Assembly (NCBI RefSeq): GCF_900142545.1
Contig: NZ_FRBF01000004.1
Location: forward strand, 186,001 to 250,000
DNA length: 64,000 bases
Direction of reading: 5' to 3'
Source: Fibrobacter sp. UWT2
GTDB taxonomy: Bacteria > Fibrobacterota > Fibrobacteria > Fibrobacterales > Fibrobacteraceae
Program-made: the position numbers and the translations under genes
Notes under the pieces: model-generated
Seen by the model: the letters and a program-made list of their open reading frames with translations, nothing else
Database searches by the model: none
Told to the model about the DNA's origin: nothing
Part shown: positions 1 to 64,000 of the stretch, one piece after another
Numbering within the stretch: position 1 is the first letter of the stretch
How the letters are laid out: each line of letters starts with the position of its first letter

Positions 1-968
1 GAGTCGGCCTTGGAAACGCCGATGCGGTCGCAGAATTCACGGATGGAACTCGGGGTAAAGCCACGGCGGCGGTAACCGCAGACCGTCGGCATACGCGGGT
101 CGTTCCAGCCCATCACGGCTTTCGTCTGCACCAGTTCAAGGAGCTTACGCTTACTCATCATGGTGTAGGTGAGGTTCAGACGGGCAAATTCAATCTGCTG
201 CGGACGGTTGTCGAGGCCAAGCTCGATCAGAAACCAGTCGTACAGCGGACGGTGTGCTTCAAATTCAAGCGTACAGATAGAGTGCGTAATGCCTTCGATC
301 CAGTCGCTGAGCGGGTGCGCAAAGTCGTACATCGGGTAGATGCACCACTTGTCACCGGTGCGGTGGTGGGTGCAGTGCTTGATGCGGTAGATGACCGGGT
401 CGCGCATGTTCATGTTCGGGCTAGAAAGGTCCACCTTGGCACGGAGGCACTTTTCGCCGTCGGCATACTTGCCGTCGCGCATTTCGCGGAAGAGCTTCAT
501 GTTTTCTTCTACGCTGCGGTCGCGGTAGGGACTCGGACGGCTCGGCTTACCGGCATCGTTGCCGCGGTATTCCTGCATCTCGTCGCGGGTCAGGTCTTCC
601 ACATAAGCCTTGCCCATTTCAATTAGCTTTTCAGCAAAGGCGTAAATCTGGTCGTAGTAGTCGCTGGCGAAGTATTCGCCGCCCTTCCATTCGAAGCCGA
701 GCCACTTCACGTCTTCGCGGATGGAGTCGACGTATTCCACATCTTCTTTCGTGGGGTTCGTATCGTCGAAGCGCAGGTTCGTAACGCCGCCGAAGTCCTT
801 ATACTTGTTTGCCGTACCGAAGTTCAGGCAGATGGACTTTGCGTGTCCGATATGGATGTAGCCGTTCGGTTCCGGCGGAAAACGGGTGTGCACCTTGGTG
901 CGTTTGCCCGTGGCGAGGTCGTTAACGATAATGTCCTGTACAAAATTCGAAGATTCGGGGATTTCCAT
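1..968 (-). CDS. glnS: Glutaminyl-tRNA synthetase, 3' end outside window
   Basis: Charges tRNA-Gln with glutamine in the cytoplasm. The translated minus strand starts [12 protein letters not shown] and carries the class I signature [15 protein letters not shown] (HIGH box at about residues 39-42). It continues with the GlnRS-typical RFDDTNP and the second class I motif as MMSKRKL near nucleotides 150-165. About 322 codons are visible; the anticodon-binding beta-barrels would lie beyond the left edge. The start at 968 fits family N-termini. A tRNA-Gln(CTG) gene lies near 15.7 kb but is not linked to it. Confusion with GluRS is unlikely given the GlnRS-type N-terminal block. Confidence 0.95.
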
Positions 969-1014
969 AAATGGGTCCTTTAAAAATTTACGCCCGAAAT
1001 ATAGAAACTTGGGG

Positions 1015-2109
1015 CTACTTTCTCATGCTCTTGCCGAAACCGCCACGGCTATTTCTGCTATGTCCATCGCTTCGGCTGCTGTTTCCGTTGTTGTGGTCGT
1101 GGCGGACATTTCCGGGGCGCTGCCTGTTGTTGCCTTGGTCGGAATTGTCGTCTTGCCAGTATTCGCTAGAGGTTCGGGCCATGGGCTTTGCCGTCGTGAC
1201 GGGCTGGGCGGGGGCTGAACTCCGTACAGCGGGGGCCGTATGGTGGTTCATCGGAACCTTTGTGGGCTTGCTGGGCGGTACAGCGTAACGGTCGTTCCTC
1301 GACGGAGGCGGGTTATGGGTCCGTGACGGGGCCGGGTTGCGGGGCCTTGGGGGCGGAGGATTGTTGTAATGATGCGGATGGTGCGGGCGCGGCCTGTTGT
1401 GGTACCAACGGTAATCGTGCACATAAATCAGGTGCGTGTCCCATTCAAAACGGCTAGTGCCCCAGCCCCAGGTGTCGTAATAGCCACCGACCCAGACGCC
1501 TGTGCGGTAGCGCAGTCCCGGGTAGCCGTTGGAATAAACGTAGTAGACCACATGCGGGTTGTATACGGGAACGTACACGTATTCCTTTTGTACGGGCTCG
1601 ATGATGATCGTCTTTTCCTTGATGATCTTGACCTGCTCGTTACTTTGTAAGTGACCGTGGTTGTAGGCGGCGTTACGCATGCGTTGCACGGCGTCCATCA
1701 CAGCTTCTTTTTGTGTGGAAACGGCGTCTCCCAGCTGGTCGGTCCATACTTGGTACTTTGCCATGGTAGCAAGGACCGTCGGGAAGGGAATCAGTGCCTG
1801 AACGCTTTCGTCGTAGGGGAGGTCTTCGAGCTTGATTCGGTCGGCCAGTTCCTGGCCCTTTAAGTGCTTGTTCTGGTTAGCCCAATCGGCGGCACCAGGA
1901 ATTTCGTCGCCGTGAACAGAGGCCGCAAGCACCTGTACCAGGAGCGGGTCCGGGTAGAGAGCAATCGTCGAAACGAGGGTGTCGAGTTCGGCGGGCGTAA
2001 ATTGTTCATTGGCGCGGCTTGTAGCGGGCAACGCCAAAATAACGGCCATGACGCACCATAGCCACGCCTTTTTCAGGCTTACAGCAAAAATTCTAGAATC
2101 GGTAAACAT
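1015..2109 (-). CDS. DUF3300 domain exported protein with His/Pro/Arg-rich tail
   Basis: Function unknown. The start at 2109 is chosen because GGGAGG lies 5 bases upstream; a longer reading frame to 2148 has no such site. The protein is 364 residues with an N-terminal export signal (hydrophobic [16 protein letters not shown]). Next comes the DUF3300 core, with phrases such as [20 protein letters not shown] and [10 protein letters not shown], and a YVPVYNP segment. The last ~150 residues are low-complexity, rich in His, Pro, Arg, Asn and Ser, probably disordered. DUF3300 proteins are envelope-associated and uncharacterised; the tail could bind metal or nucleic acid, which is inference only. 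Confidence 0.85.
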
Positions 2110-2467
2110 AGTTACCTCCCATAGCCTTAAGTTACCAATATTATACAAAAATTCTATGCCAATTAGATGCTAAAGAATCGCTTTTGGTTGCGAACGGTCG
2201 ATTTTCGGGAATAAAATTCCCATGTTGAGATTTATCCATTATGGACGAATTTATTCTTACACACTTCTTAAACGAAAATATGTTTTTCTTGTTGTTTGCG
2301 AAAAATGCGAAAATGCCCGAAATTTGCCTTAAAATAACCTTATTTCTTTAAAAATTAGGCGAATTTGGGTGATTTTTGCGTTGTTGTGAATGTCAACACA
2401 TAAATAAAATTTAACTAAAAAATTTGCACACTTTAATATATCTTTAGAGTATAGATTGGAGGCATGT
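2110..2467. promoter_or_regulatory. AT-rich divergent intergenic region
   Basis: This 358-base gap separates the divergent DUF3300 and cotH genes and must hold both promoters. It is much more AT-rich than the flanking genes. I see no convincing small gene, hairpin or tandem repeat. The cotH ribosome-binding site, TTGGAGG, sits at 2456-2462, five bases before its ATG. Confidence 0.5.
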
Positions 2468-4267
2468 ATGGGCCATTGGGCTAAAATTATATCTACAACG
2501 GCGCTATTTGCGTCATTTACATTTGCGCAGACATACGATTTGCCTATAGTGTTTATTGACACCAAGCAGAAATGTCTTGACAAGAGTGTCACTGAAAAGA
2601 TTCCTGCAACCATGAAGGTGCTGGACGGAAAAACGAACAATGTGGCTGACAGTGCCAAGGGCACACGCTATGATATCGGTATCAAGGTTCGTGGTCAGTC
2701 TTCGGCCTTGTTCCCGAAGCCTGGTTATGGCGTGGAAGTCCGCGACGAAAAAGGCGAAGGCATGGACGTGAGCCTGTTTGGGCTCCCTCCTGGTGACGAC
2801 TGGGTGTTCCACGGTCCGTATGTAGACAAGAGTATGATGCGTAATGCGCTTGCCCATTGGCTCTTTAGGCAGGCCGGGCATTATAGCCCCCGTAGCAGAC
2901 ATTTTGACTTGTACATCAACGGTGTTTATCGCGGTGTGTACGTGCTTCTCGAAAAAATCAAGCGCGGCAAGTATCGTGTGAACGTGAGCAAGCTTAAAGA
3001 AACCGATGTCGCGGGCGACAGCGTTACCGGCGGTTACATTTGGGCATTTGACAAGACGGGTACCAATACGGGTGGTGCAGGCAGCGGTCCCATCGAAAAG
3101 GAAGGCTTCAATACTTCGGACGGCCTGAACGTCATTTTGCATTACCCGAAAAAGGAAAATATCCAGAAGGCCCAGGAAGAATACCTGAAAAAATACCTGA
3201 ACGATCTTGAAGGCTTGTTCAAGAACGGCAAGAACGGTAGCGGATACGAAAACTATGTGGACATGACTTCGGCACTCGATTACGTGTTGCACGAAGAAAT
3301 TACCAACAATGCGGACTCTTACTGGTGCAGTTTCTTCTTGCACAAGCCCAAGGACAGTAAGGGCGGTAAGGTGACGCTTGGCCCGGCATGGGACTTTAAC
3401 CTTGCCATGAGTAACGGAAGCCAGCCTGAAAATGGCGGTGGCCAAGGCGGCCAGGGTGGTATGTGGGGCTTTGGCGGCGGTGGAAACGGCTTTGGAAGTT
3501 CCGGCGTCACCGGTTGGCAAATCGAAAATAGCCAGAAATCAGGCAACGGTGGCATGTGGGGTATGGGAAGCTCTCTGAAAGCTCCGAACTGGCTTTTGGG
3601 AATGTGGAAAGACAGCCATTACCAGAGCGAACTGAAGAAGCGCTGGGCGGAACTCCGTAGCGGTGTATGGCACACCAAGACGATGGATGCATACTTGGAT
3701 TCCATGAAAATCTATTTGAAGAACGCTGCCGACAGAAACTTCAAGCGTTGGCCGAACTTGGGCAAGGCTAGTGGCCAAAACGATACTGACCCGGAGCCGA
3801 TGAAGTACTGCAATAGCCAGAGTGGCGGCTTTGGAATGGCTATGGGCGGCTATAATGCCGACACCTGGGACGGCGAGTTTGAACATCTTCGCAAGAAAAT
3901 GAAAGAAAGAATGGCCTGGATGGACCAGCAACTCGGATTTACCGAACCGGCTAATCCGATTGTAACGGAACCCGTGATTCATGATCCGGACTGGCAGAAC
4001 GACGAAAAAAACAAGACAGACCCCCCTCCGATGAATGTCGGTTTGGATGATTTCAGCAGACTTTCTCCGACGAACTTCTTTACTGTAAATGGCGATTATC
4101 TTGAAATTCAAACAAGCCTGGGCGGAACCTTTGCACTCATAGACTTGAATGGCACAGTGTTGTTCAAGACCCGTATCAATAAGGGACTCACGACTCTGAG
4201 AATTCCGTCTAAGGCCATGAACAGGCACTGGATTGCGACGCTCAACGGAAAAATGCTGAGTAAATAG
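2468..4267 (+). CDS. Secreted CotH-family protein
   Basis: A 599-residue protein with signal peptide MGHWAKIISTTALFASFTFA. CotH proteins have a protein-kinase-like fold; Bacillus CotH phosphorylates spore-coat proteins, and homologues in fibre degraders are cell-surface proteins. Family landmarks are IKVRGQSS near residue 70, DDWVFHGPYVDKSMMRN, LYINGVYRGVYVLLEKI and the metal-binding-type GPAWDFNLAMSN near residue 310. A Gly/Met/Trp-rich insertion follows at about 320-375. The last ~75 residues (from LDDFSRL, ending ATLNGKMLSK) resemble a compact beta sorting domain of the type IX secretion kind, which would place the protein on the surface; that is inference. The ATG at 2468 follows TTGGAGG. 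Confidence 0.85.
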   Translation: MGHWAKIISTTALFASFTFAQTYDLPIVFIDTKQKCLDKSVTEKIPATMKVLDGKTNNVADSAKGTRYDIGIKVRGQSSALFPKPGYGVEVRDEKGEGMDVSLFGLPPGDDWVFHGPYVDKSMMRNALAHWLFRQAGHYSPRSRHFDLYINGVYRGVYVLLEKIKRGKYRVNVSKLKETDVAGDSVTGGYIWAFDKTGTNTGGAGSGPIEKEGFNTSDGLNVILHYPKKENIQKAQEEYLKKYLNDLEGLFKNGKNGSGYENYVDMTSALDYVLHEEITNNADSYWCSFFLHKPKDSKGGKVTLGPAWDFNLAMSNGSQPENGGGQGGQGGMWGFGGGGNGFGSSGVTGWQIENSQKSGNGGMWGMGSSLKAPNWLLGMWKDSHYQSELKKRWAELRSGVWHTKTMDAYLDSMKIYLKNAADRNFKRWPNLGKASGQNDTDPEPMKYCNSQSGGFGMAMGGYNADTWDGEFEHLRKKMKERMAWMDQQLGFTEPANPIVTEPVIHDPDWQNDEKNKTDPPPMNVGLDDFSRLSPTNFFTVNGDYLEIQTSLGGTFALIDLNGTVLFKTRINKGLTTLRIPSKAMNRHWIATLNGKMLSK

Positions 4268-4285
4268 TAGTACGAAAAAAGGGAG

Positions 4286-4329
4286 TCTGAATTCAATTCC
4301 GAAATCTGAATTCAGATATCCGGAATCGC
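4286..4329. repeat. Degenerate 7-bp tandem repeat (AATTCNG type)
   Basis: The gap after cotH reads as successive 7-mers AATTCCG, AAATCTG, AATTCAG, ATATCCG. It is one of seven intergenic places in this window with period-7 degenerate repeats. It also contains the palindrome ATCTGAATTCAGAT, so a hairpin is possible between the two convergent genes. Confidence 0.55.
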
Positions 4330-4598
4330 TATAGATAATGCTTGACCTTGTTTACAGGGTCAAGATTTTCTTTTGGGGGCTTGGGAACATAAATCTTGAC
4401 GGCGTACACGTAGTGGTCGGTTTCGACCAGGATGTCGCCTTCTTGCATGTCTTCGTTGATGTCTATTTCGATTTCTACACCGTCGCGGGCGATGCGGCGG
4501 ATAGAGTGTTCCTTAAGTTCGTGTTTTTCGAACAGAACGTCGACGACTTTCTTGTAGGTGCCGTGATGGATGGTGCCCAGAATGCTATTGCAAATCAT
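4329..4598 (-). CDS. UreE N-terminal-domain-like small protein
   Basis: An 89-residue protein that matches the pattern of the UreE urease-accessory N-terminal domain: a start like ILGTIHHG, a VDVLFEKHEL strand, RRIARDGVEIEIDI, then EGDILVETDHYVYAVKI. The C-terminal nickel-handling domain and His-rich tail of true UreE are absent, and no urease gene is in the window. It is last in a minus-strand operon after the nucleotidyltransferase-like gene (14-base gap) and the TPM gene. A role in metal or protein binding is possible, but none can be assigned. Confidence 0.55.
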   Translation of the reverse strand: MICNSILGTIHHGTYKKVVDVLFEKHELKEHSIRRIARDGVEIEIDINEDMQEGDILVETDHYVYAVKIYVPKPPKENLDPVNKVKHYL

Positions 4599-4612
4599 TT
4601 ATAATTCCCGTA

Positions 4613-5302
4613 TTAAACCGCATCCATGGTATCGACCTGGTTTACGATTTCAGTGACGGTCGCAATATAGCTATTTATGCTTTCGATGAAAGCCTTTTCA
4701 TTCCGGCTACTGATGGGAGCGCGGAGGGCGGGGTAGGCACTAAAGATCTGCTGGTGGTTTTCGGGGTAGACCTTATGAATCAGGTAGTAAACCCCGTACA
4801 TAATGGGGAGTAGCGTCGCATTGGCGCGGGCAAAGAATCCGAGCGGGTTGCGATCTTGCTGCAGGTAGATGTAGGCTTCGCGCAGGTGAATGAGCAGGCC
4901 GCGGAGCTCGCGTTCGCATTCAAGACGCAGGCATTCTACATTCGGCTGGTAATTCGGCAGGGGCTTTGCTCCGGCGAGGGCTACGTTACGGTTTGCGATA
5001 TGCAAAAATTCGAGAGGGAATACGTCTTCGGAAGTTTGGATTTCTTTAAGAGTAAAGAAATAGCGAAACTCGATATTTTCTTTCTTGGCTTCGCGCAACA
5101 GGTTCTGCAGAGGCTTGATGCTTGCCGTAGAATTGTTTCGCAAGATAAAGCTTATGGTCCAGGGACTTTCGAGTGCGTTGAACCCTTCGACTAGGCAGTC
5201 GCCATGAATGAATGCCGAAATTAGGTTGTCGCCCAGGGCTTGTTGCAGCATGCCGGGCCAGTTGGACCTTTGAAGTTCTACGATGCTCAGGTTCTTTTTC
5301 AT
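4613..5302 (-). CDS. Nucleotidyltransferase-like protein, probably degenerate
   Basis: A 229-residue cytoplasmic protein. The first half (ISAFIHGDCLVEGFNALESPWTI and onward) resembles the fold of stand-alone nucleotidyltransferases, but I cannot find the usual GS...DxD catalytic pair. The second half is helical (ECERELRGLLIHLREAYIYL), like the HEPN-type helical partners of such proteins. The start at 5302 is preferred over an upstream extension because AGGTGATT precedes it and the extension would overlap the TPM gene. It lies 7 bases behind the TPM gene's TGA and is probably co-translated. No function is assigned. Confidence 0.5.
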   Translation of the reverse strand: MKKNLSIVELQRSNWPGMLQQALGDNLISAFIHGDCLVEGFNALESPWTISFILRNNSTASIKPLQNLLREAKKENIEFRYFFTLKEIQTSEDVFPLEFLHIANRNVALAGAKPLPNYQPNVECLRLECERELRGLLIHLREAYIYLQQDRNPLGFFARANATLLPIMYGVYYLIHKVYPENHQQIFSAYPALRAPISSRNEKAFIESINSYIATVTEIVNQVDTMDAV

Positions 5303-5309
5303 AATCACC

Positions 5310-6125
5310 TCACCAGGAATTCCTGTTCCCGAATCCGCTGTTGCCAAAACCGCTTCCAAATCCACCGCCAAAGCCTCGTGGACTGCTTCCGAATCCGCCG
5401 CCGAATCCGATTTCGGGTTCGTCCTTCTTTTTGTTCTTGATGGCGCCGCCGAACAGGAACCAGAAGATTCCGTTGCCGCGTCCGCCGCTGAACTTTGCCA
5501 TCAGCAGCAAGAACGATACAAAGAGGATAAACAAAATCATGAGCGAAGATGTACTGTTCGTGCTGATTTTGTAAGGGGTTTCATCAATGTCAAGCTTGAC
5601 GCCTTTTGCCTTCGCCCCCATCTGGGCGATAGCGTAAGAAAGGGATAGAATGCCTTCGCCGTAGTTGTATTCGCGGAATGCAGGAAGTAGAGTCTTCTTT
5701 TGGATTTTGGCGAGAGACTTTTCGCTGTAATACTTTTCTGCACCGGGAGTGACGACGATATTTTTCCAGCGTTGCTTCTGGGAAACGAAAATCATGACGC
5801 CTTCGCCGCTTTCTTTGCCAAGTTGCCATGCGTCTGCTGTATTTTGGGCGTACTTGTCGCCTTTTTCGAACTGGTTTGCGTGTCCGATGTCGTCAACGAT
5901 GACGCAAGTGAGTTCAATTCCAGTCTTTTTGTAGAGTTTGTCTGCTAAATCGTCGAAAAGACGAGTCTCAGTCGCATTAAGCAGGTGGTTGTCGTCGTAA
6001 ATATTGCTTTCGGCGGGCTTTAAAGGGTATCTAGGCGCTTCAAAAACTGCCTCTGCCATTGCCCCCTGTGCAAGACATAGGCAGAGGAGTGTAATACATA
6101 TGGAAAATCGCCTTAATAGAAACAT
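5310..6125 (-). CDS. TPM-domain (YgcG-type) membrane protein
   Basis: About 271 residues: a signal peptide (ICITLLCLCLAQGAMA), then a periplasmic TPM domain from about residue 38 to 180 with VYDDNHLL/TETRLFDDLADKLYKKTGIEL, the conserved ESGEGVMIFVS and GAEKYYSEKSL. One transmembrane segment follows (LMILFILFVSFLLLM), then a Gly/Phe/Ser-rich tail with GGGFG repeats. TPM proteins are envelope proteins, some tied to photosystem repair or phosphatase activity; the bacterial role is unclear. GTG at 6128 or ATG at 6125 could start it. First gene of a three-gene operon. Confidence 0.8.
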   Translation of the reverse strand: MFLLRRFSICITLLCLCLAQGAMAEAVFEAPRYPLKPAESNIYDDNHLLNATETRLFDDLADKLYKKTGIELTCVIVDDIGHANQFEKGDKYAQNTADAWQLGKESGEGVMIFVSQKQRWKNIVVTPGAEKYYSEKSLAKIQKKTLLPAFREYNYGEGILSLSYAIAQMGAKAKGVKLDIDETPYKISTNSTSSLMILFILFVSFLLLMAKFSGGRGNGIFWFLFGGAIKNKKKDEPEIGFGGGFGSSPRGFGGGFGSGFGNSGFGNRNSW

Positions 6126-6220
6126 CACTTTGAAAATATAAAGTTTATTTCCAAAAAGGTGAGCGTGAACTTAATTTTTCATATGATTTTGGCTATAAAG
6201 TTTATATGTATCTTATGAAA

Positions 6221-6244
6221 TGGAATATTCCTACTTGGAATATG
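6221..6244. promoter_or_regulatory. GGAATAT motif cluster upstream of 6333 gene
   Basis: TGGAATATTCC followed at once by TTGGAATATG lies in the divergent gap between the TPM gene and the gene at 6333. The same 9-mer TTGGAATAT forms one arm of the palindrome at 55789-55807. A binding site is possible but unproven. Confidence 0.35.
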
Positions 6245-6332
6245 TTTTTTTTTCTTCAATAGGTGTTCTATCCAAAAAAAACTCTATATATTTAGGAGTG
6301 GGTTACGAATAGAACAATAGGATTGGATAATT

Positions 6333-6971
6333 ATGAACGAGAAATGGACATGGCTCCCGGATTTTGCCTCGAATATGGGGATATGGGAAGATGATCTGAT
6401 CGGCGTTGCGCCTGATGCAGAACATGTTTTTGTACCGTACGAAAACATGGTGTCTGTTCTTGATAATATTTACGAATTGCCTGAAATGGCCGAGGCGTCT
6501 ACCATTGTCGGATGGGGTTTCGGGGCGTTTGTACTTTTGAAAAATGCAAAGAATCGCCCTAAGAACCAGAAATGGATTCTGCTTTCGCCATATGCCGACT
6601 ATTGTTCGGAACATAGTGAATGGAATAACGAGAACTTGTCGTTTATTGCCCACCAGACGAAGACCGCTGTCGATGCGACTTTGAATGCCTTTTACGAATT
6701 GATTGAAAATGAATTCGGCGAATGGCAAGACGACTGGATGAAAGAGGCTAAAAAAATCAATCCGGAATCGATGTACAAGGGACTCTTGTATATTGCCAAA
6801 AACCGAATTGAAGAACCTGTTCCTATCACAGGCGAAACCCAGGTGCTCTATGGCAGAATGGACGGCGCCGTTCCGTCGGCCATGACGCTGGAACTTAAGG
6901 AATTCCTGCCTGGCGTAGAATTCAAGGAACGCCCCAAGGCGGGTCACTGGCCGCCCATGTTGTTGTTCTAG
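6333..6971 (+). CDS. BioH/BioG-like alpha/beta hydrolase lacking the nucleophile
   Basis: 212 residues, no signal peptide. The layout follows pimeloyl-ACP methyl esterase-like proteins: a nucleophile elbow at IVGWGFGAFVLL, an acid in YGRMDGAVP and a terminal His in AGHWPPMLLF. BioH-type elbows read GWSxG; here the serine is glycine (GWGFG, about residue 66), so classical serine hydrolysis should not occur. It could be a non-catalytic relative or act by a different mechanism. The stop codon overlaps that of lnt (shared CTAG). Confidence 0.65.
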   Translation: MNEKWTWLPDFASNMGIWEDDLIGVAPDAEHVFVPYENMVSVLDNIYELPEMAEASTIVGWGFGAFVLLKNAKNRPKNQKWILLSPYADYCSEHSEWNNENLSFIAHQTKTAVDATLNAFYELIENEFGEWQDDWMKEAKKINPESMYKGLLYIAKNRIEEPVPITGETQVLYGRMDGAVPSAMTLELKEFLPGVEFKERPKAGHWPPMLLF

Positions 6972-8920
6972 CCGGCTTTGCGCTTTTTAAGGGCGCTCAA
7001 CAGGGCGGTTAGCAGGTAAACAGCAAAGAAGAAGAGCAAGAAAATTTCAACCGTATCGCCAATGTGGCTGTAAAGGGTGTCGCGAGTCTTGAGCGGCACC
7101 TTTCTCTGTACAACGCGGTCGGTGAAAATTTCAGTGTTCTTGTCGAAGTGTCCGTACTGGTCGATGAATGCGGAAACGCCACTGTTGGCGAGGCGTGCCA
7201 CCGGCATGCCGTTTTCGATGGCGCGGTAGCGGATCAAGTTCAGGTGCTGGTAAGGGGCGGTGCTCCGGCCGAACCAACCATCGTTGGTGATGTTGACCAT
7301 GAGGCGGGAGCCTTCGCGGATAGCTTCGCGTACCAAGTCGCCAAAGATGGCATCGTAGCAAATGTAAGGCGTCCACAGGAACGGCTGGTAGACGGGAGTC
7401 TCTTTACCGGCGACAAAGTCACCTTCGCCCAAGTCGACATAATTCAGGATGGGGAATACCTCGTCGAAGGGAATGCGTTCGCTGAAGGGAACCAGGTGCT
7501 TCTTGATGTAACGTTGCGGGAATTTAGGAACTCCTGGCGTAAACAGGAAGGAGGCATTGTAGATGTCGAACTTGCGAATGCTTTCGCGCGGGTTGCGGCG
7601 GTAATCCAAGGCGCCTGCCAGAAGCTGAGCGTTTTTCTGGTCGGCAACGCGGTGAAGCCTTTCGATGACACCGGGCTGTCGGCGGATATGGTCGGGAATG
7701 GCTGTTTCGGCAAGCAGGATCAAGTCGGCGTGTTCCTGGATGCTGTCGTTTACCATGCCGAGAGTCTTGTTGACGATGGAATCGAAACGGTCCTTGCTCC
7801 ACTTGGCGCCTTGTTCGATGCTAGGCTGCACCAGGGCGATGGAGGGATTGCCTTCGGCGTCTGCGTTATAGAACGGTTGCGCTTCGGTTCTGGAAAGAAC
7901 AATGGTTCCTTGAATGAGCAACAGTGCGAAAATTGCAACTGGAACCGCTAAAACGGGAATGGCCTTTTTGATGTCCTGCACCTTGCAGAGCGTTTGTGCC
8001 ACGGCCTGGTTGGAAGCGACCACCAAAATGGTATAGCCGAAAATTCCGATATAGGGGAGCATCTGCAAAAGTTCGAGGCTGTTGCCGAAAACATAACCCA
8101 GGTGACTCCACGGGAAGGCGAAGTCGCCGTAGGTGCGGGTCATTTCGAGACCGGCATAAAACACGGGGAAAAGAATCAGCAGAAGAGTGCGAATTTTAGC
8201 GGGGGCGTCTTTTGCTAAGGTGTAGACGAATCCGGCCAAGGTGTTGTAGGCGCTGAAGAAGGCGATGAGCAGGAACAAACCGAAGAGAATGAGGCCGGAC
8301 GGGGCTGTTTCAACATGCATCACATTGTAGATCCAATAGTAGTTGATGGTGTTGTACAGCATGCCAGACCAGAATGTGGCGAACATGGCTTGTCCGCGGT
8401 TGAATCGGTTGAGGACGATGAACCACGGCACTAGAATCAAGAGTGCTGCAGGGCCCAGGGGCATGGGCGGGTAGGCTAAAGCGAACAGGCCCCATGCGAA
8501 ACAAGAAAGAATGAGCGCCGTGCGAGATTCTTTAGTCTTGATATGTTTGAAGTTCCAGCGGGCAAAAAGGGTAATCCAGAAAAGTCCGATGGGGCATGCG
8601 GTTAATATAATCTGAATCAGGCCGGCGTGTCCCACGTTGTTCTTGTCACCCAAGTTGTAGTCGAGAGCCAAAAACAGGAAGGAAAGTAAGGCGAATGCGT
8701 ATAGGGTAGGCTTGAAATTCTTGCGGATGTTCTTGAAGAATAAAAATGGAAGTGCCGCTAGCAACGGCAGGCATTGAGCGCCGTGGGTGTAAAGCCCGGG
8801 GGTGCTTGGATGCTGCGAAAACGCGATGATCTCGGCAACAAAGAGTACCGCTATATAAATCCAAAAAATTTTCGGAAAATCCTTGAGCTTTTGTTTAAAT
8901 CGTTTAATCATTGTCACCAT
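6968..8920 (-). CDS. lnt: Apolipoprotein N-acyltransferase
   Basis: Adds the third acyl chain to the N-terminal cysteine of lipoproteins in the inner membrane. The 650-residue protein is longer than the usual 510-540. It has extra N-terminal membrane segments before the standard multi-helix region (CFAWGLFALAYPPMPLG, SHLGYVFGNSL). The nitrilase-like periplasmic domain keeps the catalytic triad: Glu in LLAETAIPDH, Lys in IKKHLVPFSERIPF and Cys in YICYDAIFGDLVR, then NITNDGWFG. The start may be 8920 or 8911. It sits behind rsmI on the same strand with a heptamer repeat between. Many lipoproteins in the window would be its substrates. Confidence 0.93.
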   Translation of the reverse strand: MVTMIKRFKQKLKDFPKIFWIYIAVLFVAEIIAFSQHPSTPGLYTHGAQCLPLLAALPFLFFKNIRKNFKPTLYAFALLSFLFLALDYNLGDKNNVGHAGLIQIILTACPIGLFWITLFARWNFKHIKTKESRTALILSCFAWGLFALAYPPMPLGPAALLILVPWFIVLNRFNRGQAMFATFWSGMLYNTINYYWIYNVMHVETAPSGLILFGLFLLIAFFSAYNTLAGFVYTLAKDAPAKIRTLLLILFPVFYAGLEMTRTYGDFAFPWSHLGYVFGNSLELLQMLPYIGIFGYTILVVASNQAVAQTLCKVQDIKKAIPVLAVPVAIFALLLIQGTIVLSRTEAQPFYNADAEGNPSIALVQPSIEQGAKWSKDRFDSIVNKTLGMVNDSIQEHADLILLAETAIPDHIRRQPGVIERLHRVADQKNAQLLAGALDYRRNPRESIRKFDIYNASFLFTPGVPKFPQRYIKKHLVPFSERIPFDEVFPILNYVDLGEGDFVAGKETPVYQPFLWTPYICYDAIFGDLVREAIREGSRLMVNITNDGWFGRSTAPYQHLNLIRYRAIENGMPVARLANSGVSAFIDQYGHFDKNTEIFTDRVVQRKVPLKTRDTLYSHIGDTVEIFLLFFFAVYLLTALLSALKKRKAG

Positions 8921-8925
8921 TAATC

Positions 8926-8990
8926 ACTACCAACAACCAACTGCCTACTGTCTACTTCCTACTGTCTACTTCCTACTTCCTACTATATTA
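8926..8990. repeat. 7-bp tandem repeat (CTACTTC / CTACTGT type)
   Basis: Between the rsmI stop and the lnt start the plus strand is a run of 7-mers: GCCTACT, GTCTACT, TCCTACT, GTCTACT, TCCTACT, TCCTACT, preceded by weaker units such as AACCAAC. The period is exactly 7 and the final unit runs into the rsmI stop codon. The same unit recurs at 15.85, 50.1 and 53.3 kb. Confidence 0.85.
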
Positions 8991-9671
8991 CAGTCCGCTT
9001 TTGTCTTGAGGATTGAATATCAGTACGAATTCGCCTTTGGGCGGGTGAGCCTTGAAATGAGCCGAAATCTCGGAGGGCGTTCCAATGAGGTGCTCTTCGA
9101 ATTTCTTAGTGAGTTCTCGCATCAGGGCAATCTTGATTTCGCCAAAGACTTGACCGATTTCTTCGACGAACTTGTCGATGTTGTGGGGACTGGCGTAAAA
9201 AATCTGGGTAGCTTCTTCGTCTTTCAGCTTTTCGAGTAGGTGAATGCGTTGTGCACTCTTTTTAGGCGAAAAATACTGGAAGGTGAAATGGTCTGTCGGC
9301 ATGCCGCTTGAAACAAGTGCGGTAATCATGGCGCACGGGCCGGGAATGGCGCGCACGTCGATTCCTTCGCGGACGCATTCGCGTACCAGATTGAAAGCCG
9401 GGTCTGCAACACCGGGAGTGCCTGCGTCGCTGACCAACGCGATGTCGCCTTCATTCTTCAAGTATTCCACATACTTGGGTGTCACTTTTTCCTTGTTGAA
9501 ATCGTGATAGGCTTCCATGGGCGTATTGATGCCGAAATTGTCAAACAGCACGCGAGTGTGGCGCGTGTCTTCGGCAAGCACCAACGGGACTTCCTTTAGT
9601 ATCCGCACGGCGCGGTAGGTGATATCTTCCATGTTCCCGATGGGGGTCGCGACGATATAGAGTGTATGCAT
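8988..9671 (-). CDS. rsmI: 16S rRNA (cytidine-2'-O)-methyltransferase RsmI
   Basis: Methylates the 2'-hydroxyl of C1402 in 16S rRNA using S-adenosylmethionine. The 227-residue protein shows the family start LYIVATPIGNMEDITYRA, then LAEDTRHTRVLFDNFGI, the SDAGTPGVADPAF SAM-pocket loop, and IPGPCAMITALVSSGMPTDHF. It is shorter than E. coli RsmI (286) because the C-terminal extension is missing. Immediately upstream on the same strand is a small lipoprotein gene ending one base away, so they are probably co-transcribed. Confidence 0.95.
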   Translation of the reverse strand: MHTLYIVATPIGNMEDITYRAVRILKEVPLVLAEDTRHTRVLFDNFGINTPMEAYHDFNKEKVTPKYVEYLKNEGDIALVSDAGTPGVADPAFNLVRECVREGIDVRAIPGPCAMITALVSSGMPTDHFTFQYFSPKKSAQRIHLLEKLKDEEATQIFYASPHNIDKFVEEIGQVFGEIKIALMRELTKKFEEHLIGTPSEISAHFKAHPPKGEFVLIFNPQDKSGL

Positions 9672-9672
9672 A

Positions 9673-10251
9673 TCAGTAGTCTTGCGCTAGGTTCAAATCG
9701 GTGCTGCGACCGAGACGGGTTTCAAATTTCAGTCGTTCCAAGAGCTTGCGGTGCATTTCTTGGGAGGCGTTGTTTACCAGGTCGGAGCGCATGCGCCCGT
9801 ACCAGAATGCCTTTACGTGCTCGCTTTCTTCGAATTCGACCTTGAAGGTCAATGAGCCGTGACAGAAAATTCGGGCTTCCATGCGGTAGTGCCAGGTTTC
9901 GCTTACAGGAAGTGCGGGCCAAAAGGGAATGATGGTGGCGCCGATATTCCAGGAACTGGGCTCGTTGTCGGGAGTGACGCTTGCGTCAATGTGGGCGACT
10001 CCGCGGCAACTTTCCATGGGGTAGCTGGCGGTGTCGACGGCAAGCGAGTAAGCTCTTTGCAGGTTCGTGTCCAGGTACGCTGTGGTTCCTGCATAAGAAA
10101 TGGTAATCGGCTCGAAAAAGGGAATCGTTTTCGGGTATTCCTGCAAGTCGTATTTCGTGAGACTCGTGGAACAGCCTGCGAAAAATGCGGCTAAAACGCC
10201 TGCGCATGCCACGAATACCGATGATTTTGGTAAGGATAATTTCATCGCCAT
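9673..10251 (-). CDS. Predicted lipoprotein, unknown function
   Basis: About 192 residues. The N-terminus (MKLSLPKSS, hydrophobic VACAGVLAAFFAGC) is a lipoprotein signal with lipobox FAGC; an ATG at 10251 or 10245 could start it. The mature part has a WNIGATIIPFWPALPVSETW segment and ends in a charged helix (ASQEMHRKLLERLKF). It may be an outer-membrane-anchored periplasmic protein. I do not recognise the family. It is divergent from lpxH and followed directly by rsmI. Confidence 0.65.
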   Translation of the reverse strand: MAMKLSLPKSSVFVACAGVLAAFFAGCSTSLTKYDLQEYPKTIPFFEPITISYAGTTAYLDTNLQRAYSLAVDTASYPMESCRGVAHIDASVTPDNEPSSWNIGATIIPFWPALPVSETWHYRMEARIFCHGSLTFKVEFEESEHVKAFWYGRMRSDLVNNASQEMHRKLLERLKFETRLGRSTDLNLAQDY

Positions 10252-10253
10252 AA

Positions 10254-10296
10254 ATATAACTAATGACCAATGACTAGAGTCCAATTACTATATTCT
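10254..10296. repeat. 7-bp tandem repeat (TAATGAC / CAATGAC type)
   Basis: The 51-base divergent spacer between the lipoprotein gene and lpxH reads TAATGAC, CAATGAC, TAGAGTC, CAATTAC, TATATTC, again with period 7. Because it fills the whole spacer it must overlap both promoters. Confidence 0.6.
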
Positions 10297-10302
10297 TTTG
10301 CG

Positions 10303-11028
10303 ATGAACTTGTCTGCTTACTTTATTTCGGATGCACACCTCGGGGTAAACCCGCCGAGGGCCGTTCCCGATCGTGAAAAAGCGCTTGTCCGGTTCATTGA
10401 ATCGATCAAGGGCAAAGCTTCGCATCTGGTAATTGTGGGCGATTTGTTCGAATTTTGGTACGAATACAACGATTATGTATGTCGTAACCATTTTGATTTG
10501 TTTTTTGCTTTGCACGAACTGGTAAAATCCGGCTGTGAAGTCCATTTATTGCAAGGAAATCACGATTTTGCCTACGGAGATTTCTTCCCGAAGTCCATAG
10601 GAGCCCAAGTTCACAAGGAATTGGTGCTAGAGATCCAGGGAAAGCGTGTTTATTTCCGTCATGGCGATGGCGTGGCCAAGTCCGACTTCGGTTACCGGTT
10701 GTTCCGTCGCATTCTAGATTTTCCGCTGAACCGGTTCCTGTTCCGTCAAATTCATCCGGATTGGGGAATGGCTCTGGCCCGATTTGTGGGCCGCAGTAGC
10801 CGTAAGGCGGGGGAGTCGCGCGTCATCAAGATGGAAGAGTACCTGCAGTGGGCCAACCGTATGCTCAAAGAGACGGGCGCCGACTATTGCGTCCTAGGCC
10901 ATCATCATATTTCGGGTATCTGGAATGTGGAAAACGGCGTAGTGGCTTCTGCCGGGGACTGGATAAAAAAACTCACCTGCCTCCAGATGGATGCAGGCGA
11001 GATTAATATTCTGAATTTTGACGATTAA
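10303..11028 (+). CDS. lpxH: UDP-2,3-diacylglucosamine pyrophosphatase, LpxH-type
   Basis: Calcineurin-like phosphoesterase that cleaves UDP-2,3-diacylglucosamine to lipid X in lipid A synthesis. The 241-residue protein starts MNLSAYFISDAHLG (metal ligands Asp and His), then VGDLFEFWYEYNDYV, LLQGNHDFAYGDFF, YFRHGDGVAKSDFGYR and a late VLGHHHISG. This is the metal-ligand order of LpxH, and the DLFEFW motif is characteristic. The ATG at 10303 is chosen over an in-frame upstream start inside the repeat. Its TAA overlaps the stop of the convergent gene. Confidence 0.85.
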   Translation: MNLSAYFISDAHLGVNPPRAVPDREKALVRFIESIKGKASHLVIVGDLFEFWYEYNDYVCRNHFDLFFALHELVKSGCEVHLLQGNHDFAYGDFFPKSIGAQVHKELVLEIQGKRVYFRHGDGVAKSDFGYRLFRRILDFPLNRFLFRQIHPDWGMALARFVGRSSRKAGESRVIKMEEYLQWANRMLKETGADYCVLGHHHISGIWNVENGVVASAGDWIKKLTCLQMDAGEINILNFDD

Positions 11029-11483
11029 TCGCCGGATCCTGCGTTGTTCGCGCGGGTTTCTGTCGACTTCATCATCTTCTTGCTGGCGTTTTCACCCCAG
11101 ATCCAAGCCACAATATCGGTATTCGAGAAACGATCCCACATGTCGTCCACCCAGCACCAGTGATGGGTTTCGCCCTTTTCGTCGGTAACGGACCACTTCT
11201 CCGGAGTAGCGGAGAAGGTCATCTTGATCGGCTGCGGCTTGCTGTAATTGCCGTATCCATCATTCACGGCAGTAGTTTCCGGCGGATCGATCTCGATGGT
11301 CCAGGATTTACCTTCGGTTCGTTTGTAGATGCCGACATTGTACACTATAAGAAGGATGCCTACAATAATGGCCCCCTTGAAGTTCTTCTTGGACAAGAAG
11401 AAAATCAAGAGCATGAGCATTAAGATTGCTAAAGCACCCAGGTTATAGTGGGTCGTATAAAACAACTTGAGAATGTCGATCAT
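11025..11483 (-). CDS. Small membrane protein, unknown
   Basis: 152 residues. Two hydrophobic helices (LGALAILMLMLLIFFL and AIIVGILLIVYNVGIY) are followed by a soluble, Trp-rich part (EKWSVTDEKGETHHWCWVDDMWDRFS) and a charged tail. The family is not recognised. It lies 16 bases behind the 249-residue gene at 11500-12249, probably one operon. It is convergent with lpxH, with a four-base stop overlap. Confidence 0.65.
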   Translation of the reverse strand: MIDILKLFYTTHYNLGALAILMLMLLIFFLSKKNFKGAIIVGILLIVYNVGIYKRTEGKSWTIEIDPPETTAVNDGYGNYSKPQPIKMTFSATPEKWSVTDEKGETHHWCWVDDMWDRFSNTDIVAWIWGENASKKMMKSTETRANNAGSGD

Positions 11484-11499
11484 ATTATTCCTCGGCTAA

Positions 11500-12249
11500 T
11501 TACTTCTTGGCGCCCTTTTCGGCGGCCTTCTGTTCGGCGACCAGGGAGGCTACGCTGAAGGTAACCGTCTTGCCTTCGACCTTACATTCGGTACGGAAGC
11601 TCTGCTTGGGGAGGGCGAGTCCGTGGGAAGAGAAGGTTCCCATGAAAGAGGCGTTGGCATGACTTGCGATGGTGCGAACGTTGATGAAACCCTTGTCCTT
11701 ACTGAAGGACAGCTTGAAGACCTTCTTCGCGCGATCGTAATCGGCGATCATGGTCTTGTTCACCTGGGTGTTCACGGCGTCTCTCGTGTGACGGTCGAAA
11801 ATGATGGTTCCGCGAGAGTCAATGGAAAGCATTGTTTTGTTAGCAATGGAATTGCGGCAGGCGATCAGCTTCCACGGGCCTTTCTTCTTGGTAGAATTCC
11901 TGCTGGTGAAAATGTACTTGTTGCCTTCCTTTTCGAGTTCGTAAGGACCGGTCACAATCTTTTCGCCGATGGCGTTCAGGGCGCCATTGAAGTAGAGGAA
12001 CTTGGACTTGGTGGAGTTGACACCCACGATGAAACGGAAAGACGTTGTCTTGGCTTCTTTGGTGGGGGTGATGGCGACGCGCTTTCCGATGGGGTCTACT
12101 TCGATGTCGGCATAGGGACCGATCTCAACGATTTCACCCTTCTTGGAAGATTCCTGCTTTGCCATCTTGTCGAGTTTCATCGTCTTGATGGCCTGATCCG
12201 GAAAACGCAGAAAACCGCGAATATCCATTTTTACAATGATCGTTTCCAT
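11500..12249 (-). CDS. Conserved-looking cytoplasmic protein, unknown
   Basis: 249 residues beginning METIIVKMDIRGFLRF. AGAGGTG lies just upstream, which favours 12249 over an in-frame start at 12282. The protein has no signal peptide or membrane segment. It is basic and beta-rich, ending in an Ala/Lys helix (VAEQKAAEKGAKK). It shows repeated Ser/Thr/Lys-rich strands but no motif I can name. First gene of a pair with the small membrane protein. Confidence 0.6.
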   Translation of the reverse strand: METIIVKMDIRGFLRFPDQAIKTMKLDKMAKQESSKKGEIVEIGPYADIEVDPIGKRVAITPTKEAKTTSFRFIVGVNSTKSKFLYFNGALNAIGEKIVTGPYELEKEGNKYIFTSRNSTKKKGPWKLIACRNSIANKTMLSIDSRGTIIFDRHTRDAVNTQVNKTMIADYDRAKKVFKLSFSKDKGFINVRTIASHANASFMGTFSSHGLALPKQSFRTECKVEGKTVTFSVASLVAEQKAAEKGAKK

Positions 12250-12344
12250 AAACACCTCTTTTTGTTTATTTGTGGTTTTCAATGTAAACTAATAATTTTT
12301 TCAAATACGGGCAATACCGATAAGAAAAAAAACAACAAAATCTG

Positions 12345-12367
12345 TTCCCAAAAGGTTTTCTTGGGAA
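12345..12367 (-). terminator. Probable intrinsic terminator
   Basis: TTCCCAA and TTGGGAA form a stem just beyond the 3' end of the minus-strand gene ending at 12385. Read on the minus strand, the hairpin is followed after a short gap by a T-rich stretch (TTTTGTTGTTTTTTTTC). Confidence 0.5.
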
Positions 12368-12384
12368 TTAGAGTTTGTAAGGGT

Positions 12385-13185
12385 TTATTGGAATAAATTG
12401 CCTTTTAGAGCCGAAAAAAGCAGTTTTTGCAGGTTTTCTCCGTTGCGGAGAATCAGTTTTGCGTTTCCCAACTTGGAATATTCCAAGTAAGTACGAGCTT
12501 CAAATTGCTTTTTGTCACTGACTACAGTTGTGTTATTTTGTGCGCTTTTTAGCTTGTCTGTGGCAGCCTTGAAATTTGTTCGTATGAGGAATTTCGGGTA
12601 CAGAAAACCATACTTTTGGTGAATTGCGTCAGCGATATCCAGGATGGGATCGATTAAGATAATTTGTTCGTTTTTTGACTGCTGGTTAATGGCGGCGATT
12701 GCGCCCATGCCGCGTCCCACAAGGGCTCGCGGCCATTGGCCGTTGACTTGGGCGGCGCATTCTGCAATTTGTGCGGCGTCTTGTGCGAAGGTTTCTTCAC
12801 TGGGGGTTCCCTTGTTTTGAGCGGAACCTCGATAGTTAAATGTGACGACGCTCACACCCGGAAGCGAATCGATCTGTGCTAAAAATTGTGCAGCGTCTTC
12901 GTCGGCTTCTGGATAATAAAGTAGTGTGGGATCATTTTCGTTTCCGAGACTGAATCCGTTCAAGACAGTTCCGTCTTCCAGAGTACAAGAAAGCAGTTTC
13001 ACTTTATTCTGGATTGCCTCGTTCGCTTCTTTATGATAGATTGCTCGCGGGAATGCATTTCTGCGTTCGGTCAGTGCGAGGTAAAATACCATGCTCACAT
13101 ATATGACTGCAAGAATCCCTGCCAGGCGGAGAATGCGGAATAGGGTGTTCTTCAGAAACGAGGTGATTTTGGAACTGTGAGTCAT
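12385..13185 (-). CDS. Membrane-anchored alpha/beta-hydrolase-like protein, nucleophile missing
   Basis: 266 residues from MTHSSKITSF. One N-terminal transmembrane segment (LAGILAVIYVSMVFYLAL) is followed by an alpha/beta-hydrolase fold resembling ABHD-type proteins: VVTFNYRGSAQNKG (oxyanion strand) and LVGRGMGAIAA where GxSxG is expected. As in the gene at 6333, the serine is glycine. An Asp (LIDPILDI) is present. A longer frame up to 13332 would translate through a terminator-like hairpin, so it is not used. Function unknown; probably a scaffold or binding protein if the substitution is real. Confidence 0.6.
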   Translation of the reverse strand: MTHSSKITSFLKNTLFRILRLAGILAVIYVSMVFYLALTERRNAFPRAIYHKEANEAIQNKVKLLSCTLEDGTVLNGFSLGNENDPTLLYYPEADEDAAQFLAQIDSLPGVSVVTFNYRGSAQNKGTPSEETFAQDAAQIAECAAQVNGQWPRALVGRGMGAIAAINQQSKNEQIILIDPILDIADAIHQKYGFLYPKFLIRTNFKAATDKLKSAQNNTTVVSDKKQFEARTYLEYSKLGNAKLILRNGENLQKLLFSALKGNLFQ

Positions 13186-13220
13186 CGGGCGCAAATTTAG
13201 AAAAAAAAGAAAAAAGGGGA

Positions 13221-13263
13221 CTATAAAGAAAAAGGACTTTCGCCTGGTTCCAGACGAAAGTCC
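13221..13263 (-). terminator. Strong hairpin plus T-tract in leader of the 13185 gene
   Basis: GGACTTTCG pairs with CGAAAGTCC (13234-13242 with 13255-13263) and an inner CTGG/CCAG adds four more pairs around a two-base loop. On the minus strand the stem is followed by TTTTTCTTT, a classic terminator. No minus-strand gene lies upstream except the start region of the divergent gene at 13437, so it would stop a short leader RNA. Confidence 0.6.
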
Positions 13264-13436
13264 AAAGGATGGGATTGGGTGTTCCTTGAATATATCTAAA
13301 AAAATCGGCAAGCGTATCACTTCTTTTTTCAAAAGTGTTCACGAATTGTTCTTTTTTGCAAGATTTACGGGAATTTACAAAACTATTTTGAAAAAAGGTG
13401 TTCCCAAAAATTGACAAAAAATTTATATTTAGACTG

Positions 13437-14288
13437 ATGAACGTATACGCTTACTACAACTACCGAAAGTTCTTGCAGGACTATTACGACTACCGTAAGT
13501 CCGTGCAACGATACTTTTCTTATAGGTCCTTTGCCAAGAAGGCGGGGTATTCCTCGTCTGGCTTTTATTTGGACCTGGTCCGCGGGCGCAAGTCCCTTAC
13601 GCCCCAAATGTTGCCCAAGTTTATTGCGGCTTTAGGCCTTAACGAAAAGGAAGGCCGCTACTTCACGTTGATGGTGGACTTTACGCACGCCACCACGCCG
13701 GCTTCCAAGCAAGCCATCTTCGAGCAGATGTCCGCTCTGCTCCCGAACGCCATCAAGTCTTTGACCAAGAGCCAGCAGGAATATTATAGTAAGTGGTATT
13801 ACGTCGCCGTCCGCGAAGCTCTGTCCGTCTTGAACGTTGGCCCGAAGAATATTCAGGAACTGGCTTTGTTCCTGAACCCCCGCATCACGCTGCCGCAGGC
13901 AAAGCAGGCTATCCAGCTGCTTTTGTCGATGCAGTTGATTGAACTGGACGAAAAAGGTTTTTATCGCTCGGTGAACAAGGCTATCTTTAGCGGTTCTGAA
14001 ATCGCTCCCTTGTTTGTCCACCAGTTCCAGAAGCAGATGATGGACTTGGGCAAAGACGCCCTGGACCATTACAGCACCGAACGCAGAAATGTATCTTGTA
14101 TGACGATGAGCGTTTCTGCCGAAGGCCTGGAACGCATTATCAGCAAGATTGACTTGTTCCGCAAGGAAGTGGTCGATATCGTTCGTTCGGACGAAGGTGA
14201 AACCATGGTGTGTCAGATGAATATCCAGTTTTTCCCGCTCAGCAAGGAAAAGGTGGACCTGCCGCCAGAAACCGAGGAGGAAAAATGA
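13437..14288 (+). CDS. TIGR02147 family protein (DUF4423-type regulator)
   Basis: 283 residues starting MNVYAYYNYRKFLQDYYDYRK, the hallmark opening of the TIGR02147 family, which is expanded in Fibrobacter and Bdellovibrio relatives. The first ~90 residues look like a helix-turn-helix (RSFAKKAGYSSSGFYLDLVRGRKSL). A DUF4423-like region follows, ending MQLIELDEKGFYR...ERRNVSCMTMSVS. Members are presumed DNA-binding regulators, usually next to a lipoprotein gene. Here the stop overlaps the next start (ATGA at 14285-14288), so the two are translationally coupled. The ATG at 13437 is chosen because family N-termini begin there. Confidence 0.88.
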   Translation: MNVYAYYNYRKFLQDYYDYRKSVQRYFSYRSFAKKAGYSSSGFYLDLVRGRKSLTPQMLPKFIAALGLNEKEGRYFTLMVDFTHATTPASKQAIFEQMSALLPNAIKSLTKSQQEYYSKWYYVAVREALSVLNVGPKNIQELALFLNPRITLPQAKQAIQLLLSMQLIELDEKGFYRSVNKAIFSGSEIAPLFVHQFQKQMMDLGKDALDHYSTERRNVSCMTMSVSAEGLERIISKIDLFRKEVVDIVRSDEGETMVCQMNIQFFPLSKEKVDLPPETEEEK

Positions 14289-15688
14289 GCAAGAAGTTTT
14301 CTTTGCTAGCATGCCTAGCCTCGTTTGCGGTTGCCTTTATCGCTTGCAGTAACGAAAAGGTTGCCGGCACCGTGACCGATACGGGTAACACGGTTACCGC
14401 CGAAACACAGGTGACGGGTGTCGTTCTCCGTGTAGACGGAACTCCGGCTTCCGATGCGATGGTCCGTATGGCCCGTATGGCCGTTTACGATTCCGTGCTG
14501 CATCTTCCTGAACAAATCGAAGTGCTGACGGACTCTGCCGGTGTATATGCATTTGATTCGGCTCTGTCCGACACGTTCCAACTTGCCGTTATCGATACGT
14601 CTGCCGTGGAAGTGTTCTTCTTGCCGCGTACGACCTTGCAGGCCAAGGCCTACGATAGCATTAAGCTTGCCAAGGCTGCCGTGGTTTCGAGCGTGCTCTA
14701 TTTTGAAGAAGTCGAAGATTCCGCCGTGTCGGTGGGCGGTCACTTTATGACCTGCCTGTCGGGTACGCCTTTCTGCGAAGATGTCTTTGCTGCGGATAGT
14801 TTCTATATGCTGGTTCCGGCAGGCAACTGGAATATGGAAATCTTCCCGGGTGATTCCATGATGGTGGCCCGTATGCAGTCTCTCGGCTTTGACGACAGCC
14901 TGATTTACCGCAGCTTGAGCCTGGAACGTATTTACGAAGGCGATACGGTGAGCCCGGGTCCGATCGTGTGGAGCACGACGGCTAAGGCAGATACACTGAT
15001 CAAGGAATCCGAAAAAGAGACGAAGAATGTCGCCCGCATTTCGGGAACGGTGCTTTGCAAGGGCGATAAGCCTTGCGCCGATGTCGAAGTGATGACGATT
15101 CGCGATATTTATGGATTCGAATTCGTGGAAGGCGATTCACTTGAATTTTTGGCACAGACCAAGACCGATAGTTCTGGACGCTGGTGGCTGCCTGTTCCCG
15201 ATTCCTTGCCGTCGGATTCGTTCCGTTTTGAATTCCGCAGAGTGCAGGACGGCGAAAAGACTTTGGTCGGCGTATCCAGCTACCTGACCAAGAAGGATAT
15301 CGAAGGCCTGAAGGATACCTTGGACATCGGTAAGTCTAGCTTGGCGAAGGCATCGTCTTTGTTGAGCGGTGTGAAACTGGTGGTTGACCGCGAAGACACG
15401 ACCCAGTCGAACAACTGCATGGTGAACAGCGTGGTGGTGGGTATCAAGGGTACCTCGCATTTTGTGCGTGACATGACCTGCTACATGATGGTCATGGATG
15501 GTCTGCCTGCCGGTGAACAGCAGGTGGTGCTCTACTCTGGCGACCCGAAGGTGATGGCGAAATTGCGTCAGTCGGCAACTCCGACGCAGTTCTATGTGAC
15601 ATTTACGCCCGTGTCGCTCCCCGAAGGTAACACTTTGGAGCAGCAGTGGATGACTTACACCCCGCCTAATCAAAATATTTTCAAATAA
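14285..15688 (+). CDS. Lipoprotein with carboxypeptidase-regulatory-like repeats
   Basis: 467 residues from MSKKFSLLACL; lipobox FIAC places the lipid cysteine at about residue 21. The mature protein holds two regions like carboxypeptidase regulatory (CarboxypepD_reg) beta-sandwiches, near residues 40-110 (TGVVLRVDGTPASDAMVRM...DSAGVYAF) and 245-320 (SGTVLCKGDKPCADVEVMT...DSSGRWWLP). Such domains are structural or ligand-binding surface modules. It pairs with a TIGR02147 regulator by a four-base overlap. The upstream in-frame start at 14210 lies inside the regulator gene and is rejected. Confidence 0.8.
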   Translation: MSKKFSLLACLASFAVAFIACSNEKVAGTVTDTGNTVTAETQVTGVVLRVDGTPASDAMVRMARMAVYDSVLHLPEQIEVLTDSAGVYAFDSALSDTFQLAVIDTSAVEVFFLPRTTLQAKAYDSIKLAKAAVVSSVLYFEEVEDSAVSVGGHFMTCLSGTPFCEDVFAADSFYMLVPAGNWNMEIFPGDSMMVARMQSLGFDDSLIYRSLSLERIYEGDTVSPGPIVWSTTAKADTLIKESEKETKNVARISGTVLCKGDKPCADVEVMTIRDIYGFEFVEGDSLEFLAQTKTDSSGRWWLPVPDSLPSDSFRFEFRRVQDGEKTLVGVSSYLTKKDIEGLKDTLDIGKSSLAKASSLLSGVKLVVDREDTTQSNNCMVNSVVVGIKGTSHFVRDMTCYMMVMDGLPAGEQQVVLYSGDPKVMAKLRQSATPTQFYVTFTPVSLPEGNTLEQQWMTYTPPNQNIFK

Positions 15689-15732
15689 CCCCTTGCCGAA
15701 GTGAATTTCTTTTACTAACTTTGGGGGCGCAT

Positions 15733-15803
15733 TGAGCTATGGTGTAATGGTAGCACAACAGATTCTGACTCTGTTTGTCTAGGTTCGAATCCTGGTAGCT
15801 CAA
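15733..15803 (+). tRNA. tRNA-Gln (anticodon CTG)
   Basis: The acceptor stem TGAGCTA pairs with TAGCTCA. The anticodon stem ACAGA/TCTGT encloses the loop TTCTGAC with anticodon CTG. The T-arm has GGTTCGAATCC. The 3' CCA is not encoded. It is followed directly by an intrinsic terminator. Confidence 0.95.
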
Positions 15804-15809
15804 CGAATA

Positions 15810-15847
15810 ACTCTTTGCTCGTACCCCTGAGCAGAGAGTTTTTTTTT
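15810..15847 (+). terminator. Intrinsic terminator after tRNA-Gln
   Basis: ACTCT and TGCTC pair with GAGCA and AGAGT around a short loop, and nine Ts follow. It sits seven bases after the tRNA. Confidence 0.85.
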
Positions 15848-15850
15848 AAG

Positions 15851-15903
15851 TTCATTAACCACGAATCACTGTCTACTTCCAACTTCCTATTGTCTACTAT
15901 ATA
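15851..15903. repeat. 7-bp tandem repeat (TCTACTT / CCAACTT type)
   Basis: Consecutive 7-mers ACCACGA, ATCACTG, TCTACTT, CCAACTT, CCTATTG, TCTACTA run between the tRNA-Gln terminator and the start of the methyltransferase gene. Same family as at 8.9 and 53.3 kb. Confidence 0.75.
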
Positions 15904-15913
15904 TATTTATTCT

Positions 15914-16675
15914 ATGGAATTTTTCGATTACTACGAGAAGCTTTTTGGCGAACGTTGGCCAACCTTGCTGGAATCCCTGAAAGGCGAGGGCTGCGCGACG
16001 GAACTGCGTTTTGGCGATGGCTTGGAACCGTATTTTTTGGATGAAGCATCTGTGTTCGCGGCAAAAGCGCTGGGTGTGGAACCTGGTGACGATGTGCTGG
16101 ACATGTGTGCGGCTCCCGGCGGAAAGACTCTCGTAATCGCCTCGATGCTTAAAGGTGAAGGCTCTTTGCAGAGTAACGACCGCTCGCCGGATCGCCGCTT
16201 GAGGCTCCAACGCGTGATTGAAAATTCCTTGCCCGAAAGCTGGCGTTCCGTTATCAAGGTGACGGGTTACGACGGCATGAAGTTTGGGCTCCATAAAAAG
16301 GAGTGCTTTGACAAGATCCTGCTGGATGCACCCTGTTCTTCGGATAGGCATGTGCTGAATTCGCCTGCGCATTTGGAAGTTTGGTCTGCGAAGCGCGTTA
16401 AAAGGCTTTCGGTGGAGCAGGGCGCCCTTTTGGCCTCGGCGGTAGACGCCCTTAAGCCGGGAGGAACCGTTGTCTATGGCACTTGTGCGCTGTCGCCGAT
16501 GGAAAACGACGATGTTGTCAAGAAAATTTTGAAGAAGCGCCCCGCCATGCGTTTCGAAAAAATCGAGGAGCTGTTGCCCGGCGCTGACCGCACCGAATTT
16601 GGCGTGCATATTCTGCCGGACCGTTCCAATGGCCGCGGCCCCATTTACTGCGCTAAGCTCGTGAAAGAAAAATAG
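15914..16675 (+). CDS. RNA m5C methyltransferase (RsmB/NSUN type)
   Basis: 253 residues. SAM-dependent cytosine-C5 methyltransferase for rRNA or tRNA. The SAM-binding motif is DVLDMCAAPGGKT, the motif IV cysteine lies in LDAPCSSDRH and the motif VI catalytic cysteine in YGTCALSPMEND. The PUA or NusB-like RNA-binding domains of RsmF and RsmB are absent, so it is a catalytic-core-only form like NSUN4. The exact target cannot be told. The start at 15914 excludes translation of the heptamer repeat. Follows tRNA-Gln, but a terminator separates them. Confidence 0.85.
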   Translation: MEFFDYYEKLFGERWPTLLESLKGEGCATELRFGDGLEPYFLDEASVFAAKALGVEPGDDVLDMCAAPGGKTLVIASMLKGEGSLQSNDRSPDRRLRLQRVIENSLPESWRSVIKVTGYDGMKFGLHKKECFDKILLDAPCSSDRHVLNSPAHLEVWSAKRVKRLSVEQGALLASAVDALKPGGTVVYGTCALSPMENDDVVKKILKKRPAMRFEKIEELLPGADRTEFGVHILPDRSNGRGPIYCAKLVKEK

Positions 16676-16681
16676 CGAGCC

Positions 16682-16706
16682 AAAACGACTTTTAGTCGAT
16701 TTTTTA
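16682..16706 (+). terminator. Short intrinsic terminator
   Basis: CGACT, a TTT loop and AGTCG are followed by ATTTTTT, ten bases after the methyltransferase stop and just before the PEGA gene. Confidence 0.6.
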
Positions 16707-16720
16707 TTTATCTTTACAAT

Positions 16721-18265
16721 ATGTTTAAGCGAATAGTTTTTTCGTCTTTTTTTGCGTTGGCTAGCGTTTTCGCATTTGCCGATGATGCTGTGACTGAACA
16801 ACCTGCTCCGCAGGTCGAGTCTTCTTCTTCGGAGGCCTCGTCTTCTTCTGTGGCGGTGTCTTCTTCGTCGGAAGAACCCGAAGGCCCCAAGTACCGCGAG
16901 GTTCCTGTTCGCTACTGGGTGAATGGGGATTCTGTAGAGCTGGAAGCGATTTTTGTCAAAATCGAAAATGACACGGTTTACTTGAAAAAGCCGACCGAAG
17001 CCGAACTCAAGCATATCGAGCATATTACCGACCAGCAGGCGATCGCCTTGCAAGAAAGTAACGGCCAGGAAGTCGAACAGACCGAGGATGAAAACGAAGA
17101 AGTTGATTTGAATGCGAAACCCGCTGAAATCATTATGACGGATGCCATCAAGGATTCCATGGCGGCTCAGTCGGATACGACGAAGGCTGAGGCTGCTCCG
17201 GTAGATGATGGCGCTGACGACGATTTGGAAACGGCTCTTCAAAAAGAAGACAAACGCGTGAAAATGGAAGAAATCGCGAAGATGGAACAGGAAATCCGTG
17301 AACGCGAAATCCAGGATAGCATTGCCGCCGCTAAAAAGAATCCTTATATCAAGATTTTCAGGTTCGAACTCAAGCGTCTTTACAATATGGAAGACGAAGT
17401 GATGATCGACTTGTCCCTTTCGAACTATGTGGTTCCCGAAAAGAGGGTCATCGAAGAGACGATTGAACTTTATCCGCCGGGAAATGCCAACTTGCTGGTG
17501 GTTTCGGAACCGGCTGCATGCTCGCTGTTTGTGAACGGAATTCCCTTGAAGCAGGTTGCCCCTGATACCATTAGGAATATCAAGCCGGGCAAGTACACCA
17601 TTTCTGTGATGAAGGTTCTGAAGGACGTGGAATGGTGGGGTTCCGCTGTGGTGCGCATTAACGCCGACAGCGTGAACAAGGTGACTATTCCCGTGCTGCG
17701 CCCCTCGACCCGTTTGACGCTGAACTCCAACCCCGAAGCGGCTGAAGTTTACGTGGGGGAGGCCCCGTCTTTGAACAAGATGCCGCATTACATGACCGAC
17801 ATGATTGTGGATAACGTAAAGCCGCAGGTCAAGACGACGGTATACTTTAGAAAGGTTGGTTACCGCGATACGTCCGTGACGACGGAAATCAAGCCCTATA
17901 TGCCGAACCTGGTGTATGTTGACATGACTCCGGTGCTGGATGACCTTGAGTTTATTGAAGGCCAGAACGCCTTTAACAAGGAACGTGGTTTAAGGCGTAT
18001 CGGTCGCGGACTTTTGTGGAGTTCCATTGTTCCGATTATTGCCGGTGGTGTCATGTGGTATCTGGCAGAACGGGATTGGAGCAAGGCTGCTGACAAAAAG
18101 CACGCCTATGAGCGTTTGTCTGCATTCGATAGTGACGACACCCGACAGATGGTCAAGGATAACCATGAGCTGAATGATAGCGGCGACACCAAGTGCGGTG
18201 TAGCGATCGGTCTTGGCGCCTTGGGCCTTGGGCTCCTTACGGCAGGCATTATTCTTGCGTTCTAG
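16721..18265 (+). CDS. Exported PEGA-domain protein
   Basis: 514 residues. A signal peptide (MFKRIVFSSFFALASVFAFA) precedes an acidic, Ser/Glu-rich linker with SSSS runs. A charged helical stretch lies at about 165-205. From about residue 250 come PEGA-type beta repeats: LLVVSEPAACSLFVNGIPL, NIKPGKYTISVMK and LTLNSNPEAAEVYVGEAP. PEGA domains are thought to bind surface or polysaccharide components. Two hydrophobic C-terminal segments (LLWSSIVPIIAGGVMWYLA and GLGALGLGLLTAGIILAF) suggest membrane anchoring at the end. The neighbouring DUF1007 gene follows after 15 bases and may be co-transcribed. Confidence 0.78.
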   Translation: MFKRIVFSSFFALASVFAFADDAVTEQPAPQVESSSSEASSSSVAVSSSSEEPEGPKYREVPVRYWVNGDSVELEAIFVKIENDTVYLKKPTEAELKHIEHITDQQAIALQESNGQEVEQTEDENEEVDLNAKPAEIIMTDAIKDSMAAQSDTTKAEAAPVDDGADDDLETALQKEDKRVKMEEIAKMEQEIREREIQDSIAAAKKNPYIKIFRFELKRLYNMEDEVMIDLSLSNYVVPEKRVIEETIELYPPGNANLLVVSEPAACSLFVNGIPLKQVAPDTIRNIKPGKYTISVMKVLKDVEWWGSAVVRINADSVNKVTIPVLRPSTRLTLNSNPEAAEVYVGEAPSLNKMPHYMTDMIVDNVKPQVKTTVYFRKVGYRDTSVTTEIKPYMPNLVYVDMTPVLDDLEFIEGQNAFNKERGLRRIGRGLLWSSIVPIIAGGVMWYLAERDWSKAADKKHAYERLSAFDSDDTRQMVKDNHELNDSGDTKCGVAIGLGALGLGLLTAGIILAF

Positions 18266-18280
18266 CATTGTAGGCTAGCG

Positions 18281-18880
18281 ATGTCCTTGAAGTCCTTGCT
18301 TGTATGTTTGCTTTGCGGGGCTTCGCTGGTGTGCGCGCATCCTCACGTATTCGTAGATGCGAAAATCAAGGTGGTGTTCGACAACGCCGGTTTTTCGGCG
18401 GTGAAGAACCACTGGGTCTATGATGAAATCTATAGCTCCGCGATGATGTCGTCGGGCGACGCGGACGGTGACGGAAAAATTTCGGAGTCGGAGAACAAGT
18501 GGTTCTGCGAAACGATTCTTGGTCCTCTCAAGGAATTCAATTATTACAACTACGTCCAGTCGGGCTCGGTATTTTTGAAGGCCCAGGGGCTTCCGAATTT
18601 CAAGGCATCGTTTAAGAACGGCAGGCTGATTCTTGATTTTGATGTGAAATTTACAAGCCCCGCAGACCCTTCTGGAGGTGCGGATTACACGATGCTCGTG
18701 ATTGCGGTGGCAGACCCGTCCAACTACATTCAGGTGACGGCCGACATGGAGAATGCCGATGTGGACGGACCTGAGTCTTTTGATATCGAGTTCTTTAATG
18801 ATGGCCTGCAGGGACTGACCCTGTTCCGGGCTTTCCGTTCGGATATTGAAGGCCTATACTTGAGGTTTAAAAAGAAATAA
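18281..18880 (+). CDS. DUF1007 periplasmic protein
   Basis: 199 residues with a short signal peptide (LLVCLLCGASLVCA) and mature start HPHVFVDAKIKVVFD, the hallmark of DUF1007. A calcium-binding EF-hand-like loop is visible in DADGDGKISESEN near residue 60. Many DUF1007 genes neighbour nickel/cobalt permeases, but none is present here. The HPH start could ligate metal. It follows the PEGA gene closely. Confidence 0.82.
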   Translation: MSLKSLLVCLLCGASLVCAHPHVFVDAKIKVVFDNAGFSAVKNHWVYDEIYSSAMMSSGDADGDGKISESENKWFCETILGPLKEFNYYNYVQSGSVFLKAQGLPNFKASFKNGRLILDFDVKFTSPADPSGGADYTMLVIAVADPSNYIQVTADMENADVDGPESFDIEFFNDGLQGLTLFRAFRSDIEGLYLRFKKK

Positions 18881-18930
18881 TTCGGGGTGTTTCCTTGTTT
18901 TTTCTATTTTTGCAAAGACAAGGAGATGAT

Positions 18931-19578
18931 ATGATGAAAAAGTTTATTGCGGCTTGCCTGTTCGGCATTACCTTCGCTTCGGCTCAAGTGGTGGATGACC
19001 CTTATGCCTATACCTCTGGAGCACAGGAAAAAGAAACTCCTGTAATGGACATCAACCATACTGAAAATGACGAACCGATGTTTGCGGTGTCTATTCATCC
19101 GATATCCATGTTGATTTTGTCGTTGTTCGACATCCCGTCGATTTACTTGACGATTGAAGGAAACCTGGGAAGCCACATGTCCTTGATTACTCGCCCCAGT
19201 TATATCTGGGCTGAATTCTCGGATAGTGACGAAGATCTGGATATTTACTTGTTCGGCATTTCGGAAGGCTTGCGTTTTTACTTTGACGAAGGACACCGCG
19301 GTCTGTATTTGGCGGGACATTTCAATTATGCTCGTGTAGGCTTGGAATACACGTACGATTACGACCATGACGAGGACTATGAGGCTCACGCGAATGGTTT
19401 TGGTTTTGGGATTTATATCGGTCATAAGATCCGTGTGGGACACTTTACGTCGTCTTGGGATATCGGATATTCCTATATGAAGTACTCTGCTTCGGGTAAG
19501 GAAAAGGACGATGTAGAAGATGTCTCTACCGTGGGCTCGGGCTACGACATAAATTATACGATCGGTTTCGCTTTCTAG
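18931..19578 (+). CDS. Outer-membrane beta-barrel-like protein
   Basis: 215 residues. ATG at 18931 sits five bases after AAGGAG; a second ATG at 18934 is equally possible. A signal peptide (KKFIAACLFGITFASA) is followed by a region of alternating polar and hydrophobic strands with many aromatics (GLYLAGHFNYARVGLEYTYDY, HFTSSWDIGYSYMKYSA) ending in the aromatic GFAF, typical of outer-membrane barrels. An acidic loop (DYDHDEDYEAH) is notable. No family is named. Confidence 0.65.
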   Translation: MMKKFIAACLFGITFASAQVVDDPYAYTSGAQEKETPVMDINHTENDEPMFAVSIHPISMLILSLFDIPSIYLTIEGNLGSHMSLITRPSYIWAEFSDSDEDLDIYLFGISEGLRFYFDEGHRGLYLAGHFNYARVGLEYTYDYDHDEDYEAHANGFGFGIYIGHKIRVGHFTSSWDIGYSYMKYSASGKEKDDVEDVSTVGSGYDINYTIGFAF

Positions 19579-19615
19579 TCGTATTTTTCTATTTTTGCGA
19601 AAAACGGAGATTTTT

Positions 19616-19939
19616 ATGCCAGCAATTCATTTGACTGCAGAAAATTTTGACTCGGTGATTTCTTCGGGCCAGTTGGTCTTTGTGGACTTCTGGGCAACGT
19701 GGTGCCGTCCGTGCATGATGATGGGCCCGATTGTCGATGAACTTGCCGATGAATACGATGGCCGTGCGGTCATTGCTAAAATCAACGTGGACGATGCCGG
19801 TGTGAGCGATATCTGCGCCCGCTTTGGCATTACCAACATTCCCAACATGAAGCTCTTCAAGAACGGCGTGGAAGTGGGCAATGTAGTAGGTGCCGTACCG
19901 AAGGCAACCGTTAAAGGCGTTATCGACCGCAACCTGTAG
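19616..19939 (+). CDS. trxA: Thioredoxin with WCRPC active site
   Basis: 107 residues, the usual thioredoxin length. Reduces protein disulfides in the cytoplasm. It has FVDFWATWCRPCMMMGPIVDELA, the cis-proline region TNIPNMKLFKNG and no signal peptide. The active site reads WCRPC rather than the standard WCGPC, a substitution that may shift redox potential. It begins a run with hisF (5-base gap) and a tldD-like gene. A TrxB-like reductase lies 3 kb downstream on the other strand. Confidence 0.9.
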   Translation: MPAIHLTAENFDSVISSGQLVFVDFWATWCRPCMMMGPIVDELADEYDGRAVIAKINVDDAGVSDICARFGITNIPNMKLFKNGVEVGNVVGAVPKATVKGVIDRNL

Positions 19940-19944
19940 GCCCC

Positions 19945-20736
19945 ATGCTGACCAAACGATTGATTGTATGCCTTGATGTCCGCAACCGCAAGGTGACGAA
20001 GGGCGTCAAGTTTAAAGGTAATATCGATATCGGTGACCCTGTAGAAATGGGTGCGCAGTATAGTGCCGACGGTGTCGATGAACTTGTGTTTTATGATATT
20101 ACCGCGAGTGCCGAAAATCGCCCTTGCGATATGGAAATGATTCGCCAGATTGCACACCGCGTGTTTATTCCGTTTGCGGTGGGCGGCGGTATCCGCAACT
20201 TGGACGATATGCACGAAGCCCTTTTGGCCGGCGCCGAAAAGGTGAGCGTGAATAGTCTTGCCGTGCTTCACCCCGAAATCATTGCTGATGGCGCGAAAGC
20301 TTTTGGGCGCCAGTGCGTGGTGCTGGGCATGGATGCCAAGTTCGTGGGTGTTTCGGACAAGTTTAAAAGCGGCTACGAAGTCTATATTCGCGGTGGTCGC
20401 CAGGCGATGGGCATCGATGCTGTGGAATGGGCCAAGAAGGCCGAGGACTTGGGCGTCGGCGAAATTTGCCTGAACGCAATCGATACCGACGGCGTCCGCA
20501 ATGGCTATGAATTGAATATTACGGACCAGGTGGCACGTGCGGTGCAGGTGCCCGTGATTGCTAGCGGCGGTGCCGGAACTCCGGCTCATATTGTGGACTT
20601 GTTCCGCAAGACTTCTGCCGATGCAGCCCTGGTGGCTTCCATGGTTCATTTTGGCGATTACACGGTGCCCGGAATCAAGAAAGAAATGCTTGCGGCAGGA
20701 ATCCCTGTGCGCAAGAAAATGAACGGCGAGGTGTAG
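19945..20736 (+). CDS. hisF: Imidazole glycerol phosphate synthase, cyclase subunit
   Basis: 263 residues, normal for HisF. Uses ammonia from HisH to convert PRFAR to imidazole glycerol phosphate and AICAR, a histidine-purine link. The start MLTKRLIVCLDVRNRKVTKG carries the first catalytic Asp (CLDV). Phosphate-binding loops are visible in FAVGGGIRNLDDM and VIASGGAGTPAHIVDL, and the second catalytic Asp lies in NAIDTDG. The hisH partner is not in this window. Histidine genes hisC-hisN occur separately near 40 kb, so the pathway is scattered. Confidence 0.93.
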   Translation: MLTKRLIVCLDVRNRKVTKGVKFKGNIDIGDPVEMGAQYSADGVDELVFYDITASAENRPCDMEMIRQIAHRVFIPFAVGGGIRNLDDMHEALLAGAEKVSVNSLAVLHPEIIADGAKAFGRQCVVLGMDAKFVGVSDKFKSGYEVYIRGGRQAMGIDAVEWAKKAEDLGVGEICLNAIDTDGVRNGYELNITDQVARAVQVPVIASGGAGTPAHIVDLFRKTSADAALVASMVHFGDYTVPGIKKEMLAAGIPVRKKMNGEV

Positions 20737-20737
20737 C

Positions 20738-22120
20738 TTGAATCCTTCTGTTGCAGTTAAAATTTTTGAAGCAGGCAAGAGTGCCGGTGCGGATTTTGTC
20801 GAGATTTTTGAAGAAGAAACTCGCAGTTCGATGCTTGGACTGAAGTCGAGCCAAATTGAATCTGCAACAGCTGGAACCGAATACGGCATAGGCATCCGTC
20901 TGATTTACGGAACCGAGGTGCTTTACGGCTTTACCAGCGACGATTCCGAAGAGGCCCTGGTAAAACTCGTACAAACTCTCGCTTTTGGCCGCATTGCAGG
21001 CCAGTCTGCGAAACCCTTTGAATTTGCACCGCAAAAGCGCGTTGCAGATTACAATGTGGATGCATTCAAGGATCCCCGCGTGCTGGGGCAGGCGGTGAAG
21101 CAGGACTTCTTGTTCCGCGCAGATCAGGCTGCCCGCAAAATTTCGGATAAAGTAGTGCAGGTGGGTGCCTCGGTGACGGATTCTTGCTCCACGATTTCGC
21201 TGATGAATAGCGAAGGGCTGAATTTGTCGATGAATCGCGCTCGTTTACGTGTAAACGTGACGGTGACGGTTTCTGATGGAACCGAAAGATTGACCACCCA
21301 CGAAGCGCCCGGTGCCTTGGGCGGCTATGAACTTTTGGCTAATTATTCGCCTGAAGCGTTGTCTACCGAAGCCGCCGAGCGCGTGCTCCGTATGCTTTCG
21401 GCAGGCTACATTAAGGGTGGCCAGATGCCTGTGGTGATGGGTAACGGCTTTGGCGGCGTGATTTTCCACGAAGCTTGCGGACATCCGCTGGAAACGGAAT
21501 CGGTCCGTCGCGGCGCAAGCCCGTTCTGTGGAAAATTGGGTGAGGCTATTGGCCAACCCTGCTTAACCGCTATTGATGACGGTACCATGGATGGTGTGTG
21601 GGGTAGCCTTAAGTACGATGACGAAGGTACTCCGGCTCAGCGCACAACCTTGATTGAAAACGGTATCTTGAAGACTTATATGAGCGACCGCGTGGGTGCC
21701 AAGGAAGTGGGAATTGGCCTTACGGGTTCTGCCCGTCGCGAAAGCTACAAGTATGCACCTGTAAGCCGTATGCGCAATACGTTTATCGCCCCCGGTAAAG
21801 ATACGCTCGATTCGATGATTGCAAGTGTCGATAACGGTCTTTATGCGGCTCGCATGGCGGGCGGTTCTGTGAATCCGGCGACGGGCGAATTTAATTTCGC
21901 GGTTGACGAAGGCTATGTGATTCGTAACGGCAAGATTTGCGAACCGGTACGCGGCGCGGCCCTCATTGGCAAAGGCCACGAAATCATGCCCCGCATTAGC
22001 ATGGTGGGTTCCGACTGGGATGTGGCTGCCGGTGTTTGCGGAGCAAGCTCCGGCCATGTGCCCGTAACGGTGGGGCAGCCTTCGATTAAGGTAGACCAGA
22101 TTCTGGTCGGCGGCCGCTAG
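20738..22120 (+). CDS. tldD: TldD-family metalloprotease
   Basis: 460 residues, starting with TTG at 20738 two bases past the hisF stop, with GAGGTG just upstream. TldD/TldE proteases unfold and cleave unfolded peptides. The zinc motif HEACGHPLETE matches TldD's HExxxH, followed by MDGVWGSLKYDDEGTPAQRT and GYVIRNGKI. That marks it as the catalytic TldD type, not PmbA/TldE. No TldE partner is adjacent, so it may form a homomer or pair with a distant gene. Its stop overlaps the convergent radical SAM gene by four bases. Confidence 0.88.
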   Translation: MNPSVAVKIFEAGKSAGADFVEIFEEETRSSMLGLKSSQIESATAGTEYGIGIRLIYGTEVLYGFTSDDSEEALVKLVQTLAFGRIAGQSAKPFEFAPQKRVADYNVDAFKDPRVLGQAVKQDFLFRADQAARKISDKVVQVGASVTDSCSTISLMNSEGLNLSMNRARLRVNVTVTVSDGTERLTTHEAPGALGGYELLANYSPEALSTEAAERVLRMLSAGYIKGGQMPVVMGNGFGGVIFHEACGHPLETESVRRGASPFCGKLGEAIGQPCLTAIDDGTMDGVWGSLKYDDEGTPAQRTTLIENGILKTYMSDRVGAKEVGIGLTGSARRESYKYAPVSRMRNTFIAPGKDTLDSMIASVDNGLYAARMAGGSVNPATGEFNFAVDEGYVIRNGKICEPVRGAALIGKGHEIMPRISMVGSDWDVAAGVCGASSGHVPVTVGQPSIKVDQILVGGR

Positions 22121-22950
22121 ATTTTAGCCCAGCGTCTTTTGGGATTGGGGCAGTGGTCCTCGTGACCATCTGGCCAAATCCAGACTTCATCTGTAAAAGG
22201 ACATTTTTCGCAGGATCCGCTCATGGGGCAGGATTCTGTGGGGTCTTCCAGGAATAGGGAACCTTCGTACTTGATTTTGTCCGAATGGAGAGAACCTTCA
22301 AGAAGTTCGTGGCGGAGGGAATCAAGTTCTTCCTTGCTTAGCTTGAAACGCCTTTCGAGGATTGCCGAATCCGGGATGAATACGGCCGGATTCCATTTGA
22401 TGCGATGGACGCCTGCTTTTTCGGCCCAGGAGACGAGATCCTTGTAGTCTTGATGGTTCTCGCGGTGCAATGTCACTTGCAATGAAATGGTGGCACTGGA
22501 ATCTAGTCGGCGCTTGCGGCATGCGATGAGTTTTTCGACGTTTTCGCGCCACAAGTTGCGCAGGAATCCGCCCATTTCGTAAGCGAGTGTGCTGACTTTG
22601 ATGTCGCTACAGGCTTGAACCAGTTCGAACATGACCGAAGGCGTGCCCCACTTGCTGGGGAAAGTCCCGTTGGTGGTGAGGTTTATCTTGACGCCGCTCA
22701 TTTCGCAAAGATGCATCAAATCTTCAAATTTTGAATAAAGTAAAGGTTCCCCCATGGTGGAGGGGATGACTTCCTTGAGTAGGGGCTTTCCGGATTCGTC
22801 AAGGTCGGCGGCGTATTTTTCGATGGCGGCCTTGGCGGTTTCAAAGGGCATTTCTCCAGCGTAGGAGACGATGCCACGTTGCCTTAAAAAGCAGAGGGCG
22901 CAACGTAGATTGCACTTGTCGGGGTTGGTAAGTAGAGTAATACGATGCAC
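22117..22950 (-). CDS. Radical SAM protein
   Basis: 277 residues. Radical SAM enzymes use a [4Fe-4S] cluster to make a 5'-deoxyadenosyl radical. The cluster motif is CNLRCALC at about residues 13-20, followed by EMPFETAKAAIEKY, GEPLLYSKFEDLM and NLTTNGTF. The C-terminal half has cysteines in CPMSGSCEKCPF and a final HCPNP, resembling a SPASM-type auxiliary cluster. The start codon is GTG at 22950. It follows a TrxB-like gene by two bases. The substrate is unknown, and no precursor peptide was seen nearby. Confidence 0.78.
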   Translation of the reverse strand: MHRITLLTNPDKCNLRCALCFLRQRGIVSYAGEMPFETAKAAIEKYAADLDESGKPLLKEVIPSTMGEPLLYSKFEDLMHLCEMSGVKINLTTNGTFPSKWGTPSVMFELVQACSDIKVSTLAYEMGGFLRNLWRENVEKLIACRKRRLDSSATISLQVTLHRENHQDYKDLVSWAEKAGVHRIKWNPAVFIPDSAILERRFKLSKEELDSLRHELLEGSLHSDKIKYEGSLFLEDPTESCPMSGSCEKCPFTDEVWIWPDGHEDHCPNPKRRWAKI

Positions 22951-22952
22951 TA

Positions 22953-23819
22953 TCAGGCCCTATGCTCCCTGATGTACTTGATGGCGGCGAGTCCTGCCTT
23001 GGCGCCTTCGCCTACGGCAACAGCAACTTGGAGCGTTCCGCCGGTGCAGTCGCCTGCAGCGAAAAGGCCGGGGAGCGTTGTCTGGAAATCGTTGTCGAGA
23101 ACCAGTGTGGGGCCGTCAAAGCCTGCGCCGGCTTTCTTGGCGAGATCGGTTGCGCTGGCACTTCCGAGGGCGACAAAGAGTCCGTCGAATTCTTCTTCGG
23201 TGCTGTCTTCGTAATGCACGCCCTTGAACTGGCCTTCGCCAACCAAGGATTGCAGGTGACGATTTTCGATGCGGACACTGGGCGGGAACGATGTGGCCAA
23301 GGCGGCTCCGTTCGTAAGGAGCGTGACACTCTTGACAACGGGCAAAAGTTCCTGGACTTCGTGGAGGGCGTATTCGCCGCTACCCAGAACAGCCACGTTT
23401 TTCTGACGGTAGAAGAAAGCGTCGCATACGGCGCAGTAGCTTACGCCGTGGCCTTCCAGTTCTGCCATACCGGCGACCGGGTGCTTGTTGCGGGCGGCAC
23501 CAGTTGCCATGATGCAGACTTTTCCGTGGTATTCACCGACAAGGCCCTTGGCAGAAAATCCGGTGCCGTCAAACATGAGGTCGGTGATTTCGTCGTCGAT
23601 AATTTGGGCTCCCAGGGCTATTGCCTGCTTGTGGCCCACTTCTAGAAGTTCTTCGCCGCTAAGGGGCTTTTCGAGTCCGTAGTAGTTCTGGATCATGTGG
23701 GCTTTGGCGAGAGCTCCGCCGTCTTTACCGACGAGTTGAACGGACAACCCGGCTCTCAATCCGTAGAGAGCGGCTGAAATTCCGGCGGGACCATAGCCCA
23801 AAATCAGCATATCTGTCAT
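22953..23819 (-). CDS. Thioredoxin reductase-like flavoprotein
   Basis: 288 residues, slightly short for TrxB (about 310). FAD-binding LILGYGPAGISAALYGLRAG starts the protein, the redox-active CAVCDAFFYR replaces the usual CATCDGFF, NADPH-binding VLGSGEYALHEV follows and the FAD end AAGDCTGG is kept. Reduces thioredoxin or a related partner; ferredoxin-type reductases are an alternative. It is first in a pair with the radical SAM gene, so it might reduce that enzyme's partner or simply trxA (19.6 kb). Confidence 0.83.
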   Translation of the reverse strand: MTDMLILGYGPAGISAALYGLRAGLSVQLVGKDGGALAKAHMIQNYYGLEKPLSGEELLEVGHKQAIALGAQIIDDEITDLMFDGTGFSAKGLVGEYHGKVCIMATGAARNKHPVAGMAELEGHGVSYCAVCDAFFYRQKNVAVLGSGEYALHEVQELLPVVKSVTLLTNGAALATSFPPSVRIENRHLQSLVGEGQFKGVHYEDSTEEEFDGLFVALGSASATDLAKKAGAGFDGPTLVLDNDFQTTLPGLFAAGDCTGGTLQVAVAVGEGAKAGLAAIKYIREHRA

Positions 23820-23917
23820 AAAATCCTCTAAGTATCTTTATTTTTTACAATGTTAAAATACAAATTATTTATCTTATGGAATAGGTTGTTTGTGGTAAAA
23901 AAACATAAAGGATAACA

Positions 23918-25030
23918 ATGGAACGATTGATACCACGTGATATGTTTGTTGAAGCTGGGTACGGTCCCAGTTTTGCTGCGCAACTTATACAAAATGCCTA
24001 TAGCAAGCTATTTGAAGGGGATCCGATTAACGAACGCGTCTGCTTTGATGCTTCTGATGATATGAGTTATATCATTGATATTGGGCATGACGACATTCGT
24101 TCCGAAGGCATGAGCTACGGCATGTACATTACCGCACTGACGGGGCATGAACGTCAGTTCGACAAGCTGTGGAATTTTTCGAAACGTTACTTGCGTAACG
24201 ATGACGGTCCGCACGTGGGTTATTTTGCTTGGCAGGTTTCGACGACGGACTTTTGCAAGATGGACCCGGGTGCAGCTCCCGATGGTGAAGAATACTTTGC
24301 CATGGCCCTCTTGATCGCTGCAGAAAAATTCAATCGCCCGGACCTCAAGGATGAAGCCATTGGCCTCATTAATTGGATGCGCAACAAGCCGAATAACGGA
24401 ATCGTTGGTCCGATGATTGATCCTGAACGGAACCTGGTGAAGTTCTCTCCTGTATTGGGAAATGACTTTACGGACCCGAGCTACAACACCATTGCCTTCT
24501 ACCGCGCCTTTGCAGAAGCGACGGGCGACGAAAGGTGGTATACGACTGTAGAACAGAGTCTTGAATATTTGCAGAAGGCTGCTCACCCTGTAACGGGGCT
24601 TTGCAGCGAATATTCCGAGTACGACGGCACTCCGCGTGCAACGCCCTGGTACCCCGAAAGTGATTGCTTTAGCGGTGACGCTTGGCGTGTGGCCATGAAC
24701 CTGAGCTTGGATTATGCCTTGTTCAAGGGTCATGAGTGCGAAAAGCAGATTTGCGAAAAGATGCTCAATTTCTTCAACAGCAAGCGTCCGTACCTTGCAG
24801 ACTATGCCATTGATGGTGGCGATTTCCCGCGTCCGGGCCGTAACGCGACTCCGGGTGTGATTGCCATGAATGCGGCTGCTACTCAGGTGTTGCCGACGGA
24901 TGACCCGCGCATCAAGCCGTTCGTGAAGGATTTGGCTGCTTTGTCGGTGCCTTACCGTTTCTGGCGCTATTATGACGGAATGCTTTATCTGATTGGACTT
25001 CTTGCTACTGCAGGAAAAATCAGAATTTAA
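23918..25030 (+). CDS. GH8 reducing-end exo-oligoxylanase-like enzyme
   Basis: 370 residues, no signal peptide, so cytoplasmic. Glycoside hydrolase family 8 Rex enzymes release xylose from the reducing end of xylooligosaccharides. The general-acid Glu lies in DDIRSEGMSYGMYITAL (about residue 62). Aromatic and acidic residues of the (alpha/alpha)6 barrel are visible in WQVSTTDFCKMDPGAAPDGEEYFAMAL, DPSYNTIAFYRAFAE and WRVAMNLSLDYAL. The absence of a signal fits an intracellular step of xylan use. The next gene, a MORN-FISUMP lipoprotein, starts 24 bases later with no visible terminator between. Confidence 0.85.
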   Translation: MERLIPRDMFVEAGYGPSFAAQLIQNAYSKLFEGDPINERVCFDASDDMSYIIDIGHDDIRSEGMSYGMYITALTGHERQFDKLWNFSKRYLRNDDGPHVGYFAWQVSTTDFCKMDPGAAPDGEEYFAMALLIAAEKFNRPDLKDEAIGLINWMRNKPNNGIVGPMIDPERNLVKFSPVLGNDFTDPSYNTIAFYRAFAEATGDERWYTTVEQSLEYLQKAAHPVTGLCSEYSEYDGTPRATPWYPESDCFSGDAWRVAMNLSLDYALFKGHECEKQICEKMLNFFNSKRPYLADYAIDGGDFPRPGRNATPGVIAMNAAATQVLPTDDPRIKPFVKDLAALSVPYRFWRYYDGMLYLIGLLATAGKIRI

Positions 25031-25054
25031 GTTTTTTGAAAAGGAGTAGAAGAA

Positions 25055-25981
25055 ATGAACAAGATAAATGCGCTGATGGTTTCGGGGGCTGTCGCTGCAG
25101 CCTTGATCTTTGCGGGTTGCGAAGATGTTCGCGTTGAGAATTACCCTAGCGGAAAAGTCCGTATCGAGACGACCTATGTCAAGGACAAGAAGGAAGGTCC
25201 CGAAAAGGAATATTACGAAAACGGAAACGTAAAGCGCGAAGCGAATTACGTGAATGACCGCCGCGAAGGGGTAGTGAAGGAATTCTACGAAGACGGAACG
25301 CCTGAAGCGGAATACACTTATGCCGACGGTTACATTGAAGGCCCGGTGATTCGCTACCATAAGAACGGCAAGGTCGCCTCGAAGGCTGAATACAAGCAGA
25401 ATAAGCAGATTGCTTTCGGCGAATACTTTGACGAAAATGGTGAACCGGCAACGAGCGGTTCTTACAAGGACCCGCGCGATGGTTACTCTTACGAATGGAT
25501 TCGCATTGGCTCGCAGCTTTGGACTGCCGAAAACATGAATTATGGCACGGCATCGGGCTCTCTTTGCGCCCAGTGCAACCATTGGGGCCGCCTCTACAAT
25601 CTTGAAAATGCCAAGAAGGCTTGCCTTGAAGGCTTCCACATGCCGACCAAGCAGGAATGGAATGAATTGCTCACTTTTGCGGGCAAGGAAAAACCGGTGG
25701 GCGTCGTACTGAAGGCTGGCTATGGCTGGGACCCGATCAAGGGTACGAACAACTACGGCAATGGCAAGGATGAACTCGGATTCGGTGCCAAGGCCGGTGG
25801 CGGTCACTTTGCCAAGAGCGATGTCCCGCTGAAGGAGCGCAAGTTCGAAGCTGCTGGCCAGAAGGCTTATTTCTGGACGGCTGAAGGCGAAGTGCTCGTG
25901 TTCTTCCACGACAAGGACATAGCCAAGTTCGAAAAGTTCAATCCGGAATACGGCGCAAGCTTGCGTTGCATTAAGGACTAA
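25055..25981 (+). CDS. Lipoprotein: MORN-type repeats plus FISUMP domain
   Basis: 308 residues. Lipobox FAGC at about residue 22. Residues 25-130 are four or more MORN_2-like units (VENYPSGKVRIETTYV, KEYYENGNVKREANYV, KEFYEDGTPEAEYTYA, RYHKNGKVASKAEYK). The C-terminal ~160 residues are a FISUMP domain: IGSQLWTAENMNYG, CNHWGRLYNLENAKKACLEGFHMPTKQEWNELL, GYGW and a final SLRCIKD. FISUMP is a secreted/surface domain characteristic of Fibrobacter; its role is unknown. The MORN fusion suggests modular shuffling. It is followed by a terminator at 26007. Confidence 0.85.
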   Translation: MNKINALMVSGAVAAALIFAGCEDVRVENYPSGKVRIETTYVKDKKEGPEKEYYENGNVKREANYVNDRREGVVKEFYEDGTPEAEYTYADGYIEGPVIRYHKNGKVASKAEYKQNKQIAFGEYFDENGEPATSGSYKDPRDGYSYEWIRIGSQLWTAENMNYGTASGSLCAQCNHWGRLYNLENAKKACLEGFHMPTKQEWNELLTFAGKEKPVGVVLKAGYGWDPIKGTNNYGNGKDELGFGAKAGGGHFAKSDVPLKERKFEAAGQKAYFWTAEGEVLVFFHDKDIAKFEKFNPEYGASLRCIKD

Positions 25982-26006
25982 TTTGATTTAAATTGAAAAA
26001 AAGAAA

Positions 26007-26030
26007 GGCGCTCCGGTGAGCGCCTTTTTT
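26007..26030 (+). terminator. Intrinsic terminator after MORN-FISUMP gene
   Basis: GGCGCTC pairs with GAGCGCC around CGGT, followed by TTTTTT. Placed between two convergent genes. Confidence 0.9.
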
Positions 26031-26052
26031 AATGGTTTGAAATGTGTCGCGA

Positions 26053-26934
26053 TTATGCGATATTGAGGCTCTGTTCGCGGATACATTCGACTTCGTTCTT
26101 GAGTTCGATGGCGAGGGCGGCGATGTCGGCACTCTGGCACTTGGTGCCGAGGGTGTTGGCTTCGCGGCCCATTTCCTGCAGAATGAATCCGAGGTTCTTG
26201 CCTTGGGCGCCGCCTTCCTTGAGGGCGTTCAAGAAAAGCTTATTGTGGCTGCGGAAACGCGTGATTTCTTCGTGGATGTCGAGCTTGTCGGCCATGATGC
26301 AGGCTTCCTGCAGCAGGCGGACGTCGTCGATTTCGCTGTCCTTCAGGAGCACGTTGATGCGTTCCTTGAACTTGTCTTTCCACACTTCGATACGCTGCGG
26401 GTCAAGCACTTCGATCTTGTCGAGGACGGCGTTCAGGTGATTCACGCGGCCTTCGAGATCGCGGGCGAGGTTGGCGCCTTCCTTGGCGCGCATTTCATTC
26501 ACCTGGTCGAGAGCCTTGTCGAGTTCGGCGGCGAGGTGCTTTTCAAGCGCTTCGGAGTCGGCATCGGCATCGGTGAATTGCAATACTTCGGGGAGCGCAA
26601 GAATGTTTTCCAGAGTGATATTGCCTTCGATGCCGAACTTCTTTTGCATGGCACGCGTGATGTCAACGAACTTGGCGATGGCAGCTTCGTTATAGGAAAC
26701 CGGAATGTTTCCGCCAGTGCCTGCGCCAAGCGTCACGCTGAAGATGACCGAGCCGCGGACCAGCTTGTCCTTGATCTGATTCTTGAAGCTGTTTTCGAGG
26801 TAGGCAAGGTTCTTGGGCAACTTGCAGGAGATGTCCAAGAAGCGGTTGTTTACGCTGCGGACTTCAATCACGCAGCTTGCGCCCTGGTACATGGACTCGC
26901 TTTTTCCAAACCCCGTCATCGATAAAATAGCCAT
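26053..26934 (-). CDS. yicC: YicC-family endoribonuclease
   Basis: 293 residues with the typical start MAILSMTGFGKSE. The C-terminal DUF1732 block shows QEACIMADKLDIHEEITRFRSHNKLF, EGGAQGKNLGFILQEMGREANTLGTK and a final VECIREQSLNIA. YicC proteins are metal-dependent endoribonucleases that help turn over small RNAs. Length and motifs are canonical. The metX-metW fusion lies upstream on the same strand with a 15-base gap; co-transcription is likely. Confidence 0.92.
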   Translation of the reverse strand: MAILSMTGFGKSESMYQGASCVIEVRSVNNRFLDISCKLPKNLAYLENSFKNQIKDKLVRGSVIFSVTLGAGTGGNIPVSYNEAAIAKFVDITRAMQKKFGIEGNITLENILALPEVLQFTDADADSEALEKHLAAELDKALDQVNEMRAKEGANLARDLEGRVNHLNAVLDKIEVLDPQRIEVWKDKFKERINVLLKDSEIDDVRLLQEACIMADKLDIHEEITRFRSHNKLFLNALKEGGAQGKNLGFILQEMGREANTLGTKCQSADIAALAIELKNEVECIREQSLNIA

Positions 26935-26949
26935 AATTAATCCCTAAAT

Positions 26950-28743
26950 TTATTTCTTGCTCACCATGGCAATCACGTGTTCAGCGCCGAAGGTCGTGAG
27001 GCCGATAGCCGTCAGGAACTTGCTGAACTTATGTTCGTTCTGGTAATGAATGGTTTCGACCTTCAGGCCTTCCTTTTCGCAAAGAGTATAGAAATCTTTG
27101 AGCGTGAGCACACGGATGTTCGGCGTGTCATACCATTCGTAAGGCAATTCCTTGGACTTGGGCATGCGACCGCGCAGCATCAGGCTTCCGCGAGTTGTCC
27201 AGTGACCGAAATTCGGGAAGGTCACAATGGCGCGCTTGGCCACACGCAAAAGTTCGTTCAAGAGAGCCACCGGGTCGCGGATTTCTTGAATGGTGCGGTT
27301 GATGATGGCGTAGTCGAAGCTGCCGTCCTTGAAGTCACGGACGCCGCTTTCGTCAAGGTCTCGCTGGATCACGGGTACATCGTTTTCGAGGCAATCCATG
27401 ATGCTCTTGAAGTTGCGTTCGATGCCGAGAACTTCGACATGCTTTTTCTTGTTCAAGAAATCGAGCAGTTCGCCGTTACCGCAACCGAGGTCAAGCACCT
27501 TGGTGTTTTCCTTGACGAGGCTTCCGATGTAGTCGAAGTCTTCGGTGTCGTGGAATACCGGCATGACCTGCGTATCGGCCGAGGCCGGAATAATCTTGCT
27601 GTCGAGGAAACGGCCCACGGCCTTTCCGAGGTCGCCGACTTCGATAAGGAAGCCGTCGTGGCCGAATTGGGTGTCGAGTTCGAGGCTGGTGACCACTTTG
27701 CCGGTATTCAAGAGTGCGCTTGTGATGCGGCGCGATTCATGCGGCGGGAAAAGCCAGTCGGTACTCAGGTTGACATTCAGGAATTCTGCCTTTACGCCCT
27801 TGAAAGCATTTTCGAGAGAGCCGTATTCCGTTTCAAGATCGAAGCTGTCGGTAGCGTGTGCAATGTGCAGGTAGCTGTTGGCGTCGAAACGGTCGACGAA
27901 TTTGGCTCCCTGGTAACGCAGGTAGCTTTCGAGCGGAAGATTCAGGTCGAAAGGCGTGCTGTAGGTGACAGCGTGGTTGCGGCTTTCCTGGTCTTGAGCG
28001 CGCTTGAACTTTTGTTCCATGCCCACAGCGCTGAGGTAGGTAATGTGGGCGAGTTTGCGGGCGTTCGAAAGACCGACATCGGGGTGGGCGGATTCGTAGT
28101 AGTCGCCACCGTTAAAGTTCGGGTCTTGGGTAATTACGTCTCGGGCGACGATTTCAAAACCGAGAGCCTGGCTGCTGAAACGCGGAGAGCTTGCAATCAC
28201 GATGCAGCGGCGCACGAGATCCGGGTAGTAAATGGCCCATTTCATGGCCTGGAAACCACCCATGGAACCGCCGATCACGCAGCAGAGCTGATCGATGCCG
28301 AGTCCCTTGGCGAGTTCGCGCTGGGCGTTCACCATGTCACCGATGGTGATCATCGGGAAGGTGCTGCCGTAGGGCTTGCCGGTGCGCGGGTTGATGGAGG
28401 CGGGGCCAGTCGTGCCTTTGCAGCCACCCAAAATGTTACTGCACACGACAAAGAACTTGTCTGTATCGACCGGCTTTCCGGGGCCAATCAGGGCGTCCCA
28501 CCAACCGGGTTTCTTGTCGTTTTCGGTATAGTAGCCGGCAACGTGAGCGTCTGCTGTAAGTGGAGAACACACCCAGACAACATTGCTCTTGTCGGCGTTT
28601 AGCGTTCCGTACGTTTCGTAACGGATGGTCAGCGCCGGAAGGGTCTTGCCACTTTCAAGCTTAAAACCCTCGTCCCCATAATCCTTCGTAAAGGTTTGGG
28701 GCACCACTGGGCCGACGCTATATTTATGCAAAAATTCACTCAT
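26950..28743 (-). CDS. metX: MetX-MetW fusion: homoserine O-acyltransferase plus MetW methyltransferase-like domain
   Basis: 597 residues. The N-terminal ~385 residues are MetX: alpha/beta hydrolase elbow CCVIGGSMGGFQAMKWA, oxyanion segment KGTTGPASINPRTGKPYG, and late Asp and His (FGHDGFLIEVGDLG). The C-terminal ~200 residues are MetW: KVLDLGCGNGELLDFL, DYAIINRTIQEIRDP, VTFPNFGHWTTRG. MetX makes O-acyl-homoserine for methionine synthesis; MetW is usually a separate gene that activates MetX. Here they are one polypeptide. ATG at 28743 or 28749. dtd lies upstream by about 15 bases, yicC downstream. Confidence 0.92.
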   Translation of the reverse strand: MSEFLHKYSVGPVVPQTFTKDYGDEGFKLESGKTLPALTIRYETYGTLNADKSNVVWVCSPLTADAHVAGYYTENDKKPGWWDALIGPGKPVDTDKFFVVCSNILGGCKGTTGPASINPRTGKPYGSTFPMITIGDMVNAQRELAKGLGIDQLCCVIGGSMGGFQAMKWAIYYPDLVRRCIVIASSPRFSSQALGFEIVARDVITQDPNFNGGDYYESAHPDVGLSNARKLAHITYLSAVGMEQKFKRAQDQESRNHAVTYSTPFDLNLPLESYLRYQGAKFVDRFDANSYLHIAHATDSFDLETEYGSLENAFKGVKAEFLNVNLSTDWLFPPHESRRITSALLNTGKVVTSLELDTQFGHDGFLIEVGDLGKAVGRFLDSKIIPASADTQVMPVFHDTEDFDYIGSLVKENTKVLDLGCGNGELLDFLNKKKHVEVLGIERNFKSIMDCLENDVPVIQRDLDESGVRDFKDGSFDYAIINRTIQEIRDPVALLNELLRVAKRAIVTFPNFGHWTTRGSLMLRGRMPKSKELPYEWYDTPNIRVLTLKDFYTLCEKEGLKVETIHYQNEHKFSKFLTAIGLTTFGAEHVIAMVSKK

Positions 28744-28758
28744 ATGCATAAATATAGC

Positions 28759-29193
28759 TTATTCCAACATAATCGTAAACGGTCCGTCGTTGGTTAAACT
28801 CACCTGCATGTCAGCGCCGAAGCGCCCTGTTTGCACGTTTGGTATCTCTTTTTTGCATTCCGCTATAATATAATCATATAGCTCGCTTGCTAGGGTGGGG
28901 TTCCCGGCTCCGTTGAACGTGGGGCGGTTTCCTTTGTTGCAATTTGCGTATAAAGTAAATTGCGAAACGAGCAGGAGTTCGCCGCCGACATCTTTGATGG
29001 AGAGATTTGTCTTGCCGTTTTCGTCGGCGAAGATGCGGAGCGCAAGCATTTTGCGGATGTAGCGGTCGGCGACTTCTTTGGTGTCGCCTTCACCCACTCC
29101 GATAAGGATCATGTAGCCCTTGCCGATTTTTCCGACGGTTTCTCCGTCGATGTCAACTTGGGCGTTGAGAACTCGTTGAATCAGGAATTTCAT
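28759..29193 (-). CDS. dtd: D-aminoacyl-tRNA deacylase
   Basis: 144 residues, the standard Dtd length. Removes D-amino acids wrongly attached to tRNA. It starts [18 protein letters not shown] and carries the two signature loops: [21 protein letters not shown] and near the end [10 protein letters not shown] (in place of the usual NxGPVT). Possibly first gene of a minus-strand run dtd, metXW, yicC. Confidence 0.95.
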
Positions 29194-29381
29194 AGGCCTG
29201 CAAAATAATAAAAAATTCCTATAGCAGCCCCAAGGAACGGTGGAATCTGTCAGAAATCTTATAAAATTATATTTTCCTTACAAAAATAAGGGGGAAGGCT
29301 CCAAAAGGGTGCAAAAAAATCCATTCTTTTCTAAATTTGGCCGCGGTTTGTAAACAAAAAGTTAATAAAAGAGGTGTAAAG

Positions 29382-30587
29382 ATGGTCGTAGAACCGATGA
29401 TTCGCAGCAATATGTGCGTGAATGCTCACCCTCAAGGCTGCGCCATGGATGTGAAACGCCAGATTGAATACGTACAAAAGAAGCGCGCTGAACGTGGTAC
29501 CCCGAAAGATGCTCCGAAGACGGTTCTGGTGTTGGGATGTTCGACCGGTTATGGACTTGCTAGCCGTATTTCGGCGGCGTTTGAATTCGGTGCCGCAACC
29601 ATCGGCGTGTCCTTCGAAAAAGAAGGTGTCGATGAACCTCGCCAAAAGAGTGGAACTCCGGGTTGGTACAACAACATGGCTTTCGACAAGTTCGCTCATG
29701 AAGCGGGCCTCGAAGCGGTAACGTTTAACGGCGATGCATTCTCCCACGAAATGCGCAAGAACGTTATCGATACGCTCAACAAGATGGGCCGTAAGGTGGA
29801 TTTGCTGGTGTACAGCGTGGCATCGAGCGTGCGTGTGGATCCGGACAACGGAACGCTTTACCGCAGCGTGTTGAAGCCGATTGGCGAAACCTTTACCGGC
29901 GCAACCATCGATTGTATGACAGGTGCTATCAGCACCATCAGCGCAGAACCCGCAACAGACGAAGAATCCGCCAATTCCGTGAAGGTGATGGGTGGCGAAG
30001 ACTGGGCGCTTTGGGTGCGTCAGCTCAAGGATGCCGGCGTGCTTGCTGAAGGTATTAAGACAGTGGCCTATTCTTACATCGGCCCGAAGCTTTCTCATGC
30101 GATTTACCGCGACGGTACCATCGGTGGCGCCAAGAAGCATTTGGAAGCAACCGCCAAGGAACTCAATGCGGAACTCCAGAAGGAATTGAAGGGCGAAGCT
30201 TATGTGTCCGTGAACAAGGGGCTGGTGACGCGCTCGAGTGCCGTGATTCCTATTATTCCGTTGTATCTTTCGGTACTCTTCAAGGTGATGAAGGAACAGG
30301 GAACTCATGAAGGCTGCATTGAACAGATGGAACGCCTGATGAACGAACGCCTTTATACGGGCTGCGCCGTTCCTACTGATGAAAATAACCTGATCCGTAT
30401 TGATGATTGGGAATTGGACCCGAAGGTGCAAGAGGAAGTGAACAAGCGTATGGCAACGATCACCCAGGAAAACCTGGCTCAGGTGGGTGACTTGGAAGGC
30501 TATCGTCACGACTTCTTGGCCACGAACGGCTTTGACATTGAAGGAGTGGATTACTCCGCCGATGTGAAGAGCATGATGACGATTTAA
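29382..30587 (+). CDS. fabV: Trans-2-enoyl-CoA/ACP reductase FabV
   Basis: 401 residues. Reduces enoyl-ACP or enoyl-CoA with NADH in the last step of fatty-acid chain elongation. The start (ATG at 29382, GAGGTG 5 bases upstream) gives MVVEPMIRSNMCVNAHPQGC, a FabV-typical opening. The NADH-binding loop is LVLGCSTGYGLASR. The Tyr-x8-Lys catalytic pair is YRDGTIGGAK. This is a triclosan-insensitive enoyl reductase type. It stands alone, followed by a terminator. Confidence 0.94.
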   Translation: MVVEPMIRSNMCVNAHPQGCAMDVKRQIEYVQKKRAERGTPKDAPKTVLVLGCSTGYGLASRISAAFEFGAATIGVSFEKEGVDEPRQKSGTPGWYNNMAFDKFAHEAGLEAVTFNGDAFSHEMRKNVIDTLNKMGRKVDLLVYSVASSVRVDPDNGTLYRSVLKPIGETFTGATIDCMTGAISTISAEPATDEESANSVKVMGGEDWALWVRQLKDAGVLAEGIKTVAYSYIGPKLSHAIYRDGTIGGAKKHLEATAKELNAELQKELKGEAYVSVNKGLVTRSSAVIPIIPLYLSVLFKVMKEQGTHEGCIEQMERLMNERLYTGCAVPTDENNLIRIDDWELDPKVQEEVNKRMATITQENLAQVGDLEGYRHDFLATNGFDIEGVDYSADVKSMMTI

Positions 30588-30617
30588 TTTGCGTTTTATG
30601 TTGTGAAAGCTAAAAAA

Positions 30618-30643
30618 GGCGCGGGTAAAACCGCGTCTTTTTT
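30618..30643 (+). terminator. Intrinsic terminator after fabV
   Basis: A GCGCGG/CCGCGT stem with loop GTAAAA is followed by TTTTTT. Six As on the other side would let it also serve the convergent asparaginase gene. Confidence 0.85.
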
Positions 30644-30650
30644 ATGGTCT

Positions 30651-31598
30651 TTAAAGGGCGAAAACTCGCTTGATTTCGTCCACTTTCGTGGTGGCGGTGA
30701 GTGCAAGCCGCAGTAGCACGGCGGCTTTTTGCGGCGGCAAGCGGCCGGCGCAAATGCGGCCGGGAGCAAGCGATTCGTTCAAAGTTACTAGCCCGTGGTG
30801 GATTCGTGTCGAAACGACCACGGGAATGTCGATGTTTTCGAGGACTTTCGCCCAGGCGAGGCTGAATTCGCCCGAACCTGCGCCTGCGATGACAAGGCCG
30901 TCGGAGACGCAGGCGGCGTATTCCAGAATCTTCGGATTCGCATCTACGGTAAAGTAGACGACGTTGACGCGGGGGAGGCTTTCGAGCTTGGAGACGTCAA
31001 AGAAGTTCTGTTCTTTGAGGGCGTTCCAGTTGGAGCCTTCGCCGGGAGCGTTGACGCCCATGGCGTTGATGGCCGAGGCGCTGCACTTTTGTACGCTCCG
31101 GGCGTCAAAAAGTTCGCCTGCAAAATACACCCACACTAAATTTGCCGGAGGATCGTCGTCGACGGCGAAGCCGGCTGCCGCACGTACGGCACCTAATAAG
31201 TTTTCGGGACCATCAGGGTTCTTGGCGGTAGCGGGCTTCATGGAGCCTGTAAAGATGACCGCCTTTTCGCACTTGACCGTAAGGCTTACGAAGTAGGCCG
31301 TTTCGTCCATCGTGTCGGTGCCGTGAGTGACGACGATGCCGTCTACGGTATCGTCTGTTTGCAAATCAGCGATGCGGTTCGAAAGCTTGATCCACAGCTT
31401 GTCCGTCATATCGTCGGAATTCACGTTGCAGATTTGTTCGGCGGTAATATCGGCGTACTCCGAAAGTTCCGGCACGGATTTAACGAGGTCTTCGGCGGAG
31501 ATTTGCCCGGATACGTAACCCGTATTTTTGCCGGGTTCACCGACACCGGCAATAGTGCCGCCCGTTGCAAGAATCACGATGTGTTTTTTCTTTGCCAT
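30651..31598 (-). CDS. ansA: Asparaginase
   Basis: 315 residues without a signal peptide, so cytoplasmic. Hydrolyses L-asparagine to aspartate and ammonia. The first nucleophile Thr lies in VILATGGTIAGVGE and the second in GIVVTHGTDTMDETAYF. The late conserved segment is GLVIAGAGSGEFS. Pattern and length fit the two-Thr bacterial asparaginase family; type I or II cannot be separated reliably by eye. The gene stands alone at the left border of an AT-rich islet. Confidence 0.9.
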   Translation of the reverse strand: MAKKKHIVILATGGTIAGVGEPGKNTGYVSGQISAEDLVKSVPELSEYADITAEQICNVNSDDMTDKLWIKLSNRIADLQTDDTVDGIVVTHGTDTMDETAYFVSLTVKCEKAVIFTGSMKPATAKNPDGPENLLGAVRAAAGFAVDDDPPANLVWVYFAGELFDARSVQKCSASAINAMGVNAPGEGSNWNALKEQNFFDVSKLESLPRVNVVYFTVDANPKILEYAACVSDGLVIAGAGSGEFSLAWAKVLENIDIPVVVSTRIHHGLVTLNESLAPGRICAGRLPPQKAAVLLRLALTATTKVDEIKRVFAL

Positions 31599-31643
31599 AG
31601 AAATCCTTGAGAGAAATTTAAAAAGATTTCAAACAAACCTAAC

Positions 31644-31931
31644 CTAAATCTTCATCAGATTGGCGAGAATCAAACCGTGCTCGCGGGCGTAAGAGATAAA
31701 GTCCTTCTCTTCTTTTGTGACGCGCATCTGAATTTTTAATGGTTGAGAAAATTTTGGCTTTCGACCTGCGTTTTCTCTTGCTCCGCCATGTCCGAAAGTC
31801 TTTTCGTAATAAGCGAGACCCGAAGCTTTCAGGTATGCCTTTTCCGAAATGATTTTTTCACCCTTGCAAACATCAGACTTCAACTTCTTGGAAACATAAC
31901 CTTCTGAATCTTTGACATATACGTACTGCAT
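31644..31931 (-). CDS. Probable antitoxin of a type II toxin-antitoxin pair
   Basis: 95 residues, basic, opening MQYVYVKDSEGYVSKKLKSDVCKGEKII. A Gly/Arg-rich middle (GHGGARENAGRKPKFS) leads to a KIQMRVTKEEKDFISYAREHG segment that resembles a ribbon-helix-helix DNA-binding region. It lies two bases behind the toxin-like gene and is AT-rich compared with neighbours. The toxin-first order is typical of HigBA-like modules. Assignment rests mainly on context and size. Confidence 0.55.
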   Translation of the reverse strand: MQYVYVKDSEGYVSKKLKSDVCKGEKIISEKAYLKASGLAYYEKTFGHGGARENAGRKPKFSQPLKIQMRVTKEEKDFISYAREHGLILANLMKI

Positions 31932-31933
31932 TA

Positions 31934-32251
31934 TTAAACCTCTTTCAGCCTTTGCTTTGCAAGTTTGATTTTATCCTTCGGCGTCTTTTGACTTTTCTTG
32001 ACAAAGACAACGCCAATGACAATGATTTTACCTTCTTGATACTTAAATAGGGAACGCAATTCCTTTGATTTAATCTCAAAAATTTTGTTCTGCAGATGTT
32101 TGACACGAACATATTCAATACCCTTTGTTTCTATCAGGTCATATTCTGATTTCAACAGGTCTTGTTGCTCTTGCGGCAGTTCTGCAATTTCTCTATTTAC
32201 GGCATCAAGTTTTATAACCTTGAATGTGTTATCCATAATATACATTTTCAT
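31934..32251 (-). CDS. RelE/HigB-like toxin
   Basis: About 105 residues; starts at 32251, 32245 or 32236 are possible. The pattern LDAVNREIAELPQEQQDLLKSEYDLIETKG...VKHLQNKIFEIKSKELRSLFKYQEGKIIVIGVVFVKKSQKTPKDKIKLAKQRL matches Gp49/HigB-like RelE-fold ribosome-dependent mRNA interferases: the Leu-Arg-(Phe/Ser)-x-Phe strand and the KKSQKTP loop are characteristic. Its partner is the gene at 31644-31931. A palindrome at 32308-32328, about 60 bases upstream, could be the operator. Confidence 0.7.
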   Translation of the reverse strand: MKMYIMDNTFKVIKLDAVNREIAELPQEQQDLLKSEYDLIETKGIEYVRVKHLQNKIFEIKSKELRSLFKYQEGKIIVIGVVFVKKSQKTPKDKIKLAKQRLKEV

Positions 32252-32307
32252 CTTGAATATGTCAACATAATCAAGATGTGGGGTAGGCGGATGAACCTCC
32301 GTCAGGC

Positions 32308-32328
32308 GAATAGAGACCGTCCCTATTC
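32308..32328. promoter_or_regulatory. 21-bp near-perfect palindrome upstream of toxin gene
   Basis: GAATAG, a spacer base, GAC, a centre C, GTC, a spacer base, CTATTC: nine of ten position pairs are complementary. It lies 57 bases upstream of the toxin start on the minus strand, a natural place for autoregulation by the toxin-antitoxin complex. Alternatively it belongs to the downstream plus-strand lipoprotein promoter. Confidence 0.45.
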
Positions 32329-32461
32329 ATATATATACACGCTTATTTCGAACGTTTGGTGCACTTTGGGGGAGAAATTTTACAATGTTTTACCAAAAGC
32401 AGATGGCTTGGCCTCGATTTATATATATTTAGGCGAAGATAGGTGCTTATGAGATTTATTG

Positions 32462-32472
32462 CCCCCCCCCCC
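32462..32472 (+). repeat. Homopolymeric run of 11 C
   Basis: Lies 13 bases into a reading frame that starts with ATG at 32449 after AGGTG. With 11 Cs that frame meets TAG at 32476. Adding one C or removing two joins it to the lipoprotein frame below and gives a full lipoprotein signal peptide. A phase-variable contingency tract, or a homopolymer sequencing error. Confidence 0.8.
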
Positions 32473-32510
32473 GCGTAGCCTTTAGGCGTTTTCTAGTCGC
32501 GAGCCTTGCT

Positions 32511-33608
32511 GTGTGCGGCATGGCACTGGTTGTTTCTTGTGGCGACGATTCGAGCGACAAGTCGCCAGTGCAAGTTGCCGAAGAATCCTCGTCGAGCGAA
32601 TTCGAAAGGTCCAGCAGTTCTATTCAAAATGTCACCCCCGTCTCGAGCGAAGCAACCCGCTCTTCATCGAGTATTTGCGAAGATTGCGATGAGTCTTCGT
32701 CCAGCGTCACGCCGCAGTCGAGCAGTAGCGAGACAAGTGTGTCCAGCAGCAGTGCGAAGTCAAGCAGCAGTTCGGCGAAGGTTGAAGATTCTTCAAGTTC
32801 TGCCAAGGTGGATGAATCATCGAGTTCGGTGAAAAGCGCAGAATCATCCAGTTCCGTAAAGGTTGAGGAATCTTCTAGTTCTGAAAAGAACGAGATATCC
32901 TCCAGTTCCGAAAAACCTGTAGAATCCAGCAGCAGCGAAAAGGTTGTGGAAAGTTCTTCAAGCGAAAAATCGAGTAGTTCCGCAGGAATTCCTTCAAAAC
33001 TCTACGATTGCGAAATATATAAGTGTGTCACAACAAAATATCTTAACCCTGATATTGAATATGGCGAATATTTGGATGTGCGAGATTCTCAAGTGTATAG
33101 AACAGTGCAAATTGGAGAGCAGGTATGGATGGCGCAGAATTTGAATTATAAATCAGACATGCAAAGTTTCTGTTTTGACAACGATGACAATAATTGTGCG
33201 AAATGGGGACGTTTATATACTTGGGCGCAGGCTGTAAAAGCCTGTCCAGAAGGATGGAAATTGCCAGATTCTTCTGAATATGGTTCCTTAGCAATATTTT
33301 TGAAAGATTCTACTGGCAACAAAAATGTTGGAAAATATTTGAAAACGGGGAAAAATAATTTATTTGGTTTTAGCGTATTATTGGGGGCCGGTTATTTTGT
33401 TGGAGGACCAGACTATTTTAATGAGGGTGGAGAGACATATGGTAGGGCATATTTTTGGACAGCATCCGAAACTGATGAACAAAATACTCTTGAACCTCCC
33501 GATAAATACGCTATTATACGAAGTTTGAAATATTCGAATGATATATTCGGAATACTTCCATGGGAAAAGCAAGATGGATTGTCTGTAAGATGTTTAAAAA
33601 ATTTGTGA
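32511..33608 (+). CDS. FISUMP lipoprotein with poly-serine linker, out of frame with its start
   Basis: The open frame as read begins with a GTG at 32511 and gives MCGMALVVSCGDDSS, a signal peptide missing its basic N-terminus. The likely real start is ATG 32449 (AGGTG upstream), which with 12 Cs would give MRFIAPPPRVAFRRFLVASL and a complete lipobox (VVSC). The mature protein has about 130 residues of Ser-rich linker, then a FISUMP domain: IGEQVWMAQNLNYKS, CAKWGRLYTWAQAVKACPEGWKLPDSSEYGSL, LGAGYF, YFWTASE and SVRCLKNL. The 3' half of the gene is clearly more AT-rich than its 5' half, pointing to domain exchange. Confidence 0.8.
   Translation: MCGMALVVSCGDDSSDKSPVQVAEESSSSEFERSSSSIQNVTPVSSEATRSSSSICEDCDESSSSVTPQSSSSETSVSSSSAKSSSSSAKVEDSSSSAKVDESSSSVKSAESSSSVKVEESSSSEKNEISSSSEKPVESSSSEKVVESSSSEKSSSSAGIPSKLYDCEIYKCVTTKYLNPDIEYGEYLDVRDSQVYRTVQIGEQVWMAQNLNYKSDMQSFCFDNDDNNCAKWGRLYTWAQAVKACPEGWKLPDSSEYGSLAIFLKDSTGNKNVGKYLKTGKNNLFGFSVLLGAGYFVGGPDYFNEGGETYGRAYFWTASETDEQNTLEPPDKYAIIRSLKYSNDIFGILPWEKQDGLSVRCLKNL
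32601..32985 (+). repeat. Coding tandem repeat: poly-serine linker
   Basis: Encodes about a dozen units of four or five serines separated by short Glu/Lys/Val spacers (for example SSSSAKVE, SSSSVKSAE, SSSSEKPVE). Serine codons AGC, AGT, TCG, TCA, TCC and TCT are mixed, so the DNA itself is only loosely repetitive. Such linkers are common in Fibrobacter surface proteins. Confidence 0.8.
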
Positions 33609-33661
33609 TTGAACAATTGAATAAATAAGGGATCTTCTATTTTAATTTAAGGATTAATCAT

Positions 33662-33721
33662 ATGCTCAAAAACATCCTCTTCTGGCTTGATGTTTACAAG
33701 GAACGGAAAGTCAATAAATAG
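33662..33721 (+). CDS. Possible 19-residue peptide
   Basis: ATG at 33662 follows AAGGA by about eight bases and encodes MLKNILFWLDVYKERKVNK, an amphipathic, basic peptide ending in TAG. An intrinsic terminator follows 30 bases later. Nothing else explains this stretch, but peptides of this size arise by chance, so it is a candidate only. Confidence 0.3.
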   Translation: MLKNILFWLDVYKERKVNK

Positions 33722-33749
33722 CCGCATAAACGCCACCTGATTTCACCTG

Positions 33750-33781
33750 GAGCGAATCTTGACAAAGACTCGCTCTTTTTT
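33750..33781 (+). terminator. Intrinsic terminator
   Basis: GAGCGA pairs with TCGCTC around a 14-base loop and is followed by TTTTTT. It would end the transcript of the FISUMP lipoprotein and the small ORF. Confidence 0.65.
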
Positions 33782-33853
33782 AAGCCAAGACAAAGCGACG
33801 GCGAATGCCTGGCCGCTAAGCGGTAATGACTCTTTCTCGGATGGGAAAGGAGG

Positions 33854-33872
33854 TCCCGGGTCAGGCCCGGGA
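33854..33872. repeat. REP-like palindrome TCCCGGG-N5-CCCGGGA
   Basis: Two perfect 7-base arms around TCAGG. The surrounding 33.78-33.90 kb stretch is GC-rich and non-coding. On the minus strand it would encode phrases like VFPGLTRDL, which are familiar products of dispersed CCCGGG palindromes in many genomes. Probably a small mobile repeat, not a gene. Confidence 0.55.
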
Positions 33873-33907
33873 AGACATGTTGGAGCCGTGGGCCGATTAG
33901 AGACGGA

Positions 33908-34894
33908 TCATCGAACTTCATCGAGCAACTGCTGCGCGGTGACTCCGTAGAATTTTTGGAGGGCTTCGTCGTTGCCGAGGGTGCGCATGCTTTGAATGAA
34001 TGTTCTGAAGTGTACCAGATCTGCGTTGCGGGCCAAAAGGCGTTCCACCATGGCCTGCGAATACCAGTAGAGCTTTACGGCGGTGCCGGTGTTGTTTTCG
34101 TTTACGAACGGTGTCGAAAGGGCTTCGATGCTGGGGACGCCGCCGTCGGGCCGTTGCATGCCCGTGCGCGAGGCGTCAATCACTTGAGCAATGCCTTCGT
34201 TGACCCACAGCGGTATATGGTGGCGGGTCATGGCGCGGATAAACGCGTGCGTCAACTCGTGGAAGAACATCGGACGGTATATTTCGCGGTAAGCCATCAC
34301 GTTTACGGGAATGCGAAGCTTGCCGTCAAATACGGCCCCCACCCATTCCGGGCGCGGCCCGATTCCCTGATACTGTGTCGATTCGTAAAGCACCAGGTTC
34401 ATCTTGTTTTCGGGGTGGAAATCGAACAGGTGGCAGAGCGAATCATAAGCGACTTCTAGCACCGCCAAGGCTTCCATAATATCTTTGCGGGCGGGACGTC
34501 CTTCGAATTCCACGCGGAAGTGCATGGAACGTTCCAAGCCCAATGTCTCTATTTCGCGAATCAGGGATTCGCTTTTCTGCTTTAGGTAATTCAAATCTTC
34601 GTGCGAGAACTTGCGCGACTGTACATAAGCAATGCAGTCTTCGTAGCGTTCCTGCTCGAAAAGGATTCCTGCCAGGTGCAGTTGTAGGTTTTGGTCGTCA
34701 GGCGTTTCTTTGAGGAGTGCGCGTACATTCTTTTCGGCGCAGTTCCATTCGGCCATGTCTAGGCATTCATTGGTCTCGGCGATGAGCGCTTCGTGCTTGT
34801 CAAATGCCTCTTTGGCCGCCATTTGCTGCATAAACCAGCGGGCTCCAATAAGCAAGACGATGACGCCTACGACAATCGAGATAATGTTTTTCAA
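33908..34894 (-). CDS. Membrane-anchored zinc metallopeptidase (MA clan) with N-terminal TPR-like region
   Basis: 328 residues starting with TTG at 34894. One N-terminal membrane helix (IISIVVGVIVLLIGARWF), a TPR-like helical part (LDMAEWNCAEKNVRALLKETPDDQ...AGILFEQERYEDCIAYV), then a gluzincin domain: FFHELTHAFI (HExxH) and the downstream WVNEGIAQ glutamate. It probably cleaves periplasmic proteins; the substrate is unknown. Its start overlaps the DUF4416 stop (TTGA), so the two are translationally coupled. Confidence 0.8.
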   Translation of the reverse strand: MKNIISIVVGVIVLLIGARWFMQQMAAKEAFDKHEALIAETNECLDMAEWNCAEKNVRALLKETPDDQNLQLHLAGILFEQERYEDCIAYVQSRKFSHEDLNYLKQKSESLIREIETLGLERSMHFRVEFEGRPARKDIMEALAVLEVAYDSLCHLFDFHPENKMNLVLYESTQYQGIGPRPEWVGAVFDGKLRIPVNVMAYREIYRPMFFHELTHAFIRAMTRHHIPLWVNEGIAQVIDASRTGMQRPDGGVPSIEALSTPFVNENNTGTAVKLYWYSQAMVERLLARNADLVHFRTFIQSMRTLGNDEALQKFYGVTAQQLLDEVR

Positions 34895-35457
34895 AGTCTT
34901 ACCGCCGCTTCGTTAGAAGAATTTTTCCCGCTGCCGGCTTTCTTGTAACGTTCGCGAATGAGTTGCAAGTCGTGCTGGTAGGGATTACGCTTAAAGTCTT
35001 CGAAGGCCCAGGCGGTGGGGTGGAATTCGCCCTTTGCATAAGTCAGGAGCATGTCGAGCCACACGCCCTTTCCGGCGTAAAGTTTGAATGGTCCGCGCTT
35101 GTAGCTGGGAAGTACCACTTTGTCCAAGTCCATATAGCCGATGTCGATGTTCACGCGACGGGCTTCGGGGTTGTCTGCCATGGCCATCGTGAGTTCCAAA
35201 GCGTTGCTGCGTTCTTTTTCTTCAGCAATGGTTTCGGGCGGAATGGTCTTTTCAAAAGAGATGACTCCGCGGTATAAGCCTTCGCCCATTTCGGGGGTGT
35301 AATAGGGAGTCTTGTCGAATGCGAAAAGCTTGCCCTTGTGGCGGATTTTGCCCCAGGTACGTTCTAGGGCGTCAATCACTTCGGGGAGCCAATCGGCACC
35401 GGGCTGCAAGACAAATGCTAAAAGCTGAGCGTTTTCAGAAAATTGCGAAGACTTCAT
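34891..35457 (-). CDS. DUF4416 family protein
   Basis: 188 residues, no signal. The pattern NIDIGYMDLDKVVLPSYKRGPFKLYAGKGVWLDMLLTYAKGEFHPTAWAFEDF matches DUF4416, which has the GYLTLDKLVLAST and WTYPDYR-like blocks. Function unknown. Sits between two metalloprotease genes on the minus strand and overlaps the next start by four bases. The 3' end is Lys/Ser-rich (KKAGSGKNSSNEAAVRL). Confidence 0.78.
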   Translation of the reverse strand: MKSSQFSENAQLLAFVLQPGADWLPEVIDALERTWGKIRHKGKLFAFDKTPYYTPEMGEGLYRGVISFEKTIPPETIAEEKERSNALELTMAMADNPEARRVNIDIGYMDLDKVVLPSYKRGPFKLYAGKGVWLDMLLTYAKGEFHPTAWAFEDFKRNPYQHDLQLIRERYKKAGSGKNSSNEAAVRL

Positions 35458-35461
35458 AACG

Positions 35462-36748
35462 TTAGTGCGGGAAAATCATCAGGTTCTTGCGGATCATATC
35501 AAGCTGTTGCTTGCTGAACGTAAGCACCTTGTCCTTTACGGTAGTGGGGAACATGTAGTTGTCGGCGTCCGGGCAATTGTTGACATTGAACGTGGACGTG
35601 TTGCTTGCAATATAAATGCGGGACAATCCAGGAACTTTGACAATGTCGGTGTTCTTAATTTTCATTAAGGACTTGGTGTAGCCTGCTCCGCAATAAGGTG
35701 TGTCGTCAAGACCGTCGTCTAGATTCGAATAGTCCCCGATGTCGTAATCGCCCCGGAGGATTTCTATGTCAGCCTTGGTGGCAGTGGTGTGACGGAGTCC
35801 AAAGAAATGCCCGGTTTCGTGCAAGGCTGTTTCTACAATGTCTTTCATGGAGAGGGGGTCTTCGCCGTAGGGAGTCTTGATATGGGTTCCCAAAACAACG
35901 GTACTGCCGGCACCTTTTCCTAGGTTGGCGCTGAAGGGTTTTGAGTAGCCCAATACACCTTCGTTTTTAATGTAGTGGACCAATACGATGTCCAGGGCGT
36001 CTTCAATACCGGGCCAACCGCCGAGTTCCGAAAGGAAAAAGTCTTCTGAGGAGGATCCTGCCAGCCAAGGTTCGTTTGCCGGATATTTGGCACCCAGAGT
36101 GGGGTGCTTGGAGGCGTAGTTGATATAGAGCGTGTCAATCGTTACGGAGGTGTATTGAGCGCGGAATTCTTGCAACAGGTTTGATGCGAGTTCGTCGATG
36201 GTGTAGCCTTCGATTTCTTCTTCGATGTTGCCGACCAGGATCAAGTTGATTGAAAAATGGTCAGAATAGGCTCCATTCCCGGTGAAACGAATGTTTGAAA
36301 CTTTCCCTTCGTAGTAGTTTTCGTCAAGGGCCAGAGAAGTCACCCATTCGGTAAACGAGTTTTCTTCACAGACGAAAGAGTAAACGTACCGTCCGTTTTC
36401 GACAACGGGTTCCAGAGAACGGACTCTGCTGCCGTGCCATTCCGTTTGGTCCTTGTTCAGGTAAAGCCTAAAAAGCTGCAGCGTAGGTGCGTCAAAATTG
36501 GGATCTACGTCGAAAGACAGCTGGTAGGTAGCATTAGGATGGACCACCAACGTAATGCCATGGGCAATGTTTGCTGCGGCAGAATCGTTTTGGGCCAAGT
36601 CATTGGGGTAAAGCCTGCGGAGAAAAATATCGCCTTGGTTGTCTGGATAAAGAGTGAAATCTTCAGTTTCACTCTCGGCACAACCGGCAAAGAATAGCAC
36701 AAGACCGATAAAAGACAGCAAACAAAATTTTTTACAAAAATTTTTCAT
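35462..36748 (-). CDS. Lipoprotein metzincin-type zinc protease
   Basis: 428 residues. Lipobox FAGC near residue 23 after MKNFCKKFCLLSFIGLVLF. An N-terminal beta-rich region of about 170 residues has no named family. The protease half carries the extended zinc motif HETGHFFGLRHT (HExxHxxGxxH) with preceding VVLGTHIKT and a possible Met-turn MFPTTV. This is the metzincin pattern of M43- or matrixin-like enzymes. It would be attached to the outer membrane and act on secreted or surface proteins. First gene of a three-gene minus-strand run with DUF4416 and the MA peptidase; GGAG lies upstream of the start at 36748. Confidence 0.82.
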   Translation of the reverse strand: MKNFCKKFCLLSFIGLVLFFAGCAESETEDFTLYPDNQGDIFLRRLYPNDLAQNDSAAANIAHGITLVVHPNATYQLSFDVDPNFDAPTLQLFRLYLNKDQTEWHGSRVRSLEPVVENGRYVYSFVCEENSFTEWVTSLALDENYYEGKVSNIRFTGNGAYSDHFSINLILVGNIEEEIEGYTIDELASNLLQEFRAQYTSVTIDTLYINYASKHPTLGAKYPANEPWLAGSSSEDFFLSELGGWPGIEDALDIVLVHYIKNEGVLGYSKPFSANLGKGAGSTVVLGTHIKTPYGEDPLSMKDIVETALHETGHFFGLRHTTATKADIEILRGDYDIGDYSNLDDGLDDTPYCGAGYTKSLMKIKNTDIVKVPGLSRIYIASNTSTFNVNNCPDADNYMFPTTVKDKVLTFSKQQLDMIRKNLMIFPH

Positions 36749-36817
36749 AAAAAAAGGCTCCAACATGCCCAAAAAAGCGTGTATAGAAGAGGGACTCTTT
36801 TAAGGGCGTCATTAATT

Positions 36818-39148
36818 ATGAAATCTAGCAAAAAAAACAAAAATCTGACTGAGTTACAGAACCTTCTCACCCCGCTCATGGGAAAACCGGCTTTATTGAG
36901 CGCAATCGTGGTTACCACCATTTTTGCGAGTCTTGATGAACCTGTTTACGCCTGTGTTCTTTTGCCTATTTTGGCGACTTTGACTCATTTGTTTCCGCGA
37001 ACGTTACAATGGGTGGTGCTGATTAGTCTAGCGATAGGTGTCGTTAGCCATGAGTATTTGGGGCAGCAAAAAGAAAATTCCTTGGATGTAAATATTTCGA
37101 CGAATGCCTGCGGGGTGGTTGAGTCAACGCAGCAAAAAAAGAGCGGTATGACTTCTATTATCAATCATGGTTATCGCGTTCGCTTGACTGAAAAACGGAA
37201 TTTGCCGCGGTACCCTCTGCCGGGAGATTCGCTTTGCTACGAAGCCTCTTTTTATCCAGTGACGCCACCTACGGTGCCGGGGGCGTTCGATACGCAGGGG
37301 TGGCTTAAGTCGCAAGGACTTGTGGCCTATGGAAAGTTCGTCCACTGGACGGTTCACGGCGAAACCTGGGTGCCGGAGCGCAGCTTTTATCAGTTCCGCA
37401 AATGGATCGGGTCGCGGTTTAGCGAATATCTGGATCCGTCAGAAACGGGGCTTTTGCTGGGTCTTTTGGCAGGGGATAGGAGTGGAATTCCCGATGCATT
37501 GCGCAGTGACTTTCAGCGCTCGGGGTTGGTGCATGTGCTTGCCATTAGTGGTTTTCACGTGGTGCTTTTGGCGGGAATGCTGATGATTTTCTTGAAGGCG
37601 ACGGGGCTCCCGCATCGTGTGGTGCGAATGGTGGCGATTGCGTTGCTGTTCCTGTACATTCCGGTAACGGGAGGTTCGCCGGCCGTAAGGCGGGCGGTGC
37701 TTATGTTTGCCGTGCCGCAGGTCGGTGCCTTGTTCCAAAGGCCAGCCAATACATTGAATAGCTTGGGCGTTGCGCTTCTCTTTATTATGATTCCCGAGCC
37801 TTCTGTTATCTGGAATCCGGGCTTTCAGCTTTCGGTGGCGGCGACTATGGGAATCTTGATGGGCGGCTTTTGGAACCCGCTAAAGAACTTGCCTGAAGAA
37901 CTCCAGAAGAACAAGTGGTGGACTCGCTTGCAATCGCTTGTGGTGGAACCGACTTATGTGACCTTGTGCGCCACACTTTCGACGTCGCCCTTCTTGATTC
38001 ACCATTTCAAGACGCTTTCGCCTTTTGCTTGGCTTGGCAACATCGTGGTGGTGCCGGCGATTTCGATGGGGATGCAGGCGGGGCTTTTTGCGTTGCTTTC
38101 TCCGGTTGATTTTTTACGGGAATATTTCTGCTATGCGGCGAGGTTCTTTTTACGGCTAGCGTCGTTATTGACGCGCTTGTTGTCGGATTCCTCGCAGGCG
38201 TCTGTGACGGTAGGCCCCTTTGAACCGTGGGTGCTGTTGTTGTGCGGCTTCTTGATTGTGGTGGTTCCTTTTTTTGCCAAAAATCGCATCGCCAGGCGCT
38301 TTTCGTTGTGCAGTATGTTGCTGTTCGCGGCAATCTTTGCCTATAAGGGGTATGGCGCGGTGATAACGCCAACGTGGAAATTGACGACGATCGATGTGGG
38401 GCAAGGAGATAGTCACTTGCTTACTACACCTTCGGGAATGCATATTTTGGTGGATGCGGGCGATACGAAACGACAAGATTCCGGTAAAGACATTGTAGTT
38501 CCGTACCTGCATCATATCGGGGTTTCTAGCTTGGATGCCTTAATTGTAACCCATGCGGACCAAGACCATTTTGGCGGGGCGTATTCTATCATCAAGACGT
38601 TCCCGGTCAAGGAACTTTGGATTTCCGAATGCGCAAGGATTGACGACAAGGAAAATTGGCAGCAGGTGATTGCTGAAGCGTATCGGCGGGGTATTTTGAT
38701 CCGGGATATTTCTCGAGGAATCCTGTACAAGGAACGCTTCTTTGAAATCAAGGTCGTGCATCCTGAAACGGACCGCTGTATAGATGCCAATACTCAGAGC
38801 ATTACTTTCAGGGCGAAGGGGCTAGGGCATTCCGCTTTACTGACGGGAGACTTGACGGTTCAGGGTGAAAAAGAAATCATGAAAACGGATGCGTATCTGA
38901 AAAGCGACGTGCTGAAGCTTGGACATCATGGCTCTAAAACTTCAAGTGGCAGAAAGTTCTTGAAACAAGTGAACCCGAAGCTGGCCATTGTATCGAGTGG
39001 TCGCAAAAATCGATTCCGCCATCCGAGTAAGCAGGTGATTCAGAGGCTAGATTCGCTAGGGATTCCTTATTTGAATACAGCTGAAAAAGGAACGATCGAT
39101 ATTATCTTTCGTTCCGATACAATGCTTGTGAAAACGATGTTGCGGTAA
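36818..39148 (+). CDS. comEC: ComEC/Rec2 DNA uptake channel
   Basis: 776 residues, typical size. Forms the inner-membrane channel for single-stranded DNA in natural transformation. Order: N-terminal membrane helices and a DUF4131 region (PGDSLCYEA, GAFDTQGWLKSQGL), the competence core (LLGLLAGDRSGIPDALRSDFQRSGLVHVLAISGFHVVLLAG, SPAVRRA), more helices, then a metallo-beta-lactamase domain with VGQGDSHLL, THADQDHFGG at about residue 570 and KLGHHGSK. No other competence genes are nearby. Nearly abuts a convergent barrel-protein gene. Confidence 0.93.
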   Translation: MKSSKKNKNLTELQNLLTPLMGKPALLSAIVVTTIFASLDEPVYACVLLPILATLTHLFPRTLQWVVLISLAIGVVSHEYLGQQKENSLDVNISTNACGVVESTQQKKSGMTSIINHGYRVRLTEKRNLPRYPLPGDSLCYEASFYPVTPPTVPGAFDTQGWLKSQGLVAYGKFVHWTVHGETWVPERSFYQFRKWIGSRFSEYLDPSETGLLLGLLAGDRSGIPDALRSDFQRSGLVHVLAISGFHVVLLAGMLMIFLKATGLPHRVVRMVAIALLFLYIPVTGGSPAVRRAVLMFAVPQVGALFQRPANTLNSLGVALLFIMIPEPSVIWNPGFQLSVAATMGILMGGFWNPLKNLPEELQKNKWWTRLQSLVVEPTYVTLCATLSTSPFLIHHFKTLSPFAWLGNIVVVPAISMGMQAGLFALLSPVDFLREYFCYAARFFLRLASLLTRLLSDSSQASVTVGPFEPWVLLLCGFLIVVVPFFAKNRIARRFSLCSMLLFAAIFAYKGYGAVITPTWKLTTIDVGQGDSHLLTTPSGMHILVDAGDTKRQDSGKDIVVPYLHHIGVSSLDALIVTHADQDHFGGAYSIIKTFPVKELWISECARIDDKENWQQVIAEAYRRGILIRDISRGILYKERFFEIKVVHPETDRCIDANTQSITFRAKGLGHSALLTGDLTVQGEKEIMKTDAYLKSDVLKLGHHGSKTSSGRKFLKQVNPKLAIVSSGRKNRFRHPSKQVIQRLDSLGIPYLNTAEKGTIDIIFRSDTMLVKTMLR

Positions 39149-39856
39149 TTAGAGAGCTGTTATCACGTAGAGGGCGATGCTCTTTTGGTCGTTGTTGTCT
39201 TCTTGCATGATGCCGATATCGAATTCTACGCGGACGCGGGTTCCGCCAAAGGCAGCTTCCAGCTTAGGAATGATGTCTACCATAAAGTCGTCCTTTAAAT
39301 GGCCGGCACTTCCGCTAGAGGTGATTTCGATGATGCACAAGACGCTTCTGCCAAAGTGAAGGGTGGGCGAGGTTCCCAGCGAGAATTTCACGTAGCCGTC
39401 TTCTCCCGTAACGCCTTCCATAAAGCCTGCACGGGCTTCGTAGAAGTTGGAAAAGTTGCTGGCAATGTAAACGTCTTTACCATAGGTCAATACGACGGCG
39501 CTACCGTTGTTGCGGTTGAGTCCGAAATAGCCGTCGAGTTCAAGGAAGCGGCCTGCGCCCATACGGTATCTTCCACCGATGTCGATGGAGGCTTCCATGT
39601 TGTCCATCTTGTTGTAGGTGTACATGTCCACCTTGGCGCCCAATTCCCATTCTTTGTTTAAGGCACCCATGATGTTGATGGGGAAGAGTACATTGTCGCC
39701 AAAGTCGGAGCGCATGCCGACGCCAGCAGCAAACTTGGGCGAGGGGCGTGCTTCGGGGCCAAAAGTGTAGCGCATGTTCCAAATGCGGTCCAAGGCGAAG
39801 ACGTTTTGAACGCAAAGGCTTGCTAGGGCGAAAAGAATGATGCGGGAAAATCTCAT
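39149..39856 (-). CDS. Outer-membrane or secreted beta-rich protein
   Basis: 235 residues. Signal peptide RIILFALASLCVQNVFA, then alternating beta strands with many aromatic and glycine residues (GAKVDMYTYNKMDNMEASIDIGGRYRMGAGRFLELDGYFGL) ending in KSIALYVITAL. It looks like an outer-membrane barrel of about ten strands. No family is recognised. Its stop begins one base after that of comEC, and its start region faces hisC. Confidence 0.62.
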   Translation of the reverse strand: MRFSRIILFALASLCVQNVFALDRIWNMRYTFGPEARPSPKFAAGVGMRSDFGDNVLFPINIMGALNKEWELGAKVDMYTYNKMDNMEASIDIGGRYRMGAGRFLELDGYFGLNRNNGSAVVLTYGKDVYIASNFSNFYEARAGFMEGVTGEDGYVKFSLGTSPTLHFGRSVLCIIEITSSGSAGHLKDDFMVDIIPKLEAAFGGTRVRVEFDIGIMQEDNNDQKSIALYVITAL

Positions 39857-39902
39857 ACGCCTTAAAAATAGCTATTTTTTAGGCGCAAAAAAAGAGGATA
39901 TC

Positions 39903-40994
39903 ATGATTGATCCGCGTCCAGAGCTTTTGAAACTTTCTGATTACGTTCCCGGCAAATCCATGGAAGAAATCCGTGCCAAGTACGGTTTGACCAAGGTTGT
40001 GAAGCTGGCCTCGAACGAAAACCCGCTGGGGGCTTCCCCCAAGGCTATTGAAGCCTATCGAGAAATTGCGGATATTTTACATTTGTACCCGCGTGGTGAT
40101 GCTCCCAAGTTGATTAACGCTATCGCTGATTTTTATGGCGTTAAGATGGAACAAATCGTTATCGGTAACGGTTCCGACGAAATCATCGACATGGTGGGCA
40201 AGGCCTTCATTCGTCAGGGTGACAACTGCGTCGGTATTACGCCGACGTTCTCGGTCTATAAGTTTACCACGCTTTCGAACGGCGCCGACTTTATCGGTGT
40301 CGGCGTGGGTGACCAGAAGACTCCGCTTTCGGAACTTCTGAAGGCTATCAACGACAAGACTCGCGTGGTCTTTATCTGCAGCCCGAACAACCCGACTGGC
40401 GTGTACTACAATAAGGAAGAACTGGTTGATTTCTTGGATAAGGTGCCGAGCAACGTGCTCGTGTTCCTTGATCAGGCTTATTCTGAATTTGCAACGGCAA
40501 GCGATTACCCTGTGCTGATTGACATGCTTGACAAGTACAAGAACTTGTTTATCAACCGTACGTTCAGTAAGATTTACGGCCTTGCAGGGCTGCGCATCGG
40601 TTACGCTTTCGGTAATGTTGAAGTTATTCGCGCCTTGTGGAAAATCAAGCCGCCGTTCGACGTGAACCAGGCTGCCCAAGTTGCTGCCATTGCGGCCCTC
40701 TCCGACAAGGAACACGTCAAGCGTACGCTTGAACTCAACGCCGCAGGCATCAAGTACTTGACTCTGGAATTTGAATCGCTCGGCTTCAAGGTGCTGCCGA
40801 CGCAGGGTAACTTCATTTGCATTCACATTGGCCCTAAGGCGAAGGACCTGGTGCTGTTCCTCGAACAGAACGGCATGATCGTTCGTGGACTTACAAGTTT
40901 CGGCTTGCCCGAACACATCCGCGTGACGCTCGGCAAGCGTGAAGAAAACGAACTCCTAATCAGCCTCGTCAAAAAGTGGAAGGCGGAGAATTAA
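39903..40994 (+). CDS. hisC: Histidinol-phosphate aminotransferase
   Basis: 363 residues. PLP enzyme of histidine synthesis converting imidazole acetol phosphate and glutamate to histidinol phosphate. It shows KLASNENPLGASPKAIEA, GNGSDEIIDMVGKAF, FICSPNNPTGVYY, the PLP lysine in FSKIYGLAGLRIGYAFG and a late VRGLTSFGLPEHIRVTLG. The ATG at 39903 follows GAGGAT; an earlier start is rejected. hisN-like phosphatase follows after 14 bases, making a two-step histidine pair; hisF lies 20 kb upstream. Confidence 0.94.
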   Translation: MIDPRPELLKLSDYVPGKSMEEIRAKYGLTKVVKLASNENPLGASPKAIEAYREIADILHLYPRGDAPKLINAIADFYGVKMEQIVIGNGSDEIIDMVGKAFIRQGDNCVGITPTFSVYKFTTLSNGADFIGVGVGDQKTPLSELLKAINDKTRVVFICSPNNPTGVYYNKEELVDFLDKVPSNVLVFLDQAYSEFATASDYPVLIDMLDKYKNLFINRTFSKIYGLAGLRIGYAFGNVEVIRALWKIKPPFDVNQAAQVAAIAALSDKEHVKRTLELNAAGIKYLTLEFESLGFKVLPTQGNFICIHIGPKAKDLVLFLEQNGMIVRGLTSFGLPEHIRVTLGKREENELLISLVKKWKAEN

Positions 40995-41008
40995 TCGCCG
41001 GAGGTGTT

Positions 41009-41824
41009 ATGGCAGCGACTGCTGAAAATCAAGAACTCTTGAAGATTGCGCTCAAGGCTGCGGATCTTGCCCAAGAAAATATCATGAAGTATTTTCAGGC
41101 AAGTGTTGGCGTGGAATGGAAAAAGGACAATACTCCTGTAACCATCGCCGACAAGAGCACCGAAGAAATCGCCCGCAAGTTCTGGGAAAAGGAAACTCCG
41201 GGCTTCGGCGTGATTGGCGAAGAGTTTGGAATCGAAAATCCCGATGCCGAATACCAGTGGGTGATTGATCCCATTGACGGCACTAAGGCTTTTATTCATG
41301 GCGTTCCTCTATTCGGTACGCTGATTGCCTTGTACAAGAAGGGCATGCCGATTGCAAGCCTCATTCGCATTCCCGCGATGAACACGGCGGTCTGGGCGGT
41401 GAAAGATGGCGGCGCGTTCTTAGACGGCCGTGAAATCAGCTGCTCCAAGGTTGCGGCCCTTTCCGAATCGCTCGTACTTTCGGGCACCGTGAATACCATG
41501 GAAACGGCGGGCTACGGCGAAAAGTACGCTGCCGTACGTCGGGCTGCCAAGCTGCACCGCGGCTGGGGCGACTGCTACGGCTACTACTTGGTTGCTGCCG
41601 GCCGAGCCGAACTCATGATTGACCCGGTGGTTTCGCTGTGGGATATTGCCCCGTATCCGCTTCTGTTCAAGGAGGCGGGCGGCAAGTTCAGTACCATCGA
41701 TGGCATCACGGAACTCTTCGATGCAAGCGGCAAGCCTGTTGCTCCGATTTACGAAGGCTACACGAGCATGGCCTCGAACGGACTGATTCACGACGAGGTC
41801 GCGAAAATCATGTCTGCCAAATAA
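41009..41824 (+). CDS. hisN: Histidinol-phosphatase, inositol monophosphatase-like
   Basis: 271 residues. Mg-dependent phosphatase of the inositol-monophosphatase fold. Metal ligands are visible in VIGEEFG, VIDPIDGTKAFIHG and LWDIAPYPLLFKEAGG. The close placement after hisC (14 bases, GGAGG before the start) supports histidinol-phosphate as substrate, as in the HisN enzymes. A general inositol or CysQ-like phosphatase cannot be excluded on sequence alone. A terminator follows at 41852. Confidence 0.86.
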   Translation: MAATAENQELLKIALKAADLAQENIMKYFQASVGVEWKKDNTPVTIADKSTEEIARKFWEKETPGFGVIGEEFGIENPDAEYQWVIDPIDGTKAFIHGVPLFGTLIALYKKGMPIASLIRIPAMNTAVWAVKDGGAFLDGREISCSKVAALSESLVLSGTVNTMETAGYGEKYAAVRRAAKLHRGWGDCYGYYLVAAGRAELMIDPVVSLWDIAPYPLLFKEAGGKFSTIDGITELFDASGKPVAPIYEGYTSMASNGLIHDEVAKIMSAK

Positions 41825-41851
41825 AACGCTAATCAAAAGACATTAAAAAAT

Positions 41852-41884
41852 GACCCGCATCGTTTAGGATGCAGGTCTTTTTTT
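41852..41884 (+). terminator. Intrinsic terminator after hisC-hisN
   Basis: GACC and GCATC pair with GATGC and GGTC around GTTTAG, followed by seven Ts. Also between convergent hisN and clpB. Confidence 0.88.
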
Positions 41885-41912
41885 GTTAGGGAGGGATGAT
41901 TGGAGGAGAATT

Positions 41913-44465
41913 TTACTTCACCGTAAACGCGGTTCCGTCGTAGTCGATGGTTACCGGCTTTGCGGCACTCACTTCACCAGCAAGGATTGCATGGCTCAGC
42001 GGGCGTTCCACGTTCCTTTCCAGGTAACGCTGGATCGGACGGGCACCGAATTCCGGCTGGTAGGCACCATCGGCAATCGCTTCGAGCGCCTTGTCGGTCA
42101 ACGTGAGTTGCAAATCCTGACGGGCGGCGCGTTCGGCGAGTCCCTTGAATTTGAGTTTCACGATGTCCTTGATCTGCGGTTTCGTGAGGCTCTGGAACAC
42201 CAGCACTTCGTCCAAGCGGTTCAGGAATTCCGGCCTGAAGAAACCACGGAGTTCCGGCTCGATTTCCTTCAAGGTCACAGGCTTTGCATCGCCCGCGCGG
42301 TTCTGGAAGTGTGCGGCCCCCAGGTTCGACGTCATGAGAATCAAGGTGTTCTTGAAGTTCACGGTACGGCCCTTGCCATCGGTCAGACGACCGTCGTCAA
42401 GCACCTGCAACAGCGTGTTGAACACATCGGGGTGAGCCTTCTCGATTTCGTCGAGCAGAATCACACAGTACGGATGCGTACGCACGGCTTCGGTCAGCTG
42501 GCCGCCTTCTTCGTAACCCACGTATCCCGGAGGCGCACCGATCAAGCGGCTCACGCTATGCTTTTCCATGTATTCGCTCATGTCGATACGCACCAGGGCC
42601 GCTTCGCTATCGAACAGTTCGGTCGAAAGCGCACGGGCGAGTTCCGTCTTGCCCACACCCGTCGGGCCCAGGAACAAGAAGCTACCGATCGGCGCATTCT
42701 CGCGGCTAAGTCCGCTACGGTTACGGAGAATTGCTTCCGAAACCGCTTCCACGGCCTCGTCCTGGCCAATCACGCGGGCATGCAGACGTTCGTCCAAGTG
42801 CAACAACTTGGCCTTTTCGCCTTCGCAAAGCTTGGTCACCGGAATTCCGGTCCAACGGCTCACCACGAGGGCAATCGTCTCTTCGGTCACCTCTTCGCTC
42901 AAGTCGCCGTCGCTGGCGGACTTTTTGATTTCTTCCGTCTTCGCGGCGATTTCCTTTTCGAGGTTCACAATCTTGTTGTACTTGAGTTCGGCGGCACGGT
43001 TCAAGTCGTAGCGTGCTTCGGCCTGCTCCATCTCGTCCTTCGCTTGCTGCAAGGACTTTTTAAGGCCCTGCAATTCGGCGTTTTTCGCACGGCGTTCCTG
43101 CCAGCGGTCCTGCATCAGCTTGACTGCAGCATCTGTCGTCGCGAGTTCTTCGCGCAACTCTTTCAGGCGCTTTACGCTGGTGTCGTCGGTTTCCTTCGCC
43201 AAGGCCTGCTCCTCGATTTTCATCTGGAGTTCCTTACGCTGCAAGGTGTCCAAAGCTTCCGGCACCGTATCCATCTGCGTCTTCACTAGGCTTGCGGCCT
43301 CGTCAATCAGGTCGATAGCCTTGTCCGGCAAGAAACGGTCACTGATGTAGCGGTTCGAAAGTTTCACCGCCGCCACCAGCGCATTGTCGTGCAGACGCAC
43401 GCCATGGTGCGCATCAAAGCCATCCTTGATGCCACGGAGAATCGAAATAGATTCCTCTTCGCTCGGTTCGTCAACCTGCACGGGCTGGAAACGGCGCTCC
43501 AGGGCGGAATCCTTCTCGATGTATTTGCGGTATTCCTGCGTGGTAGTCGCACCGATGCAGTGCAGTTCGCCACGGGCGAGTTTCGGCTTGAGCATGTTGC
43601 CCAAGTCCATGGAGCCTTCGGTCTTGCCTGCACCCACGATGGTGTGGATTTCATCGATGAACAGCAAGGTATTGCCGTCTTCTTCAAGGGCATCCAGCAC
43701 GGCTTTCAAACGTTCCTCAAAATCGCCACGGTATTTTGCACCCGCCATCAAGGCAGACAAATCGAGCGCAAACAACTTCTTGCCCTTCAAAGCGTCAGGC
43801 ACATCGCCGCGGTAAATACGTTCGGCGAGGCCTTCCACAATGGCGGTCTTACCCACACCGGGTTCACCGACCAGGCACGGGTTGTTTTTCGTCTTTCGGC
43901 TCAAGATCAAGATGACGCGGCGGATCTCTTCTTCACGGCCAATCACCGGCGAAAGCTTTCCGTCGGCAGCCATTTCTACAAGTTCACGCCCGTAGAGTTT
44001 CAGCGGGGACTGTTCCTCGGCATTCGCGGCACCCGCAAACGGGTCCGACAGCCAAGTTTCCACAACTTCTACGCTGCCCAGTGCATCTTCGAACACCTTC
44101 GCAAGGCCACGGTCGCCCGAGAACTTCATCAATGCCACGAGCATATCGCCCGGGGTCACCATACGGTTCACCTGACGCGCCGCCTGCACCGAGGCACGCA
44201 AAATGCGGTTCAAGTCGTTATCGGGTTCCACGTCGGGGTTCACGCCTTCCATACGGGGAATCTTCTGCACGAACGGTTCCAGCTTGCCGCGAAGCTCGTT
44301 CGTCTTCGCGCCTTTGGACTTATAAAGTTTCTTCAGGGTGGCATCCGGGCCTTCAACTAGCCCCACGGCCAAATGTGCCGCACCCAGGTAGGAATGCGAG
44401 CAACGGTCGCGCAGGCTCTGCGCCTTGGCCAACACCTTTTCTGCATCGTTATTAAAATCGGACAT
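41913..44465 (-). CDS. clpB: ATP-dependent chaperone ClpB
   Basis: 850 residues, in the ClpB range. A hexameric disaggregase that works with DnaK to rescue aggregated proteins. Order: N-domain ([21 protein letters not shown]), first AAA+ module with Walker A GEPGVGKT and Walker [13 protein letters not shown], a coiled middle domain ([18 protein letters not shown] onward), second AAA+ with GPTGVGKT and [12 protein letters not shown], and a C-terminal [14 protein letters not shown]. The coiled middle domain identifies ClpB rather than ClpA or ClpC. The long upstream gap (44466-44818) presumably holds its promoter. Confidence 0.96.
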
Positions 44466-44660
44466 ATTTTCCTCTCTTTTTTACCGCCATATATATGCAA
44501 AGGCCGTGCCAACGCCCCGAAATAGGGAAAAATGGCTTTTTTTTGACGATTTTTAGCCTAAAAACAGGTGCTTTACAACGGTTTCTTTGGGGCTGTTTAA
44601 TAAAAAAATGCCGTTTTTTCAAAAATTTACGCCATTTTGGCTCATTTTGAGACGTTGGGG

Positions 44661-44677
44661 TGTTGTAAAGTACAACA
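44661..44677. promoter_or_regulatory. Palindrome TGTTGTA-N3-TACAACA
   Basis: Perfect 7-base arms around AAG, about 195 bases upstream of clpB and about 70 bases ahead of the small ORF at 44729. A regulator binding site is plausible; which gene it serves is open. Confidence 0.45.
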
Positions 44678-44728
44678 ACACTTTATGTCCTACAACTATA
44701 CCTTTTGCCCCCGTACGAATCTATCTTA

Positions 44729-44790
44729 TGGATACGAAACCAAACATCCCAAACACCAACTACGGCATCCCTTGGGGGGGATGCCGTTAG
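44729..44790 (+). CDS. Possible 20-residue microprotein or leader peptide
   Basis: ATG at 44729 gives MDTKPNIPNTNYGIPWGGCR and then TAG. Its 3' third is the stem of the terminator at 44758-44796, so ORF and terminator overlap. I see no strong ribosome-binding site. It may be a non-coding RNA with an incidental ORF. Nothing downstream on the plus strand would be regulated. Confidence 0.3.
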
Positions 44791-44796
44791 TTTTTT
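44758..44796 (+). terminator. Strong intrinsic terminator with no plus-strand gene upstream
   Basis: ACGGCATCCC pairs with GGGATGCCGT, extended by ACTA/TAGT-like pairs, and TTTTTT follows. The opposite strand lacks a T-tract after the stem, so it works in the plus direction. The only candidate transcript is a short RNA starting after about 44700. Confidence 0.75.
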
Positions 44797-44818
44797 CATA
44801 AGGGTGTTTTTCCCTGAG

Positions 44819-45388
44819 TTATTTCGAGAGGCACTGTGCGGCCTTGAGCATCAAGTCGACTTCCAGCTTTTTCTGGTCTTCGAAGGCTGTTTTCATCAGG
44901 TCGCGTACCGTATAATCTTTCTTGATCGACTTCAGCATGCATTCGCAAGTAGCCTTGTCTACGTCGCCGGCTTTCAGGCATTCTTTCACGAAGGCGTTGT
45001 CCGTTTCGGCGGGGTAGTTCTGGGGGATGCAAGGCTCGACAAAGTCGAAACCCCACTTTTCAAAATCGATGTTGTCTCCGCTGATAGAGCTCATGATTTG
45101 GTTGATGAATTTGCCGTCTTTAACAAGGCGGTCGTAGGCGCATTTGCAGGTTTTGTCGGCTTGGTTCACGCCCAGCCATTCCATGGATTGCACGGTGCAA
45201 GACTGTACAAAGTTATCCTTGAAAAGCGGACTTTGCAACAAAGCCTTGAAAATCATCATTTCTTCTTGAGAAACCTGGGGCACTTGAGCCGTTGCCTTGG
45301 CCTGCGTTTTGGCGGCGGAATCGTTGGGGGCGGCAAAGCAGAAGGCTGCTGCACAAAGGAAGGCGACAGAAATTCGTCTGAAAAGCAT
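44819..45388 (-). CDS. Exported cysteine-rich protein with a duplicated CxC motif
   Basis: 189 residues. Signal peptide RRISVAFLCAAAFCFA. The mature protein has two similar halves, each with the pattern C...K(T/A)(T)C(K/E)C...(L)K: residues near 80 (KTCKCAYDRLVKDGK) and 148 (ATCECMLKSIKKDY), each preceded by a lone Cys (VQSC, VKEC) and followed by another. That suggests an internal duplication stabilised by disulfides in the periplasm. No family recognised. Confidence 0.6.
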   Translation of the reverse strand: MLFRRISVAFLCAAAFCFAAPNDSAAKTQAKATAQVPQVSQEEMMIFKALLQSPLFKDNFVQSCTVQSMEWLGVNQADKTCKCAYDRLVKDGKFINQIMSSISGDNIDFEKWGFDFVEPCIPQNYPAETDNAFVKECLKAGDVDKATCECMLKSIKKDYTVRDLMKTAFEDQKKLEVDLMLKAAQCLSK

Positions 45389-45462
45389 AGGACTCCTTGA
45401 GTTTGGGTAGAAAATAGTAAAAAAGCGCGGGGGAGACCCCTTTATTATGCTATTTTTACACC

Positions 45463-46062
45463 ATGAAAATCTGGCTGGTCTTGTTTGTTAGTTTGTTTGT
45501 TGCCTACGCCTCGGCGGCTCCCAAGTCTAAAAAGAAAAACGAGTTTAAGGACTCGCGCGACAAGCAGACGTACCGCACGGTGAAAATTGCCGGCCTTGAA
45601 TGGATGGGCGACAACCTGAATTACAAAACCGAGGGCAGCTTCTGCTATAAGGACGAAGACGATCAGTGCATGGTTTATGGCAGGCTCTACACTTGGGATG
45701 CCGCCAAAAAGGCATGCCCCGCCGGATTCCGCTTGCCTACGCACGCCGACTTCGAAAGCCTCTGGACTGCAGCTGGCGCTGACTTTAACGCGGGCTACTT
45801 GATCAAGGCTGATTACGGTTGGTCGGGCGACACCAACGGCAACGACACTCTCAAATTCTCGGCCATGCCAGCCGGCAACCGCTTCGACGACGAAACCTAT
45901 GGCAATACCGCCAAATTCGCCTTCTTCTGGAGTAGCGACGATTCCTCCGAAGGCGTTGCCCCTGGCTCTGCCCGCGTGTGGTACCTCACCAGTAAATCCA
46001 TGGCGTTTGGCTACATGTCCAAACCCAAGAATTTCGGGTTCTCTGTTCGCTGCGTGAAGTAG
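45463..46062 (+). CDS. Secreted FISUMP-domain protein
   Basis: 199 residues. A signal peptide (WLVLFVSLFVAYASA) precedes a short Lys-rich linker and a nearly complete stand-alone FISUMP domain: TYRTVKIAGLEWMGDNLNYKT, CMVYGRLYTWDAAKKACPAGFRLPTHADFESL, ADYGWSG, FAFFWSSDDS and FSVRCVK at the end. It is the minimal form of the domain that also ends the proteins at 25055 and 32511. No lipobox Cys follows the signal, so it is probably periplasmic or secreted. Function unknown. Confidence 0.82.
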   Translation: MKIWLVLFVSLFVAYASAAPKSKKKNEFKDSRDKQTYRTVKIAGLEWMGDNLNYKTEGSFCYKDEDDQCMVYGRLYTWDAAKKACPAGFRLPTHADFESLWTAAGADFNAGYLIKADYGWSGDTNGNDTLKFSAMPAGNRFDDETYGNTAKFAFFWSSDDSSEGVAPGSARVWYLTSKSMAFGYMSKPKNFGFSVRCVK

Positions 46063-46108
46063 AATCGTTATCTTTATCTATATTTCAAAGGGTTAAGGAG
46101 GACTTTCG

Positions 46109-46639
46109 ATGAACATTACTGGCAAATTTTGCACGTTGGCTTTTTTTGTAGTGCTTTGCTTATGCTCGGGGTGTTTTTTGGTTGAGGATCTGAACCCTGA
46201 TCCGCCTTGCATAAATAATCTGTCTGTGACCAATCCTTTTGATGTAGATTCTGCATGGTTCTCTGTGATATGTGACGATTCCGTTCTTTTATCGAATAAA
46301 GATGGAATCTTGATTGGATTTAATGATACGATGTATTATCACAATGAAGGTTCTAATTATGTCTTTTCGTACGATGTAGAAACTGATGATCCTATATGGC
46401 ATGGAAAGGAAGAAATTCAGTGCCGACTGGATATGGATGTTTTTTGCAATAGTGAAAAATATCCGTTTATAGAATATGAGTGGTCGTTCCATCAAAGGAA
46501 CAGGCAGCTACTTTGGTTCAGTCATTTGGTAGATGGAGTCGGCAAAAAGATTTCCAAAAAGAACGATGTTTGTGGCAGCGGTAGGTATGCCGTGGATATT
46601 TGGACTCCGCGTGACCGTCATTGCGCCGATGATTTGTAA
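46109..46639 (+). CDS. Small lipoprotein, unknown
   Basis: 176 residues. GGAGGACTTTCG precedes the ATG. The signal MNITGKFCTLAFFVVLCLCSGC has lipobox CSGC. The mature part is AT-rich in codon use, acidic, with about six cysteines (CINN, CDDS, CRLD, CNSE, CGSG and CADD) that may form disulfides. I recognise no family. It ends before the terminator at 46651. The neighbouring FISUMP gene is on the same strand, 46 bases upstream. Confidence 0.6.
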   Translation: MNITGKFCTLAFFVVLCLCSGCFLVEDLNPDPPCINNLSVTNPFDVDSAWFSVICDDSVLLSNKDGILIGFNDTMYYHNEGSNYVFSYDVETDDPIWHGKEEIQCRLDMDVFCNSEKYPFIEYEWSFHQRNRQLLWFSHLVDGVGKKISKKNDVCGSGRYAVDIWTPRDRHCADDL

Positions 46640-46650
46640 TGGGCGGGGTC

Positions 46651-46677
46651 GGGAATCACTAACGTGATTCCCTTTTT
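46651..46677 (+). terminator. Intrinsic terminator
   Basis: GGGAATCAC pairs with GTGATTCCC around TAAC, followed by five Ts; it ends the lipoprotein transcript. Confidence 0.88.
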
Positions 46678-46774
46678 CATTCTGTAAAAAGAAATAAATT
46701 TTTCGGAAAAATGGTATTCAAACGCCTGAAAATGGCGTGTATAGTAATGGGGGGTCAAAAATTCACCATAACCC

Positions 46775-46789
46775 TTGACTTTATGTCAA
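46775..46789 (+). promoter_or_regulatory. Operator-like inverted repeat with -35-like TTGACT before higBA
   Basis: TTGAC and GTCAA arms around TTTAT overlap a TTGACT -35-like hexamer. TATATATTTT follows just before the higB ATG. HigBA modules repress themselves, so this repeat is a good operator candidate. Confidence 0.5.
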
Positions 46790-46805
46790 ATCTGATATAT
46801 ATTTT

Positions 46806-47141
46806 ATGAGTCCGAGTCATAAACCATTGGTCTGGTTGCATGAACAACCGCAGACACCACCGTTATCTCAAAAAGCGAGGATAGAAACCGGATATCTGTT
46901 GCGATTACTGCAATCGGGAATGAATCTGTCACTTCCACAGAGTCGCCCGATGCCGTCAATTGGAGCGCATTGTCATGAACTTCGCATCCGAGATGAAAAT
47001 AAAACATGGAGATTGTTCTATCGGGTAGATGCGGACGCTATAGTCGTGATTCTGTGGACGGAAAAGAAAACGAACAAGACGCCTGATGAGGTCCTAGACT
47101 TGTGTCGTCAACGTTTGAAATCTTATGATGCGGAGGATTAG
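46806..47141 (+). CDS. higB: HigB-type toxin
   Basis: 111 residues. Matches the phage-derived Gp49-like/HigB family: KPLVWLHEQPQTPPLSQKARIETGYLLRLLQSG, SRPMPSIGAHCHELRIRDENKTWRLFYRVDADAIVVI, then EKKTNKTPDEVLDLCRQRLKSYD. These toxins cleave mRNA at the ribosome. The antitoxin gene follows after 3 bases. This is the toxin-first HigBA order. The module lies next to a tRNA-Pro and a repeated tRNA fragment. Confidence 0.87.
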   Translation: MSPSHKPLVWLHEQPQTPPLSQKARIETGYLLRLLQSGMNLSLPQSRPMPSIGAHCHELRIRDENKTWRLFYRVDADAIVVILWTEKKTNKTPDEVLDLCRQRLKSYDAED

Positions 47142-47144
47142 TTT

Positions 47145-47456
47145 ATGGATAAGTTGAAAAAAGAAAGATTGCAGAAAAAGGGATGGAAAGTCGGGGATGT
47201 CGACGAATTTTTGGGGTTGAGTCCTGCTGAAATGGCAATTGTCGAAATGAAAGTTGCCTTGGCTAAGGCATTGGTTGCCAAGCGAAAGGCTCTCGGTGAA
47301 ACTCAAGTCTCCGCAGCAATTATCGCGAAAACGAGCCAGTCTCGTTACGCCAAAGTGGAACATGCGGACTCCAGCGTTTCCCTTGAACTGATGATCAAGA
47401 TGTTCTTTGCGTTAGGTGCAACCAAAAAGGAATTGCTGAAGACACTTTCGGCGTAG
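47145..47456 (+). CDS. higA: HigA-type antitoxin with helix-turn-helix
   Basis: 103 residues. The C-terminal half is an XRE-like helix-turn-helix: AKRKALGETQVSAAIIAKTSQSRYAKVEHADSSVSLELMIKMFFALGAT. The N-terminal half (KKGWKVGDVDEFLGLSPAEMAIVEMKVALAKAL) is the usual HigA-like toxin-binding region. It would neutralise HigB and repress the operon. Its end is close to the inverted-repeat element at 47471. Confidence 0.85.
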   Translation: MDKLKKERLQKKGWKVGDVDEFLGLSPAEMAIVEMKVALAKALVAKRKALGETQVSAAIIAKTSQSRYAKVEHADSSVSLELMIKMFFALGATKKELLKTLSA

Positions 47457-47463
47457 TCGGAAG

Positions 47464-47478
47464 CGGAATAGCGAGATT
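47464..47478 (+). repeat. Direct repeat of the tRNA-Pro 3' end
   Basis: CGGAATAGCGAGATT is identical to 47648-47662, the 3' end of the intact tRNA-Pro on the minus strand. A 14-base copy of the next tRNA segment, TTCGAACTCACGAC, lies at 47558-47571. Together they are a broken copy of the tRNA 3' half, as expected for an integration site remnant. Confidence 0.75.
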
Positions 47479-47595
47479 GACGCCTGCGGCGTCCGCGGCA
47501 TCGACTCGGTCATGACAGCCCGCGAGCGGTCTGTCGCGACGCTCACCTCGCACGCTTTTCGAACTCACGACTTCGTCGTTCGTTCTCAATCTCGC
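47471..47595. mobile_element. 125-bp MITE-like element with 10-bp inverted repeats
   Basis: GCGAGATTGA at 47471-47480 and its exact complement TCAATCTCGC at 47586-47595 bound a GC-rich segment. Inside is the hairpin GACGCC-TGC-GGCGTC and GCGAG...CTCGC. The left end overlaps the tRNA-Pro fragment and a second fragment lies inside. It is too short for a transposase and looks like a non-autonomous or tRNA-derived element. Confidence 0.5.
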
Positions 47596-47604
47596 CAAAT
47601 CCAT

Positions 47605-47647
47605 ATAAGACAAAAAAGACACCCTAGAAGGTGTCTTTTTGTCTTAT
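47605..47647. terminator. Bidirectional terminator between higBA region and tRNA-Pro
   Basis: AAAAAGACACC pairs with GGTGTCTTTTT around CTAGAA and extends outward through ATAAGAC/GTCTTAT with a one-base bulge, about 18 pairs. It directly abuts the 3' end of the minus-strand tRNA and can serve both strands. Confidence 0.85.
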
Positions 47648-47720
47648 CGGAATAGCGAGATTCGAACTCACGACCTCTTGCTCCCGAAGCAAGCGCTCTA
47701 CCAGGCTGAGCTATATTCCG
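47647..47720 (-). tRNA. tRNA-Pro (anticodon CGG)
   Basis: Minus strand: the acceptor stem CGGAATA pairs with TATTCCG, with discriminator A. The anticodon stem CTTGC/GCAAG encloses the loop TTCGGGA, giving anticodon CGG, and the T-loop is GTTCGAATC. 74 bases, no encoded CCA. The 3' half is partly duplicated at 47464-47571. Confidence 0.93.
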
Positions 47721-47798
47721 GTTCGGTGGTCCAATAATAGAAAAAAATGGAAAGAATTTAAAGGGGAAAGGTCCAAAAAAATGAAAAAAATCGATTTT

Positions 47799-48269
47799 TT
47801 ATTTCTTGGCGGGCTTTCTGGGGGCTTTTGTCGGGGCGGGGCGCGGTTTTCCGAGGATCATGATGCTCGAACCGGCGTTGTCGGGCTCGACTTTGTACAG
47901 CTGAATGCGGTTGCTCCATTCGGAACGCACCTTGCGGTCGATAATGCGCTTCACGTTGCCGTAGCTGGGGTTACCGCCGCCGTGGATGACCCTGAGAATC
48001 TTGAGACCTGCAATCATCAGGTCATCGATGCGCCGCTCCACGGCTTCCGCTGCCTCGTCCGAGGTCATGCCGTGCAGGTCGATTTCGTCTTCAGGCACAG
48101 GTAGCTCCCATGCGCTCGGGCTGCGGCGCATTTTACGCCCACGCGGGGCGCGCGATGGGCGAGCGGCGGCGGCCGATTCGGCCTCTTTCTGCATCTGCGC
48201 GTCCTTGTCTTCCATGTGGTGGTTGTTGATCCACTGCAGCTGGAATTCTTCTTCTTGATTTAGCGCCAT
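47799..48269 (-). CDS. Smr-domain protein
   Basis: 156 residues. The N-terminal half is low-complexity and basic (AAAARPSRAPRGRKMRRS). The Smr domain starts with DEIDLHGMTSDEAAEAVERRIDDL and continues LRVIHGGGNPSYGNVKRIIDRKVRSEWSNRIQLYKVEP. Stand-alone Smr proteins resemble the C-terminal nuclease domain of MutS2; some act in ribosome rescue by cutting mRNA. Which role applies here is unknown. Ends with a Pro/Lys-rich tail. Confidence 0.85.
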   Translation of the reverse strand: MALNQEEEFQLQWINNHHMEDKDAQMQKEAESAAAARPSRAPRGRKMRRSPSAWELPVPEDEIDLHGMTSDEAAEAVERRIDDLMIAGLKILRVIHGGGNPSYGNVKRIIDRKVRSEWSNRIQLYKVEPDNAGSSIMILGKPRPAPTKAPRKPAKK

Positions 48270-48425
48270 GATTCTCTCTTTTTGCAGTAAAAAATAGATT
48301 TTTTTGTCGAAATTGCCGTTTTTGAATCCGATTTTGCCATCTAATCCATTATTATTACAATTTTTTGCATTGAATTCAGGTTCTTTTTTCTTATATTGTA
48401 AGAAAATATTGAGGTTTTTGTAAAT

Positions 48426-49259
48426 ATGAGTCGTTTGCGGGTTGTTACAGCTCTATTTGCCTTGCTGGTATTTATGGGTTGTGTAAAAAACGAAGTCCCT
48501 GAAAACAGGGTATTTTCGCTTGACGACTTGGCAAACAAAAAAGTGGGCGTGCTTGTTGGTACAACGGGCGAAATTTACGCAGCCGATTATGGTACGGACT
48601 CTACTCGACTCCAATTGGAAAAGTTCGAAACGCTTGCTCAGGCGGTGGACGCCTTGTTGGAAGGTTCCATTGATGCCGTGCTCACGGACGATGCTCCGGC
48701 CAAAGTCTTTGCCCGCAAAAAGCCCTCTCTCAGAATTTTGAATGAAATCTTCAAGGAAGAATCGTATGCAGGCATTGTCGCTAAAGAAAACATGGGCTTG
48801 CTTGATTCTGTCAATATCGCTCTAATCCAGATGCGTGCGATGGGCGTTTACGATTCGATTTTTGATGCCTATATCGGCGGACAATCCAAGTATCACGTTA
48901 AGACTGATTCGGTGACTGGTCCTGTTCTTAGAGTGGCGACCAATGCCGAATTCCCTCCGTTTGAATTCCGTTGCCAAAAGCGCGGAATCGTGGGTATCGA
49001 TATCGAAATTGCTCGCTACGTGGCTAATTACCTGGAACGTCCGGTCGAAATTATTGATATGGATTTTGACGATATCATCGATTCTATTCGAGCCGGGAAA
49101 GCGGACCTTGGTCTTGCGGCGTTCTCGGTCACTGAAGAACGCGGACAGGTCATCAATTTTACGGATAACTATGCCACTTCGAAAATTGTGGTCATGGTGC
49201 GCAGTGGCGAAAATGAATCGACTTTCCAGCGCATCAAGGATTCCCTTTTCGGGGGCTAA
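48426..49259 (+). CDS. Circularly permuted solute-binding lipoprotein (SBP_bac_3 type)
   Basis: 277 residues. Lipobox FMGC, Cys at residue 19. In ordinary type-3 solute-binding proteins the order is RVATxAxFPPFEF...G(I/F)D(I/V)xxA...D...SxTEERxxxxxF, then SLxDLxxKKVGVxxGTT...DAVxTD...YxIxxxK. Here the second block (SLDDLANKKVGVLVGTTGEIY, IDAVLTDD, SYAGIVAKEN) comes first, at residues 31-151. The first block (VLRVATNAEFPPFEF, GIDIEIARYVA, AFSVTEERGQVINFTD) comes second, at 167-262. This suggests a circular permutation. No ABC permease gene is adjacent, so it may be a stand-alone sensor. Stops are shared with lpxL. Confidence 0.75.
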   Translation: MSRLRVVTALFALLVFMGCVKNEVPENRVFSLDDLANKKVGVLVGTTGEIYAADYGTDSTRLQLEKFETLAQAVDALLEGSIDAVLTDDAPAKVFARKKPSLRILNEIFKEESYAGIVAKENMGLLDSVNIALIQMRAMGVYDSIFDAYIGGQSKYHVKTDSVTGPVLRVATNAEFPPFEFRCQKRGIVGIDIEIARYVANYLERPVEIIDMDFDDIIDSIRAGKADLGLAAFSVTEERGQVINFTDNYATSKIVVMVRSGENESTFQRIKDSLFGG

Positions 49260-50092
49260 ACCTTAAAGTTCCCGTGGTAATTCCAACTCCACTGTCCGGG
49301 GTGCTCGGAAATCCACGTTTCAGTTTCTTTTGCAATGTCCGCGACGAGTTTTTCGGGATCGGACTTGGGCGGATAGACGCTTTCAAAACGGATGACGATT
49401 TGCCGCTTTGTGTTGGTCCATGTGCGGAACGTGACGATGGAGGCTCCCATCTGATTCACTTTCTGCGGGAGACGCAAGTATAGCGTGCTCTTTAGACCGA
49501 AGAGCTCAACTGAATTGCCTTTGGTGTTTTTGCCTTGGTCAAAAACCATCGCAAGAATTCCCTTGGTCTTGAACAAGTCGCGGATCAGTTTGCCTGTTTC
49601 TTCGGGGTGGTATTCGGTCAGATGCGGATCGCTGCGGAGTTCCTTGAGCACTTCGCGGAAGGCTTCGTTACCAACGGAATCGGTAATCAGGTGCACATGT
49701 TCGCTGTAGCGGCAAAGGCTACGGTGCAAGAGCTCGAACGCACCTTGATGAATGCTGATGGCTGCGACAGGGCTTTGCTTTACCGCCTCACGGATGATTT
49801 CTTCGTTTTCGTAGACGATTCGGCTTTCGACGCTTTTAAAGCGGGCGAGTCCGCGGTAAGAATCGAGCGCGTTCCAGAAGATTCCCTTGAACATGTCGCG
49901 AGCGCTTATGCTTGTCTTTATATAAGCTTTCGCGTTTGCAAGGTGCCTTACCGTGCGCCCGTAGGCTCGCTCGGTATGGAGCGCCTTATAGACAGGGAAC
50001 ACAAATGAGAATAGTATTGTGTAGAAAACGTTTGGCAAGCGGAGTAGGAATTGGAGCGTAGCTTTGTATAGGACGAACCTAATATTCTTCAT
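49256..50092 (-). CDS. lpxL: Lipid A biosynthesis acyltransferase (LpxL/HtrB family)
   Basis: 278 residues. Transfers a secondary acyl chain to the lipid A precursor on the inner membrane. An N-terminal membrane segment (FLLRLPNVFYTILFSFVFP) is present. The catalytic HX4E motif reads HQGAFELLHR near residue 115, with a typical late EHPGQWSWNYHGNFK. LpxL and LpxM cannot be told apart by eye, and a non-lipid A acyltransferase is possible. Follows the UDP-sugar pyrophosphorylase gene on the same strand across a heptamer repeat. Confidence 0.83.
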   Translation of the reverse strand: MKNIRFVLYKATLQFLLRLPNVFYTILFSFVFPVYKALHTERAYGRTVRHLANAKAYIKTSISARDMFKGIFWNALDSYRGLARFKSVESRIVYENEEIIREAVKQSPVAAISIHQGAFELLHRSLCRYSEHVHLITDSVGNEAFREVLKELRSDPHLTEYHPEETGKLIRDLFKTKGILAMVFDQGKNTKGNSVELFGLKSTLYLRLPQKVNQMGASIVTFRTWTNTKRQIVIRFESVYPPKSDPEKLVADIAKETETWISEHPGQWSWNYHGNFKV

Positions 50093-50132
50093 TGAGTCCT
50101 TCCTACTGCCTACTGTCTACTTCCTACTTCAA
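50093..50132. repeat. 7-bp tandem repeat (ACTTCCT / ACTGTCT type)
   Basis: Heptamers CCTTCCT, ACTGCCT, ACTGTCT, ACTTCCT, ACTTCAA span the 40-base gap between lpxL and the pyrophosphorylase gene, the same unit as at 8.9 and 53.3 kb. Confidence 0.8.
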
Positions 50133-51467
50133 CTACTCTTCGTCAAATTCCAGAATATTTCTTCCGAGTTCACGTTCGAACACGCGGCGGCTAAGACCTT
50201 CGCCAGCGTAGCTTAGCGTGGGCGAAACTTCGTAGAGCTTGTTCGGGTTCACTTCGACATGTGCCTTACGGAGCCATTCGCGGTGAAGGCGACCAATCAT
50301 GGTACGAGCGGTCTTCGGAGAATCGTTTCCTTCGGCATTTTTCACCGGAGAGAATTCTTCTTCGCGGACCACGCCAAACGGCATCATCGTGCCCAGCTGC
50401 GGGAAGGCGTCAAACAGGAACTGCTCGAACTTCCAGCACTTTTCAATGCCGCAGACTGTCTTGCGTGCGGTGTGCCACGGCAACTTGCTGGTCTGCAACT
50501 TGCGCAGGCCTTCAATCTTGAACAAGTGAATGGCGAGGTTGCCGCCGTCAAACACGAGGCTTCCGTCAGGGTTAGTCATGTCGCGGTACTGTTCCGGAAG
50601 GTCGCTGTATTCGACCACGCCGGGCTTGCCGTTCTGCAAGGCGAAAATGCCCACCTTTTCGTTTGGACCGGCCTTGTGAACCACTTTGGAGGCAGACATG
50701 CTGCGGCCTTCGCTGGCGAGAGCGCCAATAAAGGCGGGGTCGCAAATGCGGCAAAGGGCGTTGTCGACGCTGTAAAGGAATACGTAGCGCACGCCCTTTT
50801 CAATCAACCAGGCGAGAGTGCCGCTCTGGGCGAGCGCTCTAAAGCAACCGCCGTTTCCATCGGGAACGAGAGCCAGTCGGTCGTTATCAACGACTGCTTT
50901 TCCTTCGGGAGTCAGGGCGCAAATCGTGCCTTGTGCAAAGAAACGGATGTTTTCGCGGGCGTATCCGAAAAAGTTGTGTTCGGTAAAGAAGTTGACCGTT
51001 GCTTCATGATTCAGCGGGCTGGTCATGATGCACCAGGGAATCGGGTGACCGACCTGTGCGGCCAGGTTCTGCAAGCGTTCAGCCTGCAGCTGGAACAAGC
51101 TCTTGTGGCTCGGGAGTCCGATATCGAACATGCCCTTCGGACCATCGAAACCGAGGCGGGAACCTTGACCGCCAGCGACCAGAAATGCGGCGACCTGGCC
51201 CTTTCCCAACAAGATTTCGCCGGTCTCTTTCCAGAAGTCGTAGCGCAGGTCGTCGATTGCGGTCTTGAACGGCATCGGCTTCAAGTCGCCCGAAATGTTG
51301 TCGTCCAGCGAGGCGTTGGACTTTTCGGTGTAAAGAGCCTTGAGTTCTTCCCAGTCCTGGCTTTCGATGTCGCGTTCCAAGGCCTTGCGGGCATCGCCGC
51401 TCAAAGATTCAAGCTTGGCAATCAGCTCCTGCTGACCTGCCGCATTCAAAGTTTCGATAATGTCCAT
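50133..51467 (-). CDS. UDP-N-acetylglucosamine/UDP-sugar pyrophosphorylase (eukaryotic UAP1 type)
   Basis: 444 residues. Makes UDP-N-acetylhexosamine or UDP-glucose from UTP and the sugar 1-phosphate. The family signature is LVAGGQGSRLGFDGPKGMFDIGLP (nucleotide loop), then SLFQLQAERL, PWCIMTSPLNHEAT, FFAQGTICALT and VFLYSVDNALC. This is the UDPGP/UAP1 layout rather than the bacterial GlmU layout. mraY lies 5 bases downstream of the gene's start side on the same strand. Substrate preference (GlcNAc, GalNAc or glucose) is not decidable from sequence here. Confidence 0.85.
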   Translation of the reverse strand: MDIIETLNAAGQQELIAKLESLSGDARKALERDIESQDWEELKALYTEKSNASLDDNISGDLKPMPFKTAIDDLRYDFWKETGEILLGKGQVAAFLVAGGQGSRLGFDGPKGMFDIGLPSHKSLFQLQAERLQNLAAQVGHPIPWCIMTSPLNHEATVNFFTEHNFFGYARENIRFFAQGTICALTPEGKAVVDNDRLALVPDGNGGCFRALAQSGTLAWLIEKGVRYVFLYSVDNALCRICDPAFIGALASEGRSMSASKVVHKAGPNEKVGIFALQNGKPGVVEYSDLPEQYRDMTNPDGSLVFDGGNLAIHLFKIEGLRKLQTSKLPWHTARKTVCGIEKCWKFEQFLFDAFPQLGTMMPFGVVREEEFSPVKNAEGNDSPKTARTMIGRLHREWLRKAHVEVNPNKLYEVSPTLSYAGEGLSRRVFERELGRNILEFDEE

Positions 51468-51472
51468 ATTTT

Positions 51473-52621
51473 TTACCTAATGCCGAAGAAGATCACCATG
51501 CTCACGATGAGGGCGAAGATGCTGATGAGGTGCATGCGCCACACAATCTTCGAATTCATCAGGGGCTTGCTCGGGAAACGGCCTTCCCACTTCTTTTGGT
51601 AGTGGTGGTGGAGCGGAGCGCAAAGGAAAATACGCTTGCCTTCGCCGGTGGTTTTCTTGGTGAACTTGAACCAGCTAATCTGGAGCAACACGGAGCAAGC
51701 TTCGGCGATGATGATGATGCACACGATGGGGAGGAAGAGTCCTGCCTGCACCAAAATGAACATAATGCCAATTGCTGCGCCAAAGCCCACGGAACCGGCG
51801 TCGCCCATGTAGATTTCGGCCGGAGGGCTGTTGAACCACAAGTAGGCGAGTAGTGCACCTGCAATCGACATGGCGAGCGGGAACAATTCGTCGCAGCCCG
51901 GCAGGTAAGGTACGCTCAGGTACTGGCTAAAGATAAAGTTGCCGCTCACGTAGGCTACAAGACCTACGAAGATCATGCTTGAAAGAATCGGCACAGAAAC
52001 GAGGCTGTCGAGACCGTCAGTAAAGTTGGTGCCGTTGGCAGATGCGGCAATCACAAAAGTCATGAAGCCCACGAAGATCCAATTGGGCAGGTGAATCTGG
52101 AAAACGCTAATGGGGCAGAAGGGTATGGTCAGGTCGCCCTTGAGTTCGGGAATGAACTTATAGCAGAAAATCGCAACGACTAGGCTAAACAAGAAATAGA
52201 GGAACAGGCGAAGGCTGCTGGAAATGCCGTCGGCCTTGTCCATGTAGTCGGCGGCTTTGAGTTTGCCGAGCTTGATCAGGCGCTTGGCCTTGACCTTGGC
52301 GATGTCATCGATGGCGCCCACCGCAGAAAAAGCCGCAAGCACAATCAGGGTTGAAATGGTGTAGCCGTTCATCTTGCATACCAAGAGCGACACGATTTCA
52401 ACCACAATGACAAGGAGAAGGCCGCCCATAATCGGGGGCGACTTGGATTTTCCGTCTTTATCGAAGTCGCTGGTGGCGTCAAGGCTCTGGAGTTTGCGGA
52501 TATAGATCGGCATAAGGCACATGACTAAGATGATGGAAAGCATGGCGGCGGTTCCTGCACGGAACAGACGGCCGTCGAAAAGATCAATGTTGGTTAAATG
52601 ATAAAGCCACTGACAAAGCAT
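51473..52621 (-). CDS. mraY: Phospho-N-acetylmuramoyl-pentapeptide transferase
   Basis: 382 residues, ten-helix inner-membrane enzyme making lipid I from UDP-MurNAc-pentapeptide and undecaprenyl phosphate. Conserved loops: SPPIMGGLL, GAIDDIAKVK, ASANGTNFTDGLDSLV (catalytic Asp region), IYMGDAGSVGFGAAIG and FLCAPLHHHYQKKW. The NGTNFTDGLDSL loop differs slightly from the common NLTDGLDGLA form. It lies outside any dcw (division/cell wall) cluster visible here and is paired with a UDP-sugar pyrophosphorylase, which could supply precursors. Whether it is the only mraY copy cannot be told. Confidence 0.9.
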   Translation of the reverse strand: MLCQWLYHLTNIDLFDGRLFRAGTAAMLSIILVMCLMPIYIRKLQSLDATSDFDKDGKSKSPPIMGGLLLVIVVEIVSLLVCKMNGYTISTLIVLAAFSAVGAIDDIAKVKAKRLIKLGKLKAADYMDKADGISSSLRLFLYFLFSLVVAIFCYKFIPELKGDLTIPFCPISVFQIHLPNWIFVGFMTFVIAASANGTNFTDGLDSLVSVPILSSMIFVGLVAYVSGNFIFSQYLSVPYLPGCDELFPLAMSIAGALLAYLWFNSPPAEIYMGDAGSVGFGAAIGIMFILVQAGLFLPIVCIIIIAEACSVLLQISWFKFTKKTTGEGKRIFLCAPLHHHYQKKWEGRFPSKPLMNSKIVWRMHLISIFALIVSMVIFFGIR

Positions 52622-52629
52622 ATAAAAAT

Positions 52630-52675
52630 CGTAATTCGGAATTCAGAATTCGGAATTGTTGGTTGGTTGTTAAAC
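52630..52675. repeat. 7-bp tandem repeat (ATTCGGA / ATTCAGA type)
   Basis: Upstream of mraY the sequence reads ATTCGGA, ATTCAGA, ATTCGGA, ATTGTTG, GTTGGTT, GTTAAAC. Period 7, similar in unit to the one at 4286-4329. Confidence 0.7.
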
Positions 52676-52760
52676 TTTTTCTCTTAAAAAATAATTTTTT
52701 GTTTGTTTTTTGGCTTTAACGGGGTCCACGAATGTACCCGCATTTTCTAAATTAGGGAAC

Positions 52761-53249
52761 ATGAATGAACTCCATATCGACTGTCCGCATTGTGGTACAT
52801 CTTTTGACGCCCAGATCCAAGGGGATGGCGCCAACATGATGGTATTTTGCTGCGCCCGCTGCAAGACGCCTTTGATGTATTTCCATGGCGAGGTCGCCGA
52901 ACTGGATCGTGACGAATTTGCAGGGCTGCGCAAGAAGCTCAGTCGAGCCATTGATGCCGTCGTCAGCAATGGTGGTGCAATGGGTGCAGTGGCTGAAGCA
53001 CTCAAGAAGATGGTGGATGCTTCCGAGGCCCTGGCCGAAGAACGTACCGAAAAGGGCGAAAGCCTGCCCTGCCCCCGCGAAGGTTCTGCTCCGTCGGAAT
53101 TTGAAAATGTGGCTGAAAAAATCGCCGGTGCCATGGCTTCTAATGATGCCGAAAAAGTTCAGCCGACGGTCATTTCGGACGATATGCTTTCAGACTTGCA
53201 GAAAGACCTCGACGAACTCGATGTCGACAGCTTCTTGGATAAGCTATAG
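52761..53249 (+). CDS. Small zinc-ribbon protein
   Basis: 162 residues. The first 40 residues form a zinc-ribbon pattern: CPHCGTSF and, 20 residues on, CCARCKTPLMY. The rest is helical and acidic (LRKKLSRAIDAVVSNGG, DDMLSDLQKDLDELD). It is likely a soluble protein; some zinc-ribbon proteins of this size bind RNA or act as adaptors. The ATG at 52761 follows AGGGAA; an upstream start at 52710 is unlikely. The lysE-like gene follows after a heptamer repeat. Confidence 0.6.
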   Translation: MNELHIDCPHCGTSFDAQIQGDGANMMVFCCARCKTPLMYFHGEVAELDRDEFAGLRKKLSRAIDAVVSNGGAMGAVAEALKKMVDASEALAEERTEKGESLPCPREGSAPSEFENVAEKIAGAMASNDAEKVQPTVISDDMLSDLQKDLDELDVDSFLDKL

Positions 53250-53260
53250 AATTAAACTTT

Positions 53261-53322
53261 CTACAGCCAACTTCCTACTGTCTACTTCCTACCGTCTACT
53301 TCCTACTTCCTACCGTCTACTA
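53261..53322. repeat. 7-bp tandem repeat (CCTACTG / TCTACTT type), longest copy
   Basis: Units in order: CCAACTT, CCTACTG, TCTACTT, CCTACCG, TCTACTT, CCTACTT, CCTACCG, TCTACTA, ending four bases before the lysE ATG. This is the clearest and longest of the seven period-7 sites. Confidence 0.88.
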
Positions 53323-53325
53323 ATC

Positions 53326-53952
53326 ATGCTTGAATTTTTCATCGCAGCGCTTGTCGTGGGGATTGCCCCCGGGCCAGATAATTTATTTGTGCTTGCCCAA
53401 AGTGCAGCCCACGGCGCCCGCGCCGGTTTTTGCGTGATTTTGGGGCTTTGCACGGGAATCATGGTGCAGACGGGGCTGCTGGTCGCGGGGGTTTCGGCGC
53501 TGGTTGCCGCAAGCCCGACGGCGTTCTTTGTGATGCAATGTCTTGGTGCGGCATACCTGCTGTATTTGGCGTACCGGAGTTTTCAAGTTCGCGCCGGAAA
53601 CGTGGCTATAGATGATGAAAATCATAAGCCCAGCGATGTCGGCCATCCTTCTGCCCGCAAGCTTTACCTTCGCGGCATCATCATGAACCTTTCGAATCCG
53701 AAGGTGGTTCTGTTCATGCTTTCGTTTATACCGCCGGCCGTGCGCCTGGACCGCCCGATTCACCCGAGCTTGCAGACCGCTATCTTTGGCGCAGAATTCA
53801 TTGTGGCGACCATGATCGTGTTCGGTTCGGTCGCCCTGTTGGCTGGCGCCGTCAAGAAGTTCCTGCTGAATAGCCCGAAAGCGAACCGCAACCTCAACTG
53901 GTTCAGCGGCTGCGTGTTCGTGCTCTTGGCTGTGGCGCTGTTCTTGGTTTAA
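53326..53952 (+). CDS. LysE/RhtB-family amino acid exporter
   Basis: 208 residues with five or six membrane helices. The start MLEFFIAALVVGIAPGPDNLFVLAQSAAHGARAGF carries the family-typical PGPDN motif. A central NLSNPKVVLFMLSFIPP is the second signature. These permeases export lysine, threonine, homoserine or related amino acids; substrate unknown. ATG at 53326, directly after the heptamer repeat. Its stop overlaps that of the convergent nrnA gene (TTAA). Confidence 0.88.
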   Translation: MLEFFIAALVVGIAPGPDNLFVLAQSAAHGARAGFCVILGLCTGIMVQTGLLVAGVSALVAASPTAFFVMQCLGAAYLLYLAYRSFQVRAGNVAIDDENHKPSDVGHPSARKLYLRGIIMNLSNPKVVLFMLSFIPPAVRLDRPIHPSLQTAIFGAEFIVATMIVFGSVALLAGAVKKFLLNSPKANRNLNWFSGCVFVLLAVALFLV

Positions 53953-54908
53953 AGCTGTTTTTCAATAAGCTTCAGGATTTTTTCAATCGCTACTTCGGGG
54001 GCGTCGTTTGTATCGCCGCCGGCGGCTCGGGTGTGGCCGCCACCGCCGAATTCGCGGGCGATCACGTTCACGTCTACAATGTAGTTGCTGCGCAGGCTAA
54101 TCTTGTATTTGCCGTTGACGGGGTACAGGAATAAGGCCACTTCGGTGCCGCCGACCTCGCGAATGGTGTCGATGACGTTCGACAGCTCGACCGGCGTCAC
54201 GTCAAAGCGGGCCATGTCCTCGGGGGTAATGTGGGCGTAGACCACTTTACCGTCGAGTCCGAGCTTGCAGTGCTCCATCACGAATCCGGTCACGAGCGTC
54301 TGCTTGTAGGTGCGGGTGTAGTAGGTTTCGTTCACGATTTTCGCGAAATCGATTCCCTTTTCGATCAAGTCGCCCACGACTTGCATGGTGCGCTTGCCGG
54401 TGCAGCTGAACTTGAAGGCGCCTGTATCGTGTACAATGCCCAGGTACATGCTGTTGGCCGCTTCTTTCGAAACCTTGCTCTTGTCGAGATTCACGTACAG
54501 AACTTCGCTTGCGGAACTTGCTTCCGGTTCCACCAGGTTCAAGGTGCAAAGGTTCAGCGGGTTAGAAATGTGGTGGTCGATATTGATGGTCTTCTTGGCT
54601 GCCTTGATACATTCGGCGCCGTTTGCGCCCACGCGTTCAAAACTCGGCGTATCCATCAGGAAAACCAAGTCGTAGGGGATGCCGTTGTTGCTTTCTGCAG
54701 TCCAGGCGGAGCGGGCGTCGGATGCCCCGCGCAGAATCTTGTAGCTGTCAGGGAAGTTCTCAAGGTACAAGTCCACATGAATGCCCGGATAGTTGTCCTT
54801 GATGTAGTTGTAAATGCCTGTGGTAGAACCTACGCAGTCGCCGTCCGGGCGCACGTGCCCGAAAATGGCCACCGTCTTCGCTTCGCTTAAAAATTCATCA
54901 ATTCTCAT
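53949..54908 (-). CDS. nrnA: DHH/DHHA1 phosphoesterase, NrnA-type
   Basis: 319 residues. NrnA-type enzymes degrade nanoRNA and dephosphorylate pAp. The DHH region shows VAIFGHVRPDGDCVGS, FLMDTPSFERVG and INIDHHISN. The DHHA1 end shows ISLRSNYIVDVNVIAREFGGGGHTRAAGG. The start at 54908 gives the typical MRIDEFLSEAKTVAIFGH; upstream in-frame sequence is rejected because it reads through the divergent gene's region. The 37-base gap to the divergent HAD gene must hold both promoters. Confidence 0.88.
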   Translation of the reverse strand: MRIDEFLSEAKTVAIFGHVRPDGDCVGSTTGIYNYIKDNYPGIHVDLYLENFPDSYKILRGASDARSAWTAESNNGIPYDLVFLMDTPSFERVGANGAECIKAAKKTINIDHHISNPLNLCTLNLVEPEASSASEVLYVNLDKSKVSKEAANSMYLGIVHDTGAFKFSCTGKRTMQVVGDLIEKGIDFAKIVNETYYTRTYKQTLVTGFVMEHCKLGLDGKVVYAHITPEDMARFDVTPVELSNVIDTIREVGGTEVALFLYPVNGKYKISLRSNYIVDVNVIAREFGGGGHTRAAGGDTNDAPEVAIEKILKLIEKQL

Positions 54909-54945
54909 AGTTGGGAATATAGCAAACATTTCTATATTTCGAACT

Positions 54946-55773
54946 ATGAAACTCCTTTTCACCGACCTTGACGGTACGCTCCTGACCGACGACAAGCAGA
55001 TTCTCGATGTAGACATGAAAGCCATCGAGGGTATGCTTGAACGCGGGCACAAGCTGGTGCTCTGCACCGGGCGTCCGCTCACGAGCGCAAAGCAACTGGC
55101 GCAAAAGTACGGCTTCGACAAGTCGGGCTTTTTCCTGGTGAGTTTCAACGGCGGCCTCATTTACGACTACGCCACCGAACAGTCCATTCTGACGCGTTAT
55201 ATTCCGGTAGAATCGGTCAAGTTCATTATGGATGCCGCCCATCGTGCCGGCATGCATGCGCATACTTACTCGGGCGACCTGGTAGTTTCGGAATATGAGA
55301 CGGAACAACTCAAGACGTATTGCCGCTTGATGAAGATGGACTATGTGGTCGTTAAGGATATCCGCGACTACTACGGCGAATTCATCAACGTGGTCGTCAA
55401 GCCGCCTATCAAGGTGAATATCATTACGCCGTTCGATCACGATAGCCTGCTCGATTTCCGCGCCGAAATGCGCAAGACTACTGCGGGCAAGCTCTTTGAT
55501 GTATTCAGCAAGCCCGAAATGCTCGAATTTTCGCACATGCAGAGTAACAAGGGTGATGCGGTGCGGTTTATGGCCGATTTTTACAAGGTCCCGCTTGCAG
55601 ACACCATTGCCGTGGGCGACGAAGAAAACGATTGCCCCATGATCGAGGCTGCCGGGGTAGGAGTGGCAATGCTGAATGCCTCTCCGGTTGCCAAAAAAGC
55701 GGCCGATTACGTGACTACGGTCGACAATAACCACGGCGGAATTGCCGAAGTTATTGAAAAATTCGTGATTTAG
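54946..55773 (+). CDS. Cof-type HAD phosphatase
   Basis: 275 residues. HAD-superfamily phosphatase: the catalytic Asp motif I is LFTDLDGTLL at the start, motif II LCTGRPL, late motif IV VGDEENDCPMI. The type IIB cap lies in the middle (residues 85-195). Members dephosphorylate sugar phosphates, pyridoxal phosphate or flavin phosphates; the specific substrate is unknown. The ATG at 54946 begins the family-typical MKLLFTDLDG. Confidence 0.88.
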   Translation: MKLLFTDLDGTLLTDDKQILDVDMKAIEGMLERGHKLVLCTGRPLTSAKQLAQKYGFDKSGFFLVSFNGGLIYDYATEQSILTRYIPVESVKFIMDAAHRAGMHAHTYSGDLVVSEYETEQLKTYCRLMKMDYVVVKDIRDYYGEFINVVVKPPIKVNIITPFDHDSLLDFRAEMRKTTAGKLFDVFSKPEMLEFSHMQSNKGDAVRFMADFYKVPLADTIAVGDEENDCPMIEAAGVGVAMLNASPVAKKAADYVTTVDNNHGGIAEVIEKFVI

Positions 55774-55788
55774 TTGTTTTTACCTCAA

Positions 55789-55807
55789 ATATTCCAATTT
55801 GGAATAT
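55789..55807. promoter_or_regulatory. Palindrome ATATTCCAA-T-TTGGAATAT
   Basis: A perfect 9-base inverted repeat around one base, 82 bases upstream of the FIST-GGDEF start. The TTGGAATAT arm also occurs in the divergent gap at 6236-6244. A candidate operator for the cyclic-di-GMP pair. Confidence 0.45.
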
Positions 55808-55889
55808 ACAAGGTAACTTTTTTTGAACAAAATGGTAATCTTTGTTGTATCTTCTATATAGATATATAATATAGGGATACTGCAGGGGC

Positions 55890-57767
55890 ATGAAACAATT
55901 CCAGTTTGATTACCATAGCATCACTACGTTGAAACGCGACCTTGACAAGATTAGCCTTTGGTGCAAGTCAAGAGTGTTTTCTCATGTGGTATTCCAGATT
56001 TATTCCAATTCCATGGATAAGGGGCAAATTGACCTAGTCTGCGACGTTATTTCGCAGAATTTCCCGGATTCCATTTACATGGGCTGCTCGACAGGTGGCA
56101 ATATCATCGATGGGCGAATTTCCAATGCCGAAATTTCTGTTGTCTGTACGATTTTTGAATACCCTACGACTCAGCTAAAATTGCTGCAGTATACGATGGA
56201 TGCGGACAATGCCGTTGATGTGGTTGGCAGTATTAAAGAAGAAATCAAGGCGAATCCGTGGGTGAAGGCGGTTGAACTGCAGCTGACGACTCTTGGTGTT
56301 TCTATGACACCGTTTTGCGATGCGTTCAAGGATGTGGATCCCTCGATTGCGATTTTTGGCGGTGGTGCCATTAATCCGAACTTGACAAGTACGGAAACAT
56401 GCATTTTTTCGAATGTGGGCGGATATTCAGGAAAGGGTGTCCTAGTGCTTTTGATGGGGGGTGAAGACTTCTTTGTCCATACCACCCATGTGATTGGCTG
56501 GAAACCCCTTGGCCGTGAATTTGTAGTGACAAAAGCAAGGGGACCGGTGCTGTATGAACTGAATGGCGAGCCTGCTTATGAAGTCTATCACCGCTATTTG
56601 AATATCCAGAATGACGAACACTTCATTTACAACACGCTGGAATTCCCGTTGTTCTACAAACGCAATGGAATCGATATCATGCGTGCTCCGGTAGCCTGTA
56701 ACGAAGATGGTTCCGTAGTCATGTCGTCGGATATCGAAGAAGGCGTGAAGGTGCGCCTTGCTTATGGCGACCCGTGGACCATTCTTGAAAGTGTCCGAAA
56801 AGACGGCCGTAATATAGGGGTGTTTAGCCCTGAAATAATCAAGGCGTTTTCTTGTGTAGTACGTCGAATCTTTTGGGGCAAAGAAGAAATCAGTAGTGAA
56901 ACGCTCCCGCTGCAGAGCATTGCGTCTACTTCGGGTTTTTATTCTTCTAGCGAATTCATGCGTACAGGCTGTTGCGTGAATCAGCACAATGCGACCCTTG
57001 TGATTGCAGGAATGCGCGAAGGCAAGGGCGGGGAACGTTATGATTTCGAAATGCCCGAGGAGGCGTTCTCGGGCAAGGTTTCCATGATTAACCGTCTGGC
57101 TACTTTTATCGATGTGACGGCACAGGAGCAAGCCGAAACTTACGCAAAACTGCAGTTGACCTCTATTACGGATTCCTTGGCGGAGGTGTTTAACCGTGGC
57201 GAAATTCAACGCCGAATTACCCAGTGCGTGACGTCAGGGCGGCCAGGCTGCCTTGTAATGTTCGATATTGATAATTTTAAACAAATTAACGACACCTGGG
57301 GCCACAAGGAAGGTGATAATGTCATTCAAGAATTTAGCCGTCTTTTAAGAAGGGTTGCCGATGAAATCGGAGTATCCGGGGTCGATGCGGCTGGCTTTAA
57401 TATGACTGATTTTGAAGACATGTGTGCAAAGGAATACGAACTTCATGGTGGAGACTCTTTACAGCCTGTTCCTGTGATTCTGAATGTAAAATCTCCCATT
57501 GGCCGTTGGGGAGGCGAAGAATTCATGGTGCTTTTGCAGGATTCCTCGTTAAAAACGGCTATAGATTTTGCTGATAGGGTGCGTGTCGCGTTCAATGATA
57601 TTACATTTAAAAAAGCTGGACGTCGTTCCGTGAGTGCCGGTGTAACCGAACTTCGGAAGGGCGAAAGTGCTGATACTGCATTCGTTCGTGTCGACAAGGC
57701 TCTTTACAAAGCCAAGAATAACGGCAAGAACTGCATTGTGGTATCAGAAGGAGAAAATGATGGATAG
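55890..57767 (+). CDS. FIST-domain sensor diguanylate cyclase
   Basis: 625 residues. FIST_N and FIST_C sensory domains cover about residues 1-370 (YMGCSTGGNI, AIFGGGAINPN). These are thought to sense small ligands such as amino acids. The C-terminal GGDEF domain begins LTSITDSLAEVFNRGEIQRRI and has the active site RWGGEEF, so it should make cyclic di-GMP. An unusual insert of about 55 residues (DAAGFNMTDFEDMCAKEYELHG and more) separates DNVIQEFSRLLRR from the active-site strand. No membrane segment, so cytoplasmic. It overlaps the next gene by 11 bases with AAGGAG inside the overlap. Confidence 0.87.
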   Translation: MKQFQFDYHSITTLKRDLDKISLWCKSRVFSHVVFQIYSNSMDKGQIDLVCDVISQNFPDSIYMGCSTGGNIIDGRISNAEISVVCTIFEYPTTQLKLLQYTMDADNAVDVVGSIKEEIKANPWVKAVELQLTTLGVSMTPFCDAFKDVDPSIAIFGGGAINPNLTSTETCIFSNVGGYSGKGVLVLLMGGEDFFVHTTHVIGWKPLGREFVVTKARGPVLYELNGEPAYEVYHRYLNIQNDEHFIYNTLEFPLFYKRNGIDIMRAPVACNEDGSVVMSSDIEEGVKVRLAYGDPWTILESVRKDGRNIGVFSPEIIKAFSCVVRRIFWGKEEISSETLPLQSIASTSGFYSSSEFMRTGCCVNQHNATLVIAGMREGKGGERYDFEMPEEAFSGKVSMINRLATFIDVTAQEQAETYAKLQLTSITDSLAEVFNRGEIQRRITQCVTSGRPGCLVMFDIDNFKQINDTWGHKEGDNVIQEFSRLLRRVADEIGVSGVDAAGFNMTDFEDMCAKEYELHGGDSLQPVPVILNVKSPIGRWGGEEFMVLLQDSSLKTAIDFADRVRVAFNDITFKKAGRRSVSAGVTELRKGESADTAFVRVDKALYKAKNNGKNCIVVSEGENDG

Positions 57768-57960
57768 CGTTGTCAAAGCGAAAATTGATTCCTTGTACGA
57801 GGCTTTTTCGGTACTTGCGAATGGTGCATACACCTATGTCACCGATATGAGGACGGATTGGACCCGCTGGTCTAAAGAGGCCGTTCACTATTTTGGCTTA
57901 CCTGATGAATATATGCAGGGGGGTAGCTTATGCTTGGATGGAAAAAATCCACCCGGATGA
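57757..57960 (+). pseudogene. N-terminal PAS fragment of the phosphodiesterase, cut by a frameshift
   Basis: The natural start of the next gene is ATG 57757 or 57760 after AAGGAG. The frame reads MDSVVKAKIDSLYEAFSVLA...HYFGLPDEYMQGG, a PAS/PAC N-terminus, then leaves frame at six Gs (57918-57923) and stops at 57960. With five Gs it would run on as MQGVAYAWMEKIHPDDR into the frame below. Either a true frameshift, a slippage switch or a sequencing error. Confidence 0.7.
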
Positions 57961-59416
57961 TCGCGCCGCCTATAAAGAAAATATTGACAAGGTCATGTCC
58001 GGCCAGACGAATGAACATAATCTTCAGTATCGCGTGTTGACAAAAGATGGCCGCTACATTGTTTGCACCTGTCGTGGGGTATTGCTCCGTGACGAACATG
58101 GAAACCCGGACTATTTCGGCGGGATGATCAAGAACAATGACACCCTAAGCTATTATGACGATGTTTCCAACATGAGAAGTCTTTATGGCTTTTGGGAAGA
58201 CCTGCAGTCGACGAGTTGGCGTGGTGAAAGCCTGCAGGTGATGATTTTGGGCATTAATGATTTTTCTCGTCTGAATGAAATTTACGGCTACACGTTCGGA
58301 AACCGCGTGCTCCAGGAATTTTCAAAGATGATCAAGGTCGAGGCCCATGGCATAGGCGACTGGTACCGAATGGATGGAACCAAGTTTGCTATTGTCTGCC
58401 AGAAAGCCTCTGTTGAAGACCTGAAAAACCTGTACAAACGTATCCAGTACAATTCCCTTCATGATTTTAATGTGGATGGAACTCGCGTAGTTCTTTCGTT
58501 TGTCGCAGGAGCCATCAACCTCGAAAAATTTGATGTCAGCGTAGAAACCGTTTATTCTTGCCTGCGCTTTGCCTATTACGAATCCAAGAATAATCACTTG
58601 GGTGAGTTGTATATTCTTAAGAATGACGTCAACGATGACAAACGCGTTGCAATTGAACGAATCAATGTCATCCGCAATTGCATTGTGAATAATTGTGAAG
58701 GATTCTACCTGTGCTACCAGCCGATTGTGGATGCCAACACCGAAAAGATTATTGGTGCCGAAGCCCTGATTCGCTGGAAAAACGAAGAGTACGGTGTTGT
58801 ACCTCCGGTTGAATTCGTGGATATTTTGGAACAAGATAATTTGTTCCCAGAACTGGGTAAGTGGATCTTGAGAACCGCAATCAAGGATGCCAAGAAATTC
58901 ATTGAATCTTACCCGGGCTTTGTCATCAACGTGAACCTTTCGTACACGCAGCTTGAAAAGCCGAATTTTGTAGAAAGCGTACTTTCTATTCTGGAAGAGG
59001 AATCGTTCCCGCCGCAGAACCTGTGCCTGGAAATTACGGAGCGTTGCCGCCTTTTGGATATGGCTCTTCTTAAGGAAATCTTTACAAGACTCCGTCAGAA
59101 GGGTGTCAAGGTGGCTCTCGACGATTTCGGTACCGGATTCAGTTCCATTGGCGTTCTGCGCGAACTTCCGGTGACTACGGTGAAGATTGACCGCAGCTTT
59201 GTGATGAACATTGAGCAGGATGCTTCTGACCAGAATACGGTCCGCTTTATTTCGGAACTGGCGGATTCCTTCTCGTCGTCGGTAACTGCAGAAGGTATCG
59301 AAACGCCCGAAATGCGCGAATTCCTGCTGCGATTCAAGGTCAAGAGCCTGCAGGGGTTCTACTACTCGAAACCGCTGCCGCTTGACGAGTTTATGGACAA
59401 ATATGTGAATGTGTAG
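57893..59416 (+). CDS. PAS-GGDEF(degenerate)-EAL cyclic-di-GMP phosphodiesterase, frameshifted at its 5' end
   Basis: About 507 residues from TTG 57893 (or ATG 57905). The PAC end of the PAS domain is present (EKIHPDDRAAYKENI). A degenerate GGDEF follows (WYRMDGTKFAIV where RxGGDEF is expected), so no cyclase. The EAL domain is intact: GAEALIRW, NVNLSY, CLEITE, ALDDFGTGFSS, KIDRSFV, TAEGIET and LQGFYY. It should hydrolyse cyclic di-GMP. It follows the FIST diguanylate cyclase, so the pair opposes each other. As read, the N-terminal part is lost to the frameshift. Confidence 0.8.
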   Translation: MAYLMNICRGVAYAWMEKIHPDDRAAYKENIDKVMSGQTNEHNLQYRVLTKDGRYIVCTCRGVLLRDEHGNPDYFGGMIKNNDTLSYYDDVSNMRSLYGFWEDLQSTSWRGESLQVMILGINDFSRLNEIYGYTFGNRVLQEFSKMIKVEAHGIGDWYRMDGTKFAIVCQKASVEDLKNLYKRIQYNSLHDFNVDGTRVVLSFVAGAINLEKFDVSVETVYSCLRFAYYESKNNHLGELYILKNDVNDDKRVAIERINVIRNCIVNNCEGFYLCYQPIVDANTEKIIGAEALIRWKNEEYGVVPPVEFVDILEQDNLFPELGKWILRTAIKDAKKFIESYPGFVINVNLSYTQLEKPNFVESVLSILEEESFPPQNLCLEITERCRLLDMALLKEIFTRLRQKGVKVALDDFGTGFSSIGVLRELPVTTVKIDRSFVMNIEQDASDQNTVRFISELADSFSSSVTAEGIETPEMREFLLRFKVKSLQGFYYSKPLPLDEFMDKYVNV

Positions 59417-59443
59417 GATATAGTTCTTACTATATTTCTATGC

Positions 59444-61933
59444 ATGAAGAATATTCTCGAGCGTCTGGGCATAAGCCGCAGGCATTTTGCTGTTGTTGGA
59501 ATTACGTTGGCCGTATTGGTGGTCGCGTTCCTTATATTCAATAATTTGACCGTTTCGTATGCCCGTCGCTGGGACATTGATTGGGGTTATTACTCCATTC
59601 TTTCGACGTTCATTCTGCTGATTGTGGGCGTGCTGGTCAATATCCCGGTCATTGCTCGGGGATGGAAGGGCTTTAAGCCTTCGGGTAAAAGCATTTGTGC
59701 CTTTGCGGGCATTGCGCTTGTGTTTTCGGTGTTCATGTTCGGAAACATCAGCAATACGCACCGTGTCTTGAGTGATGAAACAAGCTGGGAGTCCATGGGA
59801 CTCCAAATGTATTTTCAACACACGGGCGGTATCTGTAACGAAGGTGTTTGGACCGATGGCGTGCTGGATTGCAAAACCGAAGTGAACAACTTCAAGGGCA
59901 AGGCTCTCGGATTTGTTTATTCGCTGGTGTTCAATTTCATGAACCCTAATCGCGATACGGCCTTGCTGGTGAACTTCCCGTTCTACTTGCTGAGCCTCCT
60001 GTTCTTCTTCTTTGCACTTTCCAAGTGGTTCAAGAACGAATGGGCGGCGCTGGCGGCGACGGCGTTTCTGGGCGGTATGCCTATTTACCTGTTGCAGGCC
60101 CGTTCAGCATCTACCGAAGTGCTGTACATTTTCTTGCTTGCAGTCCTTATGGCGTGGTATGCCTTTGTGCCGGCAAACAAGGTGAATTGGAAACATTTCT
60201 TGCTCACGGTTCCGCTTCTTGGCTTCTTTGCCCAGACGCGACAAGAAACCGTGTTTGCGTTTATTCCTTTTGCCCTTTACTACTACAAGTATTTCTTTGA
60301 AAAGGCCCACAGGCTTCCGCTGTTTGTGGCGGCTGTGATTGCCGTGAGCTGGCCCTCGGTGAATACGATGGCGGCTTATCGTGGCTACGATTTCCAGGGG
60401 GGTGAACACGCAGCCCATTCGCTAGAAAATTTCTGGTTCAACTTGAAGACGAATATAGAAGTGATGATGAATCTGGAAACGGATTCGTCTTTCGGCGGCA
60501 TTATGCAGAATCCCTTCTATACGACCTTTACGATTATTCTGTTGGCGTCTACGGTCTGGTTGCTGTTCCGCCTGATTTATTCTCGCCGCTACTGGCGCGG
60601 CGCCTTGCTTGGCATTCTGTTCTGCCTGCAGATTTTCGTGATTCTTTTGAATGTGTCGGGGACGTTCACGATCGATATCAACCAGCGTTATGTGCTGGTG
60701 GCGCTCCCGCTTTTTGCCCTGATTATGGCGCTTGGCCTTTATGATGCGCTGGCGTTCACCACGAAGATGAAGCCTGAGGCTGCAGGAAAGATTATCCTCG
60801 CGGTTTCGGTGGCACTTTCGGTGGGCCTTATGATTTACCATGGGGACAGCTATCGCCATAACATGCTCTATTACAGGAACAAGCTGCTGGGTGAAGAAGA
60901 CTACCTCGACAAGGCTCTTGAAAGCTACCCGAAAAATTCCATCTTTATTTATGCTCGCCCTTGGCAGATGCTTGCTTCGGGTCATAGTTCCTTCAGTGAA
61001 CGTTCCTTTATGAGCTGGGACAATGAAACTTTTGCCAAGTGGCAGCAGGTTTCGGGCGGAAACATCTACATGGTCCGCGGCCAGGACGGTTATGGCGAAT
61101 TGAACCGCAAGTCCCGTGTGGTGGGCTTCAAGACGACTGACCAGGTGGACGAAATCTTGAACGACTACAAGAGTGAACGAGTGCTGATTGAACCCAAATT
61201 GTTTGGCTATCCACTTGCGATTTACAAGATTTCGGCCAAGAAGGGTGTATCTACCTATTTGCAGAATTTCTTTGTGAGCGATATGGAAAACAATGCCATG
61301 GTCGTGAACAAGCGATTCCCCGAAACCATCACTTACGCTTATTCCTTGAATGGGGAACTGCAGGAAGAATTGATGCTCTCGCTCCCGTCGGACACGTTGC
61401 TTCTGGATTCTACCAAGATTAAGGCCGGCATGAACCGGGTGACTTTCGAATGCGTCATGCCTGATGCGGATACCCTTAAGCTGGTGAAGGATTTCTTTGT
61501 GGAATCGCCGGAGGTGTTGCTGCTTTCTGAACTGAAGATGGAAAGCTTTGAACAGGCTTGGGGACAGCCCCAGAAGAATGCTTCGGTGGAACATCATAAG
61601 ATTACCATCGACAAGGAAATCTTCCGTTACGGAATCGGTTCCCATGCACCTTCGTTCATGAAGTTCCAACTGCCTCGGGCTTTTGATACCTTCTATGCCA
61701 CCATCGGTCTTGATGACGAAAGCGTCGGCGGCGATGGCGCCTCCTTCATTGTGCTGGGCGATGGCCAAGAACTTTTCCGCAGCAAGCGTATGTATTCCAC
61801 TGAAAAGCAGAGAATCTCTGTTAACGTCAGGGGTGTGCGCGTTTTGGAATTGCGTCTGGATGAAGGCGACAAGCACGATAAGGATTACGACCACGGTGAC
61901 TGGGCGAATGCCTGGCTGGAGGCCGATCATTGA
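59444..61933 (+). CDS. GT39-like membrane glycosyltransferase with C-terminal NPCBM domain
   Basis: 829 residues. About a dozen membrane helices with a luminal DETSWESMGLQMYFQHTGG loop, where the Asp-Glu pair of dolichyl/polyprenyl-phosphate sugar transferases (GT39/ArnT family) is expected. The C-terminal ~120 residues match NPCBM carbohydrate-binding domains: FRYGIGSHAPSFMKFQL, FDTFYATIGLDDESVGGDGASFIVLGDGQELF and VLELRLDEG. It may transfer sugars from polyprenyl phosphate to a surface glycan or protein. The following glycosyltransferase gene overlaps its stop (TTGA). Confidence 0.75.
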   Translation: MKNILERLGISRRHFAVVGITLAVLVVAFLIFNNLTVSYARRWDIDWGYYSILSTFILLIVGVLVNIPVIARGWKGFKPSGKSICAFAGIALVFSVFMFGNISNTHRVLSDETSWESMGLQMYFQHTGGICNEGVWTDGVLDCKTEVNNFKGKALGFVYSLVFNFMNPNRDTALLVNFPFYLLSLLFFFFALSKWFKNEWAALAATAFLGGMPIYLLQARSASTEVLYIFLLAVLMAWYAFVPANKVNWKHFLLTVPLLGFFAQTRQETVFAFIPFALYYYKYFFEKAHRLPLFVAAVIAVSWPSVNTMAAYRGYDFQGGEHAAHSLENFWFNLKTNIEVMMNLETDSSFGGIMQNPFYTTFTIILLASTVWLLFRLIYSRRYWRGALLGILFCLQIFVILLNVSGTFTIDINQRYVLVALPLFALIMALGLYDALAFTTKMKPEAAGKIILAVSVALSVGLMIYHGDSYRHNMLYYRNKLLGEEDYLDKALESYPKNSIFIYARPWQMLASGHSSFSERSFMSWDNETFAKWQQVSGGNIYMVRGQDGYGELNRKSRVVGFKTTDQVDEILNDYKSERVLIEPKLFGYPLAIYKISAKKGVSTYLQNFFVSDMENNAMVVNKRFPETITYAYSLNGELQEELMLSLPSDTLLLDSTKIKAGMNRVTFECVMPDADTLKLVKDFFVESPEVLLLSELKMESFEQAWGQPQKNASVEHHKITIDKEIFRYGIGSHAPSFMKFQLPRAFDTFYATIGLDDESVGGDGASFIVLGDGQELFRSKRMYSTEKQRISVNVRGVRVLELRLDEGDKHDKDYDHGDWANAWLEADH

Positions 61934-63027
61934 AAGTCCTTGTAGCACCTTTGGATTGGGGACTGGGGCATGCGACCCGTTGCGTGCCCGTGGTTCGTGA
62001 ATTCCTGAAACAAGGTGCTGAGGTGGAACTTGCAGTGGTGCGTTCGAACGCCACCTTGTTGCGAGGATTCTTCCAGGAACTTCGCCAGCGTCTGGCGCCG
62101 TCCTACAATATCGTTTACCCGAAGCATGGCTATAACATGGGGCTGTGGCTGGCAAAGAACGGCGTTCATCTGCGGAAGGTGATGAATTACGAGCACCGTT
62201 TTGCTGAAGAAATGGTGGAACGTTACCATTACGATGTGCTGGTGTCCGATAATCGTTTCGGATTCTATAGCCGCCATGCGAAATCCATTTATATGACGCA
62301 CCAGCGTCGTATCGCATTCCCGAAGGTGCTTTCGGCTTTTGAACCTCTAGGTATGCTTTGGCACGCTTCGGTCATGAAGCACTTCGATGAAGTCTGGGTG
62401 CCGGACTTGCCTGATTTTCCGGGGTATGCGGCGGGGCTTTCGCATGTAAATCATTCTCCGGTGCCGGTAAAGTATGTGGGGGCACTTTCGCGTTTTGAAG
62501 GCGAAATCCTGACGGCGAAATCGGACGTACGTTATCGCTTTGTCGCTGTCGTTTCGGGTGTGGAACCTGCCCGAACTCGCTTTGAAAATTTGCTGCGCAA
62601 GGCGCTGGTGAAAATTCCTGGTCGCCATGCGATTATTCTAGGAAAGCCGTCGCTTGGCGTAAAGAGTTCCAACGAACAGAACTTGGACTTGTTCACGCAT
62701 TTGCCCGATGACCAGTTTGCTGCGGTTGTGAAAAATGCGGAATGGGTGGTGTCCCGTGGCGGTTACAGCACGGTGATGGATATGGCTGTCCTTGGCGCAA
62801 AATGCATTTTTGTGCCGACTCCGGGCCAGTACGAACAGATCATCTTGGGCCGCGACTTGGCCCGTGAGGGTTATGCTGTCACGATTGATGAATCCAAGTT
62901 GTCGACAGAAACCTTGCTTGCTGCCATTAGCGAAAAAGCCCGCGTCGCCCTTCCGAAACCAAGTGATAATAACCTGCTGAAGGATGCTGTATATGCCTCA
63001 ATTCATTCTCGCTTTTCCTCTCACTAA
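61930..63027 (+). CDS. MurG-like glycosyltransferase
   Basis: 365 residues, starting with TTG at 61930 overlapping the previous stop by four bases. GT-B fold: the N-terminal APLDWGLGHATRCVPVVREF resembles the Gly-rich acceptor loop of MurG-like enzymes. The donor-side region is DNRFGFYS...WVVSRGGYSTVMDMAVLGAKCIFVPTPGQYEQ, the typical SxGGxxTxxE-like nucleotide-sugar loop. Probably soluble or membrane-peripheral. Likely works with the preceding membrane transferase on the same glycan. Substrate unknown. Confidence 0.8.
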   Translation: MKVLVAPLDWGLGHATRCVPVVREFLKQGAEVELAVVRSNATLLRGFFQELRQRLAPSYNIVYPKHGYNMGLWLAKNGVHLRKVMNYEHRFAEEMVERYHYDVLVSDNRFGFYSRHAKSIYMTHQRRIAFPKVLSAFEPLGMLWHASVMKHFDEVWVPDLPDFPGYAAGLSHVNHSPVPVKYVGALSRFEGEILTAKSDVRYRFVAVVSGVEPARTRFENLLRKALVKIPGRHAIILGKPSLGVKSSNEQNLDLFTHLPDDQFAAVVKNAEWVVSRGGYSTVMDMAVLGAKCIFVPTPGQYEQIILGRDLAREGYAVTIDESKLSTETLLAAISEKARVALPKPSDNNLLKDAVYASIHSRFSSH

Positions 63028-63679
63028 AGAAATTAACGAGCCTCTCGCTTTGACAGAAACCGTAACGTTGGCCGCCGACGCCTCATCGGTGATTATTCCT
63101 GGTTGCAGCGTCATGTTCAAGGTCATCCGTAAGGAACGTGTGGCTGGTCTTGCCGACATTTTTAAGGAACATCAGGATATTTCTGCAGAGGCCGCAGCGG
63201 CAATCGAAGCGCACAAGTCTTTGTTGTTCTTGCTTGGCGAAGTCAAGAATATCGAAGAAGTGACCCAGGTGAATATGGCGATTCTCAAGGTGTTCAACGC
63301 CGGAGCCTTGGGCGTGTACATGCAGCAATGTGGTGCGGCTTGGACCGATGCTGGCTTCCGCGAAGAAGTGGGGGGTGGCGAATACCCGATGGATCCGTGG
63401 ATCAATTTTGTGGAAGCGGGTGAGTCGATTTATACGCTGGGCCTTGCAACGTTCATGCTTCCGGATTTGTGTATTGCCGCCTCGGCCGAAGATCCCCAGG
63501 AAGCTTTGCTTATGGCCGCCGACAGCCTATTCGGAGATGGTATTCCTGCCAAGTCCGGTTCCGAAGTGGATCTGGGCGAAGGCGTTCACTACGTGCTTCG
63601 CCAAGAAACGAAAAATCCGTTTCCAAAAGAATCCCCTGAATACAATAAACAGGGGATCTTCAGACTGATTAAAAAGTAA
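62993..63679 (+). CDS. DUF4261-like protein
   Basis: 228 residues from MPQFILAFPL, with AAGGA about 8 bases before the ATG at 62993; the gene overlaps the end of the preceding transferase by 35 bases. The body (EAHKSLLFLLGEVKNIEEVTQVNMAILKVFNAGALGVYMQQCGAAW and YPMDPWINFVEAG) resembles DUF4261, but the match is by eye and tentative. No signal or membrane helix. The end is basic (IFRLIKK). Function unknown. Confidence 0.5.
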   Translation: MPQFILAFPLTKEINEPLALTETVTLAADASSVIIPGCSVMFKVIRKERVAGLADIFKEHQDISAEAAAAIEAHKSLLFLLGEVKNIEEVTQVNMAILKVFNAGALGVYMQQCGAAWTDAGFREEVGGGEYPMDPWINFVEAGESIYTLGLATFMLPDLCIAASAEDPQEALLMAADSLFGDGIPAKSGSEVDLGEGVHYVLRQETKNPFPKESPEYNKQGIFRLIKK

Positions 63680-63688
63680 AGTCAGGAC

Positions 63689-64000
63689 TTATTTAAAGTT
63701 CTTTCCCAAAATCGCGGTGACGTTCTTGAGAATGCCCTCGGCAACGTCGGGCTTGTTCATCGAATACACGTGAACGTTCGTGATGCCGTTGGCGTACAGG
63801 TCAATAATCTGATCACTTGCGTAAATGATGCCGGCCTGCTTCATGGCTTCGGGATCGCTACCGAACTTGTCGACCAGCGACTTGAAACGCTGCGGCATGA
63901 ACGAGCCGGAAAGCTTGATGGCGCGTTCCACCTGGTTGGCGTTCGTAATCGGCATTATACCGGGGAGCACCGGGCAATTGACGCCTGCATCGCGCAGCTT
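63689..64000 (-). CDS. metF: 5,10-methylenetetrahydrofolate reductase, C-terminal part
   Basis: The last ~103 residues of MetF, entering from beyond the right edge. Reduces methylene-THF to methyl-THF for methionine synthesis. Visible motifs are NCPVLPGIMPITNANQVERAIKLSG, FGSDPEAMKQAGIIYASDQI and NVHVYSMNKPDVAEGIL. The start and the FAD-binding half are outside the window. It faces the DUF4261-like gene tail-to-tail, with 9 bases between. Confidence 0.88.
   Translation of the reverse strand, partial: KLRDAGVNCPVLPGIMPITNANQVERAIKLSGSFMPQRFKSLVDKFGSDPEAMKQAGIIYASDQIIDLYANGITNVHVYSMNKPDVAEGILKNVTAILGKNFK

Follow-up and report, generated by a model that had tools for sequence, protein, structure and literature searches.

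A naturally circularly permuted SBP_bac_3 lipoprotein of Fibrobacter and its relatives in amino-acid ABC importers

The gene and its neighbourhood

In Fibrobacter sp. UWT2, a lipoprotein gene with matches to the SBP_bac_3 family of solute-binding proteins lies between a gene for an Smr-domain protein and a gene for a lipid A acyltransferase-like protein (Table 1). The window, which here means the whole stretch of 64,000 nucleotides that was analysed, contains neither a permease nor an ATPase gene adjoining it, and in this respect the preliminary description, which had noted the missing permease, was correct. Judged from its sequence, the product is a bacterial lipoprotein with a signal peptide and a lipobox cysteine; Cys19 and Gly18 are invariant among six orthologues. 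A tRNA-Pro(CGG) gene is located nearby on the minus strand (47647-47720), and a stretch at about 47570-47600 has the string cgaactcacgac in common with it. This tRNA-like stretch (window 47459-47720 region) is perhaps a tRNA remnant; it was present as a single copy in the genome when checked as a repeat family.

Table 1. Coordinates of the permuted lipoprotein gene, its parts and its flanking genes (position 1 is the first letter of the window)
Feature	Position	Strand	Remarks
Circularly permuted SBP_bac_3 lipoprotein, whole gene	48426..49259	+	277 aa + stop, ATG start
Lipoprotein signal peptide (aa 1-18) and lipobox Cys19	48426..48482	+	MSRLRVVTALFALLVFMGC; lipobox FMGC
Half '2' (aa 28-152), normally the end of the protein	48507..48881	+	Matches 4zv1 residues 108-232; lobe2 HMM
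New linker (aa 153-166), old C-terminus to old N-terminus	48882..48923	+	2->1 gap; fast-evolving
Half '1' (aa 167-260), normally the start of the protein	48924..49205	+	Matches 4zv1 residues 11-107; SBP_bac_3 profile 1-95
C-terminal tail (aa 261-277), predicted helix	49206..49256	+	DSSP on model, helix at mature residues 246-257
Asp88	48687..48689	+	Aligned with E. coli GlnH/ArgT/HisJ: GlnH Asp157 / ArgT (LAO) Asp161
Arg239	49140..49142	+	Aligned with E. coli GlnH/ArgT/HisJ: GlnH Arg75 / ArgT Arg77
Smr-domain gene, flanking, outside the system	47799..48269	-	Conserved synteny
Lipid A acyltransferase-like gene, flanking	49256..50092	-	Conserved synteny; convergent, overlaps the end of the binding-protein gene

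Orthologues with 61-97% identity and the same order of halves are encoded by 13 Fibrobacter genomes; two of these genomes carry two copies each. Of the ten neighbourhoods compared, most retain the gene for the lipid A acyltransferase-like protein and several the Smr gene. Both halves are under strong purifying selection, with dN/dS of 0.03-0.16 where estimable, while the linker evolves fast. One Fibrobacter genome (G019) encodes two adjacent orphan permuted lipoproteins, 63-70% identical to that of the window (L059, 9221-10731).

Order of the two halves

The preliminary description had proposed that the half that normally ends such a protein comes first and the half that normally starts it comes second. 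Pfam, NCBIfam and PDB searches and half-specific HMMs all agree with this order. The start of the Pfam SBP_bac_3 profile (positions 1-95) matches aa 168-263, in the second half of the protein (whole-protein E 5.7e-29), and the score against PF00497 is 101 bits vs a cut-off of 26.4. TIGR01096 reaches 127.5 bits, a total below its own whole-protein cut-off, in two stretches of swapped order; GlnH and other curated models likewise match twice in swapped order. Against the solved structure 4zv1 (AncQR), aa 28-151 correspond to residues 108-232 and aa 167-263 to residues 11-107, two swapped stretches each matched once (E 3.6e-38). The scores exclude chance as the source of these matches. Half-specific HMMs also read the protein as 2-1, whereas they assign the order 1-2 to the control sequences, which are two E. 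coli proteins (GlnH and TcyJ) and the binding-protein genes found on contig C1 of the Fibrobacter genome itself. That contig (225000-240000) holds canonical-order SBP_bac_3 genes usable as controls, at least one of them adjoined by a permease gene (L088).

Family-profile matches are significant over both halves and place the protein in the SBP_bac_3 (type II, cluster F) family; all profile and structure matches are type II amino-acid proteins, with none pointing to a type I (cluster B) sugar-binding core. With its lobes put back in canonical order, it is 48% identical to a canonical Butyrivibrio protein (L112). The canonical chain, which runs from the start of lobe 1 through lobe 2 to the end of lobe 1 with two crossings, is not the one found here. 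Both halves are instead present once each, homologous to a single canonical protein and swapped, as in a circular permutant, and the protein belongs to the family in permuted form and not as a canonical member. As each half is matched once, a tandem duplication was rejected, as the preliminary description had also argued from its motifs.

The equation of the halves with the two lobes needs refinement. Half '2' comprises the distal lobe together with the C-terminal helices of the proximal lobe, and half '1' the N-terminal part of the proximal lobe; therefore, the cut does not separate two whole lobes but falls where the chain first crosses between them. Put differently, that crossing is where the ring has been opened, and a new linker connects the former chain ends.

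Predicted fold and ligand site

An AlphaFold2 model of the mature protein, based on an alignment of 90 permuted modules and on permuted sequences only, has a pLDDT of 93.5 and a pTM of 0.85, with no low-confidence or disordered segment in its core. The model thus gives no sign of two separate incomplete folds, and the earlier suggestion that a permuted chain could still fold gains support from this confident single-chain prediction and from ligand-clamp residues that are intact in both halves. Foldseek matched the model to type II binding-protein folds at TM of about 0.3-0.5 and rmsd of 7-21 A, values expected if a sequential aligner meets a permuted chain; the result would agree with a permuted fold and is no proof of it.

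Alignment with E. coli GlnH, ArgT and HisJ indicates that the clamp residues Thr47, Asp88, Ser234 and Arg239 are kept across both halves. The arginine is conserved in 89 of the 90 permuted modules and the aspartate in 68 of them. We take the equivalents of Asp88 to bind the alpha-amino group, as in the established structures of GlnBP and LAO, and those of Arg239 to bind the alpha-carboxylate. Both parts of an alpha-amino-acid clamp, the arginine of lobe 1 and the aspartate of lobe 2, are present in the window protein, and its ligand is likely to be an alpha-amino acid. The residues of the specificity pocket are unlike those of GlnH (e.g. Lys115 is replaced by Leu43 and His156 by Thr87).

Permuted relatives and arrays

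The nearest paralogue in the same genome (C5), which is 51% identical, combines a lipoprotein signal, a permuted domain and a GlnP-type permease in 512 aa, and a GlnQ-type ATPase gene adjoins it. The counterpart of the C-terminal tail runs on into the permease domain in this paralogue; the Pfam domain BPD_transp_1 is absent from the window protein and present in the paralogue and relatives. A scan of Fibrobacterota with the half-specific HMMs found the order 2-1 in 53 ORFs, (2-1)x2 in 19, (2-1)x3 in one and the canonical order in five (controls included), counts that are not prevalences, as loci were picked for their resemblance to the window protein and some of them overlap.

A wider search of 85,000 species genomes, with one peptide pattern followed by the half-specific HMMs, answered the earlier call for homologues of the same order with many more, in Fibrobacter and in unrelated phyla. 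The order 2-1 occurs at loci from at least eight phyla, the phylum labels being record titles, mostly of metagenome bins, and the matches listed being a lower bound. Titles among the matches listed are Lachnospiraceae, Christensenella, Oscillospiraceae, Pelotomaculum, Syntrophomonas, Desulfobacteraceae, Methylobacter, Acidobacteriaceae, Bacteroidetes, Lentisphaerae and Chlorobiaceae. Unlike most permuted loci, L142 comes from an isolate (Pelotomaculum propionicicum). Two free permuted proteins (L106, L107) are encoded directly upstream of a permease gene, with an ATPase gene as well in L106, and single modules are fused to a permease in L104, L149 and L163. Arrays of two (L126), three (L125), four (L110, L114, L116) and five (L169) permuted modules on one permease also occur, and the last is a chain of 1504 aa (L169:634-5145). 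A third circular form, 2b-1-2a, is found in lipoproteins of two Clostridia bins (L153:3878-4753 and L167:3875-4750). It is cut in the middle of lobe 2, with HMM positions 62-115 first and 7-64 last, and both genes lie upstream of a GlnP-type permease gene, accompanied by an ATPase gene in L153.

In the 169 permuted modules, the 2->1 gap is tight, with a minimum of 17 residues and medians of 17-21. For the 1->2 gap, most canonical proteins have values of 8-10; between array modules it is longer and variable (medians 15-25). An AlphaFold2 model of a two-module Pelotomaculum array (pLDDT 89.4) falls below 50 only at residues 238-243, between the modules, and its pTM of 0.54 fits two bodies loosely oriented to each other. 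In a Foldseek alignment with canonical ArgBP, about 180 columns from the inner part of the array had 37% identity but an rmsd of 11 A, so the inner 1-2 pair is no canonical unit in the model. On linker lengths, position of the disorder and failure of the ArgBP superposition, the reading of arrays as canonical repeats out of register was rejected for the array tested.

Proposed function and alternative explanations

Building on the order, conservation, selection, relatives and predicted monomer fold, all directly established, the best explanation as a whole is a permuted type II flytrap lipoprotein that most likely acts as an auxiliary amino-acid receptor, a reading we consider highly probable. 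The product would be a natural circular permutant among the type II (cluster F, SBP_bac_3) binding proteins, anchored in the membrane. Its chain would start at the first inter-lobe crossing, run through the distal lobe, cross back once to the last helices of the proximal lobe and lead, by way of a new linker about 14-17 residues long, to what was the N-terminal strand; the remainder of the proximal lobe would come last. The outcome would be one ordinary bilobed Venus flytrap closing on an alpha-amino acid, with its lobes apparently held by one covalent crossing and not two, a topology read from sequence and predicted secondary structure. The protein would share ancestry with the permuted domain fused to a GlnP-type permease, capture an amino acid at the membrane and hand it to the C5 importer, formed by the permuted domain and permease with GlnQ.

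For this delivery step taken on its own, the chances appear roughly even. In the 13 Fibrobacter genomes with the orphan gene, the single-module fused importer is present in 12 and the two-module form in none (Fisher p=0.015, kinship ignored), and the association may be simple kinship. The remaining orphan genome, 81% complete, is without an importer match.

The preliminary description had inferred that the protein may sense rather than transport. As an orphan sensor, it would bind an amino acid and signal to a chemoreceptor or sensor kinase, feeding no importer. The gene does stand alone, without a neighbouring permease, in a conserved neighbourhood of unrelated genes, and the known permuted type I protein Tp0684 has been proposed as a chemoreceptor besides a transport receptor (PMC4990184). 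However, its closest relatives are parts of importers in every direction: the most similar paralogue in the genome carries its own permease beside an ATPase gene, and the free-standing permuted proteins most closely related to the window protein (L106, L107) are encoded directly upstream of importer genes. In addition, no sensor domain or receptor gene occurs near the window gene, and none of nine permuted relatives scanned with Pfam has a kinase or cyclase domain. Sensing is thus not favoured, and we regard it as unlikely. Overall, the permutation proposed by the preliminary description was supported and its interpretation as a whole only partly so.

A lobe-swapped dimer, in which the halves pair across molecules (half '2' from one with half '1' from the other) and the canonical wiring is restored between chains, appears very improbable. 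Swapped dimers are known among binding proteins, and the order 2-1 might result if a tandem canonical protein lost its two outer parts. Against this, the fold of a single chain is predicted at high pTM, and the minimum length of the new linker between HMM ends is tightly kept, as bridging within one chain needs. In the two-module array, the sole disordered stretch coincides with a 1->2 junction between modules, and the inner 1-2 pair, despite its identity to canonical ArgBP, does not superpose on it. An assembly error or a decaying remnant of two neighbouring binding-protein genes can practically be dismissed, for although a deletion between tandem copies would yield exactly the order 2-1, this order recurs in unrelated phyla and in 13 independently assembled Fibrobacter genomes, a related fused copy lies in a single-contig genome (G144, one contig, 3.1 Mb), the synteny around the orphan gene is conserved, stop codons are absent and dN/dS is far below 1 in both halves.

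Origin of the permuted forms

In trees built with the lobes put back in one order, the clade of the window protein (Fibrobacter and Lachnospiraceae L104) falls inside canonical Bacillota proteins with 100/99 support, apart from the array lineages. A single origin of all permuted forms was rejected (AU test, p=0.0006), and one clade of the five Bacillota-type permuted sequences, the window protein included, was not (AU p=0.083). The permease tree agrees, as it groups Fibrobacter permeases with L104 and L105 (96/65), places L106 among canonical systems and sets the array lineages apart. Thus, permuted forms arose by rearrangement at least twice.

The likely route is a duplication of the canonical domain followed by loss of its first and last parts. 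Tandem canonical domains are known, for example in GlnPQ (PMC8025302), and no intermediate of such a route was found among the loci scanned.

More tentatively, and with somewhat less than even confidence, we suggest that amino-acid ABC importers have taken the path of permutation repeatedly and with success. The same first-crossing cut would then have arisen two to four times independently, one lineage would have built up to five flytraps per chain and the third form would sample the last ring opening. Selection would have acted on altered opening dynamics or docking, brought about by the loss of one hinge crossing and the relocation of both chain ends to the hinge. If this is true, amino-acid importer families sample all three ways to open the ring.

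Comparison with known systems

A binding protein known to be permuted in nature is Tp0684 (TpMglB-2) of Treponema pallidum, a lipid-anchored, bilobed protein with a solved structure and measured ligand binding, for which, as a type I glucose protein, the class 'Type Ic / Cluster Bc' was proposed (PMC4990184). It is a precedent for tolerated permutation in a natural lipid-anchored protein. However, it has a sugar-binding type I (cluster B) fold, is cut within the N lobe and needs an extra crossing, whereas proteins of the window type belong to the type II (cluster F) amino-acid family, are cut at the first crossing and have one crossing fewer; they are also fused or arrayed on permeases, with several independent origins.

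GlnPQ of Lactococcus lactis (6h30) carries SBP_bac_3 domains (SBD1-SBD2) in tandem on a GlnP-type permease (PMC8025302), and 6h30 is the only PDB chain among the matches listed that covers both halves in one stretch. The tandem junction of GlnPQ gives the same local 2->1 order, but its domains are canonical (1-2), whereas every permuted module has the order 2-1, also in single chains that lack a completing neighbour. GlnH, ArgT (LAO) and HisJ of E. coli are homologous in both halves and share the alpha-amino and alpha-carboxyl clamp, yet they have the order 1-2 and are free periplasmic proteins, not lipid-anchored permutants. The sensor kinases BvgS and EvgS, to which Foldseek matched the two-module array with the best E-values, likewise carry tandem type II flytraps on one membrane protein. 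Their flytraps have the typical architecture, with two crossings per domain (PMC4352136), and they are sensors, not importers.

Among the best 60 PDB matches, no chain has the order 2-1 as a single module, and no description of permuted SBP_bac_3 proteins was found in a search of open-access literature, subscription papers being outside its scope. The widespread permuted SBP_bac_3 class is thus apparently undescribed; its repeated origin and its formation of arrays are the surprising parts.

Work on protein motion, on docking to transporters and on biosensor design uses Venus-flytrap binding proteins as models, and researchers have permuted them artificially. Natural permutants in at least eight phyla, with near canonical relatives (order-corrected identity of about 48-55%) for comparison, make the role of hinge crossings and of chain-end position directly testable in properties such as affinity, opening rate and delivery to the permease. 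They also expose a blind spot in annotation, in that domain databases report a partial domain, or a full one between two partials, and miss the permutation. Arrays would provide up to five receptors per permease chain, and a homodimeric permease would double this to as many as ten in each transporter.

Further arrangements

Some permuted loci have other architectures. L134 (3764-7297) encodes (2-1)x2, a permease and an ABC ATPase in one chain, an apparent all-in-one importer (Pfam, L134 only), and L145, L159, L165 and L166 likewise appear to encode all-in-one chains; the lengths in this group, L134 included, are about 1140-1180 aa. Long adjacent ORFs in L160 together resemble an array similar to or longer than the five-module one. 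In L086 (G142, 3932-6284), two overlapping ORFs with one permuted unit each lie beside an ATPase gene and look like a two-module array broken by a frameshift.
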